Source: an uncultured Verrucomicrobiota bacterium
GTDB lineage: Bacteria > Verrucomicrobiota > Verrucomicrobiia > Opitutales > Intestinicryptomonadaceae
DNA length: 64,000 nt
NCBI GenBank assembly: GCA_949293415.1
Contig: CASFDK010000041.1
Coordinates: forward strand, 1-64,000
Reading direction: 5' to 3'
This document shows positions 1 through 64,000 of the stretch, in pieces. The translations under genes were made by a program, and so were the position numbers. Within the stretch, counting starts at the first letter, position 1. Every line of letters begins with the position of its first letter. Under the pieces are notes generated by a model, which saw only the letters and a program-made list of their open reading frames with translations, was not told the DNA's origin and did not search any database.

Positions 1-169
1 AGCGAAGCTACGCTGTTTAGGCTTGTCAAAATAGGTTTCAGGCGGTGGCTTTACATTTCGGCGGCGGTGCGAGCATATTAGCATATGTGACCACTGCCGC
101 CGAAATGTGAAACGCCGCATCAAGCCTATTTTCACAAGCCCAAAAAAACTCTCGGCTATCCGCAAACCT
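1..169. repeat. Composite palindromic repeat element, copy 1
   Basis: The first 27 bases are identical to 23697-23723, and 117-169 matches 23947-23999 at nearly every position. Between these shared ends lies a long hairpin: 18-34 pairs with 129-144 (one mismatch), 53-65 pairs perfectly with 96-108, and the tip pairs CATAT (74-78) with ATATG (83-87). The element stops 2 bases before the thiH stop codon, so it forms the 3' flank of that operon. It may continue left of the window. No protein reading is credible here. Confidence 0.75.
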
Positions 170-171
170 AC

Positions 172-1290
172 TCACAACGTAAAGAAGTCTTTCCAGACGG
201 GATCGAGTCCGTGCTGCCGTAACGCCTCCGCGAATTCCTGCGGGGTTCTTCCGTCGTCGATGTGGAATTGCTCTCCGCTTTCCTCGCGGTCGGCGTATCC
301 CCCCGGCTTTGTGCTGCTGAACGCGCTCATCTGCGTTACGCCAAGCCCCATCAGTCCGTCGCGCAGCTTGCGGCTTTCGCGCGTCGATACAACTATCGCA
401 AGACGGCTGAGGAAAATGCGCAGTGCACACGTCACCTGAACAAGCTCCCTGTCGTTGGGAATGTTTTCGGGCAGCGGAACATAGCCGCTCGCCGCGGGAC
501 GCATACGCGGCAGACTTATCGAAATCTGCGATTTCCACGCCTTGTGCATAAGGTATTTTGCATGCAACGCCACGGCGAGAATCTCGAAACGCCACTCGTT
601 GACGCCGAGCAAGGGTCCGAGTCCGAGCTTGCGCATACCCGCTTCCGCGCCGCGCTCGGGAGTGCCGAGCCGCCACCAAAAGACCGATTTCGGTCCCGAC
701 GGATGCAAAGTTGGATATACTTTTTCGTCGTAAGTTTCCTGAAATACTGTCAAACCCTCGCATCCCGCATCGACGTACTTTTTGTAGTCTACCACGCGCG
801 ACGGGGCGATTTCTATCGAAACAGACGGCATCTTTTTTATCGCGATGTCGATTACGTCCGCAATATAGCCCGAGGAAACGAGCTTCGGATTTTCGGCTGC
901 GACCAGAAGAATATTGCGGAAGCCGAGGTTGTATATTGCATCGACCTCGCGGCGAACTTCGTCGAGCGTAAGTGTTCTGCGCTCGATTGCGTGCCTGTGC
1001 GCGAAGCCGCAGTAGACGCAGTTGTTTATGCACTCGTTGCTGACGTAAAGCGGCGCGAACATACGCATTGTCCTGCCGAAATATTTGCGGGTGATGGCGG
1101 CGGAAAGGCGCGCCATAGGCTCGATGTACGCTTCGGCGGCGGGCGAAATGAGCGCGGCGAACTCTTCGAGCGAGTTTGCGCAACCGCGGCGAAGTATCAA
1201 TTCGACATCGCGCGGAGACGTTTTGCGGCAGGCGGCGGAAAGTTCGTGCAGGTCGTGGCTACGCAGTTCCTCGAGAAACGTGTCTTTCAT
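172..1290 (-). CDS. thiH: 2-iminoacetate synthase ThiH (radical SAM)
   Basis: 372 aa. ThiH cleaves tyrosine with S-adenosylmethionine to give dehydroglycine for the thiazole ring of thiamine, in the cytoplasm. The radical-SAM cluster motif CxxxCxxC is visible at Cys87, Cys91 and Cys94 (CINNCVYCGF), and the length is normal for ThiH. The ATG has a GGAG ribosome site 9 bases upstream that overlaps the thiG stop, so thiG and thiH are likely translationally coupled. It is the last gene of the coaX-TPR-HhH-thiG-thiH run. No thiS, thiF or thiC is visible nearby, so the sulfur carrier must be encoded elsewhere. Confidence 0.95.
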   Translation of the reverse strand: MKDTFLEELRSHDLHELSAACRKTSPRDVELILRRGCANSLEEFAALISPAAEAYIEPMARLSAAITRKYFGRTMRMFAPLYVSNECINNCVYCGFAHRHAIERRTLTLDEVRREVDAIYNLGFRNILLVAAENPKLVSSGYIADVIDIAIKKMPSVSIEIAPSRVVDYKKYVDAGCEGLTVFQETYDEKVYPTLHPSGPKSVFWWRLGTPERGAEAGMRKLGLGPLLGVNEWRFEILAVALHAKYLMHKAWKSQISISLPRMRPAASGYVPLPENIPNDRELVQVTCALRIFLSRLAIVVSTRESRKLRDGLMGLGVTQMSAFSSTKPGGYADREESGEQFHIDDGRTPQEFAEALRQHGLDPVWKDFFTL

Positions 1291-1296
1291 TTGGCG

Positions 1297-2082
1297 CTAC
1301 TCCAAAAAACCCGTCAACGGGCTTGTCGCCGATGCGAAAATTCCGCGAACCGAAGAGCCAACGCAGTACGCCGTGCGCCCCGCCTCCACAGCCGCCGCAA
1401 AGGCCTTCGCCATCGCAACGGGGTCGGTCGCGACGGCAACTGCGGTGTTTACCATTACCGCCGCCGCGCCGAGTTCCATTGCCTCCGCCGCGTGCGAAGG
1501 CATACCCAAGCCCGCGTCGACTACCACGGGAACGTCGCACTGGTCTATCATAATTTCGATTTGTCCGCGCGTTTCAACGCCCCTGTTTGTGCCTATCGGC
1601 GCGCCGAGCGGCATAACCGCAGCCGCGCCCGCGTCCTGCAAACGGAGGGCGAGAACGGGATCGGCGTTGATGTACGCCATAACCTTGAAGCCGTCTTTGG
1701 CGAGAATTTCCGTTGCGGCGAGTGTTTCAATCGGGTCGGGAAGAAGGTAGTTAGGATCGGGGTGGATTTCGAGTTTTACGAAATCGCCGAAGCCCGCGGC
1801 GCGCCCGAGACGGGCGATTCGCACGGCTTCGTCGGCGTTTATCGCGCCCGAAGTGTTGGGCAAAACGAGGTATTTCGACGGTTCGAGCCAGTCGGCAATA
1901 TCCGCCGAAGCGTCTTTTCCGCCGCCGAGATTCGCGCGCTTTAGAGCAACCGTTGCAACCGACGCGCCGCTTTGCGCCAACGTGTCGCGCATTACTTCGG
2001 GCGATGAAAACTTGCCCGTGCCCAAAAACAGACGCGAGGCAAACTCCCTGTCTCCGACAACCAATTTCGTGTCTTTTTCCAT
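1297..2082 (-). CDS. thiG: Thiazole synthase ThiG
   Basis: 261 aa. ThiG condenses 1-deoxyxylulose 5-phosphate, dehydroglycine and ThiS thiocarboxylate into the thiamine thiazole. The Schiff-base lysine sits in FVKLEIHPDPN (about Lys103), and the C-terminal half has the phosphate-binding stretches of the TIM barrel (VDAGLGMPSHA, NTAVA). I chose the ATG at 2082; a TTG at 2097 would add only five residues. It lies 6 bases upstream of thiH. I see no TPP riboswitch in the 60 bases between it and the HhH gene. Confidence 0.95.
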   Translation of the reverse strand: MEKDTKLVVGDREFASRLFLGTGKFSSPEVMRDTLAQSGASVATVALKRANLGGGKDASADIADWLEPSKYLVLPNTSGAINADEAVRIARLGRAAGFGDFVKLEIHPDPNYLLPDPIETLAATEILAKDGFKVMAYINADPVLALRLQDAGAAAVMPLGAPIGTNRGVETRGQIEIMIDQCDVPVVVDAGLGMPSHAAEAMELGAAAVMVNTAVAVATDPVAMAKAFAAAVEAGRTAYCVGSSVRGIFASATSPLTGFLE

Positions 2083-2142
2083 ATTCTTAAAAATCAAAAG
2101 GCGATTCCGTTTGAAACCGCCGAAATATAAATCGAATTTTTT

Positions 2143-2400
2143 TTATGCGGTGCCGTCGTCGCGTTCGGCAAAATCCACGGCTATTTTCAAGGCGTTGAGA
2201 ATGTCGTCTTCGGTCGAAGGCCTCGCCTTTTTTGCATCCGCCAGAAGCGATTGGGGGTCGCGCCCGCGCAGCTGGTAGATTTCGCGGATTTTTATGTCGA
2301 GCAGAGCGCGCGCCGCGCGCACGTCCATGCGCGGAATGCGCATAAACGGGCTGTTGAGCGCGCCGTAGTCTATCTTTCTCTTTTTCTCGCGGGGCGGCAT
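2143..2400 (-). CDS. Small helix-hairpin-helix protein, Cdd1-like (putative)
   Basis: 85 aa, basic N-terminus. The segment from about residue 20 (IPRMDVRAARALLDIKI) through REIYQLRGRDPQSLLADA resembles the helix-hairpin-helix fold of the 'pathogenicity locus' Cdd1 family, in which a short protein begins with an HhH and ends with an (Asp)-x-x-Leu-x-x-x-(Arg/Lys)-x-Ala-Val helix. The family has no firm biochemical role; DNA binding is a guess from the fold. The gene starts 1 base after the TPR gene ends and lies 60 bases before thiG, so it is part of the operon. Confidence 0.6.
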   Translation of the reverse strand: MPPREKKRKIDYGALNSPFMRIPRMDVRAARALLDIKIREIYQLRGRDPQSLLADAKKARPSTEDDILNALKIAVDFAERDDGTA

Positions 2401-2401
2401 T

Positions 2402-3586
2402 TTACTTCTTTGCGTTCGCCTTGAGCTTTTTTACTACCTCGGCGGAACGCGCGTCGGATGCGTATTTCTTTGCACCCTCCTCCAAAAGCTTTACAACGCC
2501 TTCGTCCTTGTAGAGCGGGTCGGCATTCGCTCCGAGCGCGCCGAAATAGAAAACGTCGGCGGAGTCGTCGCGCCCGACCGACCACTGCACGCAGTCGGCA
2601 AGAAGTTGCGGCGCAGGCTTGAGGTCTTTTATGTAGGGCTGGAAGAGTTCCCAGACTTTTCTTTCGTGCGAGAGCAGGAAGAGGTCGAAGCCGTCGGATG
2701 CGGCTTCCTTGTCGCCCGTTTTATAGGCCTTCATTATGAAGTCGGCAGCCCCCATAATATCGCCCGTGCGGTACGCGACAAGCCCCATTCCGCGGAGCGC
2801 AACGGCGTTGTTCGGCTCGGCGGCTAGAACCTTTTTATAGGTTTTTAGCGCAATCTGCCACATTTCGGCGAGCGCGGCGGCGCGGGCGGGAACGGTCAGG
2901 GAGGAAACGGGCCAGATTTTGCCTGTCGCCATAAAAAGGCGGAAGACCGTCGACATTCCGTCGGGCGTTGCCGAGCCGAGCACCGCGCGCGCGTCGATTG
3001 ACGAAAGCACGCGCTTTGCGAGGGCTTCGTCGAAAGCCTTTCTGTCTCTGCCCGCGTAGAAAAGGATTACGTTGAGCGCCTCGAGATTCGTCTTCGCCAT
3101 CTTTTCGAGCTGCGGAAGGTACGGTTTGATGTCGTCGAAACGCTGCGTCATTATGTATGCGCTGCAAAGGAAGACAACCGACTTTTCGTCGCCGCCGTCG
3201 ATTGCGCCCTTGTAGTAAAGCATGGACTTGTCGATGTCTTTCGAGAGCAGGCTGATTGTGCCGAGTGTTCGGAGGGCGCGGACGTTCTTGGGTTTTACCT
3301 TAAGGAACGATTCGAGTGCGGACTTCGCCTTGGGAATGTCGCCAAAGCTCAGGTAGCAGAGCGCGACGGGCAGAAGCTGGTCGGGCTTGTACGCCGCGGG
3401 ATTGGCTTCGTAGTCGCGCAGAAGCGCGGCGTTCGCGCCTTTGTCGGCGAAGACTTCGCGCGGCTCGAAAAGCTCTGTCTTCGAGAAATTCGCCTTGTCT
3501 TTCAGCAGCGCGGGCGACGGTTTTTCAGCCGCAAAACCCGTGCCGACTATTGTAGCCAGTGTCAAAATCGCAAAAATTTTTTTCAT
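2402..3586 (-). CDS. Secreted tetratricopeptide-repeat protein
   Basis: 394 aa with an N-terminal signal peptide (MKKIFAILTLATIVGTGFAAE). Several TPR-like helix pairs are visible, for example around residues 80-115 (PVALCYLSFGDIPKAKSALESF), 120-150, and 255-295 (PNNAVALRGMGLVAYRTGDI). TPR proteins act as scaffolds; the partner is unknown. Its ATG overlaps the coaX stop by 4 bases (ATGA), so the two are translationally coupled. No enzyme motif is seen. Confidence 0.8.
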   Translation of the reverse strand: MKKIFAILTLATIVGTGFAAEKPSPALLKDKANFSKTELFEPREVFADKGANAALLRDYEANPAAYKPDQLLPVALCYLSFGDIPKAKSALESFLKVKPKNVRALRTLGTISLLSKDIDKSMLYYKGAIDGGDEKSVVFLCSAYIMTQRFDDIKPYLPQLEKMAKTNLEALNVILFYAGRDRKAFDEALAKRVLSSIDARAVLGSATPDGMSTVFRLFMATGKIWPVSSLTVPARAAALAEMWQIALKTYKKVLAAEPNNAVALRGMGLVAYRTGDIMGAADFIMKAYKTGDKEAASDGFDLFLLSHERKVWELFQPYIKDLKPAPQLLADCVQWSVGRDDSADVFYFGALGANADPLYKDEGVVKLLEEGAKKYASDARSAEVVKKLKANAKK

Positions 3587-4353
3587 CTTTTTTGTACGTT
3601 TTTAAGGAAAGAATGTGCCAAACCCAAGTTTGCCAGATTGGACTCAATTTTTCTGTCTGCAAGCCATTTTTTAGGAAGATACGGAACGCTGCCCCCCGTG
3701 AAAACGGTCTTGTCTTTAGCCGACCCGCCGCCGAAAAAGTCGCGCTCAATGTCGGCGATTATTCCGTCGGCGAGTTTGCAAAAGCCCTTTACGCAACCGA
3801 CGTGCATTGCCGATACCGTGTTTTTGCCGACGCTCATATCGTAGTCGGCGTCGGCGGGATTTATCTTCGGCAGCTGCGCCGCGCGCTCGTTCAGGTAGTC
3901 GGTAAACGCGTGCATTCCGGGGGCGATTACCCCGCCGGCGTAGCGTCCGCGCGCGTCCACCAAGTCGATGGTTACGGCGGTTCCCATATCGACGGCTATA
4001 TACGGAGGCTCGAAAAACAGCCCCGCGCCAACCGCGTCGGCAATTCTGTCCTGTCCGACCTGTTCGGGAAAATCAGTATCTATGGCAATCGGCGAAGTTT
4101 CGTTGGTAAGCTGGAAGTTTTCAAAGCCGTCAAGAACCGCTCGCAGGGCGTCAGAGTATTTCGGCACGACGGAGCACCATGCCACGCGCCCCGACGAACG
4201 GAGCGCGTACATATCCGCACCCGAGAAAATTCGCGCGAAGTCTCCGCTCGGATAGTCGGCTGTGGAGAGCACGCAATACCGCCCCGCATCGACTGCGACC
4301 GTTGCGCAATGCGTGTACGTATTGCCGATATCTATTGTAAAAATTGTGTCCAT
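3583..4353 (-). CDS. coaX: Type III pantothenate kinase CoaX
   Basis: 256 aa. CoaX phosphorylates pantothenate, the first step of coenzyme A synthesis. The N-terminal nucleotide loop FTIDIGNTYTH (residues 5-15), the GQDRIAD segment (about 100-106), and AVDMGTAVTID (about 120-130) followed by GGVIAPGM are all CoaX signatures of the ASKHA kinase fold. Length is typical. First gene of the five-gene minus-strand operon; a terminator-like hairpin separates it from the lipoprotein gene upstream. Confidence 0.95.
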   Translation of the reverse strand: MDTIFTIDIGNTYTHCATVAVDAGRYCVLSTADYPSGDFARIFSGADMYALRSSGRVAWCSVVPKYSDALRAVLDGFENFQLTNETSPIAIDTDFPEQVGQDRIADAVGAGLFFEPPYIAVDMGTAVTIDLVDARGRYAGGVIAPGMHAFTDYLNERAAQLPKINPADADYDMSVGKNTVSAMHVGCVKGFCKLADGIIADIERDFFGGGSAKDKTVFTGGSVPYLPKKWLADRKIESNLANLGLAHSFLKNVQKR

Positions 4354-4409
4354 TGACGCATTTTGGGCGCGGATGAAAAGGAAATCCCGAAAAGGCGGTC
4401 GCCCGACGG

Positions 4410-4465
4410 CGGGTATAAAAAAAAACGCACCGATTCCACTGAAGTGAAACGCGGCGCGTCAGAAA
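4410..4465 (-). terminator. Candidate rho-independent terminator of the lipoprotein gene
   Basis: Read on the minus strand, an imperfect GC-rich hairpin (CGCGCCGCGTTTCACT ... AGTGGAATCGGTGCG) is followed by a run of nine T. It lies between the lipoprotein stop (4536) and the coaX start (4353). The stem has several mismatches. Confidence 0.55.
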
Positions 4466-4535
4466 TTATGCGGATTGCGGGGCGCGACCTTCGGCGGGGG
4501 TTATTATGCCTCGGGACTGCGAACCGACCCCAAAA

Positions 4536-4793
4536 TTAATAGTCTTCGATGGAGATGAGACCCCAGAGGAACTGGGTTCTATCGCCCGAGGGCAATTCCA
4601 TTCCGCAAGCGTCGTCCGTGCGGACAGTCATCGAAATGGGAGACGAAGGGGTATAGCAGGCGGGTTCGTAGGTGTAGAGACCGAAGAGCGTACTTTTCTG
4701 GTGCGCCGTAGTTTCGTCAGCTACATTGCAACCCGAAAGAAGGGCTGCGCCCGCAAGCGACAAAGCAAGAAAAACTGAATTACGAAGTTTCAT
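4536..4793 (-). CDS. Small lipoprotein of unknown function
   Basis: 85 aa from the ATG at 4793; a TTG at 4802 gives three extra residues and is less likely. The N-terminus MKLRNSVFLALSLAGAALLS followed by GC forms a lipobox (LSGC), so the mature protein would be anchored through a diacylated cysteine. The rest (about 65 residues) has no recognisable domain; two further cysteines could form a disulfide. The gene stands alone with its own terminator. Confidence 0.65.
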   Translation of the reverse strand: MKLRNSVFLALSLAGAALLSGCNVADETTAHQKSTLFGLYTYEPACYTPSSPISMTVRTDDACGMELPSGDRTQFLWGLISIEDY

Positions 4794-4962
4794 AAAGACC
4801 AATCTATGTTTTCGTTCGCTGAATGCAACTCATTTTTTTTATTTTTTTTTCGGAAACTTTTTTATGCGCGTTTGCATTTATATAAAGAAGTGCTTTATCG
4901 GAATGTTGGACAAGGAACGATTCCGAGGAAATTTTTCGAAAAAAACAATAACACATTTATAA

Positions 4963-7125
4963 ATGCGACTCCTAAAAACCATCATCCTGTACGCCGCCGC
5001 GTGTGCCGCGGTATCGGCGGCGGGAAGCAACGACACCCTGCTCTCGCCGAAACTCGACGACTCGCCGCAGGGGCCCTTCTTTCTCGTGGACGAAACGCCA
5101 GCAAACACAATCAAGATTCTCGAGGCGCTCTCGGGGCGCATCGCCATTGTCGTGCCGAATCTGCCCAACGTTAAGATAAACTTTTCAACGGAAGGCAAGC
5201 TGAAGCGCTCTGAGGCGGTCGTGGCGTTCGAGTCGCTGCTTGCCACAAACGGCGTTGCTCTCTCGCCGCTCGGCGAAAAATTCTTCAAAGCCACTCCGCT
5301 TGTCGGCGCGGGCGCGCAGGCTCCGAAGCTGCTCGAGGAATCGCCCGCCGATTTGCCGCCGAGCCAGGCGTTGTACTCGAAGCTCTACGAGCTTAAATTC
5401 GCCGACGCGGAAACGCTCGTGCCGATTCTGCAAAAATTCGTCTCGCCCGAGGCGTTGGCGTCGCTTGCGCTCTTTCCTCAGAAAAATTCGTTCCTGCTTT
5501 CCGACACGCTCGTCAACCACCAGCGGCTCGAAAAAGTCTTGAAAAAAATCGACGCGCCCGCGCGGATAAACGAGGACATCGGCGTTGTAATGCTCAAAAA
5601 TATGTCCGCCGACGACCTCAAGCGGCGTTTCGCGTCGCTAAAAAGCGAGGTGCTCAAAAAATATTTCGACAAGACAACAATAGAGGCCGACGAACGCACA
5701 AACCAAGTGCTCATTGCAACGTCGCGCGGCAACCTCAAGAACATAACCGACATCATCGAAAAGCTCGACATCGACGCGCAGCCGCTTACGAAGTCGGAAG
5801 TATTTTATATAAGGCACGGCGAGGCGAAGGACATCGAAAGCGTTTTGAACAGCGTGGTCAAGGGGCAGAAGACGGCGGCGAAAAACGCGCTGTCTGCAAA
5901 AACCGCAGCCGCGAACGCCGCGAACCGCAACAACCGAATAGCGAACGCGGCAAACCGCAACACCGGCGCAAAAGCCCTGCCCACAAACCTCACCGCCGAC
6001 CCCTCGGGAGCGTCGTTGCAATTTTCCGACTACATCACCATCGTCGCCGACGAGCGCAGCAACTCGGTCGTCGCCTACGGAACGCCCACCGACCTCAGGC
6101 AAATCGCCGACCTCATCAAGAAAATCGACATCGTTCTGGCGCAGGTTAAAATCGACGTAATCATAACCGAAGTTACGCTGACCGACAACCAGACTTCGGG
6201 GCTTTCGTCGTTCGGACTGGGTTACTCGCTACTCGAAACCGACGGCAAAAAGGGATGGTCGGGCAGAACGGCGGTCGCGGCGATGGACGGCACGGAAACT
6301 TCGCCGTTCACGCTATCGCTCGACGAATACGGATTCAACAGCGTCTTCAGCGTCGCCTCGCAAAACAACAACATCAAGATTCTGTCCGCGCCGTCGATTG
6401 TCACCACGCACAACAAAAAGGCCACAATCAACGTATCCGAAACGCAGGCGTTGATTACGCAAACTACGTCGATTGAAACAACAAGCTATCCGCAGACGAA
6501 AAACACGGTCGAGTGGAAGGACATCGGCATAATCCTCGAAGTAAAGCCCCTCATCGGCGAAAACGGCGTGGTACAGCTCGAGATAAAACAGACCGTCGAG
6601 TCGGTCGTGCGCACGCAGCTTATCAACGACGTAAGCCAGCCGATTATCGGCAAGCGCGAAGCCGAAAGTTTCGTCAGTGCCGCAAGCGGCGAAACCGTGA
6701 TACTTGCGGGGTTGCAACAGACGAAAAGCAACAAGACCGATGGCGAAGTCTTCCTGCTCTCCGACATCCCGATCGTGGGCGAATGGTTCAAGCCGCAGTC
6801 CGAAAAAACCGAGCGCACGGAACTGATAATTTTCATCCGCCCGACAATGGTCAAAAGCCGTCCCTACGCCGAAATGCTGAAGGAAAATAAAGTAGGATCC
6901 GACAAGACCACAAAGGAGGTTGAACGCTATTTCGAAACGGGAAAATTCCACGATCCGCAAAACGAGACAATGGGCGTGGAAAACAGAGGATTCAGCTCGT
7001 TTGAAAAAACCGTTCTGCCGAAACCGCTCACCGAAACGGAAAATGCCGAACAGTCAAAACGGGCGCAACCGACGGAATCCGACAAGTCGGCAAAACGCAG
7101 GCAAACGCGCGTGGGCGGCAGATAG
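4963..7125 (+). CDS. gspD: Type II secretion outer-membrane secretin (GspD family)
   Basis: 720 aa with a signal peptide (MRLLKTIILYAAACAAVSAA). It would form the multimeric outer-membrane channel of the T2SS. Periplasmic N0/N1-type domains span roughly residues 45-360 (repeated motifs such as LVPILQKFVSPEALASLAL and VFYIRHGEAKDIESVLNSVV). An Ala/Asn-rich linker lies near 305-345. The secretin core follows from about 390 (VKIDVIITEVTLTDNQTSGL), with ILSAPSIVTTHNKKATINVS and a C-terminal LSDIPIVGEWFK block. The last 90 residues are a polar tail. First gene of the gspD-x-E-F-TPR operon. Confidence 0.92.
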   Translation: MRLLKTIILYAAACAAVSAAGSNDTLLSPKLDDSPQGPFFLVDETPANTIKILEALSGRIAIVVPNLPNVKINFSTEGKLKRSEAVVAFESLLATNGVALSPLGEKFFKATPLVGAGAQAPKLLEESPADLPPSQALYSKLYELKFADAETLVPILQKFVSPEALASLALFPQKNSFLLSDTLVNHQRLEKVLKKIDAPARINEDIGVVMLKNMSADDLKRRFASLKSEVLKKYFDKTTIEADERTNQVLIATSRGNLKNITDIIEKLDIDAQPLTKSEVFYIRHGEAKDIESVLNSVVKGQKTAAKNALSAKTAAANAANRNNRIANAANRNTGAKALPTNLTADPSGASLQFSDYITIVADERSNSVVAYGTPTDLRQIADLIKKIDIVLAQVKIDVIITEVTLTDNQTSGLSSFGLGYSLLETDGKKGWSGRTAVAAMDGTETSPFTLSLDEYGFNSVFSVASQNNNIKILSAPSIVTTHNKKATINVSETQALITQTTSIETTSYPQTKNTVEWKDIGIILEVKPLIGENGVVQLEIKQTVESVVRTQLINDVSQPIIGKREAESFVSAASGETVILAGLQQTKSNKTDGEVFLLSDIPIVGEWFKPQSEKTERTELIIFIRPTMVKSRPYAEMLKENKVGSDKTTKEVERYFETGKFHDPQNETMGVENRGFSSFEKTVLPKPLTETENAEQSKRAQPTESDKSAKRRQTRVGGR

Positions 7126-7132
7126 ACAGGCA

Positions 7133-7681
7133 ATGAAGCATTCGAAATACATCGCCGCGTTTTTGTTGACCGCAGTGGGTATCGCGCCCTGCTTCGGCTC
7201 GGGCGCGGACAATGCCGACGCGCAAAAAGAGCATCAGCCGACGCGGCAAAAATCCGACGCGGACGGCGAAACGCTCGCAAGGCTTTTCGAAAAAAATCCG
7301 TTCGGCTCGAAAAGCGCGGACGCCGCAAAATCCGGCAATGCGGGAAAACAAACCGAGGCGCAAAAATCCGCGCTCGAATTGCGCTCGATTTACTGCGTGG
7401 ACGGCAAGTGGTTTTTCTGCGTTTTCGACTCGGCGGCGAAACTTTCGTACACGCTTGAACTGCGCGGAAAAATCACAGAGAAAATTCCGTACTGCGTCGA
7501 TTTCTACGACGACGAAACGAAAAGTATAAGCATATCGGGAAACCTCGAATCGGCAACGCTTACACTCAAAACGCCCGACGCGCCGACGGGGGCTGCGCCG
7601 CAAGCCGCGCCGCTTCCGCAGACCGTGCCGAATGCGCAGGCGGCGAAGCCGAAGACAAAAAGGCTCAAACCGAAAAATTAA
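7133..7681 (+). CDS. Small periplasmic T2SS-operon protein, unassigned
   Basis: 182 aa from the ATG at 7133, seven bases after the secretin stop. An N-terminal hydrophobic segment (YIAAFLLTAVGIAPCFGS) acts as signal peptide or anchor. A low-complexity linker follows, then a compact domain (about residues 78-145: LELRSIYCVDGKWFFCVFDS ... SISISGNLESATLTLKT) and a Pro/Ala/Lys-rich tail. Its position between secretin and ATPase and its layout suggest a GspC- or PilP-like link between secretin and inner membrane. That is inference from context; no sequence signature confirms it. Confidence 0.65.
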   Translation: MKHSKYIAAFLLTAVGIAPCFGSGADNADAQKEHQPTRQKSDADGETLARLFEKNPFGSKSADAAKSGNAGKQTEAQKSALELRSIYCVDGKWFFCVFDSAAKLSYTLELRGKITEKIPYCVDFYDDETKSISISGNLESATLTLKTPDAPTGAAPQAAPLPQTVPNAQAAKPKTKRLKPKN

Positions 7682-7682
7682 A

Positions 7683-9371
7683 ATGACCGACGCAAACACA
7701 ATTTCGAAAAAATCGGCGGAACTGTTCGCCGACGTTTTGCAGCCCGCAGACTTGGACGAGCTCGCCTCGCTCCCCGCCCCGCGGCGCGCGCTTTTCGTGT
7801 TGCAGCGTTCGCAGCTTGCCGAAGGCGAAATCGCAAAACGGCTCGCAAAATTTTCGAACCTCGAGACGGCGGCGGAAATTTCCCTTGCAGACAAACCGAC
7901 CGAAGTTCTGCCGATGCGTGTCATCAACGAATACGAATGTCTGCCGTGCTCCGACGGCAGGCTTGCGGTGTCGTGGCCGCCGACCGCAGATATGTCGGCG
8001 TGGATCGCCGCGTTCACGGGCAAACGTCCCGACTGGGTGATTGCCCCCGCAAACGCCGTGGCGAAAACTTTCGCCGACACTTTCGGCGTGGGCGCGGAAA
8101 GCCTAGAGGGCGGAAATGCCGAAGACTTTTCCGACGCTGCCGAAGCCGACGCGCGCGAAGACGAAAACGCCGCAATAATCAAATTCGTAAACGAGCTTGT
8201 CGCCCGCGCCGTCAACGACCGCGCAACCGACATCCACATCGAGCCGCAAAAGCATTCTCTCAACATCAGGCTGCGCATAGACGGCAACCTCGTGCCGCTC
8301 AAGCTGCCCGAAAATCTGGCGCACTTCAAAGACGCGGTGGTGTCGCGCATAAAAATTATGGCGCGGCTGAACATCTCGGAAAAACGCCGCCCGCAGGACG
8401 GCAGGATAACATTCACAAGCCGAAGCGGCGACGAAATCGACATCCGCGTATCGAGCCTTCCAACGCTCTTTGGCGAAAGCGTGTCACTGCGCCTGCTCTC
8501 GCAAAAATCGCAGTCGGTTACAATCGACGATTTGGGCTTCCTGCCCGACGACGCGGCGAAAATCGCGGCTCCGCTCGCGCGTCCCTACGGAATCATACTC
8601 GTTACGGGTCCGACGGGTTCGGGAAAATCGACCACGCTCACGGCGTTCATCCGCCGCCTGCGTTCGCCCGAAATCAGAATCGTCACGGTCGAAGACCCCG
8701 TGGAATACGAAGTGGAGGGGGTCAACCAAACGCAGGTACACCCCGAAATCGGTCTGACGTTTTCGTCCGTCCTGCGCTCCGTTTTGCGCCAAGACCCCGA
8801 CGTGATAATGGTCGGCGAAATCCGCGACAGGGAGACCGCCGACATCGCCGTGCGCGCCTCGCTTACGGGGCACCTCGTGCTCAGCACGCTCCACACGAAC
8901 GATGCCGCGGGCGCGCTCACGCGCCTTGTGGACATGGGAATCGAACCGTTTCTCATCGCCTCGTCCGTCGAAATGATTTTGGCGCAGCGTCTGGTGCGCA
9001 GGCTTTGCGGCTGTTCAGTGTCCGCCGAAATCGGGGCGGAACGGCTCGAAAAAAGTCTCGCAGCCCTCGGCTTGCCCGCATCGGAATCGCGTTTTGCGAA
9101 CCTCGTAAGAAGTCCGCGCGGCTGTGACAAATGCAGGGGAATAGGCTATTTCGGCAGAACGGGAATTTTCGAAGTGCTCGTGGCAGACGACGAAATCCAC
9201 TCTATGATTGTCGAACGCGCGCCCGCAATGGAGATAGCGAAAACCGCGCGCGCAAAGGGTATGCGCACGCTCTGCGGCTGCGGATGGGAGCTCGTCAAAC
9301 GCGGCGCGACATCGCTCGAGGAAATAATGTACTACGCAAACCCGTCGGAGTCGGAAAATGGCGCAATTTAA
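7683..9371 (+). CDS. gspE: Type II secretion ATPase GspE
   Basis: 562 aa. Cytoplasmic hexameric ATPase that powers pseudopilus assembly. Walker A GPTGSGKST lies at about residues 309-317. The Asp box and Walker B follow (TVEDPVEYEVEGVNQTQVHP; DPDVIMVGEIRDRETADIAV at about 368-385), with the His box LVLSTLHTNDA. Cysteines near 440 (CGC) and 480 (CDKC) match the C-terminal metal-binding site of GspE/PilB. The divergent N-terminal ~150 residues take the place of the N1E/N2E domains. I chose the ATG at 7683, one base after the preceding stop. It overlaps gspF by 14 bases. Confidence 0.95.
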   Translation: MTDANTISKKSAELFADVLQPADLDELASLPAPRRALFVLQRSQLAEGEIAKRLAKFSNLETAAEISLADKPTEVLPMRVINEYECLPCSDGRLAVSWPPTADMSAWIAAFTGKRPDWVIAPANAVAKTFADTFGVGAESLEGGNAEDFSDAAEADAREDENAAIIKFVNELVARAVNDRATDIHIEPQKHSLNIRLRIDGNLVPLKLPENLAHFKDAVVSRIKIMARLNISEKRRPQDGRITFTSRSGDEIDIRVSSLPTLFGESVSLRLLSQKSQSVTIDDLGFLPDDAAKIAAPLARPYGIILVTGPTGSGKSTTLTAFIRRLRSPEIRIVTVEDPVEYEVEGVNQTQVHPEIGLTFSSVLRSVLRQDPDVIMVGEIRDRETADIAVRASLTGHLVLSTLHTNDAAGALTRLVDMGIEPFLIASSVEMILAQRLVRRLCGCSVSAEIGAERLEKSLAALGLPASESRFANLVRSPRGCDKCRGIGYFGRTGIFEVLVADDEIHSMIVERAPAMEIAKTARAKGMRTLCGCGWELVKRGATSLEEIMYYANPSESENGAI

Positions 9372-10581
9372 ATACAGGGCAAGCGACGCGTTCGGAAAAA
9401 TTTCGGAGGGGTCGCTCGACGCGCCCGACGCAAGGTCGGCGGCGCGGTCTCTTTCGGCGGCGGGGCTGGTTGTGCTTTCTCTCGAGTCCGCGGGAACGTC
9501 CGAGGGTGCGGTCGATACCGAAAAACTCCGCAAAAAAGCGGGCGGCGAAAAGGTCGCGCTCGCGCTTGTAAAAAAGCTCTCTCAGCTTTGCGGCAGGGGC
9601 GGAATGCCTGTGGGCGATGCGCTGAAATCGCTTGCGGCGCGTTCGCTCGACCCGAAAATCAAACAGCTCGCGCGCGAGCTTTACGCCGATTTGAGCGAGG
9701 GCAAAACGCTCGCCGCGGCGATGCGCAAATTTCCCGACACCTTCGACGCGTCGGCTACGCACCTCGTGGAGGCGGGCGAATCCACCGCGAACTTGGGCTT
9801 CGTTTTCGACAACATCATAGCCTATATCCTCGAGCGCAGAAAGCTGCGGGCGGCGATTTTTTCGGCGTTGGCGTATCCCGTTTTCCTCTGCGTTCTGGCG
9901 GCGGGCGTGGTTATGCTCTTCCTGTTTTTTATGCTGCCGAAAATCGAATCGATGATGGCGAATATGGGGGCGGAAAAAAATTTCCCGATTAGGATGATGG
10001 AGTTTATCGGCGACGCGCTCGTCTTCGGCGCGCCGACTGCAGCCGCGGCCGCGGTGTTGTGCGCTGCGGCGGTCGCGCTCTTGAGAAGCTCCGAAAGCGG
10101 CGCGGAAAAATGCGACGGCGCTATGCTGAAAATTCCGATTATCGGCGGCATTCTGCGCGATGCCGACATCTGCCGTTTCGCAAACCTTTCGGCAACGCTC
10201 TCGGCTTCGGGCGTGAACGCGACGGAGACTTTCAGACTCGCGGAAAAATCCATCTCGAACCGCAAGTTGCGCGCGCGTTTCAGACTTTTCAGAACCGCCG
10301 TAAACGACGGCGCGCCGGTCTCCGCCGCCCTCCACAAATTCGGGCTGCTCGACGACGAGGACATCGACGTTGTATCCGTGGGCGAGCGCACGGGGAGCCT
10401 TGTGGAGGCGTTCTCGGAACTTTCGGCGGCGCATTCCGAAACGCTGAAAAAGCGCATTTCCGCCGCAACAACCGCCCTCGGCGGCGCCGCTTTGGGAACG
10501 GCTTTTCTACTTGTATTCGTGTTCGCTTCGGGTATAGTTCTGAGCATACTAAGTTTAAGCCAGAGCATCGGAGCAAAATGA
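9358..10581 (+). CDS. gspF: Type II secretion inner-membrane platform protein GspF
   Basis: 407 aa. Polytopic inner-membrane protein that couples the GspE ATPase to the pseudopilus. It opens with the family start MAQFKYRASDAFGKI and contains two GspF cytoplasmic domains (about 70-190 and 270-390). Hydrophobic segments lie near 165-195, 220-245 and 375-400. Glu in the LVEAGESTANLG motif and its second-domain counterpart VSVGERTGSL are the paired conserved sites of the two repeats. It overlaps gspE by 14 bases and the next gene by 4 (ATGA). Confidence 0.94.
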   Translation: MAQFKYRASDAFGKISEGSLDAPDARSAARSLSAAGLVVLSLESAGTSEGAVDTEKLRKKAGGEKVALALVKKLSQLCGRGGMPVGDALKSLAARSLDPKIKQLARELYADLSEGKTLAAAMRKFPDTFDASATHLVEAGESTANLGFVFDNIIAYILERRKLRAAIFSALAYPVFLCVLAAGVVMLFLFFMLPKIESMMANMGAEKNFPIRMMEFIGDALVFGAPTAAAAAVLCAAAVALLRSSESGAEKCDGAMLKIPIIGGILRDADICRFANLSATLSASGVNATETFRLAEKSISNRKLRARFRLFRTAVNDGAPVSAALHKFGLLDDEDIDVVSVGERTGSLVEAFSELSAAHSETLKKRISAATTALGGAALGTAFLLVFVFASGIVLSILSLSQSIGAK

Positions 10582-12326
10582 GAAAAGAAAAAAACAGAAA
10601 CATCGAATCGGGCATATTCTTCGGAATACTTACGCGGTATTTCGACGAAAAAAAAGGCGCGTGGCGGTTTGCTCCAAATTTCAAAAGGCTCGCGTTGGCG
10701 GTTGTCGGAACGGCGGCGTTGTTGTGGGTCGCCGCGGCGGTCGCGGTTTTCTGCGGGTTTAAATATCTCAGAAAATACGAAAACATATCCTTTCTCGAAG
10801 TGCTGCAAATGCCGTTTGCAACCGACAGGTACCGCACGGAAATGGGCGAAGCCCAAATTGCGGCGGGGCGCGAATGTCTGAAAAACGGAGACTATCAGGG
10901 CGCGTTTATGAATATGGCCGGCGGCGTTGCGCGTTCGCCCGACAATCTCGAGGGGCGCGTATTCCTCGCCCAGATGTATCAAATGCTTTTGCGCGACTCG
11001 GAAAAGGCGGCTGAAACACTCGATTTCAAAATAGCAAAGGCGTTCGATGCAAAAGATAAAAACTATCTAAAATTATCAATATCCATTTTCGCGTTGTCGA
11101 ACGACTACCGGAAGAAGGCGGCTATGCTTGCGGCGCGCTGCGTGGACTCGGGCGTGCTGTCGCCGGAGGAAACGTTCGGGGCGGTAGCCGCGCCCTTCAG
11201 GATGTTCTCGGCGGACAGGCGTTTCGACACGGCAGCCGACTTCGCAGACGACCTGCTCGAATTCGCCAAGGATAGAAAATTCGCAAAGTTGGTTGCGCAG
11301 AACGGCGCAATCGCGATGATTTCAAATTGCGAAAACCAGCGCGCAATCGACACGCTGAAAAAAGCCGAAATATATTCGGGCGAGGTTTTGGTGCTCGCAA
11401 CCGCCGCCGATATGATAGACAGCGGGCGCGAGATTTCCGCGCTAAAGCTCATCAATACTGCGTTGAAATCCGCTCCGAACAAATCGGCGTGTTACGAAGT
11501 GCTCTCGCGTATCTGCGACGATTTCGGCGACGCGGCGGGCGCGAAAAACGCCAAGAGGTTCGCGCGGCTGACATCGGGCAACATCGCCGAAGCCGAACTG
11601 CTTTCGATAGAGGCGAAATCGGACGGAGACGCCCTCGAGGCTGCGAAAAAATTCGCAAAAAACAATCCCGACAAAATACAAAGTCTTGCCCTCGCCGCAA
11701 CGCGCAACGGCAATGCCGAAATAATCGACTTTTGTCTTGGGCAGAAGCAGCCGCCGCACACGGAATTTGCGCTAAAGTTGGCGAAGGCGGAAATCTATAT
11801 TTCGAAGGGAAATCCGAACGACGCGCTCGCGGCTCTCGATTCCGCGCGTTTCACCGAGTTTGCAAAGTACCGCGTTAAATCGCGCGACCTCTTTACGGGA
11901 TATGGGATTGCGATAAATGCGCTTTCGGGAAAAAACGTTTCGGAGCAAATCGAGACCTACATCAATGCGGAACAACGGCAACCCGCGGAAGTTTCCTCTC
12001 TGATAACTCTTCTGCGCCGTTCAAAGCTCCGCGAGCAGGCTCTCTTTGCCGCCGAAAAGGGTCTTTCGCGCTTCCCGAAAAATTCTAAAATAGCCGCCGC
12101 CTACTGCGACTGCGCCGCCGATGCCAACGACCTCAACGCCCTTGCGACCGCGGCGGACAAATACAAAATCAAGCTCCCCGTAAAATATGCGGCGGTTCTC
12201 GGCGGCTATGTACTTTCGGACAAAAACATTTTTATGGACGAAGCCAAAATAAAAGTACTCGCAAAAAAGGCCGACGTCGCAAAACAGAAAATAACACAAT
12301 ACAAAAATATATACGGCAATTTTTAA
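10578..12326 (+). CDS. Membrane-anchored TPR protein of the T2SS operon
   Basis: 582 aa from the ATG that overlaps the gspF stop (ATGA). A basic cytoplasmic N-terminus of about 35 residues precedes one transmembrane segment (LALAVVGTAALLWVAAAVAV, about 37-58). The rest is helical TPR-like repeats (AAGRECLKNGDYQGAFMNMA; PNLEGRVFLAQMYQMLL; FPKNSKIAAAYCDCAADAND) that would face the periplasm. Translational coupling to gspF suggests an assembly role, perhaps replacing GspL/GspM, which I do not find in the window. No homology-based name is justified. Confidence 0.75.
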   Translation: MRKEKNRNIESGIFFGILTRYFDEKKGAWRFAPNFKRLALAVVGTAALLWVAAAVAVFCGFKYLRKYENISFLEVLQMPFATDRYRTEMGEAQIAAGRECLKNGDYQGAFMNMAGGVARSPDNLEGRVFLAQMYQMLLRDSEKAAETLDFKIAKAFDAKDKNYLKLSISIFALSNDYRKKAAMLAARCVDSGVLSPEETFGAVAAPFRMFSADRRFDTAADFADDLLEFAKDRKFAKLVAQNGAIAMISNCENQRAIDTLKKAEIYSGEVLVLATAADMIDSGREISALKLINTALKSAPNKSACYEVLSRICDDFGDAAGAKNAKRFARLTSGNIAEAELLSIEAKSDGDALEAAKKFAKNNPDKIQSLALAATRNGNAEIIDFCLGQKQPPHTEFALKLAKAEIYISKGNPNDALAALDSARFTEFAKYRVKSRDLFTGYGIAINALSGKNVSEQIETYINAEQRQPAEVSSLITLLRRSKLREQALFAAEKGLSRFPKNSKIAAAYCDCAADANDLNALATAADKYKIKLPVKYAAVLGGYVLSDKNIFMDEAKIKVLAKKADVAKQKITQYKNIYGNF

Positions 12327-12449
12327 GCAAAGAAGAAGACCTCTGGCAGATTGCAGACCGCCCGAAGTCGGAACTCGGTTCTTTCTTGTGATGTAACGCT
12401 CGATTTTTGTTCTTGACTGTTTCAACGCAAATTTTAAACTCCGTTTCAT

Positions 12450-13985
12450 ATGAAAAAAATGTTTATATATGGAATGGCGTTGGGACTGTTGATCGCGGGT
12501 GTTGCCGTAAACGCGGAAACAAAACTCGTAACCTACCCCGCACCTCAGTCGGAAAAAGTCTATCAGAGCACCTACTCTGTGTATGTGAACGACAGGAAGT
12601 TGGACATATACAAGGCATTGTCGCCCAAGTTTATGGGCGGCGAATATTATTTCTGTTATTTCGATTTCGAAGGAGAAGTAAACGTAGAGGTAAAATCTAC
12701 AGTTAAATTTACAAAGCGCGTTAGCTACACATGTACCCCCAGCGAAAAGGCGGAAGCCGACAAAATCTATGTCGGCGAACTGCTTCCAGACGTTTTTAAA
12801 AATGTCAAAAAGGAAAAATACGCGATGTCGTTCACTGCGGACAAGCCGTTCAAAGCGATAGTATTACGCACAGAACGCGAAATGCCGCTTGTGATTTTCG
12901 GCAATCCCATTGAAAAGGACGCCCCCAAAGCAGGCAGCAAGGATATTGTCTATTTCGGACCCGGAGTTCACTACGTGGATGGGGAAATTTCATTGAAGCA
13001 AAATCAGACGCTTTACATTGCCGGCGGGGCGGTTGTCAAAGGCAACGTTTTCGCAAGCGGCGACAATATTACAATCAGGGGGCGCGGCATAATCTCCACA
13101 GACAACAGACCGCGGGAGTCGAGAGTGCGGGATTCGAGCGATTGCGTGAGTTTCGAAAACGGGAAAAATCTTAAAGTGGAAGGAGTCATAATAAAAGACC
13201 CCATAGGCTGGACACTCGTATTCCGAAACTGCGAAAATGTAACTATCGACAATCTTAAAATCTGCGCAAGCAGAATGATTAACGACGATGCGATAGACAT
13301 CTGCAACACTTCAAACGTAAAAATCACCGACACCTTTGCGCGCGCCCAAGACGATATTATCGCTATAAAAGGTCATTACAAAAGCGGCATACGATTCGGG
13401 CTCAAACGCTACAAAGACTTGGAACACCGCAACAACAACCTGCCCTGCAATAACATAACAATCGATAACTGCATTTTCTGGACGGACTCGGCGAACATCT
13501 TCCGCATCGGCTACGAATGTTATGCGCCCGAATTCAGGGGCTTGAAATGCACAAATCTTTATGTGCCGTTTTATGCCGACCGTCCCTCAAAGTTCGAAGA
13601 CTATTGGGTTAAGGCGGTTTTCCTGTTGCAACCCGCCGAAGGCATGACGATTTCGGATATGCATTTTGAAAATATAGTTGTGCGTTCCAACGGTTCCGAC
13701 AATCACCTGATTTTTGCCGAACCCCGCATCGTCGCTTCCGGCGCGGTTCGCGACAAAGGCATAGCGGGCGAGTACGGCAGAATCGAAAACTGCTCTTTCA
13801 AAAATATAAAGGTTGTAGGACAAAAAGGCACGTTCAACGGGGCGATTTTCTTGCGCGGCAGAGACGCCGACCACAAAGTCAAAAACGTAACGGTTGAAAA
13901 TGTCGAGTATTTTGGCAAACCCATTACCGACAAATCACCCAATGTCTACATAGGCGGATTTACCGATTCGGTTTTAATCAAATAG
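12450..13985 (+). CDS. GH28-like right-handed beta-helix glycoside hydrolase (secreted, putative)
   Basis: 511 aa with a signal peptide (MKKMFIYGMALGLLIAGVAV, then NAE). After an N-terminal beta-rich domain (about 25-155), a GH28-type parallel beta-helix begins at YFGPGVHYVDGEISLKQN and continues through GNVFASGDNITIRGRG. Two acidic clusters sit where GH28 carries its catalytic aspartates: MINDDAIDI and AQDDIIAIKG. The usual Gly-His-Gly and Arg-Ile-Lys motifs are not obvious (RIGYE is the nearest). The substrate may be pectin-like or another acidic glycan. Base composition looks more A/T-rich than the flanking T2SS genes, which may indicate transfer. Confidence 0.75.
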   Translation: MKKMFIYGMALGLLIAGVAVNAETKLVTYPAPQSEKVYQSTYSVYVNDRKLDIYKALSPKFMGGEYYFCYFDFEGEVNVEVKSTVKFTKRVSYTCTPSEKAEADKIYVGELLPDVFKNVKKEKYAMSFTADKPFKAIVLRTEREMPLVIFGNPIEKDAPKAGSKDIVYFGPGVHYVDGEISLKQNQTLYIAGGAVVKGNVFASGDNITIRGRGIISTDNRPRESRVRDSSDCVSFENGKNLKVEGVIIKDPIGWTLVFRNCENVTIDNLKICASRMINDDAIDICNTSNVKITDTFARAQDDIIAIKGHYKSGIRFGLKRYKDLEHRNNNLPCNNITIDNCIFWTDSANIFRIGYECYAPEFRGLKCTNLYVPFYADRPSKFEDYWVKAVFLLQPAEGMTISDMHFENIVVRSNGSDNHLIFAEPRIVASGAVRDKGIAGEYGRIENCSFKNIKVVGQKGTFNGAIFLRGRDADHKVKNVTVENVEYFGKPITDKSPNVYIGGFTDSVLIK

Positions 13986-14026
13986 CAGAAGGGGACTCGT
14001 TCAATTAAAAGACAGTCCCCGAAGAA

Positions 14027-14060
14027 ACAGAGGGCGCATATATGCGCCCTCTTTCAATTA
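14027..14060 (+). terminator. Terminator after the GH28-like gene
   Basis: A perfect stem GAGGGCGCATA / TATGCGCCCTC followed by TTTC lies 45 bases after the stop codon. A weaker hairpin (GGGGACT ... AGTCCCC) precedes it. Confidence 0.7.
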
Positions 14061-14087
14061 GTGTAAATTAAAGGCAAGCAAATAAAC

Positions 14088-14120
14088 AAATTGGCGTTTT
14101 ACCTACGCAAAACGCCAATC
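14088..14120 (-). terminator. Terminator after leuC
   Basis: On the minus strand the stem TTGGCGTTTT / AAAACGCCAA with an 8-base loop is followed by a T-rich stretch (TTTGTTTATTTG). It lies about 30 bases after the leuC stop. Confidence 0.6.
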
Positions 14121-14148
14121 TACCGTCATTCAGCCAAAAAACTCGCGG

Positions 14149-15552
14149 CTACCCCTGCTTTGTGCAATCGACGATTTTTCCCGCAACCGCCGCGTGCGCG
14201 ACCATAAGCGGGCTCATCAGAACCGTGCGTCCCGTGGGGCTGCCCTGTCTGCCCTTGAAGTTGCGGTTCGATGTCGACGCGCAGAGCTGGTCGCCGACGA
14301 GTTTGTCGTCGTTCATAGCAAGGCACATCGAGCACCCCGCCTGTCTCCACTGGAAGCCTGCTTCGGTGAAAATCTTGTCGAGACCCTTTTCGCGCGCGAT
14401 TGCGTCGACAATCTGCGAACCGGGGACTGCCAGAGCCTTTACGCCCGCCGCAACTTTTTTGCCCTTGAGGTATTCCGCCGCCGCTTCGAAGTCGGACAGT
14501 CTGCCGTTCGTGCACGAACCGATGAATGCAACGTCGATTTTCGTGCCCGCAATCGGAGTGTTAGGCTGAAGCTTCATGTAGACGAGCGCGTCTTTTGCGT
14601 CTTTGCGCTGGGTGGGGTCGGCAATCGTTTCGGGGTCGGGGATGTTTTCGTCGATGAAAACAGCCTGAGCGGGGTTCACGCCCCAAGTTACCGTGGGACG
14701 GATTTCCGAACCGTCGAAATCGACAACGTCGTCGTATTGACAGCCTTCGTCGGATGCTATCGTCTTCCAGTACTCGACGGCTTTGTCGAAGTCTTCGCCT
14801 TTCGGCGCGTACGGGCGACCCTTGAGGTATGCGAAAGTTTTTTCGTCGGGGTTGATATAGCCGATGCGCGCGCCGCCTTCGATTGCCATATTGCAGACGG
14901 TCATTCTGCCCTCCATCGACATATCGTCGAAGACTTTTCCGCCGAATTCGTATGCGTAGCCGATACCGCCGTTTACGCCGAGTTTGCGGATGATGTGCAG
15001 CGCGACGTCTTTCGGGGTAACGCCGTCGCGGAGTTTGCCGTTGACGTTTACGCGGCGGACTTTGAGTTTTTTGAACGAAAGGGTCTGAGTGGCGAGCACG
15101 TTGCGGACTTGGCTTGTGCCGATACCGAAAGCGATTGCGCCAAATGCGCCGTGGGTCGCCGTGTGCGAGTCTCCGCAGGCGACGGTCATTCCGGGGTGGA
15201 TAAGCCCCTGTTCGGGCATCACGACGTGGATTACGCCCTGTTTGCCCGTAGTAGAATCGAAAAATGTTATGCCGTTGTCGGCGCAGTTTTTGCGGATTGC
15301 CGTGAGCATTTCGTAAGCCGTTGCGCTTTTGTACGGCTCGGTGCGGTCGTCCGTGGGGATGATGTGGTCTACGGTTGCGAATGTGCGCGACGGATATTTT
15401 ACGGGAAGTTTGAGCGTGCGGAGCATACCGAACGCCTGCGGGCTTGTTACTTCGTGGAGAAGGTGCGTGCCTACGAGCAGTTGCGTGGAGCCGTCGGGCA
15501 GTTCCCTTACGGCGTGTTTTTCCCAAACTTTTTCAAAAAGCGTCTTTTTCAT
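14149..15552 (-). CDS. leuC: 3-isopropylmalate dehydratase large subunit LeuC
   Basis: 467 aa. LeuC isomerises 2-isopropylmalate to 3-isopropylmalate in leucine synthesis, using a [4Fe-4S] cluster and the small subunit LeuD. The aconitase-family motifs are clear: [11 protein letters not shown] near residue 62, [13 protein letters not shown] near 135, and the cluster cysteines in GSCTNGR and [10 protein letters not shown]. The length matches bacterial LeuC. The gene is monocistronic here and leuD is not adjacent, unlike the usual leuCD pair. Confidence 0.95.
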
Positions 15553-15652
15553 AATTGCTGTTGTGTATTAAAATATTCGTCGTACCGCGCGAAATGCGGC
15601 GCGGATTCCCCAGTAGTGCGGCTCATTGCCGCGTTTTACCGAAGAGAAAACC

Positions 15653-15678
15653 CGCCTATTGTCGGGCGGGTTCTTCCT
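15653..15678 (-). terminator. Terminator after yebC
   Basis: On the minus strand AACCCGCC ... GGCGGGTT with an 8-base loop runs into TTCTC, 65 bases after the yebC stop. The stem is strong, the T-tract short. Confidence 0.6.
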
Positions 15679-15742
15679 CGGTCTGCGGAAATTCCGCCTG
15701 TAAAATTCGGCTCTGGCGTGATTGCCCGCCGAAGTGTTTGTA

Positions 15743-16483
15743 TTAGTCCACCAACGAGCCGTCGAGGTCTTCGTTCGAGTAGACGTTCTGCACGTCTTCG
15801 AGGTCGTCGAGTGCGTCGGTGAGCTTTACGATTTTCTTCGCAAGTTCGGGGTCGGTGACGACCGTTTCCGAATTGGGAATCCAAGCGATTTCCGAGTCTT
15901 CCGTTTCAATACCAGCCTTTTCGAGTGCTTCGCCGACCGCGTTGAACGCGGAAACGGGGCAGAGAACTTCGAAGAAGTCGCCGTTATTGCGGATGTCTTC
16001 CGCGCCCGCGTCGAGGACTACGTCCATAAGCGCGTCTTCGGTCGTCTTTTCGGTGCTGATGATGAACTGACCCTGTTTCGTGAAGTTGAACTGGAGCGCG
16101 CCGGGGGTTGCGAGGTTGCCGCCGTTCTTTGTGAACGTGCTGCGCACGTCGCTTGCCGCGCGGTTCTTGTTGTCCGTCGTAACTTCGACAATAATGCCGA
16201 TGCCGCCCGGACCGTAGCCTTCGTAAATGAGCTGTTCGTAAACCACTCCGGGGAGTTCGCCCGTTCCCTTTTTGATTGCCCTGTCGACGTTGTCGGCGGG
16301 CATATTGGCAGCCTTCGCCTTTTGCAAAAGCATACGCAAACGCGCGTTTGTTGCGGGATCGCCGCCGCCGTCCTTCGCCGCGAGGGTAAGGTCTTTACTC
16401 AGCGAGCTGAAGATTTTGCCTCTTTTTGCGTCGACCGCAGCCTTGTGTCTTTTAGTTGTTGCCCATTTACTATGACCGGACAT
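15743..16483 (-). CDS. yebC: YebC/PmpR (TACO1) family protein
   Basis: 246 aa. It starts with the family hallmark MSGHSKWATTKRHKAAVDAKRGK and continues with ARLRMLLQKAKAANMPADNV and YEGYGPGGIGIIVE, covering the three-domain TACO1/YebC fold at normal length. Members were described as transcriptional regulators; some act on the ribosome to ease difficult translation. It lies between yidC and leuC on the minus strand. Confidence 0.95.
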   Translation of the reverse strand: MSGHSKWATTKRHKAAVDAKRGKIFSSLSKDLTLAAKDGGGDPATNARLRMLLQKAKAANMPADNVDRAIKKGTGELPGVVYEQLIYEGYGPGGIGIIVEVTTDNKNRAASDVRSTFTKNGGNLATPGALQFNFTKQGQFIISTEKTTEDALMDVVLDAGAEDIRNNGDFFEVLCPVSAFNAVGEALEKAGIETEDSEIAWIPNSETVVTDPELAKKIVKLTDALDDLEDVQNVYSNEDLDGSLVD

Positions 16484-16588
16484 TTGTTTCTTTCTCCTGT
16501 TGGTTTAGAGTGTTATTTATCAAATCACATTGCTACTCTTGAAAGGGTATAAATTAAGCCTTATGACTTGCCCGTTTTCAAGCATTTT

Positions 16589-18556
16589 TTATCGTTTCTT
16601 GGGGGTGGAACGCCCGCCGGGGTTCTTCTTGCGTTTTTCGTAGAGCGTTCCCTTGAGGCGGTCCTCCTTGAGCTTTTCCTTTGCCTTGCGGGCGTCTTCG
16701 GCTGCGATTCTCAGGCGTTCCTTGAGCGGGAGTTTTGCGAAGTCTTCGCCGCGCTTTTCCTGCGCCGCCTGTGCCTGCTCCATCGCCAATTGCATTTTCT
16801 GCATAAACGACGGCTTTGTGCGCTTTTTCAGAACAACCTTGTCTTTGCCCATTCTGATAATCAACGCCTGCAAAATGCCAAGCAAGCTTTGGACGAGCCA
16901 GTAAAGCACCAAGCCCGACGGGAATGTGTAGAAGAAAAGCAGCATAACCACGGGCATAAGCTTGAACATCATAGCCTGTGTTTTGTCGGTCGACGGCGTC
17001 GGGTTGAGGTGCATTTGGATGAATGTCACAAGCGCGTTGACAAGCGGCAAAATGTGGAGCGGAATGCCGAAGACGCTCGGAATGCTTTCGATTGTATCGG
17101 GCAGCGAGAGGTCTTTCACCCACATAAAGTGGGCGAAGCGGATTTCGCACGAAGTCTGGAGCATATAGTACAATCCGATGAAAATCGGGATTTGGATGAA
17201 AATCGGCAGGCAGCCCGCAAGCGGGTTGATCCCGTATTCGGAGTAGATTTTCATCGTCTCCTGTTGCACGCGCTTTGGGTCGTCCTTGTATTTTTCGCGG
17301 ATTGCCTTTACGGGCTCCTGAATCTTCGCCATGCGCTGTGCCGACTTGATTTGAACCGAAGTCAGCGGCCACAAAATAAGGCGGACGATGAGCGTAAGGA
17401 TGATTATCGACCAGCCCCAGCTCCAATCGGGCGAGACCGTCTCGACCCAAGAGTTAATCCACACGAGCAGGCGCGAAAGCGGACGGCTGACGAAACCGAA
17501 CCATCCGTAGTTCATAACCTCCTCTTGCCCCGCGCCGAGCGACGCAAGCGTGTCGAGCTCTTTCGGACCTACATAGTATGTGCCCGAAATTTCCCACGAC
17601 TGCCCCGCCGCAATCGATTCCGCCGCAAAGCCCATAAAGCCCGCGACCGAATTTTTCATGTACTTGTTGTCGGTCTTGAAACCCGTTTTGAGCGGAATTG
17701 CGAAGCCCGCGTTCGACGTTCTACCCTCGGGCGTGAAGACAGCCGCAAAGAACTGGTTTTTCACCGAACCCCAAGTCGAGTCGGGCGCGGAGACTTTCTC
17801 GAAAATATGCGCCTGTGTTGCGCCGATTCCCAAGAAGCCCGAGCTGTCGATGAACGAACTCGACCGCGCGAAGTGCGCACTGCCGTTGTAAAGCAGGAAC
17901 GCCAAATTCGAGCCGTACACATCGCTTTCCGTGGGCGGCACCGCGCCGAGGCACATGTAAACTTCGCGCAACGAAAGCGGCTTGTCGGAAAGGTTTTCGA
18001 TTTTTGTCTTTGCGAAAATCGTGTACTTCGTGAACTCCAATTTGTCGGCTTTAACAAGCGTATATGTGCGCGAAATGCGCATTTTGCCCGCCTCCACATA
18101 CTCGTACGAAACGGTGTCGCCCGACTTCGCCTCGAGCCTAAACGGCTTCAAAAACGGCTGCGGAAGTTCGCCCGACGGATCGAAGAACGCAAGGCTCAGC
18201 GCGGGATATGCGCCGCTTACATTGTTGAACGAAAACGGTTCGTCGGAACCCTGCTTGTCGGCGTACTTGAGAACTTTTACGTCGGCGATTGCCCCGCCCC
18301 TGTTGGTGAATCTTACCGAAATGTTTTCGTTGCCGATACAGCAAAACTGCTCCCTTGCGTTGGAATCGGCCGATTTCAACGCGGACACGGGCTGGACTTT
18401 CGGCGCGTTTTTCTGCGCCTCCGGCATTGCGGCAACCTTCGCCGCCTCCGCCTGACGCGCGCGCGCAACCGCCGCGTCTTTAGTGGTGGAATCGTACATA
18501 AAGTAGAATGCCGCAATTATCAGCAGCACCCCGATGATTGTGTTCTTCTTATCCAT
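16589..18556 (-). CDS. yidC: Membrane protein insertase YidC
   Basis: 655 aa, the long Gram-negative form. YidC inserts and folds inner-membrane proteins, alone or with SecYEG. An N-terminal transmembrane segment (NTIIGVLLIIAAFYFMYD, residues 4-21) precedes a large periplasmic beta-sandwich domain (about 65-370). The 60KD_IMP membrane core follows (about 385-590), with SWGWSIIILTLIVRLILWPL carrying the hydrophilic-groove arginine and the PIFIGLYYML segment. The C-terminal tail is highly basic. It sits in the conserved rpmH-rnpA-yidD-yidC order. Confidence 0.96.
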   Translation of the reverse strand: MDKKNTIIGVLLIIAAFYFMYDSTTKDAAVARARQAEAAKVAAMPEAQKNAPKVQPVSALKSADSNAREQFCCIGNENISVRFTNRGGAIADVKVLKYADKQGSDEPFSFNNVSGAYPALSLAFFDPSGELPQPFLKPFRLEAKSGDTVSYEYVEAGKMRISRTYTLVKADKLEFTKYTIFAKTKIENLSDKPLSLREVYMCLGAVPPTESDVYGSNLAFLLYNGSAHFARSSSFIDSSGFLGIGATQAHIFEKVSAPDSTWGSVKNQFFAAVFTPEGRTSNAGFAIPLKTGFKTDNKYMKNSVAGFMGFAAESIAAGQSWEISGTYYVGPKELDTLASLGAGQEEVMNYGWFGFVSRPLSRLLVWINSWVETVSPDWSWGWSIIILTLIVRLILWPLTSVQIKSAQRMAKIQEPVKAIREKYKDDPKRVQQETMKIYSEYGINPLAGCLPIFIQIPIFIGLYYMLQTSCEIRFAHFMWVKDLSLPDTIESIPSVFGIPLHILPLVNALVTFIQMHLNPTPSTDKTQAMMFKLMPVVMLLFFYTFPSGLVLYWLVQSLLGILQALIIRMGKDKVVLKKRTKPSFMQKMQLAMEQAQAAQEKRGEDFAKLPLKERLRIAAEDARKAKEKLKEDRLKGTLYEKRKKNPGGRSTPKKR

Positions 18557-18577
18557 CGTTATAAAAATAAGCAGATA

Positions 18578-18880
18578 CTAATTATCGAACGGCGCGGGTT
18601 CGTCAACTTTGTTTTGCGAAAATAGTTTGCGCCACGAAAACTCGCGCGGGACGTAGTCGAAGCCCCCATCGCAAAACGGATTGCACCGCAAAATGCGGCA
18701 CGCGCCCATCAGAACGCCCTTGAATGCTCCGTGCCGCGAGATGGCAATCAGGGTGTATTCCGAACAGGTCGGGTAAAAGCGGCAACCGCTGCCGGGTATC
18801 AAATGCAGTATCGGCGAAACCGCCAGCTGGTAGAATCTGACGGCGAGCCAACAGGGGGCGGACAGCAGCCCGCGCGGCAT
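18578..18880 (-). CDS. yidD: Membrane protein insertion efficiency factor YidD
   Basis: 100 aa. The YidD signature is clear: [20 protein letters not shown] followed by YPTCSEYTL, then [15 protein letters not shown]. It helps membrane insertion with YidC. I chose the ATG one base after the rnpA stop; another in-frame ATG at 18901 would overlap rnpA by 20 bases. The ending is 21 bases before yidC. Confidence 0.93.
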
Positions 18881-18881
18881 T

Positions 18882-19238
18882 TTACTTTCGGTTTTGCGCA
18901 TCCGAGATTATTTTTTCGGCGGCACGGGCGAATTTTTCGCGGAGACGCGCGTAGTCGAATTTCGAAAATCCCCTGCGGACAAACACTAGAATGTCGCACG
19001 GAATCGGGAACGAGGGCGCGCAATCGCGGAAGACGGCGCGCAAAACCCTGCGCGCCCTGTTGCGCTCCACTGCGCACCCCACCCTTTTGCCCGTAACAAG
19101 CCCGAGCCGCGAAACCGAATTTTCGGGACGCGGCAGACAATAAAAAACGAAGGCGGAACAATCCGCCTTCTTCGAGTGCTGTTTTAAATAAGCAAAATCC
19201 CTAGCGAGCCGTACCCTGTTTTCTTTGCCGAAACGCAC
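18882..19238 (-). CDS. rnpA: Ribonuclease P protein component RnpA
   Basis: 118 aa, GTG start. RnpA binds RNase P RNA and helps mature tRNA 5' ends. The basic motif [21 protein letters not shown] is the RNR signature (residues about 50-70), after an N-terminal [20 protein letters not shown]. It lies 14 bases after rpmH and directly before yidD. Confidence 0.93.
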
Positions 19239-19252
19239 GACCGCAAAGGAAT

Positions 19253-19390
19253 CTATTTCGTTACAAGACGCTTGCGACCCTTTTGTCTACGGGCTGCAAT
19301 GACGGCTCTGCCGCCGCGCGTTTTGTTTCTTGCGCGCCATCCGCAACGGCGGGCGCGTTTAAGCTTCGAGGGATTGTATGTAGGATTCAT
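19253..19390 (-). CDS. rpmH: 50S ribosomal protein L34
   Basis: 45 aa, found by translating the minus strand upstream of rnpA. It reads [20 protein letters not shown], then [20 protein letters not shown] and RLVTK, which matches L34 along its whole length: N-terminal xPSxLKRxRxxGxRAR and C-terminal ARRxKGRKRL. The stop is TAG at 19253-19255. It is too short for most ORF callers. It begins the rpmH-rnpA-yidD-yidC run and has a TTGACA box upstream. Confidence 0.95.
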
Positions 19391-19424
19391 CGTTGTGTCT
19401 CTTCTAAAATTGTTAAAGTATGGG

Positions 19425-19453
19425 TATGAAATTCGATTTTACGATTCTGTCAA
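19425..19453 (-). promoter_or_regulatory. Candidate sigma-70-type promoter of rpmH operon
   Basis: On the minus strand a perfect -35 box TTGACA (19448-19453) is followed after 17 bases by TTCATA (19425-19430), 35 bases before the L34 ATG. The -10 box is weak (four of six). Confidence 0.5.
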
Positions 19454-19539
19454 CACAAATATTGCATCTAAAAAAAACAAAGCCAACCCCCCAATATTCT
19501 GTTGCATATTGCCGAAGTTTTTTACGATAATTGCGGACG

Positions 19540-20370
19540 ATGAAATACAATATTCCCAACTCAAGAAAGGGCGGTTGCCTCTTCAAATTGGTCAAACTTT
19601 TTTTGCTTGTAGCGGTCGTGCTCGGCGTTGCGCTTTACTTCGCCCGCGGAATCGTTGCGGACTACGCGCTGAAAACCCTGACTTCGGGAACGGGAATCGA
19701 AGCGGGAATATCTTCGGTGTCGGTAAATGTGCGCGAGCAAAAAGTTCAAGTTTCCGACTTCTTCATCTCAAATCCGCCCAATTTCGAAAAATGCAATGCG
19801 CTGGCGTTTAAAACCGTCCTCATCGACGCAGACATCACAGCGGCGGACGCGCTCTCGAAAAAGCTCGTCGTCGTCGACGAGGTGAGAATCGAGGGGCTTT
19901 CGATGAACCTAGAAGTCAAAACCGAAAAGGGTATATCGGGCTTGATTACTTCGCCGAAGTCGAACCTCACCGAAATCAAAAGCATTTTCGAGAAAAAATT
20001 CGGCTTGGACGGCGGCAAAAAAAATCAAACGCAAACCGCCCAAGCAGCGAAGTCCGATTCCGGCGAATGGAAGTTCATTATCCGCAAAATCGTCTTTGCG
20101 CAGGGCACGATTGACGGCTCGCTCAACAACCGTAAGCTGAAGATTACCATGCCGTCTTTCGAACTTACAAACCTCGGTGTTTCGCAGGGCGGCGAAACGG
20201 TCGGCGAACTTATCTCCGACATAACGAACCAACTGGCGGTAATAGGCACTGCCGCACTCCTGCAAGACGCGGTGAAAGGCGGAATCGAAGCGGGCGGAGA
20301 CGGCGCAAACGATGCCCTTAAAGGCGCGGGCAAGGCCGTTGAGAACACGCTGAAGAACCTGTTCAAATAG
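19540..20370 (+). CDS. AsmA-like single-pass membrane protein
   Basis: 276 aa from the ATG at 19540 (a TTG at 19531 is less likely). One transmembrane segment near the N-terminus (LFKLVKLFLLVAVVLGVALY, about 13-34) is followed by ARGIVADYALKTLTSGTGIE, the opening of AsmA/DUF748-type periplasmic domains: membrane anchor, then a beta-rich groove domain. The C-terminus (GGIEAGGDGANDALKGAGKA) looks amphipathic. Relatives are linked to envelope lipid transport. Function here is inferred only from layout. It is transcribed divergently from rpmH. Confidence 0.65.
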   Translation: MKYNIPNSRKGGCLFKLVKLFLLVAVVLGVALYFARGIVADYALKTLTSGTGIEAGISSVSVNVREQKVQVSDFFISNPPNFEKCNALAFKTVLIDADITAADALSKKLVVVDEVRIEGLSMNLEVKTEKGISGLITSPKSNLTEIKSIFEKKFGLDGGKKNQTQTAQAAKSDSGEWKFIIRKIVFAQGTIDGSLNNRKLKITMPSFELTNLGVSQGGETVGELISDITNQLAVIGTAALLQDAVKGGIEAGGDGANDALKGAGKAVENTLKNLFK

Positions 20371-20426
20371 CAAAAAAGCAAATGAATTTTTGCGCTTAAA
20401 TTATAGGCACAAAAAGAACAAAACAG

Positions 20427-20462
20427 TAAGGGTTTGCTCCGATTCGCGGGCAAACCCTTATT
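20427..20462 (+). terminator. Terminator after the AsmA-like gene
   Basis: Stem AAGGGTTTGC / GCAAACCCTT with an 11-12-base loop, 57 bases after the stop codon. The following TATTGCTT is only moderately T-rich. It could work in both directions, as T-runs also lie on the other side on the minus strand. Confidence 0.55.
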
Positions 20463-20597
20463 GCTTGGTAGGTATTGCGTTGCAACTGGTCAAGTGTTCG
20501 CAGCATACTTGGCGTACGCGCGAAGTCCGTAAAAAGTAAGTTCGAAAAACAATTCGGGCGTTCACGAAAGAAAGCAAAACTTATCCCGTAAACGCCC

Positions 20598-20639
20598 TAA
20601 AAAACTTCCGCGCCCCAGCGCACTAATTTTAGGCGCGTC
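20598..20639 (-). terminator. Candidate original terminator of the GH42-like gene
   Basis: On the minus strand CGCGCC (just after the ancestral TGA) pairs with GGCGCG and is followed by GAAGTTTTTT. The palindromic insert at 20652-20737 now separates it from the coding sequence. Confidence 0.5.
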
Positions 20640-20640
20640 A

Positions 20641-20748
20641 AAGTGCTTTCATAAGGGTGGCTTTGCGAATCGTACAGGGCGCAGCGCGTACTTAACGTAC
20701 GTGTGCGGTCTGTACGGTTTGCGAAACACCCTTAGGGAAGTGCTTTCA
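20641..20748. mobile_element. Palindromic insertion flanked by 11-bp direct repeats
   Basis: AAGTGCTTTCA occurs at 20641-20651 and again at 20738-20748. Between them (20652-20737, 86 bases) is an almost complete palindrome: TAAGGGTG ... CACCCTTA at the ends, CGTACAG ... CTGTACG inside, and a GTACTTAACGTAC tip. The right copy is the last coding sequence of the GH42-like gene, whose stop TAA (20732-20734) lies inside the element. Reading across the left copy instead gives the same residues followed by TGA. This is what an insertion with target-site duplication would leave. Confidence 0.75.
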
Positions 20749-23011
20749 CGCGCCGTTGAAGGAAGACGGCACCCTTTTCAGGTATCGATATTTCGTCGCC
20801 TTCTTTGTATGTTTTCCCGCTTATCGCATCCCTGTACTCGCCCTTCAAGTTCAGTTTGAATTGAACGGCATACTTCGGGAAAATGCCCACAAAACGCGAA
20901 TCGCCGTAAATCGTACAATATTCGGGCGCGACAAAATCGACCTTTGCCGACTCCGCAATCTTGCGCAGCTTTTCGGGAGTCAGGAACGGCACGCCGCAAA
21001 CGTAGTGCGTTTTGTCGCCGATTTTCTTCGAGACAAGCGCAACGCCGTCAAGCCCGTCGGCGTACTTCGCCAGAACTTTTACGCCCTTGCCCTCTTCGAT
21101 TTTGAAGACGGGATAGCCCCTTTTCTTTGCGCTTGCGCCTATACCTTCGGCGAAATTGCGCTTTGCGTCTATCGTGCCCACGAAGTCGCCCGCGCCGACT
21201 ATCGAGAATTTTTCGGGAACATCCTCTACGGGCGTAATTTTTACGCCCGTAAGCTTGCGCGAATTTTCCAAGTCGAAACCGTTTGGCGGACGCACGCCCG
21301 CCGCGTAGTTCCAGACGACCGCCGCGCCCTCGGGCAACCGCTTTTCGATTTTCCGCCAAACCTTCGGAGTGATTGCAACGGGATTTGCAAAGAACACCAT
21401 TTTGTAGTTCGACAAATCTACATCCTTCAAGTCGGAAAGTCTGTAGTGCTCAACCTGCGCTCCGATGAGATTTATATCGGGATAGGTCTGGCGCAAAAGG
21501 TCGTCATGCAGGCGCGCGTTCGGACGCATCGCAAGGAACGCGCGTTCGTCGGTGACGTAGAGAACCTGCGCGGAACGCCTTCCGCTCTTGTCGGCGCGGA
21601 TGGGTGCGATTTCCTTCTCGATTTTCGTGACCTCGGCGAGGACATCGGGTGTTGTGTACCAGTCACCCTTCAAGTCCATCCACCAGAAGCCCGCGCCTAT
21701 CGACAGGTCTTTCGAGACTTCGCGCCACATCACGGTGCGCGTCTGCGACATACTGTCGGACGAGAGGTTCGACATATCGCCCTTCTTATAAGTGTGCGGC
21801 GGATTGTCGAGCTCGTCGATATAGAGTTTTTTGCGGGAAATCGACATTGCCGCGTTTTGATAGCCCCCGGGGTCGCCCGCGAGATTGCGTTCGTAGGCTT
21901 TCGGCGCACAGATGAAGTCGATGTTTTCGCTCGCCAGAAGTTGGTTGTACGCAAGATGTCCGAGGTAGCCCGCGCGCGGAACGTTCATATAGTAGCCGTA
22001 GAACGCGCCGACTGCCTTGCCGCCGCTCGCGTCTTTTACGACTTTGCCGAATGCGTCGAGCGCGGTTGCCGTGCAGTGGCTGAAAAAGTCTTCAATGTCG
22101 ATGCAAAGCTGCGCGTCGGGCGAATCGCGGAAGAAGTCGGCGGTGTTTTGCCAGAGGCTTTCCCTGCGTTCCGTCGACGGCATTTCCACGTTTTCGCGCG
22201 AGAGATTGGGCTGGTTCCAAGCCTTTGCGAGGGCTTCGTGCGAGCCGTATTTTTCCAAACCCCAGTCGTAGAATCTGCGGCTGAACGCCTTGCCGTTGTC
22301 GCCCATATTGTAGCGCGTGCGGTCTTCCTCCCATCCGCGCCAGTTGGCGCATTCGCCAGCCACGCCGAATGCGATGTGGTAGCCGATGATTCTATCGGCG
22401 TATTTCGATTTCTCAAGGTGCTCGATGAATTTACGCAGTGCGACGCTCGCGTCGGCTACCCATTTTTTCGACGCGAAGCTCTGTAAACCCACTTTGAATT
22501 TCGGTCTGATTCCGTGGAAGTCGAATTCGCCCCTGTTGTAGAGGTCGGTAATTTCGGCGTTTGTGAGTTTGAACGGGTAGAAAACCGTTGCCTCTTCGGG
22601 ATTTTTTGCGCACCACGTCGGAGGAACGTTGAGTTTTACGCGCGGCATATAGTATGCGTCGGGCGCGTTTTTGAAAATCGCCTCGAGCGACTTATCCGTC
22701 TCGGTGTAGTCGAAGAGGTCGTTGCCGAGCCAGCCCGTCGAAATGTTCGTTGTCATAATTCTGACGCCCGCTTTCGACATCAGTTTGACATAGTTTTCGG
22801 TCTTTGCGTCGGTCTGCGCTATCATCGCCGCCTTGCCCGATTTCAGCGCGGCGGGCGGATCGCAGGGCCAACCGAGTTTGCACCAGAACATCGAGTTGTT
22901 CACTACAACATCTTTGAATTTTTCCACATCCCATTTTACCGCGTTTTCAGCCGCACAGGCAAAGTGCGCCGCAACCGATACAAGCGCAATATATATCAAA
23001 CTCTTTCTCAT
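20732..23011 (-). CDS. Secreted GH42-like (clan GH-A) glycoside hydrolase, putative
   Basis: 759 aa with a signal peptide (MRKSLIYIALVSVAAHFACA). A TIM-barrel domain covers about residues 40-470. It has a segment typical of the GH42 beta-galactosidase acid/base region (IIGYHIAFGVAGECANWRGW, with Glu near 218) and a strand-7 candidate nucleophile in KKLYIDELDN. A GH42-like trimerisation/Rossmann domain follows (about 490-650: AQVLYVTDERAFLAM, YKMVFFANPVAITPKVW), then a small beta domain. The specific substrate is unknown. The final residue and stop codon come from an inserted palindrome (20652-20737). Confidence 0.7.
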   Translation of the reverse strand: MRKSLIYIALVSVAAHFACAAENAVKWDVEKFKDVVVNNSMFWCKLGWPCDPPAALKSGKAAMIAQTDAKTENYVKLMSKAGVRIMTTNISTGWLGNDLFDYTETDKSLEAIFKNAPDAYYMPRVKLNVPPTWCAKNPEEATVFYPFKLTNAEITDLYNRGEFDFHGIRPKFKVGLQSFASKKWVADASVALRKFIEHLEKSKYADRIIGYHIAFGVAGECANWRGWEEDRTRYNMGDNGKAFSRRFYDWGLEKYGSHEALAKAWNQPNLSRENVEMPSTERRESLWQNTADFFRDSPDAQLCIDIEDFFSHCTATALDAFGKVVKDASGGKAVGAFYGYYMNVPRAGYLGHLAYNQLLASENIDFICAPKAYERNLAGDPGGYQNAAMSISRKKLYIDELDNPPHTYKKGDMSNLSSDSMSQTRTVMWREVSKDLSIGAGFWWMDLKGDWYTTPDVLAEVTKIEKEIAPIRADKSGRRSAQVLYVTDERAFLAMRPNARLHDDLLRQTYPDINLIGAQVEHYRLSDLKDVDLSNYKMVFFANPVAITPKVWRKIEKRLPEGAAVVWNYAAGVRPPNGFDLENSRKLTGVKITPVEDVPEKFSIVGAGDFVGTIDAKRNFAEGIGASAKKRGYPVFKIEEGKGVKVLAKYADGLDGVALVSKKIGDKTHYVCGVPFLTPEKLRKIAESAKVDFVAPEYCTIYGDSRFVGIFPKYAVQFKLNLKGEYRDAISGKTYKEGDEISIPEKGAVFLQRRVKALP

Positions 23012-23110
23012 TCAATTTCTTAGCGTTTTGTTAATAGATGCTCAGATGACACAGGAAAGGATAAAGCACAAAAAAACGCAAACATTCAACAAAAAAACGA
23101 AGGCTGCAGC

Positions 23111-23240
23111 AAAGGCGAAGCCCTTGACGGACGGAACTCCGTTCCTTTCTGTGGTGCTACGGCGCGGCTATAACCGCGCCTTTTGTTTATAAGCCCGCAT
23201 TGGCTTTGCCAATCGCTTCGGTTATCCGAACTTATTTTGT
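23111..23240 (+). repeat. Multi-hairpin repeat, copy A
   Basis: It opens with AAAGGCGAAGCCCTTGACGG and then carries three successive palindromes: GGAACTCCGTTCC, GGCGCGGCTATAACCGCGCC, and ATTGGCTTTGCCAAT. It is nearly identical to 23265-23388 (copy B) and shares order and spacing with 57321-57496 (copy C). Strand is given relative to copy C, which has the same orientation. Confidence 0.8.
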
Positions 23241-23264
23241 TGTTTTACGAAACCGAATTTAAAC

Positions 23265-23388
23265 AAAGGCGAAGCCCTTGACGGACGGAACCCCGTTCCT
23301 TTCTGTAGTGCTGCGGCGCGGCTATAACCGCGCCTTTTGTTTATAAGCCCGCATTGGCTCTGCCAATCGCTTCGGTTGTTCGAACTTA
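23265..23388 (+). repeat. Multi-hairpin repeat, copy B
   Basis: Direct tandem copy of 23111-23240. Differences from copy A fall mainly in loops (GGAACCCCGTTCC, ATTGGCTCTGCCAAT), leaving each stem intact. It ends at TTCGAACTTACC. Confidence 0.8.
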
Positions 23389-23696
23389 CCTTGAAGATAC
23401 CCAAAACCGAGTTAAAAAATACAAAAAATTGCGAGCAATTTTTAAGTAGAATGATAACCGACGAAGTGAAGCGAAGCTTCTCGAAGTGGCTAAGCGGAAG
23501 CAAGGCGAATGCCAAGCTTCCCTATCTGCCCGAGAAAAAGAGCGCAAGCGATTTTTCAAGGGCGTGTAGAATAACTCCGAACGAAGCAAAGCAAATGCTT
23601 TGCGAAGTGGGCAACTGCCGCAAAAGAGCGAAGCGAGTTTTGCGTGTGAAATTAAACTCTACTATCCGCAAACAAAAATTAAAAAACTCCGTGCGT

Positions 23697-23999
23697 AGCG
23701 AAGCTACGCTGTTTAGGCTTGTCGCTCCGAAAGGGGGCTTAACCGTCGCCCCCTTTGGCATTTTCGACAAGCGAAAATCGCCAATCCCCTCCCAATCGCA
23801 CTTTGCTTCGAGATTTGGGCTACGGTAAAGAAGGGTGGCTTTGCGCAGAGAGGCGACGGAAGTGTACTTAAGTACTCGACCGAAGCCGAACAAGCGAAAC
23901 GCCCTTGACGGGCAATTTGCGCTTTGCTTCGCAGAACGCCAATCGCGCATCAAGCCCGATTTCAAGAGCCCAAAAAAACTCTCGGCTATCCGCAAACCC
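23697..23999. repeat. Composite palindromic repeat element, copy 2
   Basis: It has the same 27-base left end and 53-base right end as element 1-169, with a longer interior. Inside are a hairpin AAAGGGGGC / GCCCCCTTT enclosed by GCTTGTC / GACAAGC (about 23717-23769), and at 23831-23906 a tip-conserved hairpin (AAGGGTGGCTTTGCG ... GCGAAACGCCCTT) whose centre is the perfect palindrome GTACTTAAGTAC. It ends 10 bases before the rpsU terminator. Confidence 0.75.
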
Positions 24000-24007
24000 T
24001 CAAAACA

Positions 24008-24036
24008 AAAAAGCTTCGGGGGATTCCCGAAGCTTT
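24008..24036 (-). terminator. Terminator after rpsU
   Basis: On the minus strand the perfect stem AAGCTTCGGG / CCCGAAGCTT is followed by TTTTGTTTTG. It starts a few bases after the rpsU stop. Confidence 0.85.
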
Positions 24037-24040
24037 CTTG

Positions 24041-24241
24041 TTAGCGATTTTCGTAACGCTGACGGAGCATATTGTTGAAGGCGGCAACCTTGTTCTTACG
24101 ACGCTTGATTTCACAAGGCTTTTCGTAATAACGCTTCTGACGAACGTCGCGGATAATGCCTTCGCGGTCGAGCTTCTTCTTCAGACGGCGGAGTGCCTTT
24201 TCCATAGCTTCACCCTTGCGCAATTTAACTTCTACTGACAT
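24041..24241 (-). CDS. rpsU: 30S ribosomal protein S21
   Basis: 66 aa. It reads MSVEVKLRKGEAMEKALRRL and KKKLDREGIIRDVRQKRYYE, then KPCEIKRRKNKVAAF, which matches S21 in full. S21 aids initiation on the small subunit. I chose the ATG at 24241, because GGAGG then lies 9 bases upstream; the ATG at 24247 would be only 3 bases from it. The gene follows tRNA-Lys on the same strand and has its own terminator. Confidence 0.95.
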   Translation of the reverse strand: MSVEVKLRKGEAMEKALRRLKKKLDREGIIRDVRQKRYYEKPCEIKRRKNKVAAFNNMLRQRYENR

Positions 24242-24276
24242 TACCATTCACCTCCTTCTAAATAAAACGGATTTCG

Positions 24277-24349
<73 letters not shown>

Positions 24350-24370
24350 AAAAATCAATATTTCGCACAT

Positions 24371-24399
24371 AGTGTACATTCGCGTTTGCTATGCAAGAA
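24371..24399 (-). promoter_or_regulatory. Weak candidate promoter of tRNA-Lys/rpsU
   Basis: On the minus strand TACACT (24371-24376) lies 21 bases before the tRNA, with TTCTTG 17 bases further upstream. The -35 match is poor, so this is only a suggestion. Confidence 0.3.
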
Positions 24400-24510
24400 A
24401 AAAATTAAATTTTTTCACTTTCCGAAATTCAACCCTTCTCCGAGAACGTAATTTGTCCGTAAAATTATTAAATGTTGACGTATCGAAAACCTCTAAAATA
24501 AAATGGCGCA

Positions 24511-25407
24511 ATGAAAAATCAATATTTGAAATCGATTCTTGCGGGAGTCGTTGCGGCGTTTGTCTGCACTTCCGTCAACGCGCAAACGGTAGACATCTGG
24601 GGCGAAGGACAAATGCAGGGGCGTGCCGCACAGTCCGACGCGCTCAATGAGCGCAATATGTTTTGCGCCGTCAAGACCCCTACCCTCGAACTTTTTTTGG
24701 CGAAAACAGACAAGCCCACGGGAATGGTCGTCATAGCCCCCGGGGGCGGATATCAAATTCTGGCGTATCCGCACGAGGGTGTACAAATCGCGCAGTGGCT
24801 CAACAGCTGCGGAATCTCGGCGGCGGTGCTCAAATACCGCGTGCCAAACTTCCCGCAGGAAGCTCTGGCGGACATCCAACGCGCAATCAGACTCGCCCGC
24901 GCCAACGCGCAAAAATGGAACGTAAAGCCCGACAAAATCGCGGTTCTGGGCTTCTCGGCGGGTGCGAACCTCTGCGCGAGGGCTTCGACAAACTACACAA
25001 AGAACGCCTACACTCCCCTCGACGAAACCGACAAACTTTCCGCGCGTCCCGACGCAACCTTCCTCATCTATCCCGCCTACTGCGACCAAATGGGCAATGA
25101 GAGACGCTGGAACAAAGGCAATTTCACGCCGCAAGCCGACGACGCAACACTCTACAAACTCGCGGAAAACCTCGACGTAAACAAAGACACGCCGCCCGTT
25201 TTCATTACGCAGTCGCTCGACGACAAAAACTATATCAACGCGGGTATCGCCTATTTCCTCGCGGCAAAGCGCGCGGGTGTCGGCGCGAACCTGCACGTCT
25301 TCGAAAAAGGCGGGCATGGCTACGGTCTGGCGAAAGGCAAAGACTGGGGCAAGTGGACAACCCTCGCGGAGGACTGGCTGAAGGCGAAAGGCTTTAAGGG
25401 AGAATAA
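24511..25407 (+). CDS. Secreted alpha/beta-hydrolase (acetyl-xylan-esterase-like), copy 1
   Basis: 298 aa with a signal peptide (KSILAGVVAAFVCTSVNA). The oxyanion stretch VIAPGGGYQILAYPHEG and the nucleophile elbow GFSAG (about 146-150) match the BD-FAE/AXE-type esterases. The Asp (TQSLDDKNY) and His (FEKGGHGYGL) of the triad are in order near the C-terminus. Such enzymes remove acetyl or feruloyl groups from plant glycans; the actual substrate is unproven. The next gene is a paralog 5 bases downstream. Confidence 0.85.
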   Translation: MKNQYLKSILAGVVAAFVCTSVNAQTVDIWGEGQMQGRAAQSDALNERNMFCAVKTPTLELFLAKTDKPTGMVVIAPGGGYQILAYPHEGVQIAQWLNSCGISAAVLKYRVPNFPQEALADIQRAIRLARANAQKWNVKPDKIAVLGFSAGANLCARASTNYTKNAYTPLDETDKLSARPDATFLIYPAYCDQMGNERRWNKGNFTPQADDATLYKLAENLDVNKDTPPVFITQSLDDKNYINAGIAYFLAAKRAGVGANLHVFEKGGHGYGLAKGKDWGKWTTLAEDWLKAKGFKGE

Positions 25408-25412
25408 ATTTC

Positions 25413-26288
25413 ATGAAAAAACATCTGAAAACATTGTTTTTTGGTGCGTGCATTTTGTCGGTCTCGGCGGCGTCCGCAGCCCCGCAAAAGACTGTCGAAA
25501 TCTGGAGCGGCGTGGAGATGGCGGGCAAAACCACCGAATACCGCGGCAAGAACAAGACGACCGACGCAATCATATATTCGGTAAAAACCCCCGTGCTCGA
25601 CCTCTATCTGCTCGAATCGGACAAGCCGAAGGGCTTTGTGATCGTGTGCCCCGGGGGCGCGTACGGCTGCCTCTGCGTGGGCTACGAGGGCGAAAGAATC
25701 GCCAAAAAGCTCAACGAAATGGGATTCTCCGCCGCCGTTTTAAAATACCGCGTGCCGGACAATTTCGACGGCGCGCTGATGGACGCGCAACGCGCAATCA
25801 GACTCGCCCGCGCCAACGCAAAGCAATGGAATATCAAGCCCGACAAAATCGCGATAATGGGCTTCTCGGCGGGCGCGAGCCTCTCGGCGAGGGCTTCTAC
25901 AAACTTCGGCAAAAAGCTCTACGAACCGCTCGACGACATCGACAAACTCTCGGCGCGTCCCGATCTGACGTGTCTGATGTATCCCGCCTACTGCTCGCAG
26001 CCCGAGAAGGACAGACGCCTCAACAAAGGCGGCGCGAAAGACGGCGACTCCTACGACGTACGCTATAAAATAGCCGAATGGAACGTTGTGGACAAAGACA
26101 CGCCACCGGCGTTCATCACGCAAACGCAGTTCGACCCGTACGTCGATGCGTCAATCGCCTACTATCTCGCGCTGAAAGAGGCGAAAGTTCCCGCCCAAAT
26201 GCATATGATGCCCAAAGGTCAACACGGCTATCAGGATAAAAAAGTATTCGAAATGTACGCCGACTGGCTGAAGTCGAACGGCTTCTGA
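25413..26288 (+). CDS. Secreted alpha/beta-hydrolase (acetyl-xylan-esterase-like), copy 2
   Basis: 291 aa, a clear tandem paralog of the preceding gene. It shares VEIWSGVEMAGKTTEYRGKN-type opening, VCPGGAYGCLCVGYEGERI, the elbow GFSAGASLSARAST (about 149), and the triad Asp/His region (QTQFDPYVDASIAYYL; MPKGQHGYQ). It has its own signal peptide. The copies differ most in the first 60 mature residues, so their substrates may differ. It ends about 60 bases before the MBL-fold gene. Confidence 0.85.
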   Translation: MKKHLKTLFFGACILSVSAASAAPQKTVEIWSGVEMAGKTTEYRGKNKTTDAIIYSVKTPVLDLYLLESDKPKGFVIVCPGGAYGCLCVGYEGERIAKKLNEMGFSAAVLKYRVPDNFDGALMDAQRAIRLARANAKQWNIKPDKIAIMGFSAGASLSARASTNFGKKLYEPLDDIDKLSARPDLTCLMYPAYCSQPEKDRRLNKGGAKDGDSYDVRYKIAEWNVVDKDTPPAFITQTQFDPYVDASIAYYLALKEAKVPAQMHMMPKGQHGYQDKKVFEMYADWLKSNGF

Positions 26289-26350
26289 CATCAGACGCAA
26301 TCAAGCCGAGTTTTGAACGCAACAAGACTCGGCAATCCGCAACTCTTGAT

Positions 26351-26992
26351 ATGAAAATCAATACCTACGAACTCGGGCAGCTAGGTACAAACTGCTACCT
26401 GCTCTACCCCGATAACACGAATCTGGCAATCGTCGTCGACGCGCCGCTCGAAGCCGCCGAGGAAATTCCCGCGCGACTCAAAGCCGACGGCAAAAAGCTC
26501 GCCGCCATCCTCCTTACCCACGGCCACTGGGACCACCTGTGGGACGCGGGCGAACTGCAAAAAATAACGGGCGCAAAACTCTACGCTGGCGCGAAAGGCA
26601 GGGAGCTTGTCGAAAGCCCCGAATTCCAGCGTCAAAATCTCTACGCCGAATCGGATTTTGGGGCGACGAAAATCGACGTTCCCGTTCGGGACGGCGACAC
26701 GCTCGACATCGCGGGGCTTAAAATAAAATGCTTCGAAGCCGAAGGGCACTGCCCCGGAAGCATTGTGTATTTTGTCGACGACGGCAATCTGAAATACCTC
26801 TTCGCGGGCGACGTAATTTTCGCGGGAAGCGTCGGACGTTCCGACCTCTGGGGCGGAAGCTACGCCGAACTCGAACGTTCCATCCGCGAAAAAATCTACA
26901 CCCTGCCCGAAGAGACCGCGATTTTCTGCGGACACGGCGAACCCACCACTGTCGAAATCGAAAAGCGTTCCAACCCCTACGTACGCGCCTAA
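26351..26992 (+). CDS. MBL-fold metallo-hydrolase (glyoxalase II-like)
   Basis: 213 aa. The metal site THGHWDH (HxHxDH, about residues 55-61) and later His/Asp ligands (CFEAEGHCPGS; LFAGDVIF; CGHGEPT) define a glyoxalase-II-type metallo-beta-lactamase fold. Start MKINTYELGQLGTNCYLL is typical for this subgroup. It probably hydrolyses a small thioester; the substrate is not set by sequence. It lies 3 bases before ribD. Confidence 0.9.
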   Translation: MKINTYELGQLGTNCYLLYPDNTNLAIVVDAPLEAAEEIPARLKADGKKLAAILLTHGHWDHLWDAGELQKITGAKLYAGAKGRELVESPEFQRQNLYAESDFGATKIDVPVRDGDTLDIAGLKIKCFEAEGHCPGSIVYFVDDGNLKYLFAGDVIFAGSVGRSDLWGGSYAELERSIREKIYTLPEETAIFCGHGEPTTVEIEKRSNPYVRA

Positions 26993-26995
26993 ACG

Positions 26996-28111
26996 ATGTC
27001 GAAAACCGCGGACGAATTCTATATGCGCCGCGCACTCGGACTTGCCGAACGCGCTTGGGGCGATACGTCGCCCAACCCGATGGTCGGTGCGGTGCTCGTA
27101 AAGAACGGCGAAATTATCGGCGAGGGCTGGCACAAGCGCGACGGTTTCCCGCACGCGGAAATAGAATGCCTGCGCTCCGCGAAAGCCTCCCCCGAAGGCG
27201 CGACGATTTACGTAACACTCGAGCCGTGTTCCACGCGCGGCAGGACGGGTGCGTGTACCGAAGCCCTGCTGAAGGCGGGCGTTGCGTGCGTTAAAATCGG
27301 CGCGCTCGACCCCAATCCGGTGCACGCGGGGCGTGCGGTCGGAATTTTCCGCTCGGCAAACGTCGCCTGCGAATACGGAATATTGGAGCGCGAATGCGCC
27401 GAACTTAATTTCATATTCAACTTTGCAATCGCAAACAAAAAGCCGCTTGTCGCGCTCAAATGCGCCGTCTCCGCCGACGGGAAAATTGCGGCAAAGCGCG
27501 GCGCGCATACGGACATCACGGAAAGCGCGGCGCGCGCCGACATGATGAAATGGCGCAGGCTCTTTTCGTCGATAGCCGTGGGACGCGGCACGCTCGAAGC
27601 CGACAATCCGTCGCTTACCGCGCGGGGACTGCCCGACGGAGACCACTGCGCCGAACGCCTTGTTTTCGACGCCTCGCTGAACATGGCGCGGCTCGAAGCC
27701 CCCCAAAAATTCAATGTATTCTCCGACCCGTTCGCGGGGAAAACACGCGTCGTCTGCGACATCGCCGCGCCGAAAAATGCCGAAGACAAATTAAATTCGC
27801 TCGGAATTGCGACGATGAGAATCGGTGAACGGATCTCGAACGCCGCGGCGTTCTGGGACGAGCTGAAGAAACGCCTGTACGCCGAGCGCATAACGTCGCT
27901 CTATGTGGAGGGCGGCGCGCTTTTGTGGGACAGCCTTTGCGCGGCGCGCGCGGCGGATTTCGCCTTCGAATACCGCTCGCCGAAAATACTCGGCGCGGAC
28001 GCGCTCGACGCATTCCCGCACGGCCGCCCGTTCGACATCGACGGACGCAAAACAACGCTTGCGCCCGACACACTCGCATTCGGAAAAATCGTATGGAAGC
28101 CGACAAAGTAA
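26996..28111 (+). CDS. ribD: Riboflavin biosynthesis protein RibD (deaminase-reductase)
   Basis: 371 aa. RibD deaminates and then reduces the pyrimidine intermediate of riboflavin synthesis. The N-terminal cytidine-deaminase-type domain carries the zinc motif PHAEIE (about 51-56) with PCSTRGRTGAC. The C-terminal reductase domain starts near residue 155 (KPLVALKCAVSADGKIA) and includes VGRGTLEADNPSLTARG and LYVEGGALLWDS. No other rib gene lies nearby. It overlaps the methyltransferase gene by 19 bases. Confidence 0.93.
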   Translation: MSKTADEFYMRRALGLAERAWGDTSPNPMVGAVLVKNGEIIGEGWHKRDGFPHAEIECLRSAKASPEGATIYVTLEPCSTRGRTGACTEALLKAGVACVKIGALDPNPVHAGRAVGIFRSANVACEYGILERECAELNFIFNFAIANKKPLVALKCAVSADGKIAAKRGAHTDITESAARADMMKWRRLFSSIAVGRGTLEADNPSLTARGLPDGDHCAERLVFDASLNMARLEAPQKFNVFSDPFAGKTRVVCDIAAPKNAEDKLNSLGIATMRIGERISNAAAFWDELKKRLYAERITSLYVEGGALLWDSLCAARAADFAFEYRSPKILGADALDAFPHGRPFDIDGRKTTLAPDTLAFGKIVWKPTK

Positions 28112-28836
28112 AATCGTATTTCGAAACGGCGGAAGTCGTAGCCGACTACGCGCGCGCGGTCGACGAAGTGGGCTTGTGGGAATCCGAAAAGGCGGTGGTT
28201 CTGCCGCTTGTCGAAAAGTCGGCGAAGATTCTCGAACTCGGCTGCGGCGCGGGCAGAATCGGCATAAACCTTGCGCGGCTCGGCTACGAAAACGTGCTTT
28301 CGACGGACTTCTCCGAAAATATGGTGAAAGTCGCAAACGCGATAATCGGGCGCGACGGGCTGGACATGTCGGCGCGGGTTTGCGACGCAACCGCAATCGA
28401 CCTGCCCTCCGATTCGTTCGATGCGGTAATTTTCGGTTTCAACGGGCTGATGCAAATTCCCAAAGCCGAAAACAGATTCCGTGCGATTGGGGAAATTTTC
28501 CGCGTTCTCAAGCGCGGCGGAAAGTTCGTCTTCACCACCCACGACCGCCACACGCCGCGCAACCGCAACTACTGGCTGAGAGAGGAAAGGCAGTGGCTGC
28601 ACGGCGTTCAGGATCCTCGTCTCGACGACTTCGGAGACATTTACTACAAGGGGGAACACGGGAACATTTTCATTCATTCGCCGTCGAAAGAAGAAGTGTT
28701 CGAAAGTCTGCGCGATGCGGGTTTTGTCAGCATATCCGACAGACTCCGCTCGGAAATCGCCGCCGAACCGCCCGCCGTTTTGGACTTCTCCGACGACTGC
28801 ATTTTCTGGACAGCCGAAAAACCTCCCGCAAAATAA
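28093..28836 (+). CDS. Class I SAM-dependent methyltransferase
   Basis: 247 aa from the ATG inside the ribD 3' end. The SAM-binding motif ILELGCGAGRIGINLA starts at about residue 46, followed by LSTDFSENMVKVAN (motif post-I Asp) and ATAIDLPSDSFDAVIFGFNG. The substrate cannot be told from sequence. Its overlap with ribD and 15-base gap to the M16 gene place it in the long plus-strand run. Confidence 0.85.
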   Translation: MEADKVKSYFETAEVVADYARAVDEVGLWESEKAVVLPLVEKSAKILELGCGAGRIGINLARLGYENVLSTDFSENMVKVANAIIGRDGLDMSARVCDATAIDLPSDSFDAVIFGFNGLMQIPKAENRFRAIGEIFRVLKRGGKFVFTTHDRHTPRNRNYWLREERQWLHGVQDPRLDDFGDIYYKGEHGNIFIHSPSKEEVFESLRDAGFVSISDRLRSEIAAEPPAVLDFSDDCIFWTAEKPPAK

Positions 28837-28851
28837 TCAGCAATAAGAATT

Positions 28852-31677
28852 ATGAAATTCAAACTGTTTGCAATTTTTACAATGACATTATCGACACTCC
28901 TCTTTGCAAAGCCCGCGCTCGAACGGGACAAAAACCTCGAAGTCGAAACACTGCCCAACGGAATGACCGTTGCGGTCTTCAAAAACTCCGAACCGCCGAA
29001 CAGGGTTTCGATGCGCCTGCTCGTAAAGCGCGGCTCGATTTTCGAGAACGAAAACGAACGCGGACTCGCACACTTCATCGAACATATGGCGTTCAACGGA
29101 ACGAAGCACTTTCCGTCGGGCGATATGGTCGAATACTTCCAGCGTCTCGGAATGGCGTTCGGCGCGGACTCGAACGCGCACACGGGATTCTCGGAAACGG
29201 TCTACAAAATCGATATGCCCGAAGTTTCGCCGAAGCTCGTCGGCGACGGAATGATGCTGCTGCGCGACTACTGCGACTCGATAATCTTCGACCCCGACGC
29301 AATCGAAAGGGAACGCGGCGTAATCCTCGCCGAAAAGGACTCGCGCGACAATCAGGAATACCGCAAGGCGGTGCGCGAAATCGCGCACACGTTCAAGGGG
29401 TCGCGCTTTGCCGACAGAATGCCGATAGGCCTTGAGGGCGTAATCAAAAAAGCCAAGCCAGAAGACTTCAAAACTTTCTACGACGCAAACTACCGCCCCG
29501 AAAACACCGTGCTCGTGGTGGTAGGCGACATCGACCCCAAGCGGATTCTCGCCGACGCGAAGAAATATTTCGGCGGCTTTTCGGCAGCCGGCAAAGTGCC
29601 CGCCCGCAAAGCCGAATACGGCAAACTCGAAACATCGTCGACGGCGTTCGACTTCGGGAAAACCCCGTGCGACTTCGACGCGCTCTACGATTCCACACCC
29701 AACTCGCCGCGCTCGTACGCGTCGGTGGCAGTCGCCAAAGAACCCGAATCGATGGCGGATTCGCTGGAACGCCGAATAGCCGAGATCAGAAAGCGCACGC
29801 TCGCGCAGGCGCTAAACGCGCGTTTTCTGAAGATAGCCGACAAGCCCGAATCGAAGATTTCGCAGGGGTCGGCGAGCTACTTCAATTTCGACAAATTCTG
29901 CGACACGTTCATAGTCAGCGCGGAAGCCCCCGTAGGCGGCGGATTCGACGCGCTCGAAGAGGTCTTCCGCCAGATTTTCGGCGCGAAAAGCCTGCAGGAT
30001 TCGGAAATAGAAAACGCAAAGCGCAAGATTTTCGAACTGCTCGAAAGCGAAATCAAAGCCGCGCCGACCCGCCAAAACAGACAGCTTTCCAACGACATCG
30101 TATCGGCGTTCTCCGACGAAGTCGTTTTTACGTCGCCCGAAAGGGACTTGGAAATCGCCAAGTACGCACTCGACGGTTTCGACGCGAAAAAGGCGGCAAA
30201 GCTGTTTGCGGAGATTTTCGACAAATCGAAAATGCGCATTTTCGTTTCGGACTCGAAGCCCGAAATTCCGCAGGCGGAACTCGACAAAGCAGTGCGTTCG
30301 GCCGAGGCGGTCGCTCTGAAAACGCAGCACCCCGCGGACGAGTTCGCGGCGGTCTCGCTCGTGTTCTCCAAATTCGGCGCGGCGGGAAAAATCGCCGAAC
30401 GCAGGGAGATTGACGGGCTCGGCATAACGCAGATAAAATTCGAAAACGGCGTTGCCCTGAACCTCAAGAAAACCGACTTCGCAAAGGACGAAGTGCTGAT
30501 GAAAATAGCCTTCGGCAACGGCATTCTCGACATTCCCGCCGACAAGCCCGAATACTTCGCCGCAACATACGCGCTCGTCGCGGGCGGAACGAAATTCCAG
30601 ACAGTCGGCGAAATCAACGCGGCAAAATTCCCGCTCAAAATGGGAATGGGAATTTCGACGGACGGCAACGCTTTCTCGCTCTCGGCAAAATCTTCGGCGA
30701 AAGACTTTTCGCAGGCGGTGAAACTGGCGGCGACGGTCTTCGCCGACGCGGGTTTCAGGAACGACGGAAGGGAGTCGCTGCTCAAGTACGCCGAGGCGTT
30801 CTACCTCGACTACAATACAGATCCGATGTCGAAACTGCGTTTCCTCCCGACCGCAATGCTCGACTCGCATGCCTCGAAAATTCCGGGGAAACTCGCCGAC
30901 TTCAAAAAAATCACGATGGACGAAATCGGCGGATGGCTGAAACCGATTCTGGCGAAATCGTACGCGGAAATTTCAGTCGTCGGCGACATCGACGTGGAAA
31001 AGACAATCGCGCTCGTCGCCGAAACGTTCGGGGCAATGCCGAAACGCGAACCGTCGAAAGCCAAGCCATACGCGAAAATCCCGCTAATTTCGCCCGACAA
31101 GCCCGTCGGGATGACCTACGAAACCACCGACGAACCGCGCTCGATTGCCGTCAAAATGTGGCGCAGCACGGGCAGGCGCGAAATCGAAAAGATGCGCATC
31201 GACAACGTGCTCGGCGCGGTGCTCGACGACGTGCTCAGAAAGGACGTGCGCGAGGCGCAGGGCAAAGTCTACAGCCCATACGCCTACAACAATTCGAGCA
31301 CGTGGCTCGACAACACCGGCTTTATGACCGCAATTACGTACGTAGTGCCGAAATACAATTCGGAGCTGCTCGAGACCCTCGAACAGTGCGGAAAAAAGAC
31401 CGCCGAAAACATCACGCAGGACGAATTCGAGCGCGCTAAAATTCCGCTAATAAAGGGCATTGAGGCAAACAAACGGTGCAACCAGTACTGGCTGGAGGCG
31501 GTGCTGAACCTCTCGCAGTGCAAACCCGTGAACATCGAACTGGCGAAGACGATAGACTCGGGCTACGCAAACGTAAGCCTCGAACAGGTGCGCCAAAGGG
31601 CGCGCGAAATTTTCGCACAGAAGCCCTACACGGCAAGCGTTATGCCCGTCGAAATCAAAAAAGAGTTGAAAAAATAG
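28852..31677 (+). CDS. M16-family zinc metallopeptidase (secreted, double-length)
   Basis: 941 aa with a signal peptide ([19 protein letters not shown]). The inverted zinc motif HxxEH appears as HFIEH (residues about 74-78), and the downstream Glu lies in the next helix region ([20 protein letters not shown]). It has four M16 domains, with the two C-terminal ones (from about 520) lacking a metal site. Related enzymes degrade short peptides in the periplasm. It precedes pyrH by 29 bases. Confidence 0.92.
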
Positions 31678-31706
31678 CCGATTGTAAGCATATTCACGGT
31701 TTCAGA

Positions 31707-32420
31707 ATGAATCCCAAATACAAAAGAATAGTACTCAAACTCAGCGGAGAAGCCCTCAAGGATACGGCAAAGGGCGACGCGCTCGACCCCGTAATACTCA
31801 AAAACCTCGCCCTCGAACTCAAGGAACTCTACAATATGGGCGTGCAAATATGCCTCGTTGTGGGCGGCGGAAACATCTTCCGCGGGCTGAGCGGCTCGAA
31901 GTCGGGCGTGGACAGAACCACGGGCGACTACATGGGCATGCTCGCAACGGTCATCAACGGTCTCGCCCTGATGAACGCGCTCGAGCGCGAGGGCGTGCCC
32001 GTGCGCGTACAGACGGCAATCCCGATGGAGAAGGTCGCGGAACCCTTCATTCTAAGGCGCGCGGTAAGACACCTCGAAAAGAACAGAATCGTCATTTTCG
32101 TTGCGGGAACGGGCAACCCCTACTTCTCGACCGACACAACCGCCGCCCTCCGCGCAAGCGAAATCAACGCCGACTGCATTCTGAAGGCGACAAAGGTGGA
32201 CGGTATCTACGACAAAGACCCCAGCAAATTCCCCGATGCGGTGAAGTACGACAACATCCAGTACCTCGAGGCGATAGAAAAACGACTCGCCGTTATGGAC
32301 TCGACCGCGTTTTCGCTCTGTATGGACAACAAAATTCCGATTATCGTCTTCAATATGAACGAGGGCGGAAACATCAAGAAGGCGGTCGAGGGGCAACAAA
32401 TCGGCACTCTCGTAATGTAG
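31707..32420 (+). CDS. pyrH: UMP kinase PyrH
   Basis: 237 aa from the ATG at 31707. PyrH phosphorylates UMP to UDP. It starts [20 protein letters not shown] and includes the nucleotide loop [12 protein letters not shown], the acceptor region [18 protein letters not shown], and [13 protein letters not shown]. It begins the widespread pyrH-frr pair; frr follows after 35 bases. Confidence 0.96.
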
Positions 32421-32455
32421 TAATTTCAACCAATAAGCAATAGAATACAACCAAT

Positions 32456-33016
32456 ATGGATATATCGGCAGAACTTAAGAAAACGTCCGACGCAATGACA
32501 AAGGCGGTCGAACACGTCTCCCACGAATTCGAAACAGTCCACACGGGCAAGGCAAACCCCGGAATGGTCGAAAACGTAATGGTGGAAGCCTACGGCACAA
32601 GCTCGCGCCTGCGAGACATCGCGGCGATTACCACGCCCGACAGCTCCACAATCCGCGTGCAACCGTGGGACAAGAGCATACTCAAGGATGTGGAAAAGGC
32701 GATTTTAGCGGCAAACATCGGCTTCACGCCCGCGGTTATGGGCGACGCAGTGCGCTGCCCCATTCCCGCGCTCTCGGGCGAACGCCGTACGGAGCTTGCG
32801 AAAATCTGCCACGAAATGGCGGAACTCGGCAGGATAAGAATCCGCACAATCCGCAGGGAAACGCTCGACGCGGCAAAGAAAATGAAATCGGCTGGCGCGG
32901 CCACGGAAGACGATTTGAAGAAATTCGAAAAGGAAGTCCAGAACCTCACCGACAAATTCATCGCCCAGATAAACAAAAATCTCGAGGCGAAGGAAGCCGA
33001 CCTCAAACAAATCTAA
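32456..33016 (+). CDS. frr: Ribosome recycling factor
   Basis: 186 aa. It splits post-termination ribosomes with EF-G. The family pattern is present throughout: EFETVHTGKANPGMVENVMV near residue 25, PWDKSILKDVEKAI near 72, and the C-terminal helices with RIRIRTIRRETLDAAKKMKS. It sits 22 bases before proB. Confidence 0.96.
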   Translation: MDISAELKKTSDAMTKAVEHVSHEFETVHTGKANPGMVENVMVEAYGTSSRLRDIAAITTPDSSTIRVQPWDKSILKDVEKAILAANIGFTPAVMGDAVRCPIPALSGERRTELAKICHEMAELGRIRIRTIRRETLDAAKKMKSAGAATEDDLKKFEKEVQNLTDKFIAQINKNLEAKEADLKQI

Positions 33017-33038
33017 CACCGATACATTTCGGAAAAAT

Positions 33039-34130
33039 ATGTCCGCCGACAACGCAAAGCGCGTGGTCGTGAAACTCGGCACGGGGGTGCTAACCTCGGG
33101 GGTCGGGCAGCTCGACACGCAAAAAATGAAGTCAATCTGCGCCCAGATTGCCGATGCAAAAAAACGCGGTCTTGAAATCGTCCTCGTAAGTTCGGGGGCG
33201 GTCGGACTGGGAATGGGCAAGCTCGGGCTGAAATCGCGCCCGAAGCAGATTGTCGCCGTTCAGGAATGCGCCGCCGTCGGACAGGGAATACTCATCCAGA
33301 CGTGGGCGGAACTCTTCGCCCCGTTCGGAATAACAATCGCCCAAATCCTCATCACGCGCGACGACGTGGACGTTCTCGAACGCCACAAGTCTATGCGCGG
33401 ATTGATAGACAAACTCCTCGCCGACGGAATCGTGCCGATTATCAACGAGAACGACTGCGTAACCGCAGCGGGGCTTTTCATTAGATTCGGCGACAACGAC
33501 GTTCTCGGCGCGCTAACCGCAACGCTCGCGAAGGCGGGCAAGCTTATGATTCTCTCGACCGCCCCCGGTCTTATCGATATGAACGGAACGGGCGAAATCG
33601 TGCCTGTAGTCGAAAAAATCACGCCAAAAATCCGCGCAATGGCAAGCGGCACTACAAGCACCACGGCGGTCGGCGGAATGATTACGAAAATCAGGGCGGC
33701 GGAAATCGCCACAAGTTCGGGTTGCGACGTATACATCGCAAGCGGAAGCGAGGAGAATATCGTCGCGAAAATCCTCGACGGGAAACAGGTCGGCACGCTC
33801 TTTAAAGCCAGCCGACAGACGGTGAGCTCGCGCAAGAGATGGCTGGCTCACTTCGGTCGGACGACCGCAAAAATCTTCGTCGACGCGGGCGCGGCAAAGG
33901 CACTGCAAAACAGGGGAAGTTCGCTCCTGCCTGCGGGCGTAAAAAGCGTATCGGGAAAGTTCAGGCGCGGCGACCTCGTTGAAATCGTAGACGTTTCGGA
34001 CAACGAAATAGTCGCGCGCGGCCTCGCAGAAGTCGATGCCGACAAAATAGGCGAAATGCTCTCCAAATCGGGCGGCAAATGCGGACACAAAGACGTGGTC
34101 GTGCACCGCGACAATATGACATTGGTCTAA
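33039..34130 (+). CDS. proB: Glutamate 5-kinase ProB
   Basis: 363 aa. First enzyme of proline synthesis, phosphorylating glutamate. The amino-acid-kinase domain (about 1-255) includes VVVKLGTGVLTSGVGQ, LVSSGAVGLGMGKL, FGDNDVLGALTATLAKAG and GTTSTTAVGGMITKI. A C-terminal PUA domain (about 275-352, IFVDAGAAKALQNRGSSLLP) is present as in the full-length form. Its stop overlaps the start of the next gene (TAATG). proA is not in the window. Confidence 0.95.
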   Translation: MSADNAKRVVVKLGTGVLTSGVGQLDTQKMKSICAQIADAKKRGLEIVLVSSGAVGLGMGKLGLKSRPKQIVAVQECAAVGQGILIQTWAELFAPFGITIAQILITRDDVDVLERHKSMRGLIDKLLADGIVPIINENDCVTAAGLFIRFGDNDVLGALTATLAKAGKLMILSTAPGLIDMNGTGEIVPVVEKITPKIRAMASGTTSTTAVGGMITKIRAAEIATSSGCDVYIASGSEENIVAKILDGKQVGTLFKASRQTVSSRKRWLAHFGRTTAKIFVDAGAAKALQNRGSSLLPAGVKSVSGKFRRGDLVEIVDVSDNEIVARGLAEVDADKIGEMLSKSGGKCGHKDVVVHRDNMTLV

Positions 34131-34711
34131 TGGAAAAAAATATCAAACTTTCGCGCGACTGCTACGCAATGCTCATTCCGTCGGGGGTCAAAGTGCTCCT
34201 GCTGCAGGGTTGCATTGTGGACATCACGCACAAACTCGCGGGGTGCTATACGGTTCGCGGCGTTTTCGGGATGGCGCGCATAGAGGGCGCGGACGCCGAT
34301 GCGCTCGGGCTCGACTCCCCGTCCGACAAACAAAACCGGTGCCGAACCGCGGAACAGCTCGGCGGAGAAAACAAGCTGCCGAAAACGCCCGAAAATTCGG
34401 TCGAGGAAGCCGACGTTTGGGCGGTGGCGAAAACCGTCTTCGACCCCGAAATTCCCGTAAACATCGTAGACTTGGGGCTTGTGTACAGGCTGGAGCTTTT
34501 CGACGACGGAAATGGGAAAAAGCGCGTCGAAGCCGATATGACACTCACCGCTCCGGGATGCTCGATGGGTCCGACAATCGCCGAAGACCTGCGGATGCGC
34601 ATAGAAGCCCTGCCGTCGGTCTCGGAGGCAAAGGTAAACATCGTCTGGGATCCGCCGTGGAACAAGGATATGATGAGCGAAGAGGCCCGTATGATTTTAG
34701 GCTTGGCATAA
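34130..34711 (+). CDS. sufT: Fe-S assembly protein SufT (MIP18 family)
   Basis: 193 aa. The C-terminal domain from about residue 85 (EADVWAVAKTVFDPEIPVNI, VDLGLVYRLEL, APGCSMGPTIAEDLRMRI, WDPPWNKDMMSEEAR) is the MIP18/DUF59 fold, with the conserved Cys in PGCSMG. The preceding part (IPSGVKVLLLQGCIVDITHK) matches the SufT-type N-terminus. SufT helps load Fe-S clusters into target proteins. The other suf genes are absent here. Confidence 0.9.
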   Translation: MEKNIKLSRDCYAMLIPSGVKVLLLQGCIVDITHKLAGCYTVRGVFGMARIEGADADALGLDSPSDKQNRCRTAEQLGGENKLPKTPENSVEEADVWAVAKTVFDPEIPVNIVDLGLVYRLELFDDGNGKKRVEADMTLTAPGCSMGPTIAEDLRMRIEALPSVSEAKVNIVWDPPWNKDMMSEEARMILGLA

Positions 34712-34770
34712 CCGCCAAGCCCGCATAGTTTTTACACCAACGTTATAAATTAAAACCCGATTCGAAAAAA

Positions 34771-35661
34771 ATGAAAACAGGCAGGATACTTTTGGGCGCA
34801 CTCGCAATCGCGGCGGCAACGGCGGCGTTCGGCGGCGAAAAAATTACGTTCACGGGCAGCGACCTCATCAAAAACGTAATCGAAAACGAAATCGCAACGA
34901 TGGCTAAAAAGAACAATCTTGACGTGGCAATCAAAATGGACGGCACGTACTCGGCGTTGGAATCGCTCGCAAACGGAAGCTCCGAAATCGCGATTGTGGC
35001 TATGCCTCGCGGGCGCAAACTCCCCGACGGACTCGTGGCATTGCCGTTCGCCTATCAGGCTGCGGTCGTCGTGGTAAACTCGGTGAACCCGATCGAGGAA
35101 ATCACCACAAAACAGCTTTTCGACATCTACTCGATAGCCGCAAAAAACCGCGCCGAAACGTGGCAGCAGCTCGGCGTAAAAAACATCGGGCTGCGGAACA
35201 TCGCGCCGATTACCACAAACCTTTCCGACAACGTGGTCGTGGAACTGTTCAAGTATACCTCGTTGAACGCAACGAACATCGGGCAGTGGGTTCACATCGC
35301 CGAAAACAAGGCGGCAATCTACAATATGATTAAGAGCAACAACTCGGCGATTGCAATCATTGGCAAGCTCGACGGCGACAACGGCAACCTCATCAAGGTG
35401 GTATCGGTCGCAAAACCCGAAGACGACACATCGAAGGCATACGCATTCAAACCCGACAGGGAAAACATTTTCAACGGCGACTACCCGATGACTTTGCCGT
35501 TTTATATCGTTTTCAAAAAGGAAAACGTAAAAAAAGTGAAGGCTCTCGCAAGATTTTTGCTGGAAGATGACATTGCTAATAAGATAGATAAGACGGATTT
35601 CTTCAGCGCGCCGTCGAGTTCGCGAAAAAAATCCATTTTTAACCTTGACATTCCCCAATAG
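34771..35661 (+). CDS. PstS-like periplasmic binding protein
   Basis: 296 aa with a signal peptide (MKTGRILLGALAIAAATAAF). It has the PBP-like-2 fold seen in phosphate-binding proteins: ITFTGSDLIKNVIENEIATM, the DGTYSALESLANGSSEIAI switch, and LPFAYQAAVVVVNSVNPIEE before the KQLFDIYS hinge. No pstCAB genes follow, so a role in phosphate uptake is uncertain. A TTGACA box lies in its last codons. Confidence 0.75.
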   Translation: MKTGRILLGALAIAAATAAFGGEKITFTGSDLIKNVIENEIATMAKKNNLDVAIKMDGTYSALESLANGSSEIAIVAMPRGRKLPDGLVALPFAYQAAVVVVNSVNPIEEITTKQLFDIYSIAAKNRAETWQQLGVKNIGLRNIAPITTNLSDNVVVELFKYTSLNATNIGQWVHIAENKAAIYNMIKSNNSAIAIIGKLDGDNGNLIKVVSVAKPEDDTSKAYAFKPDRENIFNGDYPMTLPFYIVFKKENVKKVKALARFLLEDDIANKIDKTDFFSAPSSSRKKSIFNLDIPQ

Positions 35662-35673
35662 AACGGCACTATC
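35645..35673 (+). promoter_or_regulatory. Candidate promoter of tRNA-Gly
   Basis: Perfect TTGACA at 35645-35650, formed by the last codons of the PstS-like gene, with ACTATC 17 bases downstream and the tRNA 21 bases beyond that. The -10 match is poor. Confidence 0.35.
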
Positions 35674-35694
35674 GGAGGGCATAATCAATTTTAC

Positions 35695-35770
35695 GCGGGC
35701 TTAGCTCAATTGGCAGAGCGCGACCTTGCCAAGGTCGAGGTTGTGAGTTCGAACCTCATAGCCCGCTCCA
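35695..35770 (+). tRNA. tRNA-Gly (anticodon GCC)
   Basis: 76 bases including an encoded CCA. The acceptor GCGGGCT pairs with AGCCCGC. The D arm contains AGCTCAATTGGCAGAGC. The anticodon arm CGACC-TTGCCAA-GGTCG gives GCC. The T arm is TGAGG-TTCGAAC with the complementary strand read in order. A terminator follows directly. Confidence 0.96.
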
Positions 35771-35778
35771 TTTCAAAA

Positions 35779-35810
35779 CCGCAGACTTCGGTCTGCGGTT
35801 TCTTTTTTTC
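35779..35810 (+). terminator. Terminator after tRNA-Gly
   Basis: Perfect stem CCGCAGA / TCTGCGG closing a CTTCGG-type loop, followed by TTTCTTTTTTT. Confidence 0.9.
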
Positions 35811-35927
35811 CGTCTCCCGCCTTCAGCGCGCGGCGCAAAGCAGCAACCCGCCCGATATTCCGAAATATCGAATAGAGCCGCCGAATTTTTACTTGCAGAC
35901 AATACCGCAACCTTTAGAGTTTAACCT

Positions 35928-37661
35928 ATGAAACATTATTTTCACGCCGGACAAACCTTTTTGAAAACAACGCTCTTTGTCGGATTGCTCGGCGCGGGCG
36001 CGTCACTCTTCGGGGCGGAAAACGCCGAAAAAATCAAAACGCAGTTTACGGCGGAAAACGATTCGCTATATCTGCCGATGTCGGCGCAGGCGGAATATAC
36101 CCCGTTCGAAATTTTCTGCGACGGCAAAAAAATAGCCTCCTATGGGCGCGCCCTGCTCTCCTTCGACAGAAAGGCGTGGGAGGCGGAAATCGACATTTCG
36201 GCATACCGCGGGAAAACGCTCGTGCTCGAATCCGCCCCGAAAGCTGGGAAAAATCCGAAAATCCGCCAAGATAAAAAGAACGCCGCATACACGAAAGAGG
36301 CAAAGCGTCCGCTCTTCCACTTTTCCACGCTCAACGGCTGGCTCAACGACCCCAACGGACTTGTTTACTTCAACGGTCAGTGGCACCTTTTCCAGCAGTA
36401 CAATCCGTACTCGCACGCATTCCAGCTCGGTCTGCACTGGGCGCACGCGGTCAGCGACGACCTCGTAAACTGGCGTTATCTGCCCCAAGTGTTCACGCCC
36501 TCAATCGGCGAGGACGGAACGGCGTACGAAGCGTGGTCGGGCACGGCTTATTTCGATGCCGAAAACAAAAGCGGCTTTTTCAAAGACGGCAAGGGCGGCG
36601 TGCTCTTTGCCTACACAAAATGCAATTCGGGCGAAACGCTCGTCGCAAGCGACGACCTGAAAACATACCGCGAAGTCGGGAAAAACCCGTTCATCACGGC
36701 GGCGGGGAGAGACCCGCGCATTTTCTTCAACAAAGATTCGGGTCTGTGGACGGTCGTAAGGTACGAAGAGTCGGGCAAGGACAAAACGTTTAAATATTTC
36801 TTCGCAAAATATGTCTCGAAAGACCTTAAAACGTGGGAACGTTGCGGTATTCTGATGAACTACGCATTCGAGTGTCCCGACTTCCGCAAAATGCCAGTCG
36901 AGGGAACGGACGAAAGCAAGTGGCTTGTTTTCGACGCGGCGGGCAACTACACAATCGGCGACTTCGACGGACGCAATTTCAAAAACGCGATGAAGTACAA
37001 ACGCCTGCGCACATTCTTCGGCGCAAACTACGCAATGCAGACGTGGAACAACGCGCCCGACAACCGCACGCTCGCAGTCGCGGTAATGCGCACGGGCGAA
37101 AGATTTTTCCGCCAACACGACCAGCCCTACTCGCGCTCGATGACGCTGCCGTGGGAGCTTTACCTAGTGCGCGGCGGCGAGTTCAACTACTCGATGCGCG
37201 CGCGCATTCCGAGGGAACTTGCCGAAAGATTCGACGCGGTGGAAAAAACGCCGATCGCCGCCGAAAAAACGCAGTCGGGATTTTCGATAAAAGACATCGG
37301 TTCGTCGTCGTACATACTCGAAGGCGAAGCGGAGCTCAACGACGACGGGATTTTCAAGCTCGATATGGGCGTCGGCGCGTACATAATAAACACGCAAACC
37401 GGCGGGCTTGAAATTACCTGCAAGGGAGAGAACTCGCGCAAGTACAAACCCGATCCGCTATTCGACCGCAAAAAAATGAAGTTCTCGCTGATTGTCGATT
37501 TGTGCGGCGCGGAGCTTATGATAAACGACGGGCAGGCGGTAATCTCGCTCGGCGCGTGGATTGACGAACACCACGACATCGCGGTTTCCGCAAAAAAACT
37601 CTCGAATCTTTCCTTGCGTAAATTCACCGAAAAGGATTTCCTGCCGAAACATGGAAAGTAA
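35928..37661 (+). CDS. Secreted GH32 fructan hydrolase (levanase/inulinase type)
   Basis: 577 aa with an N-terminal signal segment (LFVGLLGAGASLFGAE). The three GH32 acidic motifs are visible: WLNDPNG (nucleophile Asp near 140), RDPRIF (near 261), and ECPDF (acid/base Glu near 314). A beta-rich N-terminal region of about 110 residues precedes the five-bladed propeller, and a C-terminal beta-sandwich follows. It should cleave beta-fructans outside the cytoplasm. The next gene starts inside its last codons. Confidence 0.93.
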   Translation: MKHYFHAGQTFLKTTLFVGLLGAGASLFGAENAEKIKTQFTAENDSLYLPMSAQAEYTPFEIFCDGKKIASYGRALLSFDRKAWEAEIDISAYRGKTLVLESAPKAGKNPKIRQDKKNAAYTKEAKRPLFHFSTLNGWLNDPNGLVYFNGQWHLFQQYNPYSHAFQLGLHWAHAVSDDLVNWRYLPQVFTPSIGEDGTAYEAWSGTAYFDAENKSGFFKDGKGGVLFAYTKCNSGETLVASDDLKTYREVGKNPFITAAGRDPRIFFNKDSGLWTVVRYEESGKDKTFKYFFAKYVSKDLKTWERCGILMNYAFECPDFRKMPVEGTDESKWLVFDAAGNYTIGDFDGRNFKNAMKYKRLRTFFGANYAMQTWNNAPDNRTLAVAVMRTGERFFRQHDQPYSRSMTLPWELYLVRGGEFNYSMRARIPRELAERFDAVEKTPIAAEKTQSGFSIKDIGSSSYILEGEAELNDDGIFKLDMGVGAYIINTQTGGLEITCKGENSRKYKPDPLFDRKKMKFSLIVDLCGAELMINDGQAVISLGAWIDEHHDIAVSAKKLSNLSLRKFTEKDFLPKHGK

Positions 37662-38112
37662 ATCGGAAACGATGAAAGCGGAGCGGAAACATGTTTCGGC
37701 GGAAAGATTGCGGAATGCGCTGCGTTTCCCCGCCGAGATGTTCCTGCTCGTTTCGGCAACGGTTGCGGCGTTGGCGTGCGACTACTGGGCGTTGGGCTAC
37801 ATAGAAATACCCGCCCAATCGCGCTGCGGATTGGAGTCAATCGTGTGGATTTTCATCTGGATCGCCTCGGGAATTTCGCTCGCACTGAAATTTCTGCTCG
37901 CGCGTTTTTTCAAGTATGCGAAACTCTATCCCGCCGTCGGAATTTTGCTGACATTGGCGGTTTACGCAGCCGCCATCGCGTCCGCCAAAAATGACGAAAC
38001 GATACGCCAAGCCGCCGAATGCGCCGTCTACGTCTGTTTTGCCGCCGAAATTGCCGCAGCCGTTTTCTTTGCGATTAAAACAGAAACGGCGCGCGAAATC
38101 GCAAAAGATTAA
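37651..38112 (+). CDS. Small polytopic membrane protein, unknown
   Basis: 153 aa from the ATG overlapping the GH32 stop; a second in-frame ATG at 37672 with GGAA upstream is also possible (146 aa). Four hydrophobic segments are seen: about 28-48 (MFLLVSATVAALACDYWAL), 62-85 (IVWIFIWIASGISLALKFLL), 92-112 and 120-145. No motif is recognised. Tight overlap with GH32 suggests co-expression. Confidence 0.6.
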   Translation: MESKSETMKAERKHVSAERLRNALRFPAEMFLLVSATVAALACDYWALGYIEIPAQSRCGLESIVWIFIWIASGISLALKFLLARFFKYAKLYPAVGILLTLAVYAAAIASAKNDETIRQAAECAVYVCFAAEIAAAVFFAIKTETAREIAKD

Positions 38113-38147
38113 GCCCAAGCTCCGTCCGGCATTGCGGGTTAATCGGG

Positions 38148-40676
38148 CTAATATATCATTATCGTCTTCCCGCGTTTTGAGGAGTCTTCGGGAATGAAAA
38201 TCTCGGGCAGCCCAACGGGACTGCCGAGTTTTTTCAATTTCGCCCGAAACCGCAAACGCCAGCCGATTCCGTCGGATTCGCGGCAATAGCGGATACACTC
38301 CGGCTCGAACACAGGCAGAAGCTTCGCCCAATCGGCGGAGGACAATTTGCGCCACGCATCGGGAACGTCCCAAGACTTTCTCATTTTCGGATATTTTTCG
38401 ATAATCTCAACAATGTCTCCGCCCGTCAGCCCCGCAATGCTGCGCGTCTTCAAAAACGCGCCGATTCTCGCCTTGGCAGCGCGCCGCCGAACGCGGTCTA
38501 TTTTTCTGCCGATAACGTCGTATACATTGCCCCTGTCGGGATAGGCGTTGCCGGACTTTTCGGATGCAAGTTCGGCCGAAAAATCCAAATCTTCGGGCGA
38601 AAGTTTTGCATATTTCAGAATGATTTTCGCGGCGACGACATCGCCGTTTTCCGTCGCCACCTGCAGCGGCGTAGCCCTGTCGGTATGGTAATAAAACAAG
38701 TCTTCGGGCATACCGCGCCGTATTTGCCAATACCCGAAATCCATATCCGCGCCCGCGCAAATCAGCAGCTTCAGCAGCAGGTGGAATCCGTTAACGGCGG
38801 CGAGAATTGCATATGAACCGTATTTGGGTATGCGCTCGTTTACGTCGCCGCAAAATTCGAACTTCGAGCCGGACATCGCAAATTTTTCGGCAAGATATCC
38901 GAAGTCCGTCCCGAGCGATTCCCGCAACTTTTGCGGCGTGATTTTTTCGACGAACGCAATCGGCTTGTCGTTTTCGCGTTCCGCCATTTTGCAAAGGATT
39001 TCGTCGTCATCGAAATAGTGAATGTCCTCGTCGATTTCGGGATATTTTTTCGCAAAATAAGCCCTATAAAAACATTTTTTGTCTTTCTTGAATTGCGGCA
39101 AATATTGCGGCAAAAGTTTCCCGATGCGCTCCACGCCCAAGGCGTTCCAGTCGATTTTTGAGGGCGGAAATTTGAAAAGCTTCCGCGACAGAATGCGGAA
39201 GACCTCCTCGGCGGAAAATTCGAGCCTTTTCCGTTTTCCGTTCGGAAGCGAAACCTTTTCGGCAAGCCGCCCGTCGATTTCCGCATCGAGAAGCTTTTCG
39301 ATTTCGGGATAGACCGTCTTCCTATACCTTCCCAAAACCCCCGATTCCGAAAGCATCGACGACATCTGTTCGTACGCTTCTAACAGCGACTTGTCGGACG
39401 GAATTTTTTTCGAGAGCAGATATTTTACCGCGGCGATGTTTCCGTCGCGGCAAACCAAAGCGAGCGGATTTATGCGCCTCGAACCGTACTTCAACGGAAT
39501 GTCCGCCTCGGGAACGGCGCCCAGTGCGAGAAGCGAATCGGCAAGCGCAAACGCGGAAACGCGCAACGCCGCAGCAAAGGGCGTATCCGTATTTTCCGCC
39601 GCAATATTGACATTGCTTTCGTCGAAAAGGGAAAGGGCTTCGTCGGGGTTTGTGAAAATTTTGTCGATGCGTCCGCCCGCCGACTTTTCGAAACGTAAAA
39701 CTTTTTCTGCGGGTATATCCTCCGACTTTCCGAAATCGCCGTCCGAAGACGGAAGGGGAAGCGGATGCTGCGGCGGATTGCCCTTCTTCTCGGAGGATGT
39801 CGAGCGGCGGATTTCGTCAACGACAAACGCGCCGCGCCGTTTCAGTTTTTCCCACAAAACGTCGACAACATCTTCGAGCACGCCCTTTGCGCCGCCGCCG
39901 ATATAGGTTTTGTTTTTCAGGCAGCAAGCCGCGTCGTAGGCTTGCCACAAATTTTCGGTCGAGATTCGGCGGGCTTTCATCACGGCGGAAAAGATTCCGA
40001 AATCGCCGCACACTGCGGCAAAGGCAACCGCCGACGCCGCGCCGAAACCGCACCCCGCCCAAAGATGCGAAGCCCTGACATTGACGCTCGAGCCGGCAGC
40101 AAGCAGTTTTTCCACGACGGACAAACTTCCCGTTTTCACGGCGGCGATTAGCGGCGTACCCCAATGCTCTCCCGCGCGGTCGAGATTCTTTTCGGAGGCG
40201 ATTAGCGCGGATATTTTGTCGGCTCCGCACATCTCCTTTACAGCCCGCACGAGCGGCGGAATAAAACAATCAACACTGTCGCGGCATGGCTTGCCCTTTA
40301 TTGGCTTTTTCGATTTTAGGGGAATGTCTTCGAACGCCGCGTTCCCGCGCAACAGACAAATGTCGAACCGCAATTCGCCCGTAGTGTATTCGAGATTTGC
40401 GACGAAGACGCGCCGCCTGGCTTCGCGCGAATAATACGAAAGGGCCGCGGTTATGAGCCGCGGAACATAGCATATCAATTTGCCCCGAAATTTGATTGCC
40501 ACAGCGTATTTATCGTGTTTGTTGTCCGGTTCGAATTTGAATTTAATCCCGTCCAAGTCGGGATTCTCCGCGAACTTTCGGAACGCCTTTCTCCGCCAAT
40601 ACATCCCGACGGATGCGACGTTCCTGTACAAATACGCAAAATTTTCCGTACGCCCTTCCATAATCAACCGATGCAA
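38148..40676 (-). CDS. HIRAN-ankyrin protein with Trp-Leu repeats
   Basis: 842 aa, no signal peptide. Residues about 20-100 fit a HIRAN domain (VASVGMYWRRKAFRKF, KFEPDNKHDKYAVAI, CYVPRL), a fold linked to recognition of damaged DNA ends. Three ankyrin clusters follow (about 155-250, 355-420, 625-695; e.g. TPLIAAVKTGSLSVVEKLLA, TPLQVATENGDVVAAKIIL). Between and after them are repeats with the pattern W-x-x-L ... LLPxxxPxFxxxC (about 505-545, 780-815), as in ankyrin proteins of gut Verrucomicrobia and Lentisphaerae. No nuclease or ATPase motif is seen. The fusion is unusual; function unknown. Confidence 0.75.
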   Translation of the reverse strand: MHRLIMEGRTENFAYLYRNVASVGMYWRRKAFRKFAENPDLDGIKFKFEPDNKHDKYAVAIKFRGKLICYVPRLITAALSYYSREARRRVFVANLEYTTGELRFDICLLRGNAAFEDIPLKSKKPIKGKPCRDSVDCFIPPLVRAVKEMCGADKISALIASEKNLDRAGEHWGTPLIAAVKTGSLSVVEKLLAAGSSVNVRASHLWAGCGFGAASAVAFAAVCGDFGIFSAVMKARRISTENLWQAYDAACCLKNKTYIGGGAKGVLEDVVDVLWEKLKRRGAFVVDEIRRSTSSEKKGNPPQHPLPLPSSDGDFGKSEDIPAEKVLRFEKSAGGRIDKIFTNPDEALSLFDESNVNIAAENTDTPFAAALRVSAFALADSLLALGAVPEADIPLKYGSRRINPLALVCRDGNIAAVKYLLSKKIPSDKSLLEAYEQMSSMLSESGVLGRYRKTVYPEIEKLLDAEIDGRLAEKVSLPNGKRKRLEFSAEEVFRILSRKLFKFPPSKIDWNALGVERIGKLLPQYLPQFKKDKKCFYRAYFAKKYPEIDEDIHYFDDDEILCKMAERENDKPIAFVEKITPQKLRESLGTDFGYLAEKFAMSGSKFEFCGDVNERIPKYGSYAILAAVNGFHLLLKLLICAGADMDFGYWQIRRGMPEDLFYYHTDRATPLQVATENGDVVAAKIILKYAKLSPEDLDFSAELASEKSGNAYPDRGNVYDVIGRKIDRVRRRAAKARIGAFLKTRSIAGLTGGDIVEIIEKYPKMRKSWDVPDAWRKLSSADWAKLLPVFEPECIRYCRESDGIGWRLRFRAKLKKLGSPVGLPEIFIPEDSSKRGKTIMIY

Positions 40677-40824
40677 GCCCGCCCGAATGTGACGGAGCTT
40701 CGGATTCGAGTCTCGAAATTTATCGAACGCTTGTAAAGATAAAAATTCTGCCTAAACTTTTGCCCGACTGCTCCGAAAATATATTCTTGACCGTGCCCGT
40801 CCGCGCCCCAAGACTAATTCCGCA

Positions 40825-41250
40825 ATGATTACCCGCAACAAAAACGTTTTGTATTTTCTCTATCCCGCGACATTCGCGCCGCTCGCGGCGGCGGGGTCTA
40901 TATACGCGCACGCCGATTTTTCGAATCCGCTCTACATTCTCTACGCGTTGCTGCCGCTGGCTGTTTCGTCCGCGCTTTCGCTTGCGGCGGCGGTCGCCCC
41001 GCGCGGAACGCGTATCGGCGGATTCGCGGACGGATGTTCGCTTGCGCGGTTTTCGGTGCTCTCGTTTGCCACATACGTTGCGTGCCTTTTTGTCGCGAGC
41101 GCGGCGACGCTTGCAATCCGCGGGCGCATAGACCTGCCGTTTGTGATGGGCGCGTGGATGGTGCTTCTTACTATTTTCAGCGTATACCTTTTCTGCTATC
41201 TCTATGCGGTTTACCTGATTTTCTACAAGGACAATCCCGACTTCCTTTGA
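40825..41250 (+). CDS. Small four-helix membrane protein, unknown
   Basis: 141 aa. Hydrophobic segments lie at about 8-28, 36-58 (LYILYALLPLAVSSALSLAA), 77-97 and 105-132. No motif identifies a family; the C-terminus YKDNPDFL is polar. It has a strong terminator directly after it and stands alone. Confidence 0.6.
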   Translation: MITRNKNVLYFLYPATFAPLAAAGSIYAHADFSNPLYILYALLPLAVSSALSLAAAVAPRGTRIGGFADGCSLARFSVLSFATYVACLFVASAATLAIRGRIDLPFVMGAWMVLLTIFSVYLFCYLYAVYLIFYKDNPDFL

Positions 41251-41253
41251 ACG

Positions 41254-41293
41254 AAAAAACGCGCGGAACAACGAAAAGTTCCGCGCGTTTTTT
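41254..41293. terminator. Bidirectional terminator between convergent genes
   Basis: Stem AACGCGCGGAAC / GTTCCGCGCGTT with an 8-base loop, T-run on one side and A-run on the other, between the plus-strand membrane protein and the minus-strand SGNH hydrolase. Confidence 0.9.
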
Positions 41294-41311
41294 GTGTCCC
41301 CGTTTCGGGTT

Positions 41312-42442
41312 TTATTCTGCGCCCAACGCCTTTTTGAGCGTGGGCAGACTGTTCCTGAACATCAGATAAAAACCGAGGTCGTTCGGATGGCATTTGTCGA
41401 CCGTAAGGTACGAAACGTCAGCGCCCTCGAAGAGCTTTTTTCCGTCCACAAACCACACTTTTTTGTCGCCCGTTTTGACCGCGTTTTCGTAGGTCGCGCG
41501 GACAATGGCATCGCGTTCGTCGGTTGCGCCCGTAATCTTTCCCAAGATGATTATCGGCAGGTCGGGATGAGCCTTTCTTATCCGCTTGAAGAACGCCTCA
41601 TGGGTCTTCGCCAAGTGTTTGGCGTTCGGGGCGTTGTAGTCGTAATCGTAGACGAAGGCGGCAAGGTCGAGCGATGCGATAAGTTCCGCCATTTTAGGCT
41701 CGCCCTTTGCATTGCCCGAAAAGCCCAAGTTTATCATCGGCGCGTCGAGCTCGCGGCAGAGCATAGCCGAATACGAATTCGATGTTCTGCTTGCGCACGC
41801 GCCCTGCGTAATCGACGACCCGTAGAAGAGAATCGGTTTTTTTATTTTATGCGGCGTCGGCTCTTCGATTTTCGCGTCGGGAGAAAGCCCTATTTCGAGC
41901 GAATAGAGACCGTTGTATAGCGGCAGGTAGATTGCGTAGTCGCACATTTTCCCCGTCCCCGATTTTGCCACTACAGCCACGAGCGGGCGCGGAATCTCGT
42001 TCTTGTAGTGCGCGGGATTTACCGTTTTGACGTGTTCGTTGCGGTTGCGGAAAATGTCGAAGCCCGAAGAGCCCGTTTCGGGCATATGCCCCATTTTCGG
42101 ATTCTGGTTGAGGATGTTCGCGCGGATTGTTACGCAGCGCGAATTGGTACGAAAGCGGACGACACCGCCCGCCGTGTGGTTGGCGAGATGCCAAACGCCG
42201 CTGCTGATGTCCTGCGGTGTAATCGTGCGCGGCAGACGGTAGAGATTTTTGCCCATCGTCTCTTTCGAGTACCACGGAAAGCCCTCGAGCACGAACGGTT
42301 TCTCGAACGCATTGCGGTAGACGACTTCAACGCCGTCGACTTTTTCGGGCGCAAAGTTCCTGTCGAGCTTTGCGATGTCCTGCGCGAAAACGGGCGCAGC
42401 GGCAACGGAGAGCAAAATCGATGCGAATATAAACTTGAACAT
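41312..42442 (-). CDS. Secreted SGNH/GDSL hydrolase
   Basis: 376 aa from the ATG at 42442; the upstream extension is not convincing. Signal peptide (MFKFIFASILLSVAAAPVFA). An N-terminal beta-sandwich of about 170 residues precedes the SGNH domain: block I GSSITQG (Ser near 205), block II with MINLGFSGNAKGEP, and block V KCHPND (catalytic His near 353). Likely a carbohydrate esterase. It follows the DUF5696-like gene on the same strand. Confidence 0.85.
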   Translation of the reverse strand: MFKFIFASILLSVAAAPVFAQDIAKLDRNFAPEKVDGVEVVYRNAFEKPFVLEGFPWYSKETMGKNLYRLPRTITPQDISSGVWHLANHTAGGVVRFRTNSRCVTIRANILNQNPKMGHMPETGSSGFDIFRNRNEHVKTVNPAHYKNEIPRPLVAVVAKSGTGKMCDYAIYLPLYNGLYSLEIGLSPDAKIEEPTPHKIKKPILFYGSSITQGACASRTSNSYSAMLCRELDAPMINLGFSGNAKGEPKMAELIASLDLAAFVYDYDYNAPNAKHLAKTHEAFFKRIRKAHPDLPIIILGKITGATDERDAIVRATYENAVKTGDKKVWFVDGKKLFEGADVSYLTVDKCHPNDLGFYLMFRNSLPTLKKALGAE

Positions 42443-42479
42443 GGCGGAAAATCTAAAAGTTCCGCGCCGTCCGTTCAAG

Positions 42480-42514
42480 AAAAAACGCCCGCGAAGCAAA
42501 GCCTGCGGACGTTC
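42480..42514 (-). terminator. Terminator after the DUF5696-like gene
   Basis: On the minus strand ACGTCCGC pairs with GCGGGCGT (one G-U) and is followed by TTTTTTC. It separates this gene from the SGNH gene downstream. Confidence 0.65.
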
Positions 42515-42539
42515 GGAAGCGCGGGGAAAAAACGCGCCG

Positions 42540-44333
42540 CTATTTTTTGAAAAGCATGTAGCCGAGCGGCCGCACGGTCTGCGACTTATAGGCGAACGGC
42601 TTGTCCGAATAGTTCGAGACAATCTCGCTGCCGTCGGAATAACGCGATACGAAAACGTTCGGGGCAATCTCCCCGTGCTTGTCCATAAAGCACAGCTGCA
42701 GGTAGGCGAGTTTTTTGTACTCGTCGTACGCCTGTTTGATTTTGCCTACGTCGTGCGCGAGCTTTTCGTCGGTCTGGCAGGTGATGTCGTCTTCGCCCAT
42801 CCAATTCGCCTTGCCGTCGAGGAACTTGGAGTGGAAGTAGAAACTCGGACGCCCGCCGAATTCGACAAACTTAAGCTGCACCTTCGCATCCTTGATGGTG
42901 TGGTTGATTGTGTAGGGACCGGGGTTGTAGAGCGTAATGCCGTGGTAGACCAGCGGAAAAAGCGGCACCTGCGCGTCGACAAACTTGCGGTTCTCCTTCC
43001 CCAACAGGAACGAGACGTAGAGAACGGAATCGACAACCGAGAAGCAGTGGTCGTAGCCGCCCTCCGACATCGAGCCGCCGAACGCGCCGTTGCAGTATTC
43101 GAAAATCTTGTTCATATACGCCGCCGCCTCGTCGGGATTCGTCGGATGTCGCGGGTCGAAACAGTCGCGCGCGGCTACGCACGAAACGACGTCGATATAG
43201 TGCATGCCCTTGAATCCGAGATCGGCAACGCGCCTCAAATCGTGTTCGCCGAACCGCTCGTAGGCGCGTTTCCAACAGACTTGGTACATATCGCCGCCGC
43301 TCCACGGGGTGTCGTTTTTGACCATTTTTCCGCTCGGATCTTTGATGATGTATTCTTCGTCCCAATTTTCGGCGATTTCGTACGCGTCGGTGCTGTTTGT
43401 ATGGCAGGTGATTTGATAACCGTCGGCGAGAGTGTTTTTAATGAGCTTGCGCAACTTCGCTTCGCCGCCCAACGACGGTTCGACGGGGAACATCTGCGGA
43501 TAGCGTCCGTCGTGCCCGCGGATGTTCCAGCCCACGAGGCAAAGCTCCGCTTTGTCCACGCCCTGCTTTTTAAGCTCGCGCACGATGTCGCCGACTCTGT
43601 CGAACGTAACGACCGCCTTCATCGGCGGCTCGTTTTCGGGAGTCTGACGGCGGATTTTCGGCGGAGCGGGCTTCCAACCCTGACGGATTCTGATTTCGGG
43701 CGCGTCGATGCAATACTTCAGCGCAGGTCTTTCCTTTATCTTTTCGGAAAGCGGGCGCACGGCCCCCGTGTCGAGTTTGTACTTGCGGTATTCGCGCGCC
43801 ATTCCCGAATAGTCGGCGGAATCGCCCGAAAGCTTTTTGAAATCTATCAGCACGTCGGCGTACGGCTTGCGGTCCTTGAATTTATAGTAAATGACCTGCC
43901 TGTACTCGCCGCCCTTTTTGACGTTTTTTGCCGAAAACGAATATGGCATCCCCTTGACAATGGCAACGTACGTTCCGCTCGGCGTTTTCGAGCCGACAAA
44001 CGCCATCTGCGCCCTGTTGATGCCTACATTGCCGTCTTCGCGGTCTTTGAAGCGCGTAAGAACGCCGTTGGGAAGAATCAGATAGCCGTCGTCGCCGACC
44101 TTCGCACGGGCGAACTCGGGGGCGATTTCCAGATACGCAACGTCGTCGGCAATCGACGCCTTCGGAATGCGCAGGCGGAAAGTATCGGGCGAAACCTCCT
44201 CGAGCTTCACGGTTTCGGTACGCGGTTTTTTGCCGACGAGCGTATAGGTTAAATCTACAGTTTCGGCGTAGAGCGACGAACAAAACGCAAACAGCGAAAG
44301 CACAAAAGTTGTCTTTGCGGAAAAGTTATTCAT
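42540..44333 (-). CDS. Secreted DUF5696-like putative glycosidase
   Basis: 597 aa from the ATG at 44333 (earlier starts lack support). Signal peptide (TTFVLSLFAFCSSLYAE). An N-terminal beta-rich domain (about 20-170) leads to a TIM-barrel-like region with KAELCLVGWNIRGHDGRYPQ (about 255) and, further on, MHYIDVVSCVAARDCFDPRH, where a catalytic Asp could lie. The ending SNYSDKPFAYKSQTVRPLGY resembles DUF5696 and GH101-type proteins. No activity is established; a glycosidase is the best inference. Confidence 0.6.
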   Translation of the reverse strand: MNNFSAKTTFVLSLFAFCSSLYAETVDLTYTLVGKKPRTETVKLEEVSPDTFRLRIPKASIADDVAYLEIAPEFARAKVGDDGYLILPNGVLTRFKDREDGNVGINRAQMAFVGSKTPSGTYVAIVKGMPYSFSAKNVKKGGEYRQVIYYKFKDRKPYADVLIDFKKLSGDSADYSGMAREYRKYKLDTGAVRPLSEKIKERPALKYCIDAPEIRIRQGWKPAPPKIRRQTPENEPPMKAVVTFDRVGDIVRELKKQGVDKAELCLVGWNIRGHDGRYPQMFPVEPSLGGEAKLRKLIKNTLADGYQITCHTNSTDAYEIAENWDEEYIIKDPSGKMVKNDTPWSGGDMYQVCWKRAYERFGEHDLRRVADLGFKGMHYIDVVSCVAARDCFDPRHPTNPDEAAAYMNKIFEYCNGAFGGSMSEGGYDHCFSVVDSVLYVSFLLGKENRKFVDAQVPLFPLVYHGITLYNPGPYTINHTIKDAKVQLKFVEFGGRPSFYFHSKFLDGKANWMGEDDITCQTDEKLAHDVGKIKQAYDEYKKLAYLQLCFMDKHGEIAPNVFVSRYSDGSEIVSNYSDKPFAYKSQTVRPLGYMLFKK

Positions 44334-44460
44334 ATCGGAAAGACGTGTATACTGCTCTAACGTTAGAGTCAAGTTAAAAAATTTTGGCCATTGCCACGGA
44401 TTGCAATGTAATTTTCCTTGCAAATGGATTGAAAATTCTTTCTACTTCCGAGATTACAAG

Positions 44461-44829
44461 ATGAAACATACGGAAGACATTATCGTAAAACTTTTGCAGA
44501 TTCGGCAGGCGCGCAAGCTTATCGACTCCAACGTAATGTCCGACGATGACATCCAGAAACTCCGCGACCTTATCGCCAACAACCGCCGCCAGATTCCATC
44601 GTTTGCGCTGTCGCATTTCGACAGGCTCGAGTCGGACGGCAAGAGCGGCTTGGCCGAAGTGGCGGGCGGCAAGTGTTCCGCCTGCGGCGCGGAAATAGAC
44701 GCGGACGAAATAGAATACCTCAGAAAAAACAGAAACATAGGGGTTTGCGATAACTGCTTCGCATTCACGTATATCCCCGGCTCGCAATTCGACGTTTCCG
44801 CGTTCTTTAAAGATTTTCTCTCCAAATGA
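44461..44829 (+). CDS. Small C4 zinc-ribbon protein
   Basis: 122 aa from the ATG at 44461. A helical N-terminal half (LLQIRQARKLIDSNVMSDDD) is followed by a zinc ribbon with CSAC and CDNC pairs (about 77-80 and 100-103). The layout resembles zf-RING_7/CT398-like proteins but is shorter. Its stop overlaps the SulP start by 4 bases (ATGA). Function unknown. Confidence 0.65.
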   Translation: MKHTEDIIVKLLQIRQARKLIDSNVMSDDDIQKLRDLIANNRRQIPSFALSHFDRLESDGKSGLAEVAGGKCSACGAEIDADEIEYLRKNRNIGVCDNCFAFTYIPGSQFDVSAFFKDFLSK

Positions 44830-46526
44830 GCAATTCCAAATTCTCGTTCCACCCCAAGCTGCTTGACTGTCTTAGGGGCTATAATCGTTCCGTTTTCGCA
44901 GCCGATTTGTGCGCGGGTTTCAGCGTGGGCATCCTCGCGCTTCCGTTGGCGATGGCATTCGGCATAGCAAGCGGCGTAACTCCCGAACAGGGTATATACA
45001 CGGCGGTTGTCGCGGGCTTTATCATCTCGGTTTTCGGCGGCTCGAAGGTTCAGATAGGCGGGCCGACGGGCGCGTTCATCGTAATCGTTGCGGGTATAAT
45101 CGGACAATACGGCTACGCGTCGCTTGCGGTCGCAACGCTGATGGCGGGCGTGTTCCTGATAATTATGGGCGTTACGAAAATGGGCAACGCAATACGCTAC
45201 ATTCCGCGCCCCGTGGTGGTCGGCTTTACGAACGGCATCGCCATTCTGATTATGTCGACGCAAGTCAAGGATTTCTTCGGTCTGCAGATAGAGAAAATGC
45301 CCGAAGACTTCATTCCCAAATGCGCCGCAATCTTCAACGCGATAACGACAACCCATCTGCCCACGCTTTTCATCGGAATACTTTCGATGCTCGTAATAGT
45401 CTACTGGCCGCTGTCGTGGCGCAGGCGCGTCCCCGGTCAAATCGGCGCGATTTTCGTGGGCACTTTCGCCGCGCTTGCAATGGCGAAATTCGGTTGGCAG
45501 ACCGAGACAATCTACACGCGCTTCGGCGACATTCCGAACTCGCTGCCCCAATTCAAGTGGATTGAAATAGATTTCGCCAACATCAAAAATCTGACAATGC
45601 CCGCCTTTACAATCGCACTTCTTGCGGCTATTGAATCGTTGCTGTCGGCGGTTGTGGCGGACGGAATGATTGACGACAAGCACGATTCGAATCAGGAGCT
45701 TATCGCGCAGGGTATGGCGAACATCGCCGCCCCCTTCTTCCTCGGAATCCCCGCGACGGGCGCAATCGCTCGCACGGCAACCAACATCAAAAACGGCGGA
45801 CGCACGCCGATTGCGGGCGTGGTGCACTGCGTTGTTCTGCTCTGCATACTCGTGTTCGCCGCGCCCTACGCTCAGTACATTCCGTTGGCGACGCTCTCGG
45901 CGGTTCTGTTCGTGGTGGCGTTCAATATGGGCGACTGGTCGGCGTTCCCCGAAATGCGCCGCCTGCCCCGCTCCGACGACACCGTATTTATGGCAACCTT
46001 CCTGCTGACGGTCGTCTTCGGTCTGACCCTTGCGATAGAAGTGGGTATGATTCTGGCGGCGATGCTCTTTATCAGAAGGGTCTCGCAGACGACAAAGGTA
46101 ATGCTTGTAGACAAGAATCTTGAAACGAACCTCGCCAAATACTCGCTCGAAGGCAAGGACATCCCCGAAGGCGTGATGATTTTCCGCATCTTCGGCGCGC
46201 TGATGTTCGGCGCGGCGGACAAGCTCGAAAGCATTCTGACATCGATGGGCGAACGCCCGCGCATCGCCATTTTGCGCATGCGCACGGTTCTGGCTATGGA
46301 CGCGACAGCCCTCGACGTGCTCGACCACCTCTACGACAAGCTCAAGGCAAAGGGCGTGGATATGATTATCACGGGCGCGCACTCGCAGCCGCTCCATATG
46401 ATGCAGAAGTCGGGCTTCCTCGAAAAAATCGGCGAAGACAGGGTTCTGGAAAACATCGACGCGGCATTGGAAAAGTCGCGCGAAATCCTGAAGGCCGACG
46501 AAGAGGCGAAAGAGCGGCAGCAATAG
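44826..46526 (+). CDS. SulP-family anion transporter
   Basis: 566 aa. Polytopic inner-membrane transporter for sulfate, bicarbonate or similar anions. It has the SulP start region (DLCAGFSVGILALPLAMAFG), the PTGAFIVIVAGIIGQYG segment, and VGFTNGIAILIMSTQVKDFF, with about 14 hydrophobic segments to residue 440. A C-terminal STAS domain follows (about 440-560: IPEGVMIFRIFGALMFGAAD; LRMRTVLAMDATALDVLDHL). A terminator follows. Confidence 0.92.
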   Translation: MSNSKFSFHPKLLDCLRGYNRSVFAADLCAGFSVGILALPLAMAFGIASGVTPEQGIYTAVVAGFIISVFGGSKVQIGGPTGAFIVIVAGIIGQYGYASLAVATLMAGVFLIIMGVTKMGNAIRYIPRPVVVGFTNGIAILIMSTQVKDFFGLQIEKMPEDFIPKCAAIFNAITTTHLPTLFIGILSMLVIVYWPLSWRRRVPGQIGAIFVGTFAALAMAKFGWQTETIYTRFGDIPNSLPQFKWIEIDFANIKNLTMPAFTIALLAAIESLLSAVVADGMIDDKHDSNQELIAQGMANIAAPFFLGIPATGAIARTATNIKNGGRTPIAGVVHCVVLLCILVFAAPYAQYIPLATLSAVLFVVAFNMGDWSAFPEMRRLPRSDDTVFMATFLLTVVFGLTLAIEVGMILAAMLFIRRVSQTTKVMLVDKNLETNLAKYSLEGKDIPEGVMIFRIFGALMFGAADKLESILTSMGERPRIAILRMRTVLAMDATALDVLDHLYDKLKAKGVDMIITGAHSQPLHMMQKSGFLEKIGEDRVLENIDAALEKSREILKADEEAKERQQ

Positions 46527-46550
46527 CCCCGACGGAAAAACAAAACGCCG

Positions 46551-46588
46551 AATCCGCAACGCCCGAAACGCATTGCGGATTTTTTGTT
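46551..46588 (+). terminator. Terminator after the SulP gene
   Basis: AATCCGCAA pairs with TTGCGGATT, followed by TTTTG. An alternative stem GCCCGAAAC / GTTTCGGGC overlaps it and may compete. Confidence 0.7.
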
Positions 46589-46660
46589 TCGGGCTTTTCG
46601 ACGGACAAAAGTTAGTTTTTCGTTGAAAAACAAACCGACTTCGCCCATATTCACGCGATT

Positions 46661-47923
46661 ATGATAGACGTAAAAATATTGAGGGAACGCCCCGACTACG
46701 TAAAAGAAAAAATCGCGCTCAAGAAGTTCGACTGCGACATCGACGCGATTATGGCTTTCGACGTCGAAAGACGCAAAACACTTCAGGCGTTCGAAGATGC
46801 CCGCAACGCGCAAAACGTTGCAAGCAAGGCGATGGCGGAACTGCCCAAGGGTTCGCCCGAATTTAGGGAAAAAGTAGCCGAAATGAAGGTCGTTTCGGCA
46901 AAAGTAAAGGAACTCGAAGCCGCGGCAAACGAAGCCGAAAAAAAATGGAAGTCGATGCTCCTTACAATTCCGAACATCCCCGACGACTCTGTCCCCGTGG
47001 GCAGGAGCGACAAGGACAATGTCACCGTCTACACTTGGGGCGACGTAAGCAAAATCAAAAACGCCGTTCCCCACTGGGATCTGCCCTTTTTCAACGAACT
47101 GCTCGATTTTAAACGCGGTGTAAAGGTTACGGGCGCGGGCTTCCCGTTCTACGTCGGCGATATGGCGCGCCTCGTGCGCTCGCTGCTCGCCCTGTTCCTC
47201 GACGAAGCGCGCAACAACGGCTACCGCGAACTTATGTGCCCCATTATGGTCAACGCCGCAAGCGCGACCGCAACGGGCCAGCTGCCCGACAAAGAAGGTC
47301 AAATGTACCACGACGCGCAGGACGACTACTATATGATTCCCACCGCCGAAGTGCCCGTTACGAATTTCTTCCGCGACGAAGTTTTCGACGAATCGCAACT
47401 GCCCGTCTACGCCTGCGGCTATACTCCGTGCTTCCGCCGCGAAGCGGGAAGTTGGGGCAAGGACGTGCGCGGGCTCAACCGCCTGCACCAGTTCGACAAG
47501 GTAGAACTCGTAAAATGGGTGCACCCCGACCACGGGATGGAAGAGCTTGAAAAACTCCGCAAAGACGCGGAAAAAATCCTGCAAAAACTCGGTCTGCCCT
47601 ACCGCGTGCTTGCAATCTGCACGGGCGACATCGGCTTCCCCCACGCAAAACAGTTCGACCTCGAAGTGTGGGCGGCGGGTCAGCAAAAGTGGCTCGAGGT
47701 TTCAAGCTGCTCCTGCTTTACCGACTTTCAGGCGCGCCGCGCCAACATCCGTTTCCGCCCCGCAGACGGCGGCAAGCCGCGCAACGTCTATACGCTCAAC
47801 GGCTCGGGCTTGGCTATTCCCCGCGTTCTTGCCGCGCTGCTCGAAAACAACGTGCGCGACGACGGCAAGGTACAAATCCCCGAAGTGCTCAGACACTGGT
47901 ACGGCGGAGAAACAATCGGCTAA
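46661..47923 (+). CDS. serS: Seryl-tRNA synthetase
   Basis: 420 aa. An N-terminal coiled-coil arm (about 30-105: FEDARNAQNVASKAMAELPK ... LEAAANEAEKKWKSML) and a class II catalytic core are present. Motif 2 is CFRREAGSWGKDVRGLNRLH and motif 3 GSGLAIPRVLAALLEN. Length is typical. ffh follows after 18 bases. Confidence 0.97.
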   Translation: MIDVKILRERPDYVKEKIALKKFDCDIDAIMAFDVERRKTLQAFEDARNAQNVASKAMAELPKGSPEFREKVAEMKVVSAKVKELEAAANEAEKKWKSMLLTIPNIPDDSVPVGRSDKDNVTVYTWGDVSKIKNAVPHWDLPFFNELLDFKRGVKVTGAGFPFYVGDMARLVRSLLALFLDEARNNGYRELMCPIMVNAASATATGQLPDKEGQMYHDAQDDYYMIPTAEVPVTNFFRDEVFDESQLPVYACGYTPCFRREAGSWGKDVRGLNRLHQFDKVELVKWVHPDHGMEELEKLRKDAEKILQKLGLPYRVLAICTGDIGFPHAKQFDLEVWAAGQQKWLEVSSCSCFTDFQARRANIRFRPADGGKPRNVYTLNGSGLAIPRVLAALLENNVRDDGKVQIPEVLRHWYGGETIG

Positions 47924-47941
47924 CGCAAAATCCCCCGATTT

Positions 47942-49276
47942 ATGTTTGAAGGTCTTACGGAAAATCTGTCGAAAGCCCTGCGCAATCTTCGCGGTCTGGG
48001 AAAACTGACCGACGAAAACATGGCGGAGGCTCTCGGCGAAGTCCGCAAAGCCCTTCTGTCGGCGGACGTGCATTTCAAGGTCGCCCGCGAATTCACCGAA
48101 AGGGTGCGCGAAAAATGCGTCGGGCAGGAGGTGATAAAATCAATCACCCCCGGTCAGCAGGTGATAAAAATCATCAGCGACGAACTCGAACAGCTTCTCG
48201 GCGAAGGCTCAACGGAACTCTCGCCGGTACGCCCGCTGAAAATAATGATGGTCGGTCTCCACGGCTCGGGCAAGACGACGACTTCGGCGAAAATCGCGGG
48301 CATGCTCAAAAAGCGCGGAATGAAGCCCGCGCTGATAGCGTGCGACATCTACCGCCCCGCGGCAATCGACCAACTGGAGGCACTCGGCAAACAAATCGGC
48401 GTTGCGGTATACTCCGACAGAAACTCGAAAGACGTGCCCGCCCTCGCCGAACGGCTCGAAAAACTCGCGGTTTCCGACGGCGCGGACGCGGTGATTTTCG
48501 ACACCGCGGGCAGACTGCAAATAGACCAAGAGCTTATCGCCGAAATCGTAAAACTCAAGGAGGTCGAAAAGCCGCAGGAAGTGCTGCTTGTCGCCGACGC
48601 CGCCCTCGGTCAGGAGGCGGTGAACGTGGCAAAAGCCTTCAACGAAGCCGTGCAAATCACGGGCGTTGTGCTCACGAAGCTCGACGGCGACGCGCGCGGC
48701 GGCGCGGCTCTCTCGATAAAAACGGTCTCGGGCGCGCCGATAAAATTCGTAGGTACGGGCGAAAAGCTCGAGAACATCGAAATCTTCCACCCCGACCGAA
48801 TGACCCAGCGCATCCTCGGCATGGGCGACGTTGTGAGCCTTGTCGAACGCGCGCAGGAGACAATCGACGCGGAGGAAGCCCAGAAAATGGCGGAAAAACT
48901 CCGCAGGGCTGAATTCGACCTCGAAGACTTTCTTGCCCAAATGCGGCAGATAAAAAAGCTCGGCTCGATGGGCAACATAATCAAGATGATTCCCGGGCTG
49001 AACGGCATAAACGTGGGCGAGCGCGAGGAAAGGAAAATGCGTCAAACCGAGGCGATTATCCTTTCAATGACCCCCGACGAACGGCACAATCCGAACATCA
49101 TAAACGCGCGTCGCAGGCTGAGAATAGCGGCGGGCTCGGGCACACAGGTGCGCGACGTAAACGCCCTGCTGAAACAGTTCGAGGGAATGCGCAAGATGAT
49201 GAAGATGATGCGCGGCGAAAAGGGCAAACGCCGAATGGCGGGAATGATGAACGCAATGCGCAAACGCGGAATGTAG
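47942..49276 (+). CDS. ffh: Signal recognition particle protein Ffh
   Basis: 444 aa. N and G domains: GTPase P-loop [10 protein letters not shown] (about 104), DTAGRLQ (about 187), [14 protein letters not shown] (about 245). The methionine-rich M domain that binds 4.5S RNA and signal peptides covers about 300-444 ([20 protein letters not shown] ... [20 protein letters not shown]). It targets inner-membrane proteins co-translationally, so it works with yidC. Confidence 0.97.
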
Positions 49277-49318
49277 CACAACCCGACCGCAACGCCTCTA
49301 CAAAAAAACAAGACCGCA

Positions 49319-49353
49319 AACCGCCTCGGAGCTTTTTCCGACGCGGTTTTTCT
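49319..49353 (+). terminator. Terminator after ffh
   Basis: AACCGC-C-TCGGA pairs with TCCGA-C-GCGGTT (one internal mismatch) and is followed by TTTCT. It is nearly identical to the hairpin at 50955-50990. Confidence 0.85.
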
Positions 49354-49471
49354 GTGCGCGGATTTCCGCCCGTTGCCCTCTTTCCGCCCCTTGCCGCCAT
49401 TCGAATAAATCTTGTTGACTCGTTTTCATCCCGCTACTATGGGTTGTTCCCCAATCTATATGCAACACACT

Positions 49472-50929
49472 ATGAAGAAACTGAAACTGCTCATTTGCGC
49501 GGGCGCAATGCTCCCGCTGTTGCTGGCAACATCCTGCAAAAGCGTTTGCGCAGCGTCGGGCGAAAAAAACTTCGTGGAAATCTCGAAGACCGACAACCGC
49601 TACCTCGCGCTCAAAGACGGATCGACATACATTCCAATCGGGCTGAACTTCTGCTGGCCGCCGAACGCGTGGGACAGCAACGACGAACAAAAGACGCTCG
49701 ACGAGATTGAACGCCAGCTCGACAACCTCGCGAAAAACGGCGGCAACTTCGTCAGAATCTGGATTAGCGCGGACTTCACAGAACCCGAAATCGCCGAGGG
49801 AATCTACGACGAAAACAAGGCGAAGCGGCTCGACAAAATCGTCGATATGTGCGCCAAGCGCGGAATCAAGGCGAAGATGTGCCTGCACCACTTCACGCGG
49901 CTTAGCGGCGGAACGCCGTCGCACGGAGTTGCGAACAAGCACTACACCCGCAAATTTTACGACAAAAAATTCGGCGGCAGCTTCGCCGACAACGCCGACT
50001 TTTTCACAAATCCAAAGGGCAAGGCACTGTATCTAAAACGGCTCGACTTCTTCGCGAAACGTTACGCCGACAACCCGACAATCTTCGCGTGGGAATTGTG
50101 GAACGAATTCGACTGCGTAAAAATGCCGAAGGAAATCCATATGCCGTGGACGGTCGAAATGCTCGGCGAACTGCGCAAACGCTTCCCGAACAATTTGGCG
50201 ACACAAAGTTACGGCAGCTTCGAAGGCAAACCCGAAAGGATGGAAAGATTCATAAAGGAATTCTACGTTCTTCCGCAGGACGACCTCGTGCAAATCCACC
50301 GCTACAACCTGCCCAACGACAACCTCCCCGAGCTCGAGGGAGCGCAGGATGTCTGCCTTGCATCGGCAATCGAACGCGTATTCGCAACGAACCCGCAAAA
50401 GCCCGTACTTCTCGCCGAAACGGGGGTCGCCAAGCGCAACTACGCGTCGCGTTCGCCCGAGCACGACGCCGACAGGGAAGGCATAATTTTGCACGACACA
50501 ATTTTCGCGCCGTTCTTTGCGGGAGCGGCGGGCACGGGGCACATCTGGTATTGGGATGTGTACGTCCAAAAGTACAACCTCTGGTATCACTTCGACCGCT
50601 TCTCAAAGGCAATCGAGGGGTTCGACCCCGCCGCGCAACACGCAAGACCGTTCCGCGCCGACACGAAAGAACTGCGCGTCTACGGGCTGAAAGGCCAGTC
50701 GCAGACAATGCTCTGGTGCAGGGACAAATCGTCCGACATCCACACAGAGCTGCGCGACAACATCCCCGCAAAGGAGCTTGTCGGCTTGAAGATAAAAATC
50801 GACGGCAAATTTTCCAAAGCCCGCGCGTACCTCGATTGGGAGGATAAATGGGCGGAGCTGAAAATCGGCGGCGGCGAAATAGTCCTGCCCAAATTCAGAC
50901 GCTCAATCACCGTGCGCCTCGAAAAATAG
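49472..50929 (+). CDS. Secreted GH5-like (clan GH-A) glycoside hydrolase
   Basis: 485 aa from the ATG at 49472. The N-terminus MKKLKLLICAGAMLPLLLAT followed by SC looks like a lipoprotein signal. The barrel opens with YIPIGLNFCWPPNAWD, has the acid/base motif AWELWNEFD (Glu near 210) and a nucleophile candidate LLAETGV (near 316), as in mannanase/cellulase-like GH5. A C-terminal beta domain of about 100 residues follows. Substrate unproven. It opens the degradation island. Confidence 0.82.
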   Translation: MKKLKLLICAGAMLPLLLATSCKSVCAASGEKNFVEISKTDNRYLALKDGSTYIPIGLNFCWPPNAWDSNDEQKTLDEIERQLDNLAKNGGNFVRIWISADFTEPEIAEGIYDENKAKRLDKIVDMCAKRGIKAKMCLHHFTRLSGGTPSHGVANKHYTRKFYDKKFGGSFADNADFFTNPKGKALYLKRLDFFAKRYADNPTIFAWELWNEFDCVKMPKEIHMPWTVEMLGELRKRFPNNLATQSYGSFEGKPERMERFIKEFYVLPQDDLVQIHRYNLPNDNLPELEGAQDVCLASAIERVFATNPQKPVLLAETGVAKRNYASRSPEHDADREGIILHDTIFAPFFAGAAGTGHIWYWDVYVQKYNLWYHFDRFSKAIEGFDPAAQHARPFRADTKELRVYGLKGQSQTMLWCRDKSSDIHTELRDNIPAKELVGLKIKIDGKFSKARAYLDWEDKWAELKIGGGEIVLPKFRRSITVRLEK

Positions 50930-50954
50930 GTACAGGGTAAAAAGCAAATTTCCA

Positions 50955-50990
50955 AACCGCCTCGGAGTTTTTCCGATGCGGTTTTTTCTT
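50955..50990 (+). terminator. Terminator after the GH5-like gene
   Basis: AACCGC-C-TCGGA pairs with TCCGA-T-GCGGTT, then TTTTCTT. Same stem and same mismatch position as 49319-49353. Confidence 0.85.
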
Positions 50991-51024
50991 GTCGGCGTTT
51001 CGCGCTTCGGTAGAATTCAGGCGT

Positions 51025-52617
51025 ATGTCCATCAAAACAATCGCAATACTTTTCGCCTCCGCGCTGTGCTCGCTTGCGGTGGCACAACCGCAAGACTCTT
51101 CGGCGCTGCAAAAAAAGCTCTCGGCGTATGTCGAAAAATTCAATGCCGACGACGACGAACTTTACGTCAATTCAATTCCAAATTCGGAAGCCGGAAAATT
51201 TATGCTCGAAAACGTCCCGCTCTTCGAGTGCCCCGACGAAGACATCACAGCGACCTACTACTTCAGATGGTGGACTTTCCGCAAACACGTCGAAAAAACG
51301 CCCGACGGTTTTGTCGTCACCGAGTTTATGCCGAAGGTCGAGTGGGCGGGGAAATACAATACGATAGCCTGCCCCGCCGCCCACCAAATACGCGAGGCGC
51401 GCTGGCTAAGAAACGGCGCAATCGCCGCCGACTACGCGCGTTTTTGGAAGACCGCAAAGCACGTCCGCAGCTTCTCGTTCTGGTATGCCGACACCGTGTG
51501 GCAGCTGCACCTCGCCCGCCCCGACGAAAAGCTTCTGCGCGACCTCTATCCCGCCCTCAAGACGAACGTCGCCGCGTGGGAGAAGTCGAACCTCGACCCC
51601 GAGAACGGACTCTTCTGGCAGCGCGACCTCGCCGACGGAATGGAGCTTTCCATCTCGGGCGCACTCAACGCCCGCTGGTGCGGATACCGCCCCACGATAA
51701 ACTCGTATATGTACGCAGACTACGCCGCGCTTTCGAAAATCGCCGAAGTTCTCGGCAACGAAACCGACGCGCAACTTTACGCCGCAAAAGCCGAAAACCT
51801 CAAGAAACTGATAAACGGAAAGCTCTGGGATACCGACGCAAAATTCTACAAGGTTATGCCGAAAAACGGCTACGACGGCAGGCTCGCCGACGTGCGCGAA
51901 CTGCACGGCTACACGCCGTGGTATTTCGGAATCGCGCCGAAGGAATATGCCGACGCGTGGAAACAGATAACGCTCTCCGACGGCTTCAAGTCGAAGTTCG
52001 GACTGACGACGGCGGAGCGGCGCGACGGGCGTTTCAGACTTTCGTACATAGGACACGAGTGCCAGTGGAACGGTCCCGTCTGGCCGTTCTCGACATCGAT
52101 TACACTGACCGCGCTGGCAAACTTCCTCAACGATTTCGAAAACCGCCCCGTCGACAAAGCCGACTACCTCGACGCGCTGAAAACCTACGCCGCCTCGCAC
52201 ACGCTGACAAGATCCGACGGCAAAAAAGTCTTTTGGATTGATGAATGCCAACACCCCGACACGGGCGACTGGATTACCCGCACCCGCCTGCTCTCTTGGG
52301 ACAAGCGCAGCGTTGCCTACAAAAAGGAGCGCGGCAAAGACTACAACCACTCCACTTTCGCCGACCTCGTGATAACGGGACTTGTGGGCTTGCGGCCGTC
52401 GGCGGGAAATTCCGTCGAGCTAAACCCGCTCGCGCCCGCAAGCTGGAAATATTTCTGCCTCGAAGACCTCGAATACAAGAACGCGAAAATCTCGATTTAC
52501 TGGGACGCCGACGGCTCGCGCTACGGCAGGGGCGCGGGGCTTTCGATATTCGCAAACGGCAAACGCATAGCCCGTTCCGACAGGATAGAAAAGCTCTCGA
52601 CAAAGATCCCCCGATAA
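51025..52617 (+). CDS. Secreted MGH1-like (GH63/GH37-type) glycosidase
   Basis: 530 aa from the ATG at 51025; signal peptide (KTIAILFASALCSLAVAQ). The sequence fits an (alpha/alpha)6-barrel glucosidase of the MGH1-like group: YFRWWTFRKHVEKTPDGFVV near the start, LFWQRDLADGMELSISG (about 195, with an Asp-x-x-Asp/Glu cluster), YRPTINSYMYADYAALSKIA, and HECQWNGPVWPFSTSI near 345. The C-terminal part is beta-rich. Substrate unknown; alpha-glucosides or alpha-mannosides would fit the family. It lies 110 bases before the FAD gene. Confidence 0.8.
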   Translation: MSIKTIAILFASALCSLAVAQPQDSSALQKKLSAYVEKFNADDDELYVNSIPNSEAGKFMLENVPLFECPDEDITATYYFRWWTFRKHVEKTPDGFVVTEFMPKVEWAGKYNTIACPAAHQIREARWLRNGAIAADYARFWKTAKHVRSFSFWYADTVWQLHLARPDEKLLRDLYPALKTNVAAWEKSNLDPENGLFWQRDLADGMELSISGALNARWCGYRPTINSYMYADYAALSKIAEVLGNETDAQLYAAKAENLKKLINGKLWDTDAKFYKVMPKNGYDGRLADVRELHGYTPWYFGIAPKEYADAWKQITLSDGFKSKFGLTTAERRDGRFRLSYIGHECQWNGPVWPFSTSITLTALANFLNDFENRPVDKADYLDALKTYAASHTLTRSDGKKVFWIDECQHPDTGDWITRTRLLSWDKRSVAYKKERGKDYNHSTFADLVITGLVGLRPSAGNSVELNPLAPASWKYFCLEDLEYKNAKISIYWDADGSRYGRGAGLSIFANGKRIARSDRIEKLSTKIPR

Positions 52618-52727
52618 CGGCGAAAAATCGGCTTGCATTTTCGCGCAATTCATTCAGTTCTTTTTCCGTCGGTCCCTTGCACTTTGCGCGGGACGGCTGC
52701 AACTATTATATATTGTTAGAAAAAACT

Positions 52728-54371
52728 ATGATGGAAAATACGAAAAAAATCATGCTCTCCGCGCTTACCGCACTGGCGGCTTTCGCGGCGGCACAGGCGG
52801 AGGCAGCGTTGCCCGCGCCGACAACACCAAATCCGGGGCTTAAATACTACTATCCCGTGCCGAAGGCGGAAAACCCCGTCGAAGGCAACTACGACATCGT
52901 GGTCTACGGCGGCACTCCGGGGGGCGTGGGCGCGGCTGTCCAAGCCCGCAGAATGGGCAAAACGGCGGCTCTGTACGTCTTCAGAAGACACGTCGGCGGT
53001 ATGACATCGGGCGGGTTAACCGCAACCGACATCGGCAAGCGCAGCACAATCGGCGGCATCGCAAAGGAATTTTTCGACAGACTCGGCAAGTGGACCGGCT
53101 TCCGCCCCAGCGAAGCCGAAACGATGTTCCTTACGATGCTTCAGGAATCGGGGGTTGAAGTCTTCTTCGAGCACCGTCTGGAAAAGGTCGAAACCAAGGA
53201 CGGAAAAATCGTAAAGATTTTCTTTGAAAACGGAAACTCGGCAAAGGGCAAAGTGTTCGTCGACGCAACGTACGAGGGCGACCTGCTCGCGGCGGCGGGC
53301 GTATCGTATATGCTCGGACGCGAAGACAACGCGCGTTTCAACGAAACATACAACGGAACGTACTTCTCGAAACACAGCCACCTGCCGCGCTTCGCGGTCG
53401 ACCCCTACAAGGTCAAGGGCGATCCCTCGAGCGGTCTGCTCGAAGGCGTAACCGACACAAAGGTAGACGTTCTCGGAAAGGGCGACAAAAAGCTTCAGGC
53501 ATACTGCTTCAGGATGTGGGCGATGAAGGACGGCAAGCACGTTGCGTGGCCCAAGCCCGAAGGATACCGCCCCGAACGCTACGAGCTTCTCAAACGCTAC
53601 GTCAACGGCGCGCCCTCCGAATTCTGGGATTTGCGCTACAGGCACGGTCCAGTAAAGCTCAACGAAGGCGACTGCAACAATGCCGGTCCGATTTCCATCG
53701 ACCACGTCGGCGCAAACTTCAACTGGGTTGACGCATCCTATGCCGAACGCGAAAAAATCTTCCAAGACCACGTAAACTACCAGCAGGGCTTTATGTACTT
53801 CCTCGCGAACGACCCGTCCGTTCCGCAGGGTCTGCAAAAGCGCGTCGCCGAATACGGTCTGGACGCATTCGAATTCCCCGAAACCGGGCACTGGCCGCAC
53901 GAGCTGTACGTCCGCGAAGGCCGCCGTATGCTTTCCGACTACGTAATGACGCAGGCGAACTGCCAGGGTAGGGAAATCGCGCCGAAGTCGGTGGGGCTGG
54001 GCAGCTACCAGATGGACTCGCACCACATCGAACGCGTTGTCGTCGACGGCAAAATGGCGATGGAAGGCGGCTTCGAAAAGCCCGTCAAAATCACCTACCC
54101 CGTCAGCTACGACAGTATCGTTCCGAAGAAGTCGGAGTGCAAAAACCTGTTCGTGCCGTTCGCCCTGTCGGCTTCGCACGTGGCATTCGGCTCGATTAGA
54201 ATGGAACCGAACCTCATCATCCTCGGCCAAAGCTCGGCGACGGCCGCGGCAATCGCCATCGACGGGAACATAGCAGTTCAGGATGTCGACTACGCAAAGC
54301 TCCGCGCCCGCCTGCTCAAGGACGGTCAGATAATCGACCCCGTTCCGACGAAAAAGAAGGCTAAGAAATAG
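52728..54371 (+). CDS. Secreted FAD-dependent oxidoreductase (FAD_oxidored, xanthan-lyase-like)
   Basis: 547 aa from the first of two adjacent ATGs. Signal peptide (KKIMLSALTALAAFAAAQAE). The dinucleotide motif YDIVVYGGTPGGVGAAVQAR lies at about 47-66, followed by the family hallmark RHVGGMTSGGLTATD; KGKVFVDATYEGDLLAAAGV is the conserved middle motif. It is common beside hydrolases in Verrucomicrobia and Bacteroidetes. The redox substrate is likely a sugar, but unproven. Confidence 0.88.
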   Translation: MMENTKKIMLSALTALAAFAAAQAEAALPAPTTPNPGLKYYYPVPKAENPVEGNYDIVVYGGTPGGVGAAVQARRMGKTAALYVFRRHVGGMTSGGLTATDIGKRSTIGGIAKEFFDRLGKWTGFRPSEAETMFLTMLQESGVEVFFEHRLEKVETKDGKIVKIFFENGNSAKGKVFVDATYEGDLLAAAGVSYMLGREDNARFNETYNGTYFSKHSHLPRFAVDPYKVKGDPSSGLLEGVTDTKVDVLGKGDKKLQAYCFRMWAMKDGKHVAWPKPEGYRPERYELLKRYVNGAPSEFWDLRYRHGPVKLNEGDCNNAGPISIDHVGANFNWVDASYAEREKIFQDHVNYQQGFMYFLANDPSVPQGLQKRVAEYGLDAFEFPETGHWPHELYVREGRRMLSDYVMTQANCQGREIAPKSVGLGSYQMDSHHIERVVVDGKMAMEGGFEKPVKITYPVSYDSIVPKKSECKNLFVPFALSASHVAFGSIRMEPNLIILGQSSATAAAIAIDGNIAVQDVDYAKLRARLLKDGQIIDPVPTKKKAKK

Positions 54372-54401
54372 GAAATTTGCGGGACGACCCGAACAAACAA
54401 A

Positions 54402-54440
54402 AACGCGGCGGATTTTCCATTCCGTCGCGTTTTTTATTTT
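54402..54440. terminator. Terminator between FAD gene and SGNH gene
   Basis: AACGCG-G-CGGA pairs with TCCG-T-CGCGTT, followed by TTTTATTTT on the plus strand and preceded by an A-run, so it may serve both convergent genes. Confidence 0.7.
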
Positions 54441-54472
54441 CCCTGAAGCGTGATTGCTCCCGCGAAACCTGT

Positions 54473-55132
54473 TTATTTTTCCCGAATTTTTTCGGCAATA
54501 ACCCGCGCCATAACCGCCGCGCCCTCGGCATTCGGATGGATTTTGTCGGGGAACAATTCGCCCTTGCCCGAGAGCGGCGCAAAGAGGTCGATAAGTTCCA
54601 CGTCTCCGTCGTCGGCGGCTACTTTCTTGAGCTGCGGAATTATCTCGGAAATGATTCTGTCGCCGTTAATGACCATCGGCTTTGTGCCGTTTATGTACGC
54701 GGGCACGGGCAGGCACAGGTATACTTTCGGCTTCGAGGGAAGCTTCTTGAACGAGGCTATGAGCGTCTTTACGTCGGCGGCGAAATCGGATATCTTGGCG
54801 ATGTTTACCGCCTTAGAGTCGTTCGTGCCGAGCTTGATTACCACAATGTCGGGCTGGTAGTTCAAGGCCTGTTCGTACTTCTGGGTCGACGCATACGGAA
54901 AATTGCCCGAGCGGATTGCCGTTGTGCCGCTTACGCCGAAATTGACGACTTCGTACTTGTCGCCGAGAATGCGCCCCAACTGTGCTGGGTACGAATTGTT
55001 CGGACGGTCTTCGATTCCGTAGCCGTAGGTTATGCTGTCGCCCACGCAGGCGACCTTTGTTTTCGCGCCGAACGCGGCAACCGCCGACAACGCCAGCAAC
55101 GCAGTAAAAAGTGTCCCAAAAAATTTCTTCAT
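54473..55132 (-). CDS. Secreted SGNH/GDSL lipase-esterase
   Basis: 219 aa from the ATG at 55132. Signal peptide (FFGTLFTALLALSAVAAFGA). SGNH blocks are complete: CVGDSITYG (Ser near 31), FGVSGTT, IKLGTNDSK (Asn near 106), and DKIHPNAEG (Asp-x-x-His near 199-202). This is the rhamnogalacturonan-acetylesterase or sialate-esterase type of fold, acting on acetylated glycans by inference. It is convergent to the FAD oxidoreductase. Confidence 0.87.
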   Translation of the reverse strand: MKKFFGTLFTALLALSAVAAFGAKTKVACVGDSITYGYGIEDRPNNSYPAQLGRILGDKYEVVNFGVSGTTAIRSGNFPYASTQKYEQALNYQPDIVVIKLGTNDSKAVNIAKISDFAADVKTLIASFKKLPSKPKVYLCLPVPAYINGTKPMVINGDRIISEIIPQLKKVAADDGDVELIDLFAPLSGKGELFPDKIHPNAEGAAVMARVIAEKIREK

Positions 55133-55263
55133 ATTGTCCTTTCGGCGAAAACTTTCGTACACTTGCTCCCAATATGCAATTCTTAAATTCCCCAAAAAAA
55201 GCCTTGCGATAAAAATTAGACAACCCTAACTTTGCTCATAATTTTCAAATCTTTATTGCTGAT

Positions 55264-57315
55264 ATGGACGAAATGAAAAAACACGACTGTTGCAACCACG
55301 GACACGCCTGCCGCGGCGGCGGCGAAAAACAGAACGGCTTCGAAATGCACTCGTGCTGTTCGACATCACGCGCGCATTCGTGCTGCTCGGGCAGCGCGCC
55401 CGGGTTTCCGATACCCGTCTGGCTGAAGCTCTGCGCTTCGGCGGCGGCACTTGCGCTCGGATTTTTCCTGTCGAAGACAAACCCGCACTTCAACCCGCTC
55501 GCCGACCCGTCGTGGGTTGCGGTGGTGCTCTGCGGACTGCCGATATTTATGTCGGCGCGGAGCCTGCTTGAAGACGGCAAAATAGGCGCGCCAACGCTCG
55601 TGTCGCTGGCGGTGTTGGCGATGGTGCTTTTGCAGTTTGCGATACACTTCGGCGCGGACAGCCCCTCCGGACATTCGCACGGCTTCGTTTTTGCGGCGGG
55701 CGAAATCGCGTTTCTGATGGCGTGCGGCGAAGCCCTCGAAGAGCGTACCGTGCGCCGCGCAACCGACGGCGTAAAGCGGCTTGCACAGCTTGCGCCGAAG
55801 ACGGTTCTCGTAAAGCGCGGCGACGGCGAGCCGGTCGAAATTCCCGCTTCGGAACTGAAAGTCGGCGAGGTTGTCGTTCTCAAGCCCCACACACTCGCCC
55901 CATGCGACGGCGTGGTAATTTCGGGCGAATCGACGTTCGACCAGTCGAATTTTACGGGCGAATCGATGCCCGTCGAAAAGTCTCTCGGCGACACCGTTCT
56001 CGCCGCGACAACCAATCTTTCAGGAGCGGTGGAAATCAGGGCGACGAAAGTCGGCGGCGACTCCGCAGCGGGCAAGCTTGCAAAGCTCGTCGAAGAGGCG
56101 GCGGGCACGCGCGCGCCGATTTCGCGCATCGCCAACATCTGGGCGGGACGGCTTGTAGTCGCCGCGCTCGCAATTTCCGCAGGCATTTTCTTCGGCGTGA
56201 AATTCGCGTTCGGCGCGGATACGATAACCGCGCTCATCCGCTCGGCAACCGCGCTTGTGGTATTCTGCCCGTGCGCGTTCGTGCTGGCGACTCCCGCGGC
56301 AATCGCGGCGGCAATCGGCAATATGTCGAAAAGTGGAATCGCCGTAAAAAGCGGCGCGGCTGTAGAGGAACTTTCAAAAGTGGATACCGTGCTGTTCGAC
56401 AAAACGGGAACTCTCACGCGCGGCGAAGTATCCGTCGCGAGCTGCATTCCGCTCGGAATCGGGGAGCGCGAACTTTTGCGCCTCGCCGCAACCGCTGAAC
56501 AAATGTCGGAACACCCGATAGCCAAAGCCGTGTTGAAGCGCGCGCGGGAACTTTCCGTAAAGCCCGAAGAAAGCCGCTCGACACAATCGACGGTCGGAGT
56601 CGGCGTGCGCTGCCAATCGGAATCCGGAAAAGTTGAAGTCGCCAAGATTTCCGTTTTCGAAAAGCAGATTTCCGAAAACGCGCAGGCGGGAAAATTCGCC
56701 GAAGACAACGCCGACAAGACGCTCGCCGCCGTCGCGCTGAACGGGAAACTCGCGGGGCTGTTGGCGTTTTCCGACGAGCCGCGCGAAAACGCCGCGCAGG
56801 TCGTGTCGGAGCTGAAAAGCCTCGGTTGCGCCGTCGAAATGCTCACGGGCGACAACAAAGCCGCCGCGCTTGCCGCAGCCGAAAAAATCGGAATCGAACG
56901 CACTACCTACGATGCATCTCCCGAAACCAAGCTCGGGAAAATCGCCGAACTTAAAAACGCCCGCAAAACCGTATGTATGTGCGGGGACGGCGTAAACGAC
57001 GCTCCCGCGCTCGCCGCCGCCGACGTTTCCGTAGCCCTCGGCAAAGTCGGCAACGATATCGCAGTCGAGAACGCCGACATCACCCTGCTTGCGAACGACA
57101 TTTCCGCCGTGCCCGCAATCGTGAAATTTTCGAGAAGCGTAATGGCGACCATAAAAACCAATATGGTAATTTCGCTGGTGGTAAGCATTGCGGCAATCGC
57201 CGCCGCCGCGTTCGGGCTGCTCGGCCCCGTGGCGGGAGCGTTGCTGCACAACGTTTCGTCGGTGACGGTAGTGGCAAACTCCGCGCGCCTGCTGCAAAAG
57301 AAAATCGGAAAATAG
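55264..57315 (+). CDS. Heavy-metal P1B-type ATPase with Cys/His-rich N-terminus
   Basis: 683 aa. The pump has CPC in transmembrane helix 6 (FCPCAF, about 334-337), the phosphorylation motif DKTGTLT (about 379), and the actuator motif GESMPVE. The end reads LLHNVSSVTVVANSARLLQK, closer to Zn/Cd/Co pumps than to classic CopA. The first 50 residues hold nine Cys and several His (KKHDCCNHGHACRGGGEK; SCCSTSRAHSCCSG) in place of HMA domains. Metal specificity is open. A repeat begins 5 bases after its stop. Confidence 0.9.
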   Translation: MDEMKKHDCCNHGHACRGGGEKQNGFEMHSCCSTSRAHSCCSGSAPGFPIPVWLKLCASAAALALGFFLSKTNPHFNPLADPSWVAVVLCGLPIFMSARSLLEDGKIGAPTLVSLAVLAMVLLQFAIHFGADSPSGHSHGFVFAAGEIAFLMACGEALEERTVRRATDGVKRLAQLAPKTVLVKRGDGEPVEIPASELKVGEVVVLKPHTLAPCDGVVISGESTFDQSNFTGESMPVEKSLGDTVLAATTNLSGAVEIRATKVGGDSAAGKLAKLVEEAAGTRAPISRIANIWAGRLVVAALAISAGIFFGVKFAFGADTITALIRSATALVVFCPCAFVLATPAAIAAAIGNMSKSGIAVKSGAAVEELSKVDTVLFDKTGTLTRGEVSVASCIPLGIGERELLRLAATAEQMSEHPIAKAVLKRARELSVKPEESRSTQSTVGVGVRCQSESGKVEVAKISVFEKQISENAQAGKFAEDNADKTLAAVALNGKLAGLLAFSDEPRENAAQVVSELKSLGCAVEMLTGDNKAAALAAAEKIGIERTTYDASPETKLGKIAELKNARKTVCMCGDGVNDAPALAAADVSVALGKVGNDIAVENADITLLANDISAVPAIVKFSRSVMATIKTNMVISLVVSIAAIAAAAFGLLGPVAGALLHNVSSVTVVANSARLLQKKIGK

Positions 57316-57320
57316 CAGAC

Positions 57321-57496
57321 AAAGGCGAAGCCCTTGACGGCAGGCTGCAGCCTGCACGGCTACGGAACTTCGGGCGCGAGCCGCGCCGGTCATCGGAACT
57401 TCGTTCCTACTTGTGATACTGCGGCGCGACTATAGTCGCGCCTTTTCTGTATAAGTTCGCATTGGCTTTGCCAATGGCTTCGGATTTTCGAACTTG
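57321..57496 (+). repeat. Multi-hairpin repeat, copy C
   Basis: Starts AAAGGCGAAGCCCTTGACGG as at 23111 and 23265, then contains an extra 60-base stretch with its own palindromes (GCAGGCTGCAGCCTGC and a GGCGCG ... CGCGCC pair). The shared hairpins follow: GGAACTTCGTTCC, GGCGCGACTATAGTCGCGCC and ATTGGCTTTGCCAAT. Compared with copies A and B the second stem has a G-C pair changed to A-T, keeping the pairing. It fills the convergent gap between the ATPase and hemB. Confidence 0.8.
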
Positions 57497-57539
57497 TCTT
57501 GTTTTTTCCGAAACCGTTTTTTATTTAGTGAAAAGCCGT

Positions 57540-58556
57540 CTATTTTCTGTCCACAAAATACTCGGCAAAGTAGGTCAAAATCATATCCGCGCCCGCGCGC
57601 TTGATGGATGTCAGCGATTCCATAATCGTCCTGTCAGCGTCGAGCCAGCCGTTCTGCGCCGCGGCCATAATCATCGAATATTCGCCAGAAACCTGATACG
57701 CGGCAATCGGCAACGTAGTGCGCTCTTTGATTTTCGCCACAATGTCCAGATAGTGCCCCGCGGGCTTTACCATTATCACGTCCGCGCCCTCCTCTTCGTC
57801 GAGAGCCGCCTCCTTCAACGCCTCGCGGGTGTTCGCGGGATTTAACTGATACCCCTTTTTGTCGAGATACTTCCTTGTCTTGCCCTGCGCCTTCGGAGAA
57901 GAACCGATTGCGTCGCGGAAAGGTCCGTAGAATGCGGACGCGTATTTTGCGCTGTACGCCATAATGGCGGTATCCTGAAAATCGCAGTCGTCGAGGACGC
58001 TTCTGATTGCGCCGATTCTGCCGTCCATCATATCGCTCGGGGCGACGAAATCCGCACCCGACTGGGCGGCGACAAGCGACATTCCCGCGAGAATCTCGAC
58101 GGTTTCGTCGTTGACAATCCAAGTGCCCGACCCGTCGAGAATGCCGTCGTGCCCGTGCGATGTATAGGGGTCGAGCGCGATGTCGGCAACGACAGTCATC
58201 TCCGGGAAGCGTTTCTTGACGGCGGCAATCGCGCGGTTTGCAAGAGACTTCGGGTTGACCGCCTCGTCCGCGCGCAGCGACTTCTTGGACCTGTCCACGA
58301 GCGGGAAAGGCGCGATGGCGGAAACGCCGCTTTTGAGCATTTTGTCGCAAAGTTTCAGCAGTGAATCTATCGTATGGCGGTAGACATCGGGCATCGACGG
58401 AATTTTGTCGGCACCGTTTTTGCCCTCCTTCAAAAAGACGGGCAGAATCAAATCGGACGGGAGCACGCGCGTCTCCTCGCAGAGCGAGAGAATCGAGTTG
58501 CTTTTGCGCAGACGGCGCGGACGCTTTTTTATATCGAGCTTGAAATTTTCGTTCAT
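57540..58556 (-). CDS. hemB: Delta-aminolevulinic acid dehydratase (porphobilinogen synthase)
   Basis: 338 aa. Condenses two 5-aminolevulinate molecules to porphobilinogen. Schiff-base lysines lie in MAYSAKYASAFYGP (near 204) and VIMVKPAGHYLD (near 262). The metal loop reads IALDPYTSHGHDG, with Asp in place of the zinc-binding cysteines, so it belongs to the Mg-type group. No other hem gene is near. It is convergent to the ATPase gene. Confidence 0.95.
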   Translation of the reverse strand: MNENFKLDIKKRPRRLRKSNSILSLCEETRVLPSDLILPVFLKEGKNGADKIPSMPDVYRHTIDSLLKLCDKMLKSGVSAIAPFPLVDRSKKSLRADEAVNPKSLANRAIAAVKKRFPEMTVVADIALDPYTSHGHDGILDGSGTWIVNDETVEILAGMSLVAAQSGADFVAPSDMMDGRIGAIRSVLDDCDFQDTAIMAYSAKYASAFYGPFRDAIGSSPKAQGKTRKYLDKKGYQLNPANTREALKEAALDEEEGADVIMVKPAGHYLDIVAKIKERTTLPIAAYQVSGEYSMIMAAAQNGWLDADRTIMESLTSIKRAGADMILTYFAEYFVDRK

Positions 58557-58598
58557 TGTGGTTTGATATGAACCCGTCGAAAAAAAATCGCAACAAAA

Positions 58599-60020
58599 AT
58601 GAATGTATCAATCCATAACACCATCACGAGACGAAAAGACGTTCTTACGCCCCAAACCGACACTTTCGGAATGTACTGCTGTGGTCCTACGGTCTACGGG
58701 CCCGCGCACATCGGCAATTTCAGGACGTTCGTGGCGCAGGACGTATTGCGCCGCACCCTCGAATGCTCGGGATTGAAAGTAAAACACGTGCGCAACATCA
58801 CCGACGTGGACGACAAAACCATCCGCGAAAGCCGCAAGCTCGGAATGACGCTCAAAGACTTCACAAAAAAGTGGGAGGACAAATTCCACCTCGACTGCGA
58901 CAGGCTCAATATGCTCCGCCCCACTGTCGAACCCCGTGCAACCGAGCACATCGCCGAACAGCTCGATATGGTCTCCAAGCTCGTCGCCAACGGGCACGCA
59001 TACCCCGCAAAGGACGGCAGCGTATACTTTAAAATTTCCACATTCGCCGACTACGGAAAACTCGCCGGCCTCGACCGCGAACATATGGCAACGCAGTCCA
59101 CAAACTCGGCGGGCGAAGTCAACAACGCCGACGAATACGAACGCGAAAGCGTCTCCGACTTCGCGCTCTGGAAGGGCCGCAAACCAGAAGACGGCGAAAA
59201 CTTCTGGAAATCGCCGTGGGGCGAAGGCAGACCGGGGTGGCACATCGAATGCTCGGCAATGTCCACAAAATACCTGGGCGATACTTTCGACCTGCACGGT
59301 GGCGGCATCGACCTCTGCTTTCCGCACCACGAAAACGAAATCGCCCAAAGCGAATGCGCAACGGGCAAATCGCCCTACGTCAGCTACTGGTTCCACAGCG
59401 CGCACCTGATGGTCGAAGGTCAGAAAATGTCGAAGAGCCTCGGCAACCTCTACACGCTCGACGACCTCGTGGCGAAAGGCTACACGCCCGCGCAAATCAG
59501 ATACGCGCTGATGTCGGGGCACTACCGCCAGCAGCTCAATTTCACGTTCAAGGGGCTTGACGACGCAAAGAGCGCGCTGGCGAAACTGGCGAAATCGGTC
59601 AAAGCCGCGCTCGGGCGCGCGAAGATGTCGGAAGCCGACTTCAAGAAACTAATCGCCCCCGAAAACAACTTTGCGGGAACGATATTCGAACCCGCGTGGA
59701 ACGCCCTTTGCGACGACCTCAACGTGCCCCGCGCCCTCGGCGAAATCTTCGGCGCGCTGCCCAAGCTCGACGGAAAGAGCAGAGACATCGCGGCGCTCGG
59801 TTCGCTTCTGTACGCGCTCGGCATCGACCTTTCGTCGGAGTCGCAAGCCGAACAGACCGAAGCCGACGTGCCCGAAGAAATCAAACAGATGGCTCAGGCG
59901 CGGTGGGATGCGAAAAAATCGAAGGACTTCGCCAAGGCCGACGAACTGCGCAATAAGCTGACGGAACTCGGCTGGAGCGTCCTCGACAGAAAAGACGGTT
60001 TCGACATCAAAAAAATTTAA
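58599..60020 (+). CDS. cysS: Cysteinyl-tRNA synthetase
   Basis: 473 aa. Class I motifs HIGH (as HIGN, residues 37-40, after CGPTVYGPA) and KMSKS (about 277-281) are present. Zinc ligands Cys28, CSAM near 222 and HHENE near 248 are in place. The C-terminal anticodon-binding domain is complete ([20 protein letters not shown]). ispH follows after 4 bases. Confidence 0.97.
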
Positions 60021-60024
60021 GTCT

Positions 60025-60900
60025 ATGAAAGTAATAAGAGCAAAAAGCGCGGGTTTCTGTTTCGGCGTGGAACGCGCAATCGAAATAGCCACAACCTGCA
60101 CAGACGGCGGCAAATGCAAAGTCTTTACCGACGGGCCGCTCATCCACAACCGCCAAATGATGGAGCGGCTGACCAACTGCGGCGTGCTCGAAATCGGCGA
60201 CTACAAAAGCGAATCGTCAATCAGCGACCAAATTTCCAAGGCATCGCCCGAAAACAGCGTGCTTGTTTTCCGCGCCCACGGTGTGTCGCCCGACCGCAGA
60301 AAATATCTGCAAAGCCTCGGTTTGCGCTGCAAGGACGCAACCTGCCCCGACGTGGGCAAAATCGCGGGCATAATCAAAATGCACGCGAACAAAAACTACA
60401 CAACCGTCATCGTCGGCGACCCCGACCACCCCGAAGTCATCGGGCTTCTGGGCTACGCGGGCGGCAAGGGCTACGTCGTAAAGGATACGAAGGCAATCGA
60501 CAAACTGCCCGACATTCAGGGCGACATCTGCATGGTCTCGCAGTCGACAATGTTCACCGACGACTACAACCAGATTTCCGAATACTTCAAAAAACGCTTC
60601 CCCGACACAAAGGTAATCGACACAATCTGCGGCGCGACAAAGGAACGCCAGAAAGACGTTAACGTGCTCGCCGAAAGGGGGGCGAAGGCGATAGTTGTAA
60701 TCGGCGGCAAGCACTCGGCGAATACCGTAAAACTAGCGATTATGGCGCAGCGCACGGGGCTTCCGTGCTTCCACATCGAAACGCTCGGGGAACTCGACAT
60801 CGACGCAATCAAAAAATTCGATGTAGTCGGTGTTACGGCGGGCGCGTCGACGCCCGACTTCCTCATCGACGAAGTCTGCAAAAAGCTGGAGCAACTCTGA
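60025..60900 (+). CDS. ispH: 4-hydroxy-3-methylbut-2-enyl diphosphate reductase IspH
   Basis: 291 aa. Last enzyme of the MEP isoprenoid pathway, a [4Fe-4S] protein. The three cluster cysteines are at about 12 (AGFCFGVERA), 107 (DATCPDVGK) and 202 (DTICGATKERQ), and the substrate residues HGVSPD and STMFTDDYN follow the family. It lies 56 bases before gspG and may be co-transcribed with it. Confidence 0.96.
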   Translation: MKVIRAKSAGFCFGVERAIEIATTCTDGGKCKVFTDGPLIHNRQMMERLTNCGVLEIGDYKSESSISDQISKASPENSVLVFRAHGVSPDRRKYLQSLGLRCKDATCPDVGKIAGIIKMHANKNYTTVIVGDPDHPEVIGLLGYAGGKGYVVKDTKAIDKLPDIQGDICMVSQSTMFTDDYNQISEYFKKRFPDTKVIDTICGATKERQKDVNVLAERGAKAIVVIGGKHSANTVKLAIMAQRTGLPCFHIETLGELDIDAIKKFDVVGVTAGASTPDFLIDEVCKKLEQL

Positions 60901-60955
60901 TTTTTTCCGAAACAAATCGGAACGGAACGCGTTGAACCGAAAAAGAGACAATATT

Positions 60956-61390
60956 ATGCGCCACAATTCCGACCACGAAAAAATTTCCGCAAAACGCGCT
61001 TTCACGCTGATGGAAGTGCTGCTTGCAATCGCCCTGATTTCAATGCTCGCATTCCTCGTAGTGGGGAATCTGGGCAAGTTTATGACCGACAGCCAAACTA
61101 ACATAGCAAAGTCGATGGTTAGCGATGCGTTTGCAGTGCCGATGATGTCGTTCAAACTTTCGGTCGGCAGATACCCCACAACAGAAGAGGGAATAAAGGC
61201 ACTCGAAACCGCGCCCGACTCGCTCGGCGAGCGTTGGAAAGGCCCGTACGTGCGCAACCTTCCGCTCGATCCGTGGGGCAATCCGTTCCAATACCGCTTC
61301 CCCGCGCAAAAGAGCAAAGACGACTACGACCTCTGGTCGAACGGTCCCGACGGACAACCCGACACGGAAGACGACATCGGCAACTGGTAG
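60956..61390 (+). CDS. gspG: Major pseudopilin GspG
   Basis: 144 aa from the ATG at 60956. Prepilin site KRA|FTLMEVLLAIALISMLAF (cleavage after Ala15, Glu at +5). The C-terminal part DPWGNPFQYRFPAQKSKDDY and YDLWSNGPDGQPDTEDDIGNW are the calcium-binding signature of GspG. It forms the pseudopilus shaft of the T2SS. Confidence 0.95.
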   Translation: MRHNSDHEKISAKRAFTLMEVLLAIALISMLAFLVVGNLGKFMTDSQTNIAKSMVSDAFAVPMMSFKLSVGRYPTTEEGIKALETAPDSLGERWKGPYVRNLPLDPWGNPFQYRFPAQKSKDDYDLWSNGPDGQPDTEDDIGNW

Positions 61391-61414
61391 AATCTTCCGT
61401 AGGAGAAAATCGGT

Positions 61415-61918
61415 ATGTCGGCGCGGCGGGCTTTCACACTCACCGAAGTGCTGTTGGCAATAGCCATGATTGCCGCAATGGCGGGTCTTGCCGCCGCGGC
61501 GACAGGTCTGTTTTCGGAACGCGCAATTAAAAGCAAACCCGCCGACAGGGTGTTCTTGGCGGCGTTGAAAACTGCCCGAAACCTCGCGGCGGAACGCGGC
61601 GAAAAACTCTCGCTCTCGTACGCGGGCGGAGTCTTTACAATATCGAGATTCGAAGACAAATCGGTCTTGTCGCAGCTGAAACTTTCCGACGAACTTCCGA
61701 CGGAAACGGCGCAACCGGAAGTGGTGTTCGTTCCCAAATATCCGCAAATAATCGGCTCGAAGTCGGCGGAATTCAACGCGCAAACACTCTCCTCGGTTGA
61801 AATCGCACCCGACGGAACCTGTACGCCAGTCGAAGTGAAATTCAAAACGGGAGACGGCGAACAACTTCCGCTCGCGATAGACCCGATGTGCTGCGCCGCG
61901 GAGGTCAAGGTAAAATGA
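61415..61918 (+). CDS. gspH: Minor pseudopilin (GspH-like)
   Basis: 167 aa. Prepilin site SARRA|FTLTEVLLAIAMIAAMA with Glu at +5, then a long helix and beta domain (VFTISRFEDKSVLSQL). Position after gspG and size fit GspH; the sequence itself only shows a type IV pilin-like fold. Overlaps the next gene by 4 bases. Confidence 0.8.
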   Translation: MSARRAFTLTEVLLAIAMIAAMAGLAAAATGLFSERAIKSKPADRVFLAALKTARNLAAERGEKLSLSYAGGVFTISRFEDKSVLSQLKLSDELPTETAQPEVVFVPKYPQIIGSKSAEFNAQTLSSVEIAPDGTCTPVEVKFKTGDGEQLPLAIDPMCCAAEVKVK

Positions 61919-62388
61919 CCGCAAAGGGAAACGCGTATCGAAAAAAAGAACGGGCGTTCACTCTGGTCGAAGCCGTACTTGCGTTGGCACTGTTCGCGGC
62001 GGCGGCGGTAGCGGTATCGCAAATCTGCGTAAACTGTCTGACGGCGGTCGACGCGCCCGACAAACAGCCGCTCGACGACCTCGTGAAGGAACAGCTAATC
62101 GCCGCAGCCCTCGGAATTTCGGAGTACGACAAACTCGAAAACGGCACGGATGTAGACGCGTTCGACGGCAACAAATACAAAGTCCGCGCCTACGCAGCCC
62201 CGACGGCAATACTCGACCTGTTCGAAGTCGAAATCGTGTGCTCGCGCGACGGCGGCGAATATAGAACGAAAGTTTTCGCAAAACGCAATTCGTCGTGGTA
62301 CGAAAACGCCAACGACCGCGAAGACATAATAAAAGACCGCACCGATCTGCTCGAAGACAGGCGGAGGCAGTGGGAGGCTCCGCAATGA
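61915..62388 (+). CDS. gspI: Minor pseudopilin (GspI-like)
   Basis: 157 aa from the ATG overlapping the previous stop (ATGA). Prepilin site KKERA|FTLVEAVLALALFAAAA; the pattern Glu then Val/Leu-rich helix and the small C-terminal domain (DLFEVEIVCSRDGGEYRTKV) fit GspI. Function assigned by order and size. Confidence 0.8.
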   Translation: MTAKGNAYRKKERAFTLVEAVLALALFAAAAVAVSQICVNCLTAVDAPDKQPLDDLVKEQLIAAALGISEYDKLENGTDVDAFDGNKYKVRAYAAPTAILDLFEVEIVCSRDGGEYRTKVFAKRNSSWYENANDREDIIKDRTDLLEDRRRQWEAPQ

Positions 62389-63044
62389 GGCGCGCATTCA
62401 CCCTGCTTGAAGTCGTGCTCGCGCTCGCGGTTTCGGCACTTGTAATGTTCGGCTGCGCAACGACACTTTTCCAGTTGCTCGAAACGGCGGAAAGAATCGG
62501 GCGCGGCTGGAGCCTGCGCGAGCACGCCGACGGAGTGGAACGCTTCCTGAACTCGACATTCGGACGTTCGCTGATTCTGCACCCGTCGCGCATCGAAAAC
62601 ATTTACGCGCAAAACGCATCGAAGACCGTCGCGATTGCCGAACTGCCCGAATCGCTCTCTACCCAAAAAACGGTCGTCTTCGAAGTCAACGAAAACCACC
62701 CGCTTTTTCTGTCGTGCAACGGCTTCGCGCCCGAAAAAATCTGCTGGCTGAAAGTCGGCGACGGCGGTATGTCGATTGTCTGGCGACAGGCGAACGCCGA
62801 GGAAAAAAATTCCGACGCAATTTTGTACGAAACGAAAATTTCGCCATTCGCCAAAAGCATATCCTACATCTACCAAGACAACGACAATTGGCGCGAGGAA
62901 GACGAACCCGACGACACTGCGCAAACGGCGTCAACGGATAATTCGTCAATGCCCTACCTGATAAAAATCCGCTTCGAACGGAACGGCGAAACACTCGAAC
63001 GCATAATCCCGCTCTACGGAAATCTCGACCCCAACCTGCAATGA
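62385..63044 (+). CDS. gspJ: Minor pseudopilin (GspJ-like)
   Basis: 219 aa from the ATG overlapping the previous stop. Prepilin site MRRA|FTLLEVVLALAVSALVM; RFLNSTFGRSLILHP and FAKSISYIYQDNDNWREED suit GspJ, as does its greater length. It lies at the tip with GspI and GspK by family knowledge. Confidence 0.8.
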   Translation: MRRAFTLLEVVLALAVSALVMFGCATTLFQLLETAERIGRGWSLREHADGVERFLNSTFGRSLILHPSRIENIYAQNASKTVAIAELPESLSTQKTVVFEVNENHPLFLSCNGFAPEKICWLKVGDGGMSIVWRQANAEEKNSDAILYETKISPFAKSISYIYQDNDNWREEDEPDDTAQTASTDNSSMPYLIKIRFERNGETLERIIPLYGNLDPNLQ

Positions 63045-64000
63045 AAAGCAAACGCGCAAACGCCCTGATTTTCGTGCTCGGACTGATTTTCGCTGTGTCG
63101 GTAATCTCGGTCGGGATAGTCGAACACACAACGCGCTCGCTCGGATTCTCCGCGTCGGCAATCCACGCGCAGACATTGCGGCAGGACGCATACTCGGCAC
63201 TCTACGCAACGCTCGCCGTGCTCGACGAATACGCGCAAATTGACGGCGGGCTTTATTCCGCCGAACAGGGCTGGGCAAAACCCCTCGGGGAAAAGCGCGT
63301 CGAATTTCCCGACGGCACAACCGCCGAAGTCGCAGTTTCGGAGGAAAGCGGAAAAATTCCGCTTAACAACCTCGATTCTTCCGCGCTTCAAAAAATTTTC
63401 GAGGAAAACGGAATAAACTCGAATACCGCAAAGGAAGCCGCCGACTGCATAGTCGACTGGCGCGACAATGACGACTCGAAGCTGCCCGACGGCGCGGAGT
63501 TCGACGACTACGACGACACTTCGCCGAAACCGCCCAACCGCGCATTTGCCTCGCTCGACGAACTGCGGTTTGTCGAAAAAGCCCGCGAACTTTTCTTCGA
63601 CGAAAACGGTTCGCCCACACCGCTCTACACGCTTTTCGCCGCGACGACCTCGACCGAACTCTTCGAGAAAACAAACCTCAACAGCGCATCGCCCGAAACG
63701 CTGAAAATGATGCTCGACGCCGAAGACAAAGACTACGACGACTCGCTATACCGCGCCCTGCGCGGCGAAATCGGACAAGTATCTGACGGTATCGTATGGG
63801 TGAAAAACCCGACCGAACTTTCGGAGCGCGGCGCGCGCGAAATTCCCGCAAAAAACGCGGACTACAAATGCGGATTGCTGAAAATCGACATTCTTATAAG
63901 ACGCGGATTCGCCCGCTACAAACTCGCCGCCTATTACGCCTCGACCGACACCGCGCGATACTACGAAACGAACGTGAAAAAAGTGTATGAACAAGCCGAA
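63041..64000 (+). CDS. gspK: Minor pseudopilin GspK-like, partial at window end
   Basis: Starts ATGA overlapping the gspJ stop and stays open to the last base (at least 320 codons). The N-terminus MKSKRANALIFVLGLIFAVS has a GspK-type helix without the usual Glu at +5. The core motif GKIPLNNL (about 107) followed by DCIVDWRDNDDSKLPDGAEF (about 140) and NLNSASPETL are typical of GspK. It caps the pseudopilus. It was not reported as an ORF because no stop lies in the window. Confidence 0.85.
   Translation, partial: MKSKRANALIFVLGLIFAVSVISVGIVEHTTRSLGFSASAIHAQTLRQDAYSALYATLAVLDEYAQIDGGLYSAEQGWAKPLGEKRVEFPDGTTAEVAVSEESGKIPLNNLDSSALQKIFEENGINSNTAKEAADCIVDWRDNDDSKLPDGAEFDDYDDTSPKPPNRAFASLDELRFVEKARELFFDENGSPTPLYTLFAATTSTELFEKTNLNSASPETLKMMLDAEDKDYDDSLYRALRGEIGQVSDGIVWVKNPTELSERGAREIPAKNADYKCGLLKIDILIRRGFARYKLAAYYASTDTARYYETNVKKVYEQAE

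Follow-up and report, generated by a model that had tools for sequence, protein, structure and literature searches.

What keeps the two arms of a hairpin complementary when their sequence changes from one copy to the next is the question raised by the window, the whole 64,000-nucleotide stretch analysed here, which comes from an uncultured Opitutales bacterium of the Verrucomicrobiota (genome G000; 2.32 Mb, 52 contigs) whose nearest named genomes are Opitutales SIG75 and Puniceicoccaceae bacterium Marseille-Q1082. The pattern GGTGGCTTT N40–70 GAAACRCC matches the window three times, with zero matches expected from shuffles, confirming the three hairpins that a sequence-only reading had described, and the arm pairs quoted in that reading are correct. 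All three hairpins are the inner parts of longer palindromes, which are arranged with their neighbouring features as follows.

20–140, plus strand: full-length hairpin of copy 1, its outer arms being GGCTTGTCAAAATAGG / CCTATTTTCACAAGCC and its inner arms ACATTTCGGCGGC / GCCGCCGAAATGT (fold z −10.1; model match at 39–121, 90.9 bits)
44–116, plus strand: inner hairpin of copy 1, between the conserved GGTGGCTTT and GAAACGCC (tip-pattern match)
1–14, strand unassigned: remnant of a small hairpin beside copy 1 (..AGCGAAGCTACGC), cut by the contig start (read from the sequence)
172–1290, minus strand: thiH-like gene ending just before copy 1, with C-terminus FFTL*, shorter than in most relatives
20632–20754, plus strand: copy 2, whole hairpin, with outer arms GGCGCGTCAAAGTGCTTTCATAAGG / CCTTAGGGAAGTGCTTTCACGCGCC (fold z −11.5; model match of 86 bits)
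20656–20730, plus strand: inner hairpin of copy 2, with arms GCGAATCGTACAG / CTGTACGGTTTGC (tip-pattern match)
20483–20631, plus strand: probably a degenerate half unit preceding copy 2, reduced to a left arm and tip (judged from alignment)
20732–23011, minus strand: gene reading into copy 2, where its frame ends in ..RRVKALP*
23716–23970, plus strand: copy 3, larger and branched, with a poorly paired inner hairpin (model match of 37.6 bits)
23834–23903, plus strand: inner hairpin of copy 3 (tip-pattern match)
23693–23709, plus strand: small companion hairpin GCGTAGCGAAGCTACGC near copy 3

Copies 1 and 2 fold well, with 0 of 200 dinucleotide shuffles equally good, whereas copy 3, for which a single bulge had been described, contains a large internal loop. 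Because its fold is also weak (z −2.4 against dinucleotide shuffles), copy 3 is a decayed or variant copy. The left arm and tip upstream of copy 2 probably represent a degenerate half unit, of the kind that other B-type copies show in their tandem arrays. The small hairpin beside copy 1 is truncated here; its intact copies are followed by a T-run in gene sense.

The complete element spans 120–255 bp, with the tip-motif hairpin as its inner part. The first half runs RGGC(TT/GC)GTC – arm2 – TTCA – GGTGGCTTT – arm – tip, and the second half returns through arm′ – GAAACGCC – ATCAAG or AGGGAAG – arm2′ – CAC(AA/GC)GCC, the feet being GGCTTGTC/CACAAGCC or GATTTGGCG/CGCCAAATC. Both arm pairs (arm/arm′ and arm2/arm2′) vary from copy to copy. 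The fixed parts comprise the foot loops GTC/CAC and GGTGGC/GAAACGCC or GCGAGTAT/AACGSAGC, a G·U pair often followed by a G·G mismatch, and the tip GCGTAY-N5-RTACGY; loops and tip are conserved across species.

The exact tip pattern matches 19 times in the own genome, with none for the reversed-pattern control, but gives chance matches only in relatives, so that a structural model is needed to see the family. A covariance model built from 12 aligned copies yields 38 matches in G000, a few of which are antisense echoes of the same palindromes, 47 in the genus mate Marseille-Q1082 (G001) and 53 in G030, a 1.3-Mb genome from another family of the order. A further 1–5 matches each occur in G004, G009, G012, G015 and G018, most other genomes have none, and a second model applied to 273 genomes of the order is positive in 9. 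The collection of tip-motif matches that the sequence-only reading had proposed therefore reveals a genome-wide family, patchily distributed and reaching high copy number in three genomes (G000, G001 and G030). Seven contigs of the own genome (C5, C7, C11, C15, C28, C44 and C52) end less than about 250 bases from a copy, and window position 1 does likewise; the assembly thus seems to break at these hairpin repeats, and the true copy number in this genome may be higher than counted.

Pairing of the changing arms is maintained far beyond what shuffled controls reach. Among the 12 aligned copies, 95.6% of cells pair against 76.6% when shuffled, both partners have changed in 19 pairs, and covariation scores 0.564, compared with 0.222 for shuffled and at most 0.164 for slid alignments; with 56 copies the score becomes 0.657, against 0.195 and at most 0.133, respectively. 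The covariance model and covariation test suggested at the outset thus return a strong excess of compensatory change, and the arms pair better than shuffled sequence, which bears out the claim that pairing is either selected or copied. Because the paralogues are related, an alignment-free test was also run, comparing how well each left arm pairs with the right arm of its own copy and with those of all other copies. Outer arms pair much better with their own partners in all three species (−22.3 versus −12.0 kcal/mol in G030, −16.5 versus −7.1 in G000 and −21.4 versus −13.5 in G001), the controls leaving some paralogue relatedness. In G030, where cores are near-identical and outer arms nearly all different, 44 copies carry 43 distinct left outer 14-mers. 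A chance origin of the hairpins is rejected, with tip-pattern matches, fold z-scores and covariation all beyond shuffled controls.

The finder's strand, hereafter the folding strand, is the more stable one in 52 of 53 copies when folded under RNA parameters; DNA parameters favour it in 53 of 53. Several G·U/G·T pairs are kept at fixed positions, and wobble pairs on this strand are retained as G·T rather than A·C (97 versus 7 cells in G000; 21 versus 3 in G001), while in G030 A·C exceeds G·T at variable positions, where the alignment is partly out of register. This one-strand preference fits RNA or single-stranded DNA equally and does not separate them. It does, however, disfavour strand-symmetric palindrome correction acting alone, so that inverted-repeat correction, one of the causes offered in the sequence-only reading, is unlikely as the sole cause.

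At its 3′ end the folding strand meets the stop codon of a gene encoded on the opposite strand, to which it is thus antisense. A stop codon lies within 12 nt of the element's 3′ end in 31 of 45 G030 copies and 18 of 26 G001 copies, compared with 7 of 45 and 3 of 26 at the opposite end; subfamily A of the own genome follows this rule less closely. The usual G001 junction, T followed by GATTTGGCG, yields a TGA stop, and junctions in other frames append a short tail to the protein (..DLANAFGE*). The host genes are unrelated and full length, encoding S-adenosylhomocysteinase, FabH, LptF/G, a Na/H exchanger, GlgC, HemB, an AcrB-type pump, a phosphorylase and a penicillin-binding protein, and the elements give such housekeeping genes extra C-terminal residues and new 3′ ends. 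In gene sense, the small hairpin with its T-run comes after the long hairpin, an order suggesting that some elements may also end transcripts.

Copy 1 is an insertion relative to related genomes: no element stands behind thiH in six relatives, most of which have a longer C-terminus. This presence/absence difference, as looked for in MITEs, points to movement of the elements. The gene at copy 2 is too diverged in the genus for an empty-site comparison. An autonomous parent element was sought, but all-against-all comparison of the flanks found no shared coding sequence around the copies, only shared non-coding modules of up to about 480 bp. Phage carriage was rejected, two pattern scans of viral contigs giving one match, inside an ORF and judged chance.

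Elements also form arrays, not all of whose units are complete. In three G001 arrays, located after rplS, after a glutamate-dehydrogenase-like gene (both named by eye from C-termini) and after a third gene, the arms match in the unit at the stop codon and are mismatched in many later units, so that pairing is kept where the element is complete. Within G001, locus L163 (C2:60001–80000) holds tandem arrays behind genes at 1421–2261, 11066–12188 and 18352–18872; their units measure ~170 bp and carry a terminator-like hairpin with a T-run, and the arms are matched in the first unit but not in many of those after it. At two further loci the host gene itself supplies an arm. In L056 (around 1501–1640), the end of glgC, GACGGAACGGTATAG, serves as the gene-side outer arm and the far arm GGAACGGTA is complementary to it; in L115, the end of the AcrB-gene, CAGATGGCGGTAAAATAG, does the same opposite CAGATGGCGGG. 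These two cases do not amount to proof, but fit with fold-back copying, or else with compensatory change opposite an arm under constraint.

A link of element orientation to replication is shown for two species, G001 and the own genome. In contig 1 of G001, the GC skew changes sign near 750 kb, and the elements reverse their orientation at the same place. With tandem copies taken once, the folding strand lies on the negative-skew strand at 35 of 39 loci (binomial p ~2 × 10⁻⁷; the skew-arm boundaries of contig 2 are noisy), unlike the genes, which split about evenly between the skew strands in a baseline for which genes were called simply as longest ORFs within 20-kb samples, part of these being masked. 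Agreement with skew-linked orientation is found for 17 of 21 regions of the own genome (p 0.004). Copies in G030, unlike those of the two genus mates, are mixed in orientation within contigs, and no replication link is evident. A preference for highly expressed co-directional genes could lie partly behind the orientation bias. The larger element, its place at gene ends, its replication-linked orientation and its mobility all go beyond the sequence-only reading.

The enzymes that move comparable sequences are absent from the copy-rich genomes or stay below cut-off there. Neither the RAYT-type Y1 transposase (PF01797), present in 20 of the 54 genomes of the set, nor reverse transcriptase (PF00078) is matched in G000, G001 or G030; TnpB and the IS110 transposase (PF02371) were not found in the copy-rich genomes, and the integron integrase model TIGR02249 gives nothing above cut-off there, only Xer-like scores. 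A seemingly giant Xer-like protein of 605–614 aa from the integrase search was set aside, the 605-aa case being an open frame upstream of an ordinary recombinase. Because these enzymes are absent or below cut-off, REP/RAYT, IS200/605, IS110, retroelement, retron or group II intron, and integron are rejected. A known RNA family is likewise rejected, since 4227 Rfam covariance models, applied at gathering score over the window and at E 0.5 over eight loci, matched only tRNAs. A literature search gave nothing matching either, and no named family was found for the elements, in line with the sequence-only reading.

Integron attC sites lie behind stop codons as imperfect hairpins with free arm sequence and are recognised as one folded strand. 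The elements share the stop-codon position, imperfect hairpin, free arms and single folding strand, but attC sites form a clustered gene-cassette array whereas the elements are dispersed over contigs, and inspection by eye showed no attC R-box motif in them. Bacterial MITEs (ERIC, NEMIS/Correia, bcr1) are 100–260 bp long, palindromic, mobile and intergenic, with transcribable hairpins, and mostly keep their sequence. The elements are of similar length, palindromic, apparently mobile and intergenic; in contrast to the MITEs, they swap whole arms within one genome, and no parental insertion sequence or target duplication was identified for them. IS200/IS605 ends are recognised as one folded strand with an orientation linked to replication, features that the elements appear to share, but that system has Y1 TnpA or TnpB, neither of which was found in the copy-rich genomes. 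The elements further resemble REP, BIME and REPIN sequences in being palindromic, high-copy, intergenic and placed at gene ends. REPs, however, are 20–40 bp long with a GTAG or CGTC foot and a RAYT, so that a Y1 transposase is expected, whereas the elements are 120–255 bp long with other feet and changing arms, and the three copy-rich genomes lack Y1. GTAG REPs can supply the stop codon of flanking ORFs, and Opitutus terrae, of the Verrucomicrobia, is rich in them (PMC3733652).

The explanation that we favour, with confidence that is about evenly balanced, is a new family of non-autonomous, structure-dependent mobile hairpin repeats of gut Opitutales with a REP- or MITE-like habit. It draws on the covariation, the own-partner pairing, the one-strand stability and the excess of G·T over A·C in G000 and G001, together with the stop-codon position, the unrelated full-length hosts, the GC-skew orientation, the absence behind thiH and the patchy distribution. 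Against it stand the lack of a transposase candidate, of a target duplication and of a base-resolution empty site, as well as the mixed orientation in G030. An enzyme would act on a single strand in its folded form, recognising the fixed loops and the tip, so that the arms would be selected only for being double-stranded. Insertion would favour gene ends and one of the two replication strands, as a substrate of single-stranded DNA at the fork would predict. We infer that single-stranded DNA is the acting form, that an enzyme is involved, and that selection rather than copying keeps the arms. A bolder version, in which a new class of mobile element spreads as a folded single strand at replication forks to stop codons without the known single-strand transposases or reverse transcriptases, its arms re-made to match, sometimes through the host's last codons, so that sequence is free and pairing is inherited, is possible but doubtful.

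Transcription of the folding strand into structured RNAs, antisense to the 3′ end of the upstream gene and with a protein-binding tip and internal loops, spread being a secondary matter, would account for the G·U pairs at fixed positions, the one-strand stability and the conservation of loops and tip across species. Some 50 copies with a patchy distribution would nevertheless be unusual for one functional RNA, the strand preference is the same with DNA folding parameters, and the transcript and its promoter on the folding strand are hypothetical; we regard this reading as unlikely. The elements might instead act in cis on the upstream mRNA, as a 3′-end module serving transcript stability, ribosome release or termination, and have spread and persisted because they make a good 3′ end, as their place at stop codons and the small hairpin and T-run that follow in gene sense would suggest; for REPs lying no more than 15 nt from a stop codon, an effect on translation is reported (PMC12306157). 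Yet the mRNA strand is the less stable one, with C·A where the other has G·U, and most genes of the same genome have no element, making such a module improbable. It is very improbable that fold-back copying by template switching, and not selection, keeps the arms complementary. Under such copying, host coding sequence can provide the gene-side arm and be copied into the far arm, as the coding outer arms and complementary far arms at glgC and the AcrB-gene illustrate, but a strand-symmetric process would not keep G·T over A·C, nor fixed mismatches while the arms change, and array units with mismatched arms persist uncorrected.

The dozens of paralogues within one genome, with fixed loops and compensated, changing arms, amount to a natural mutagenesis experiment on structure-only recognition. 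The replication-linked orientation and the stop-codon position make the route of entry testable, and the lack of the usual enzymes points to a mover not yet recognised.

Other small hairpins accompany the elements in the window. Upstream of copy 3, positions 23440–23715 form a long intergenic mosaic of small hairpin modules (GAAGTGGGCAACTGCCGC, AAGAGCGAAGCGAG and GCGTAGCGAAGCTACGC), many of whose stems carry C-GNA-G triloops on the folding strand, a loop that is very stable in DNA. Additionally, a 154-nt repeat, itself composed of small hairpins (GGAACTCCGTTCC, GGCGCGGCTATAACCGCGCC and GCATTGGCTTTGCCAATCGC), occurs as a tandem pair at 23110–23417, with a third unit 34 kb off at 57372–57525.
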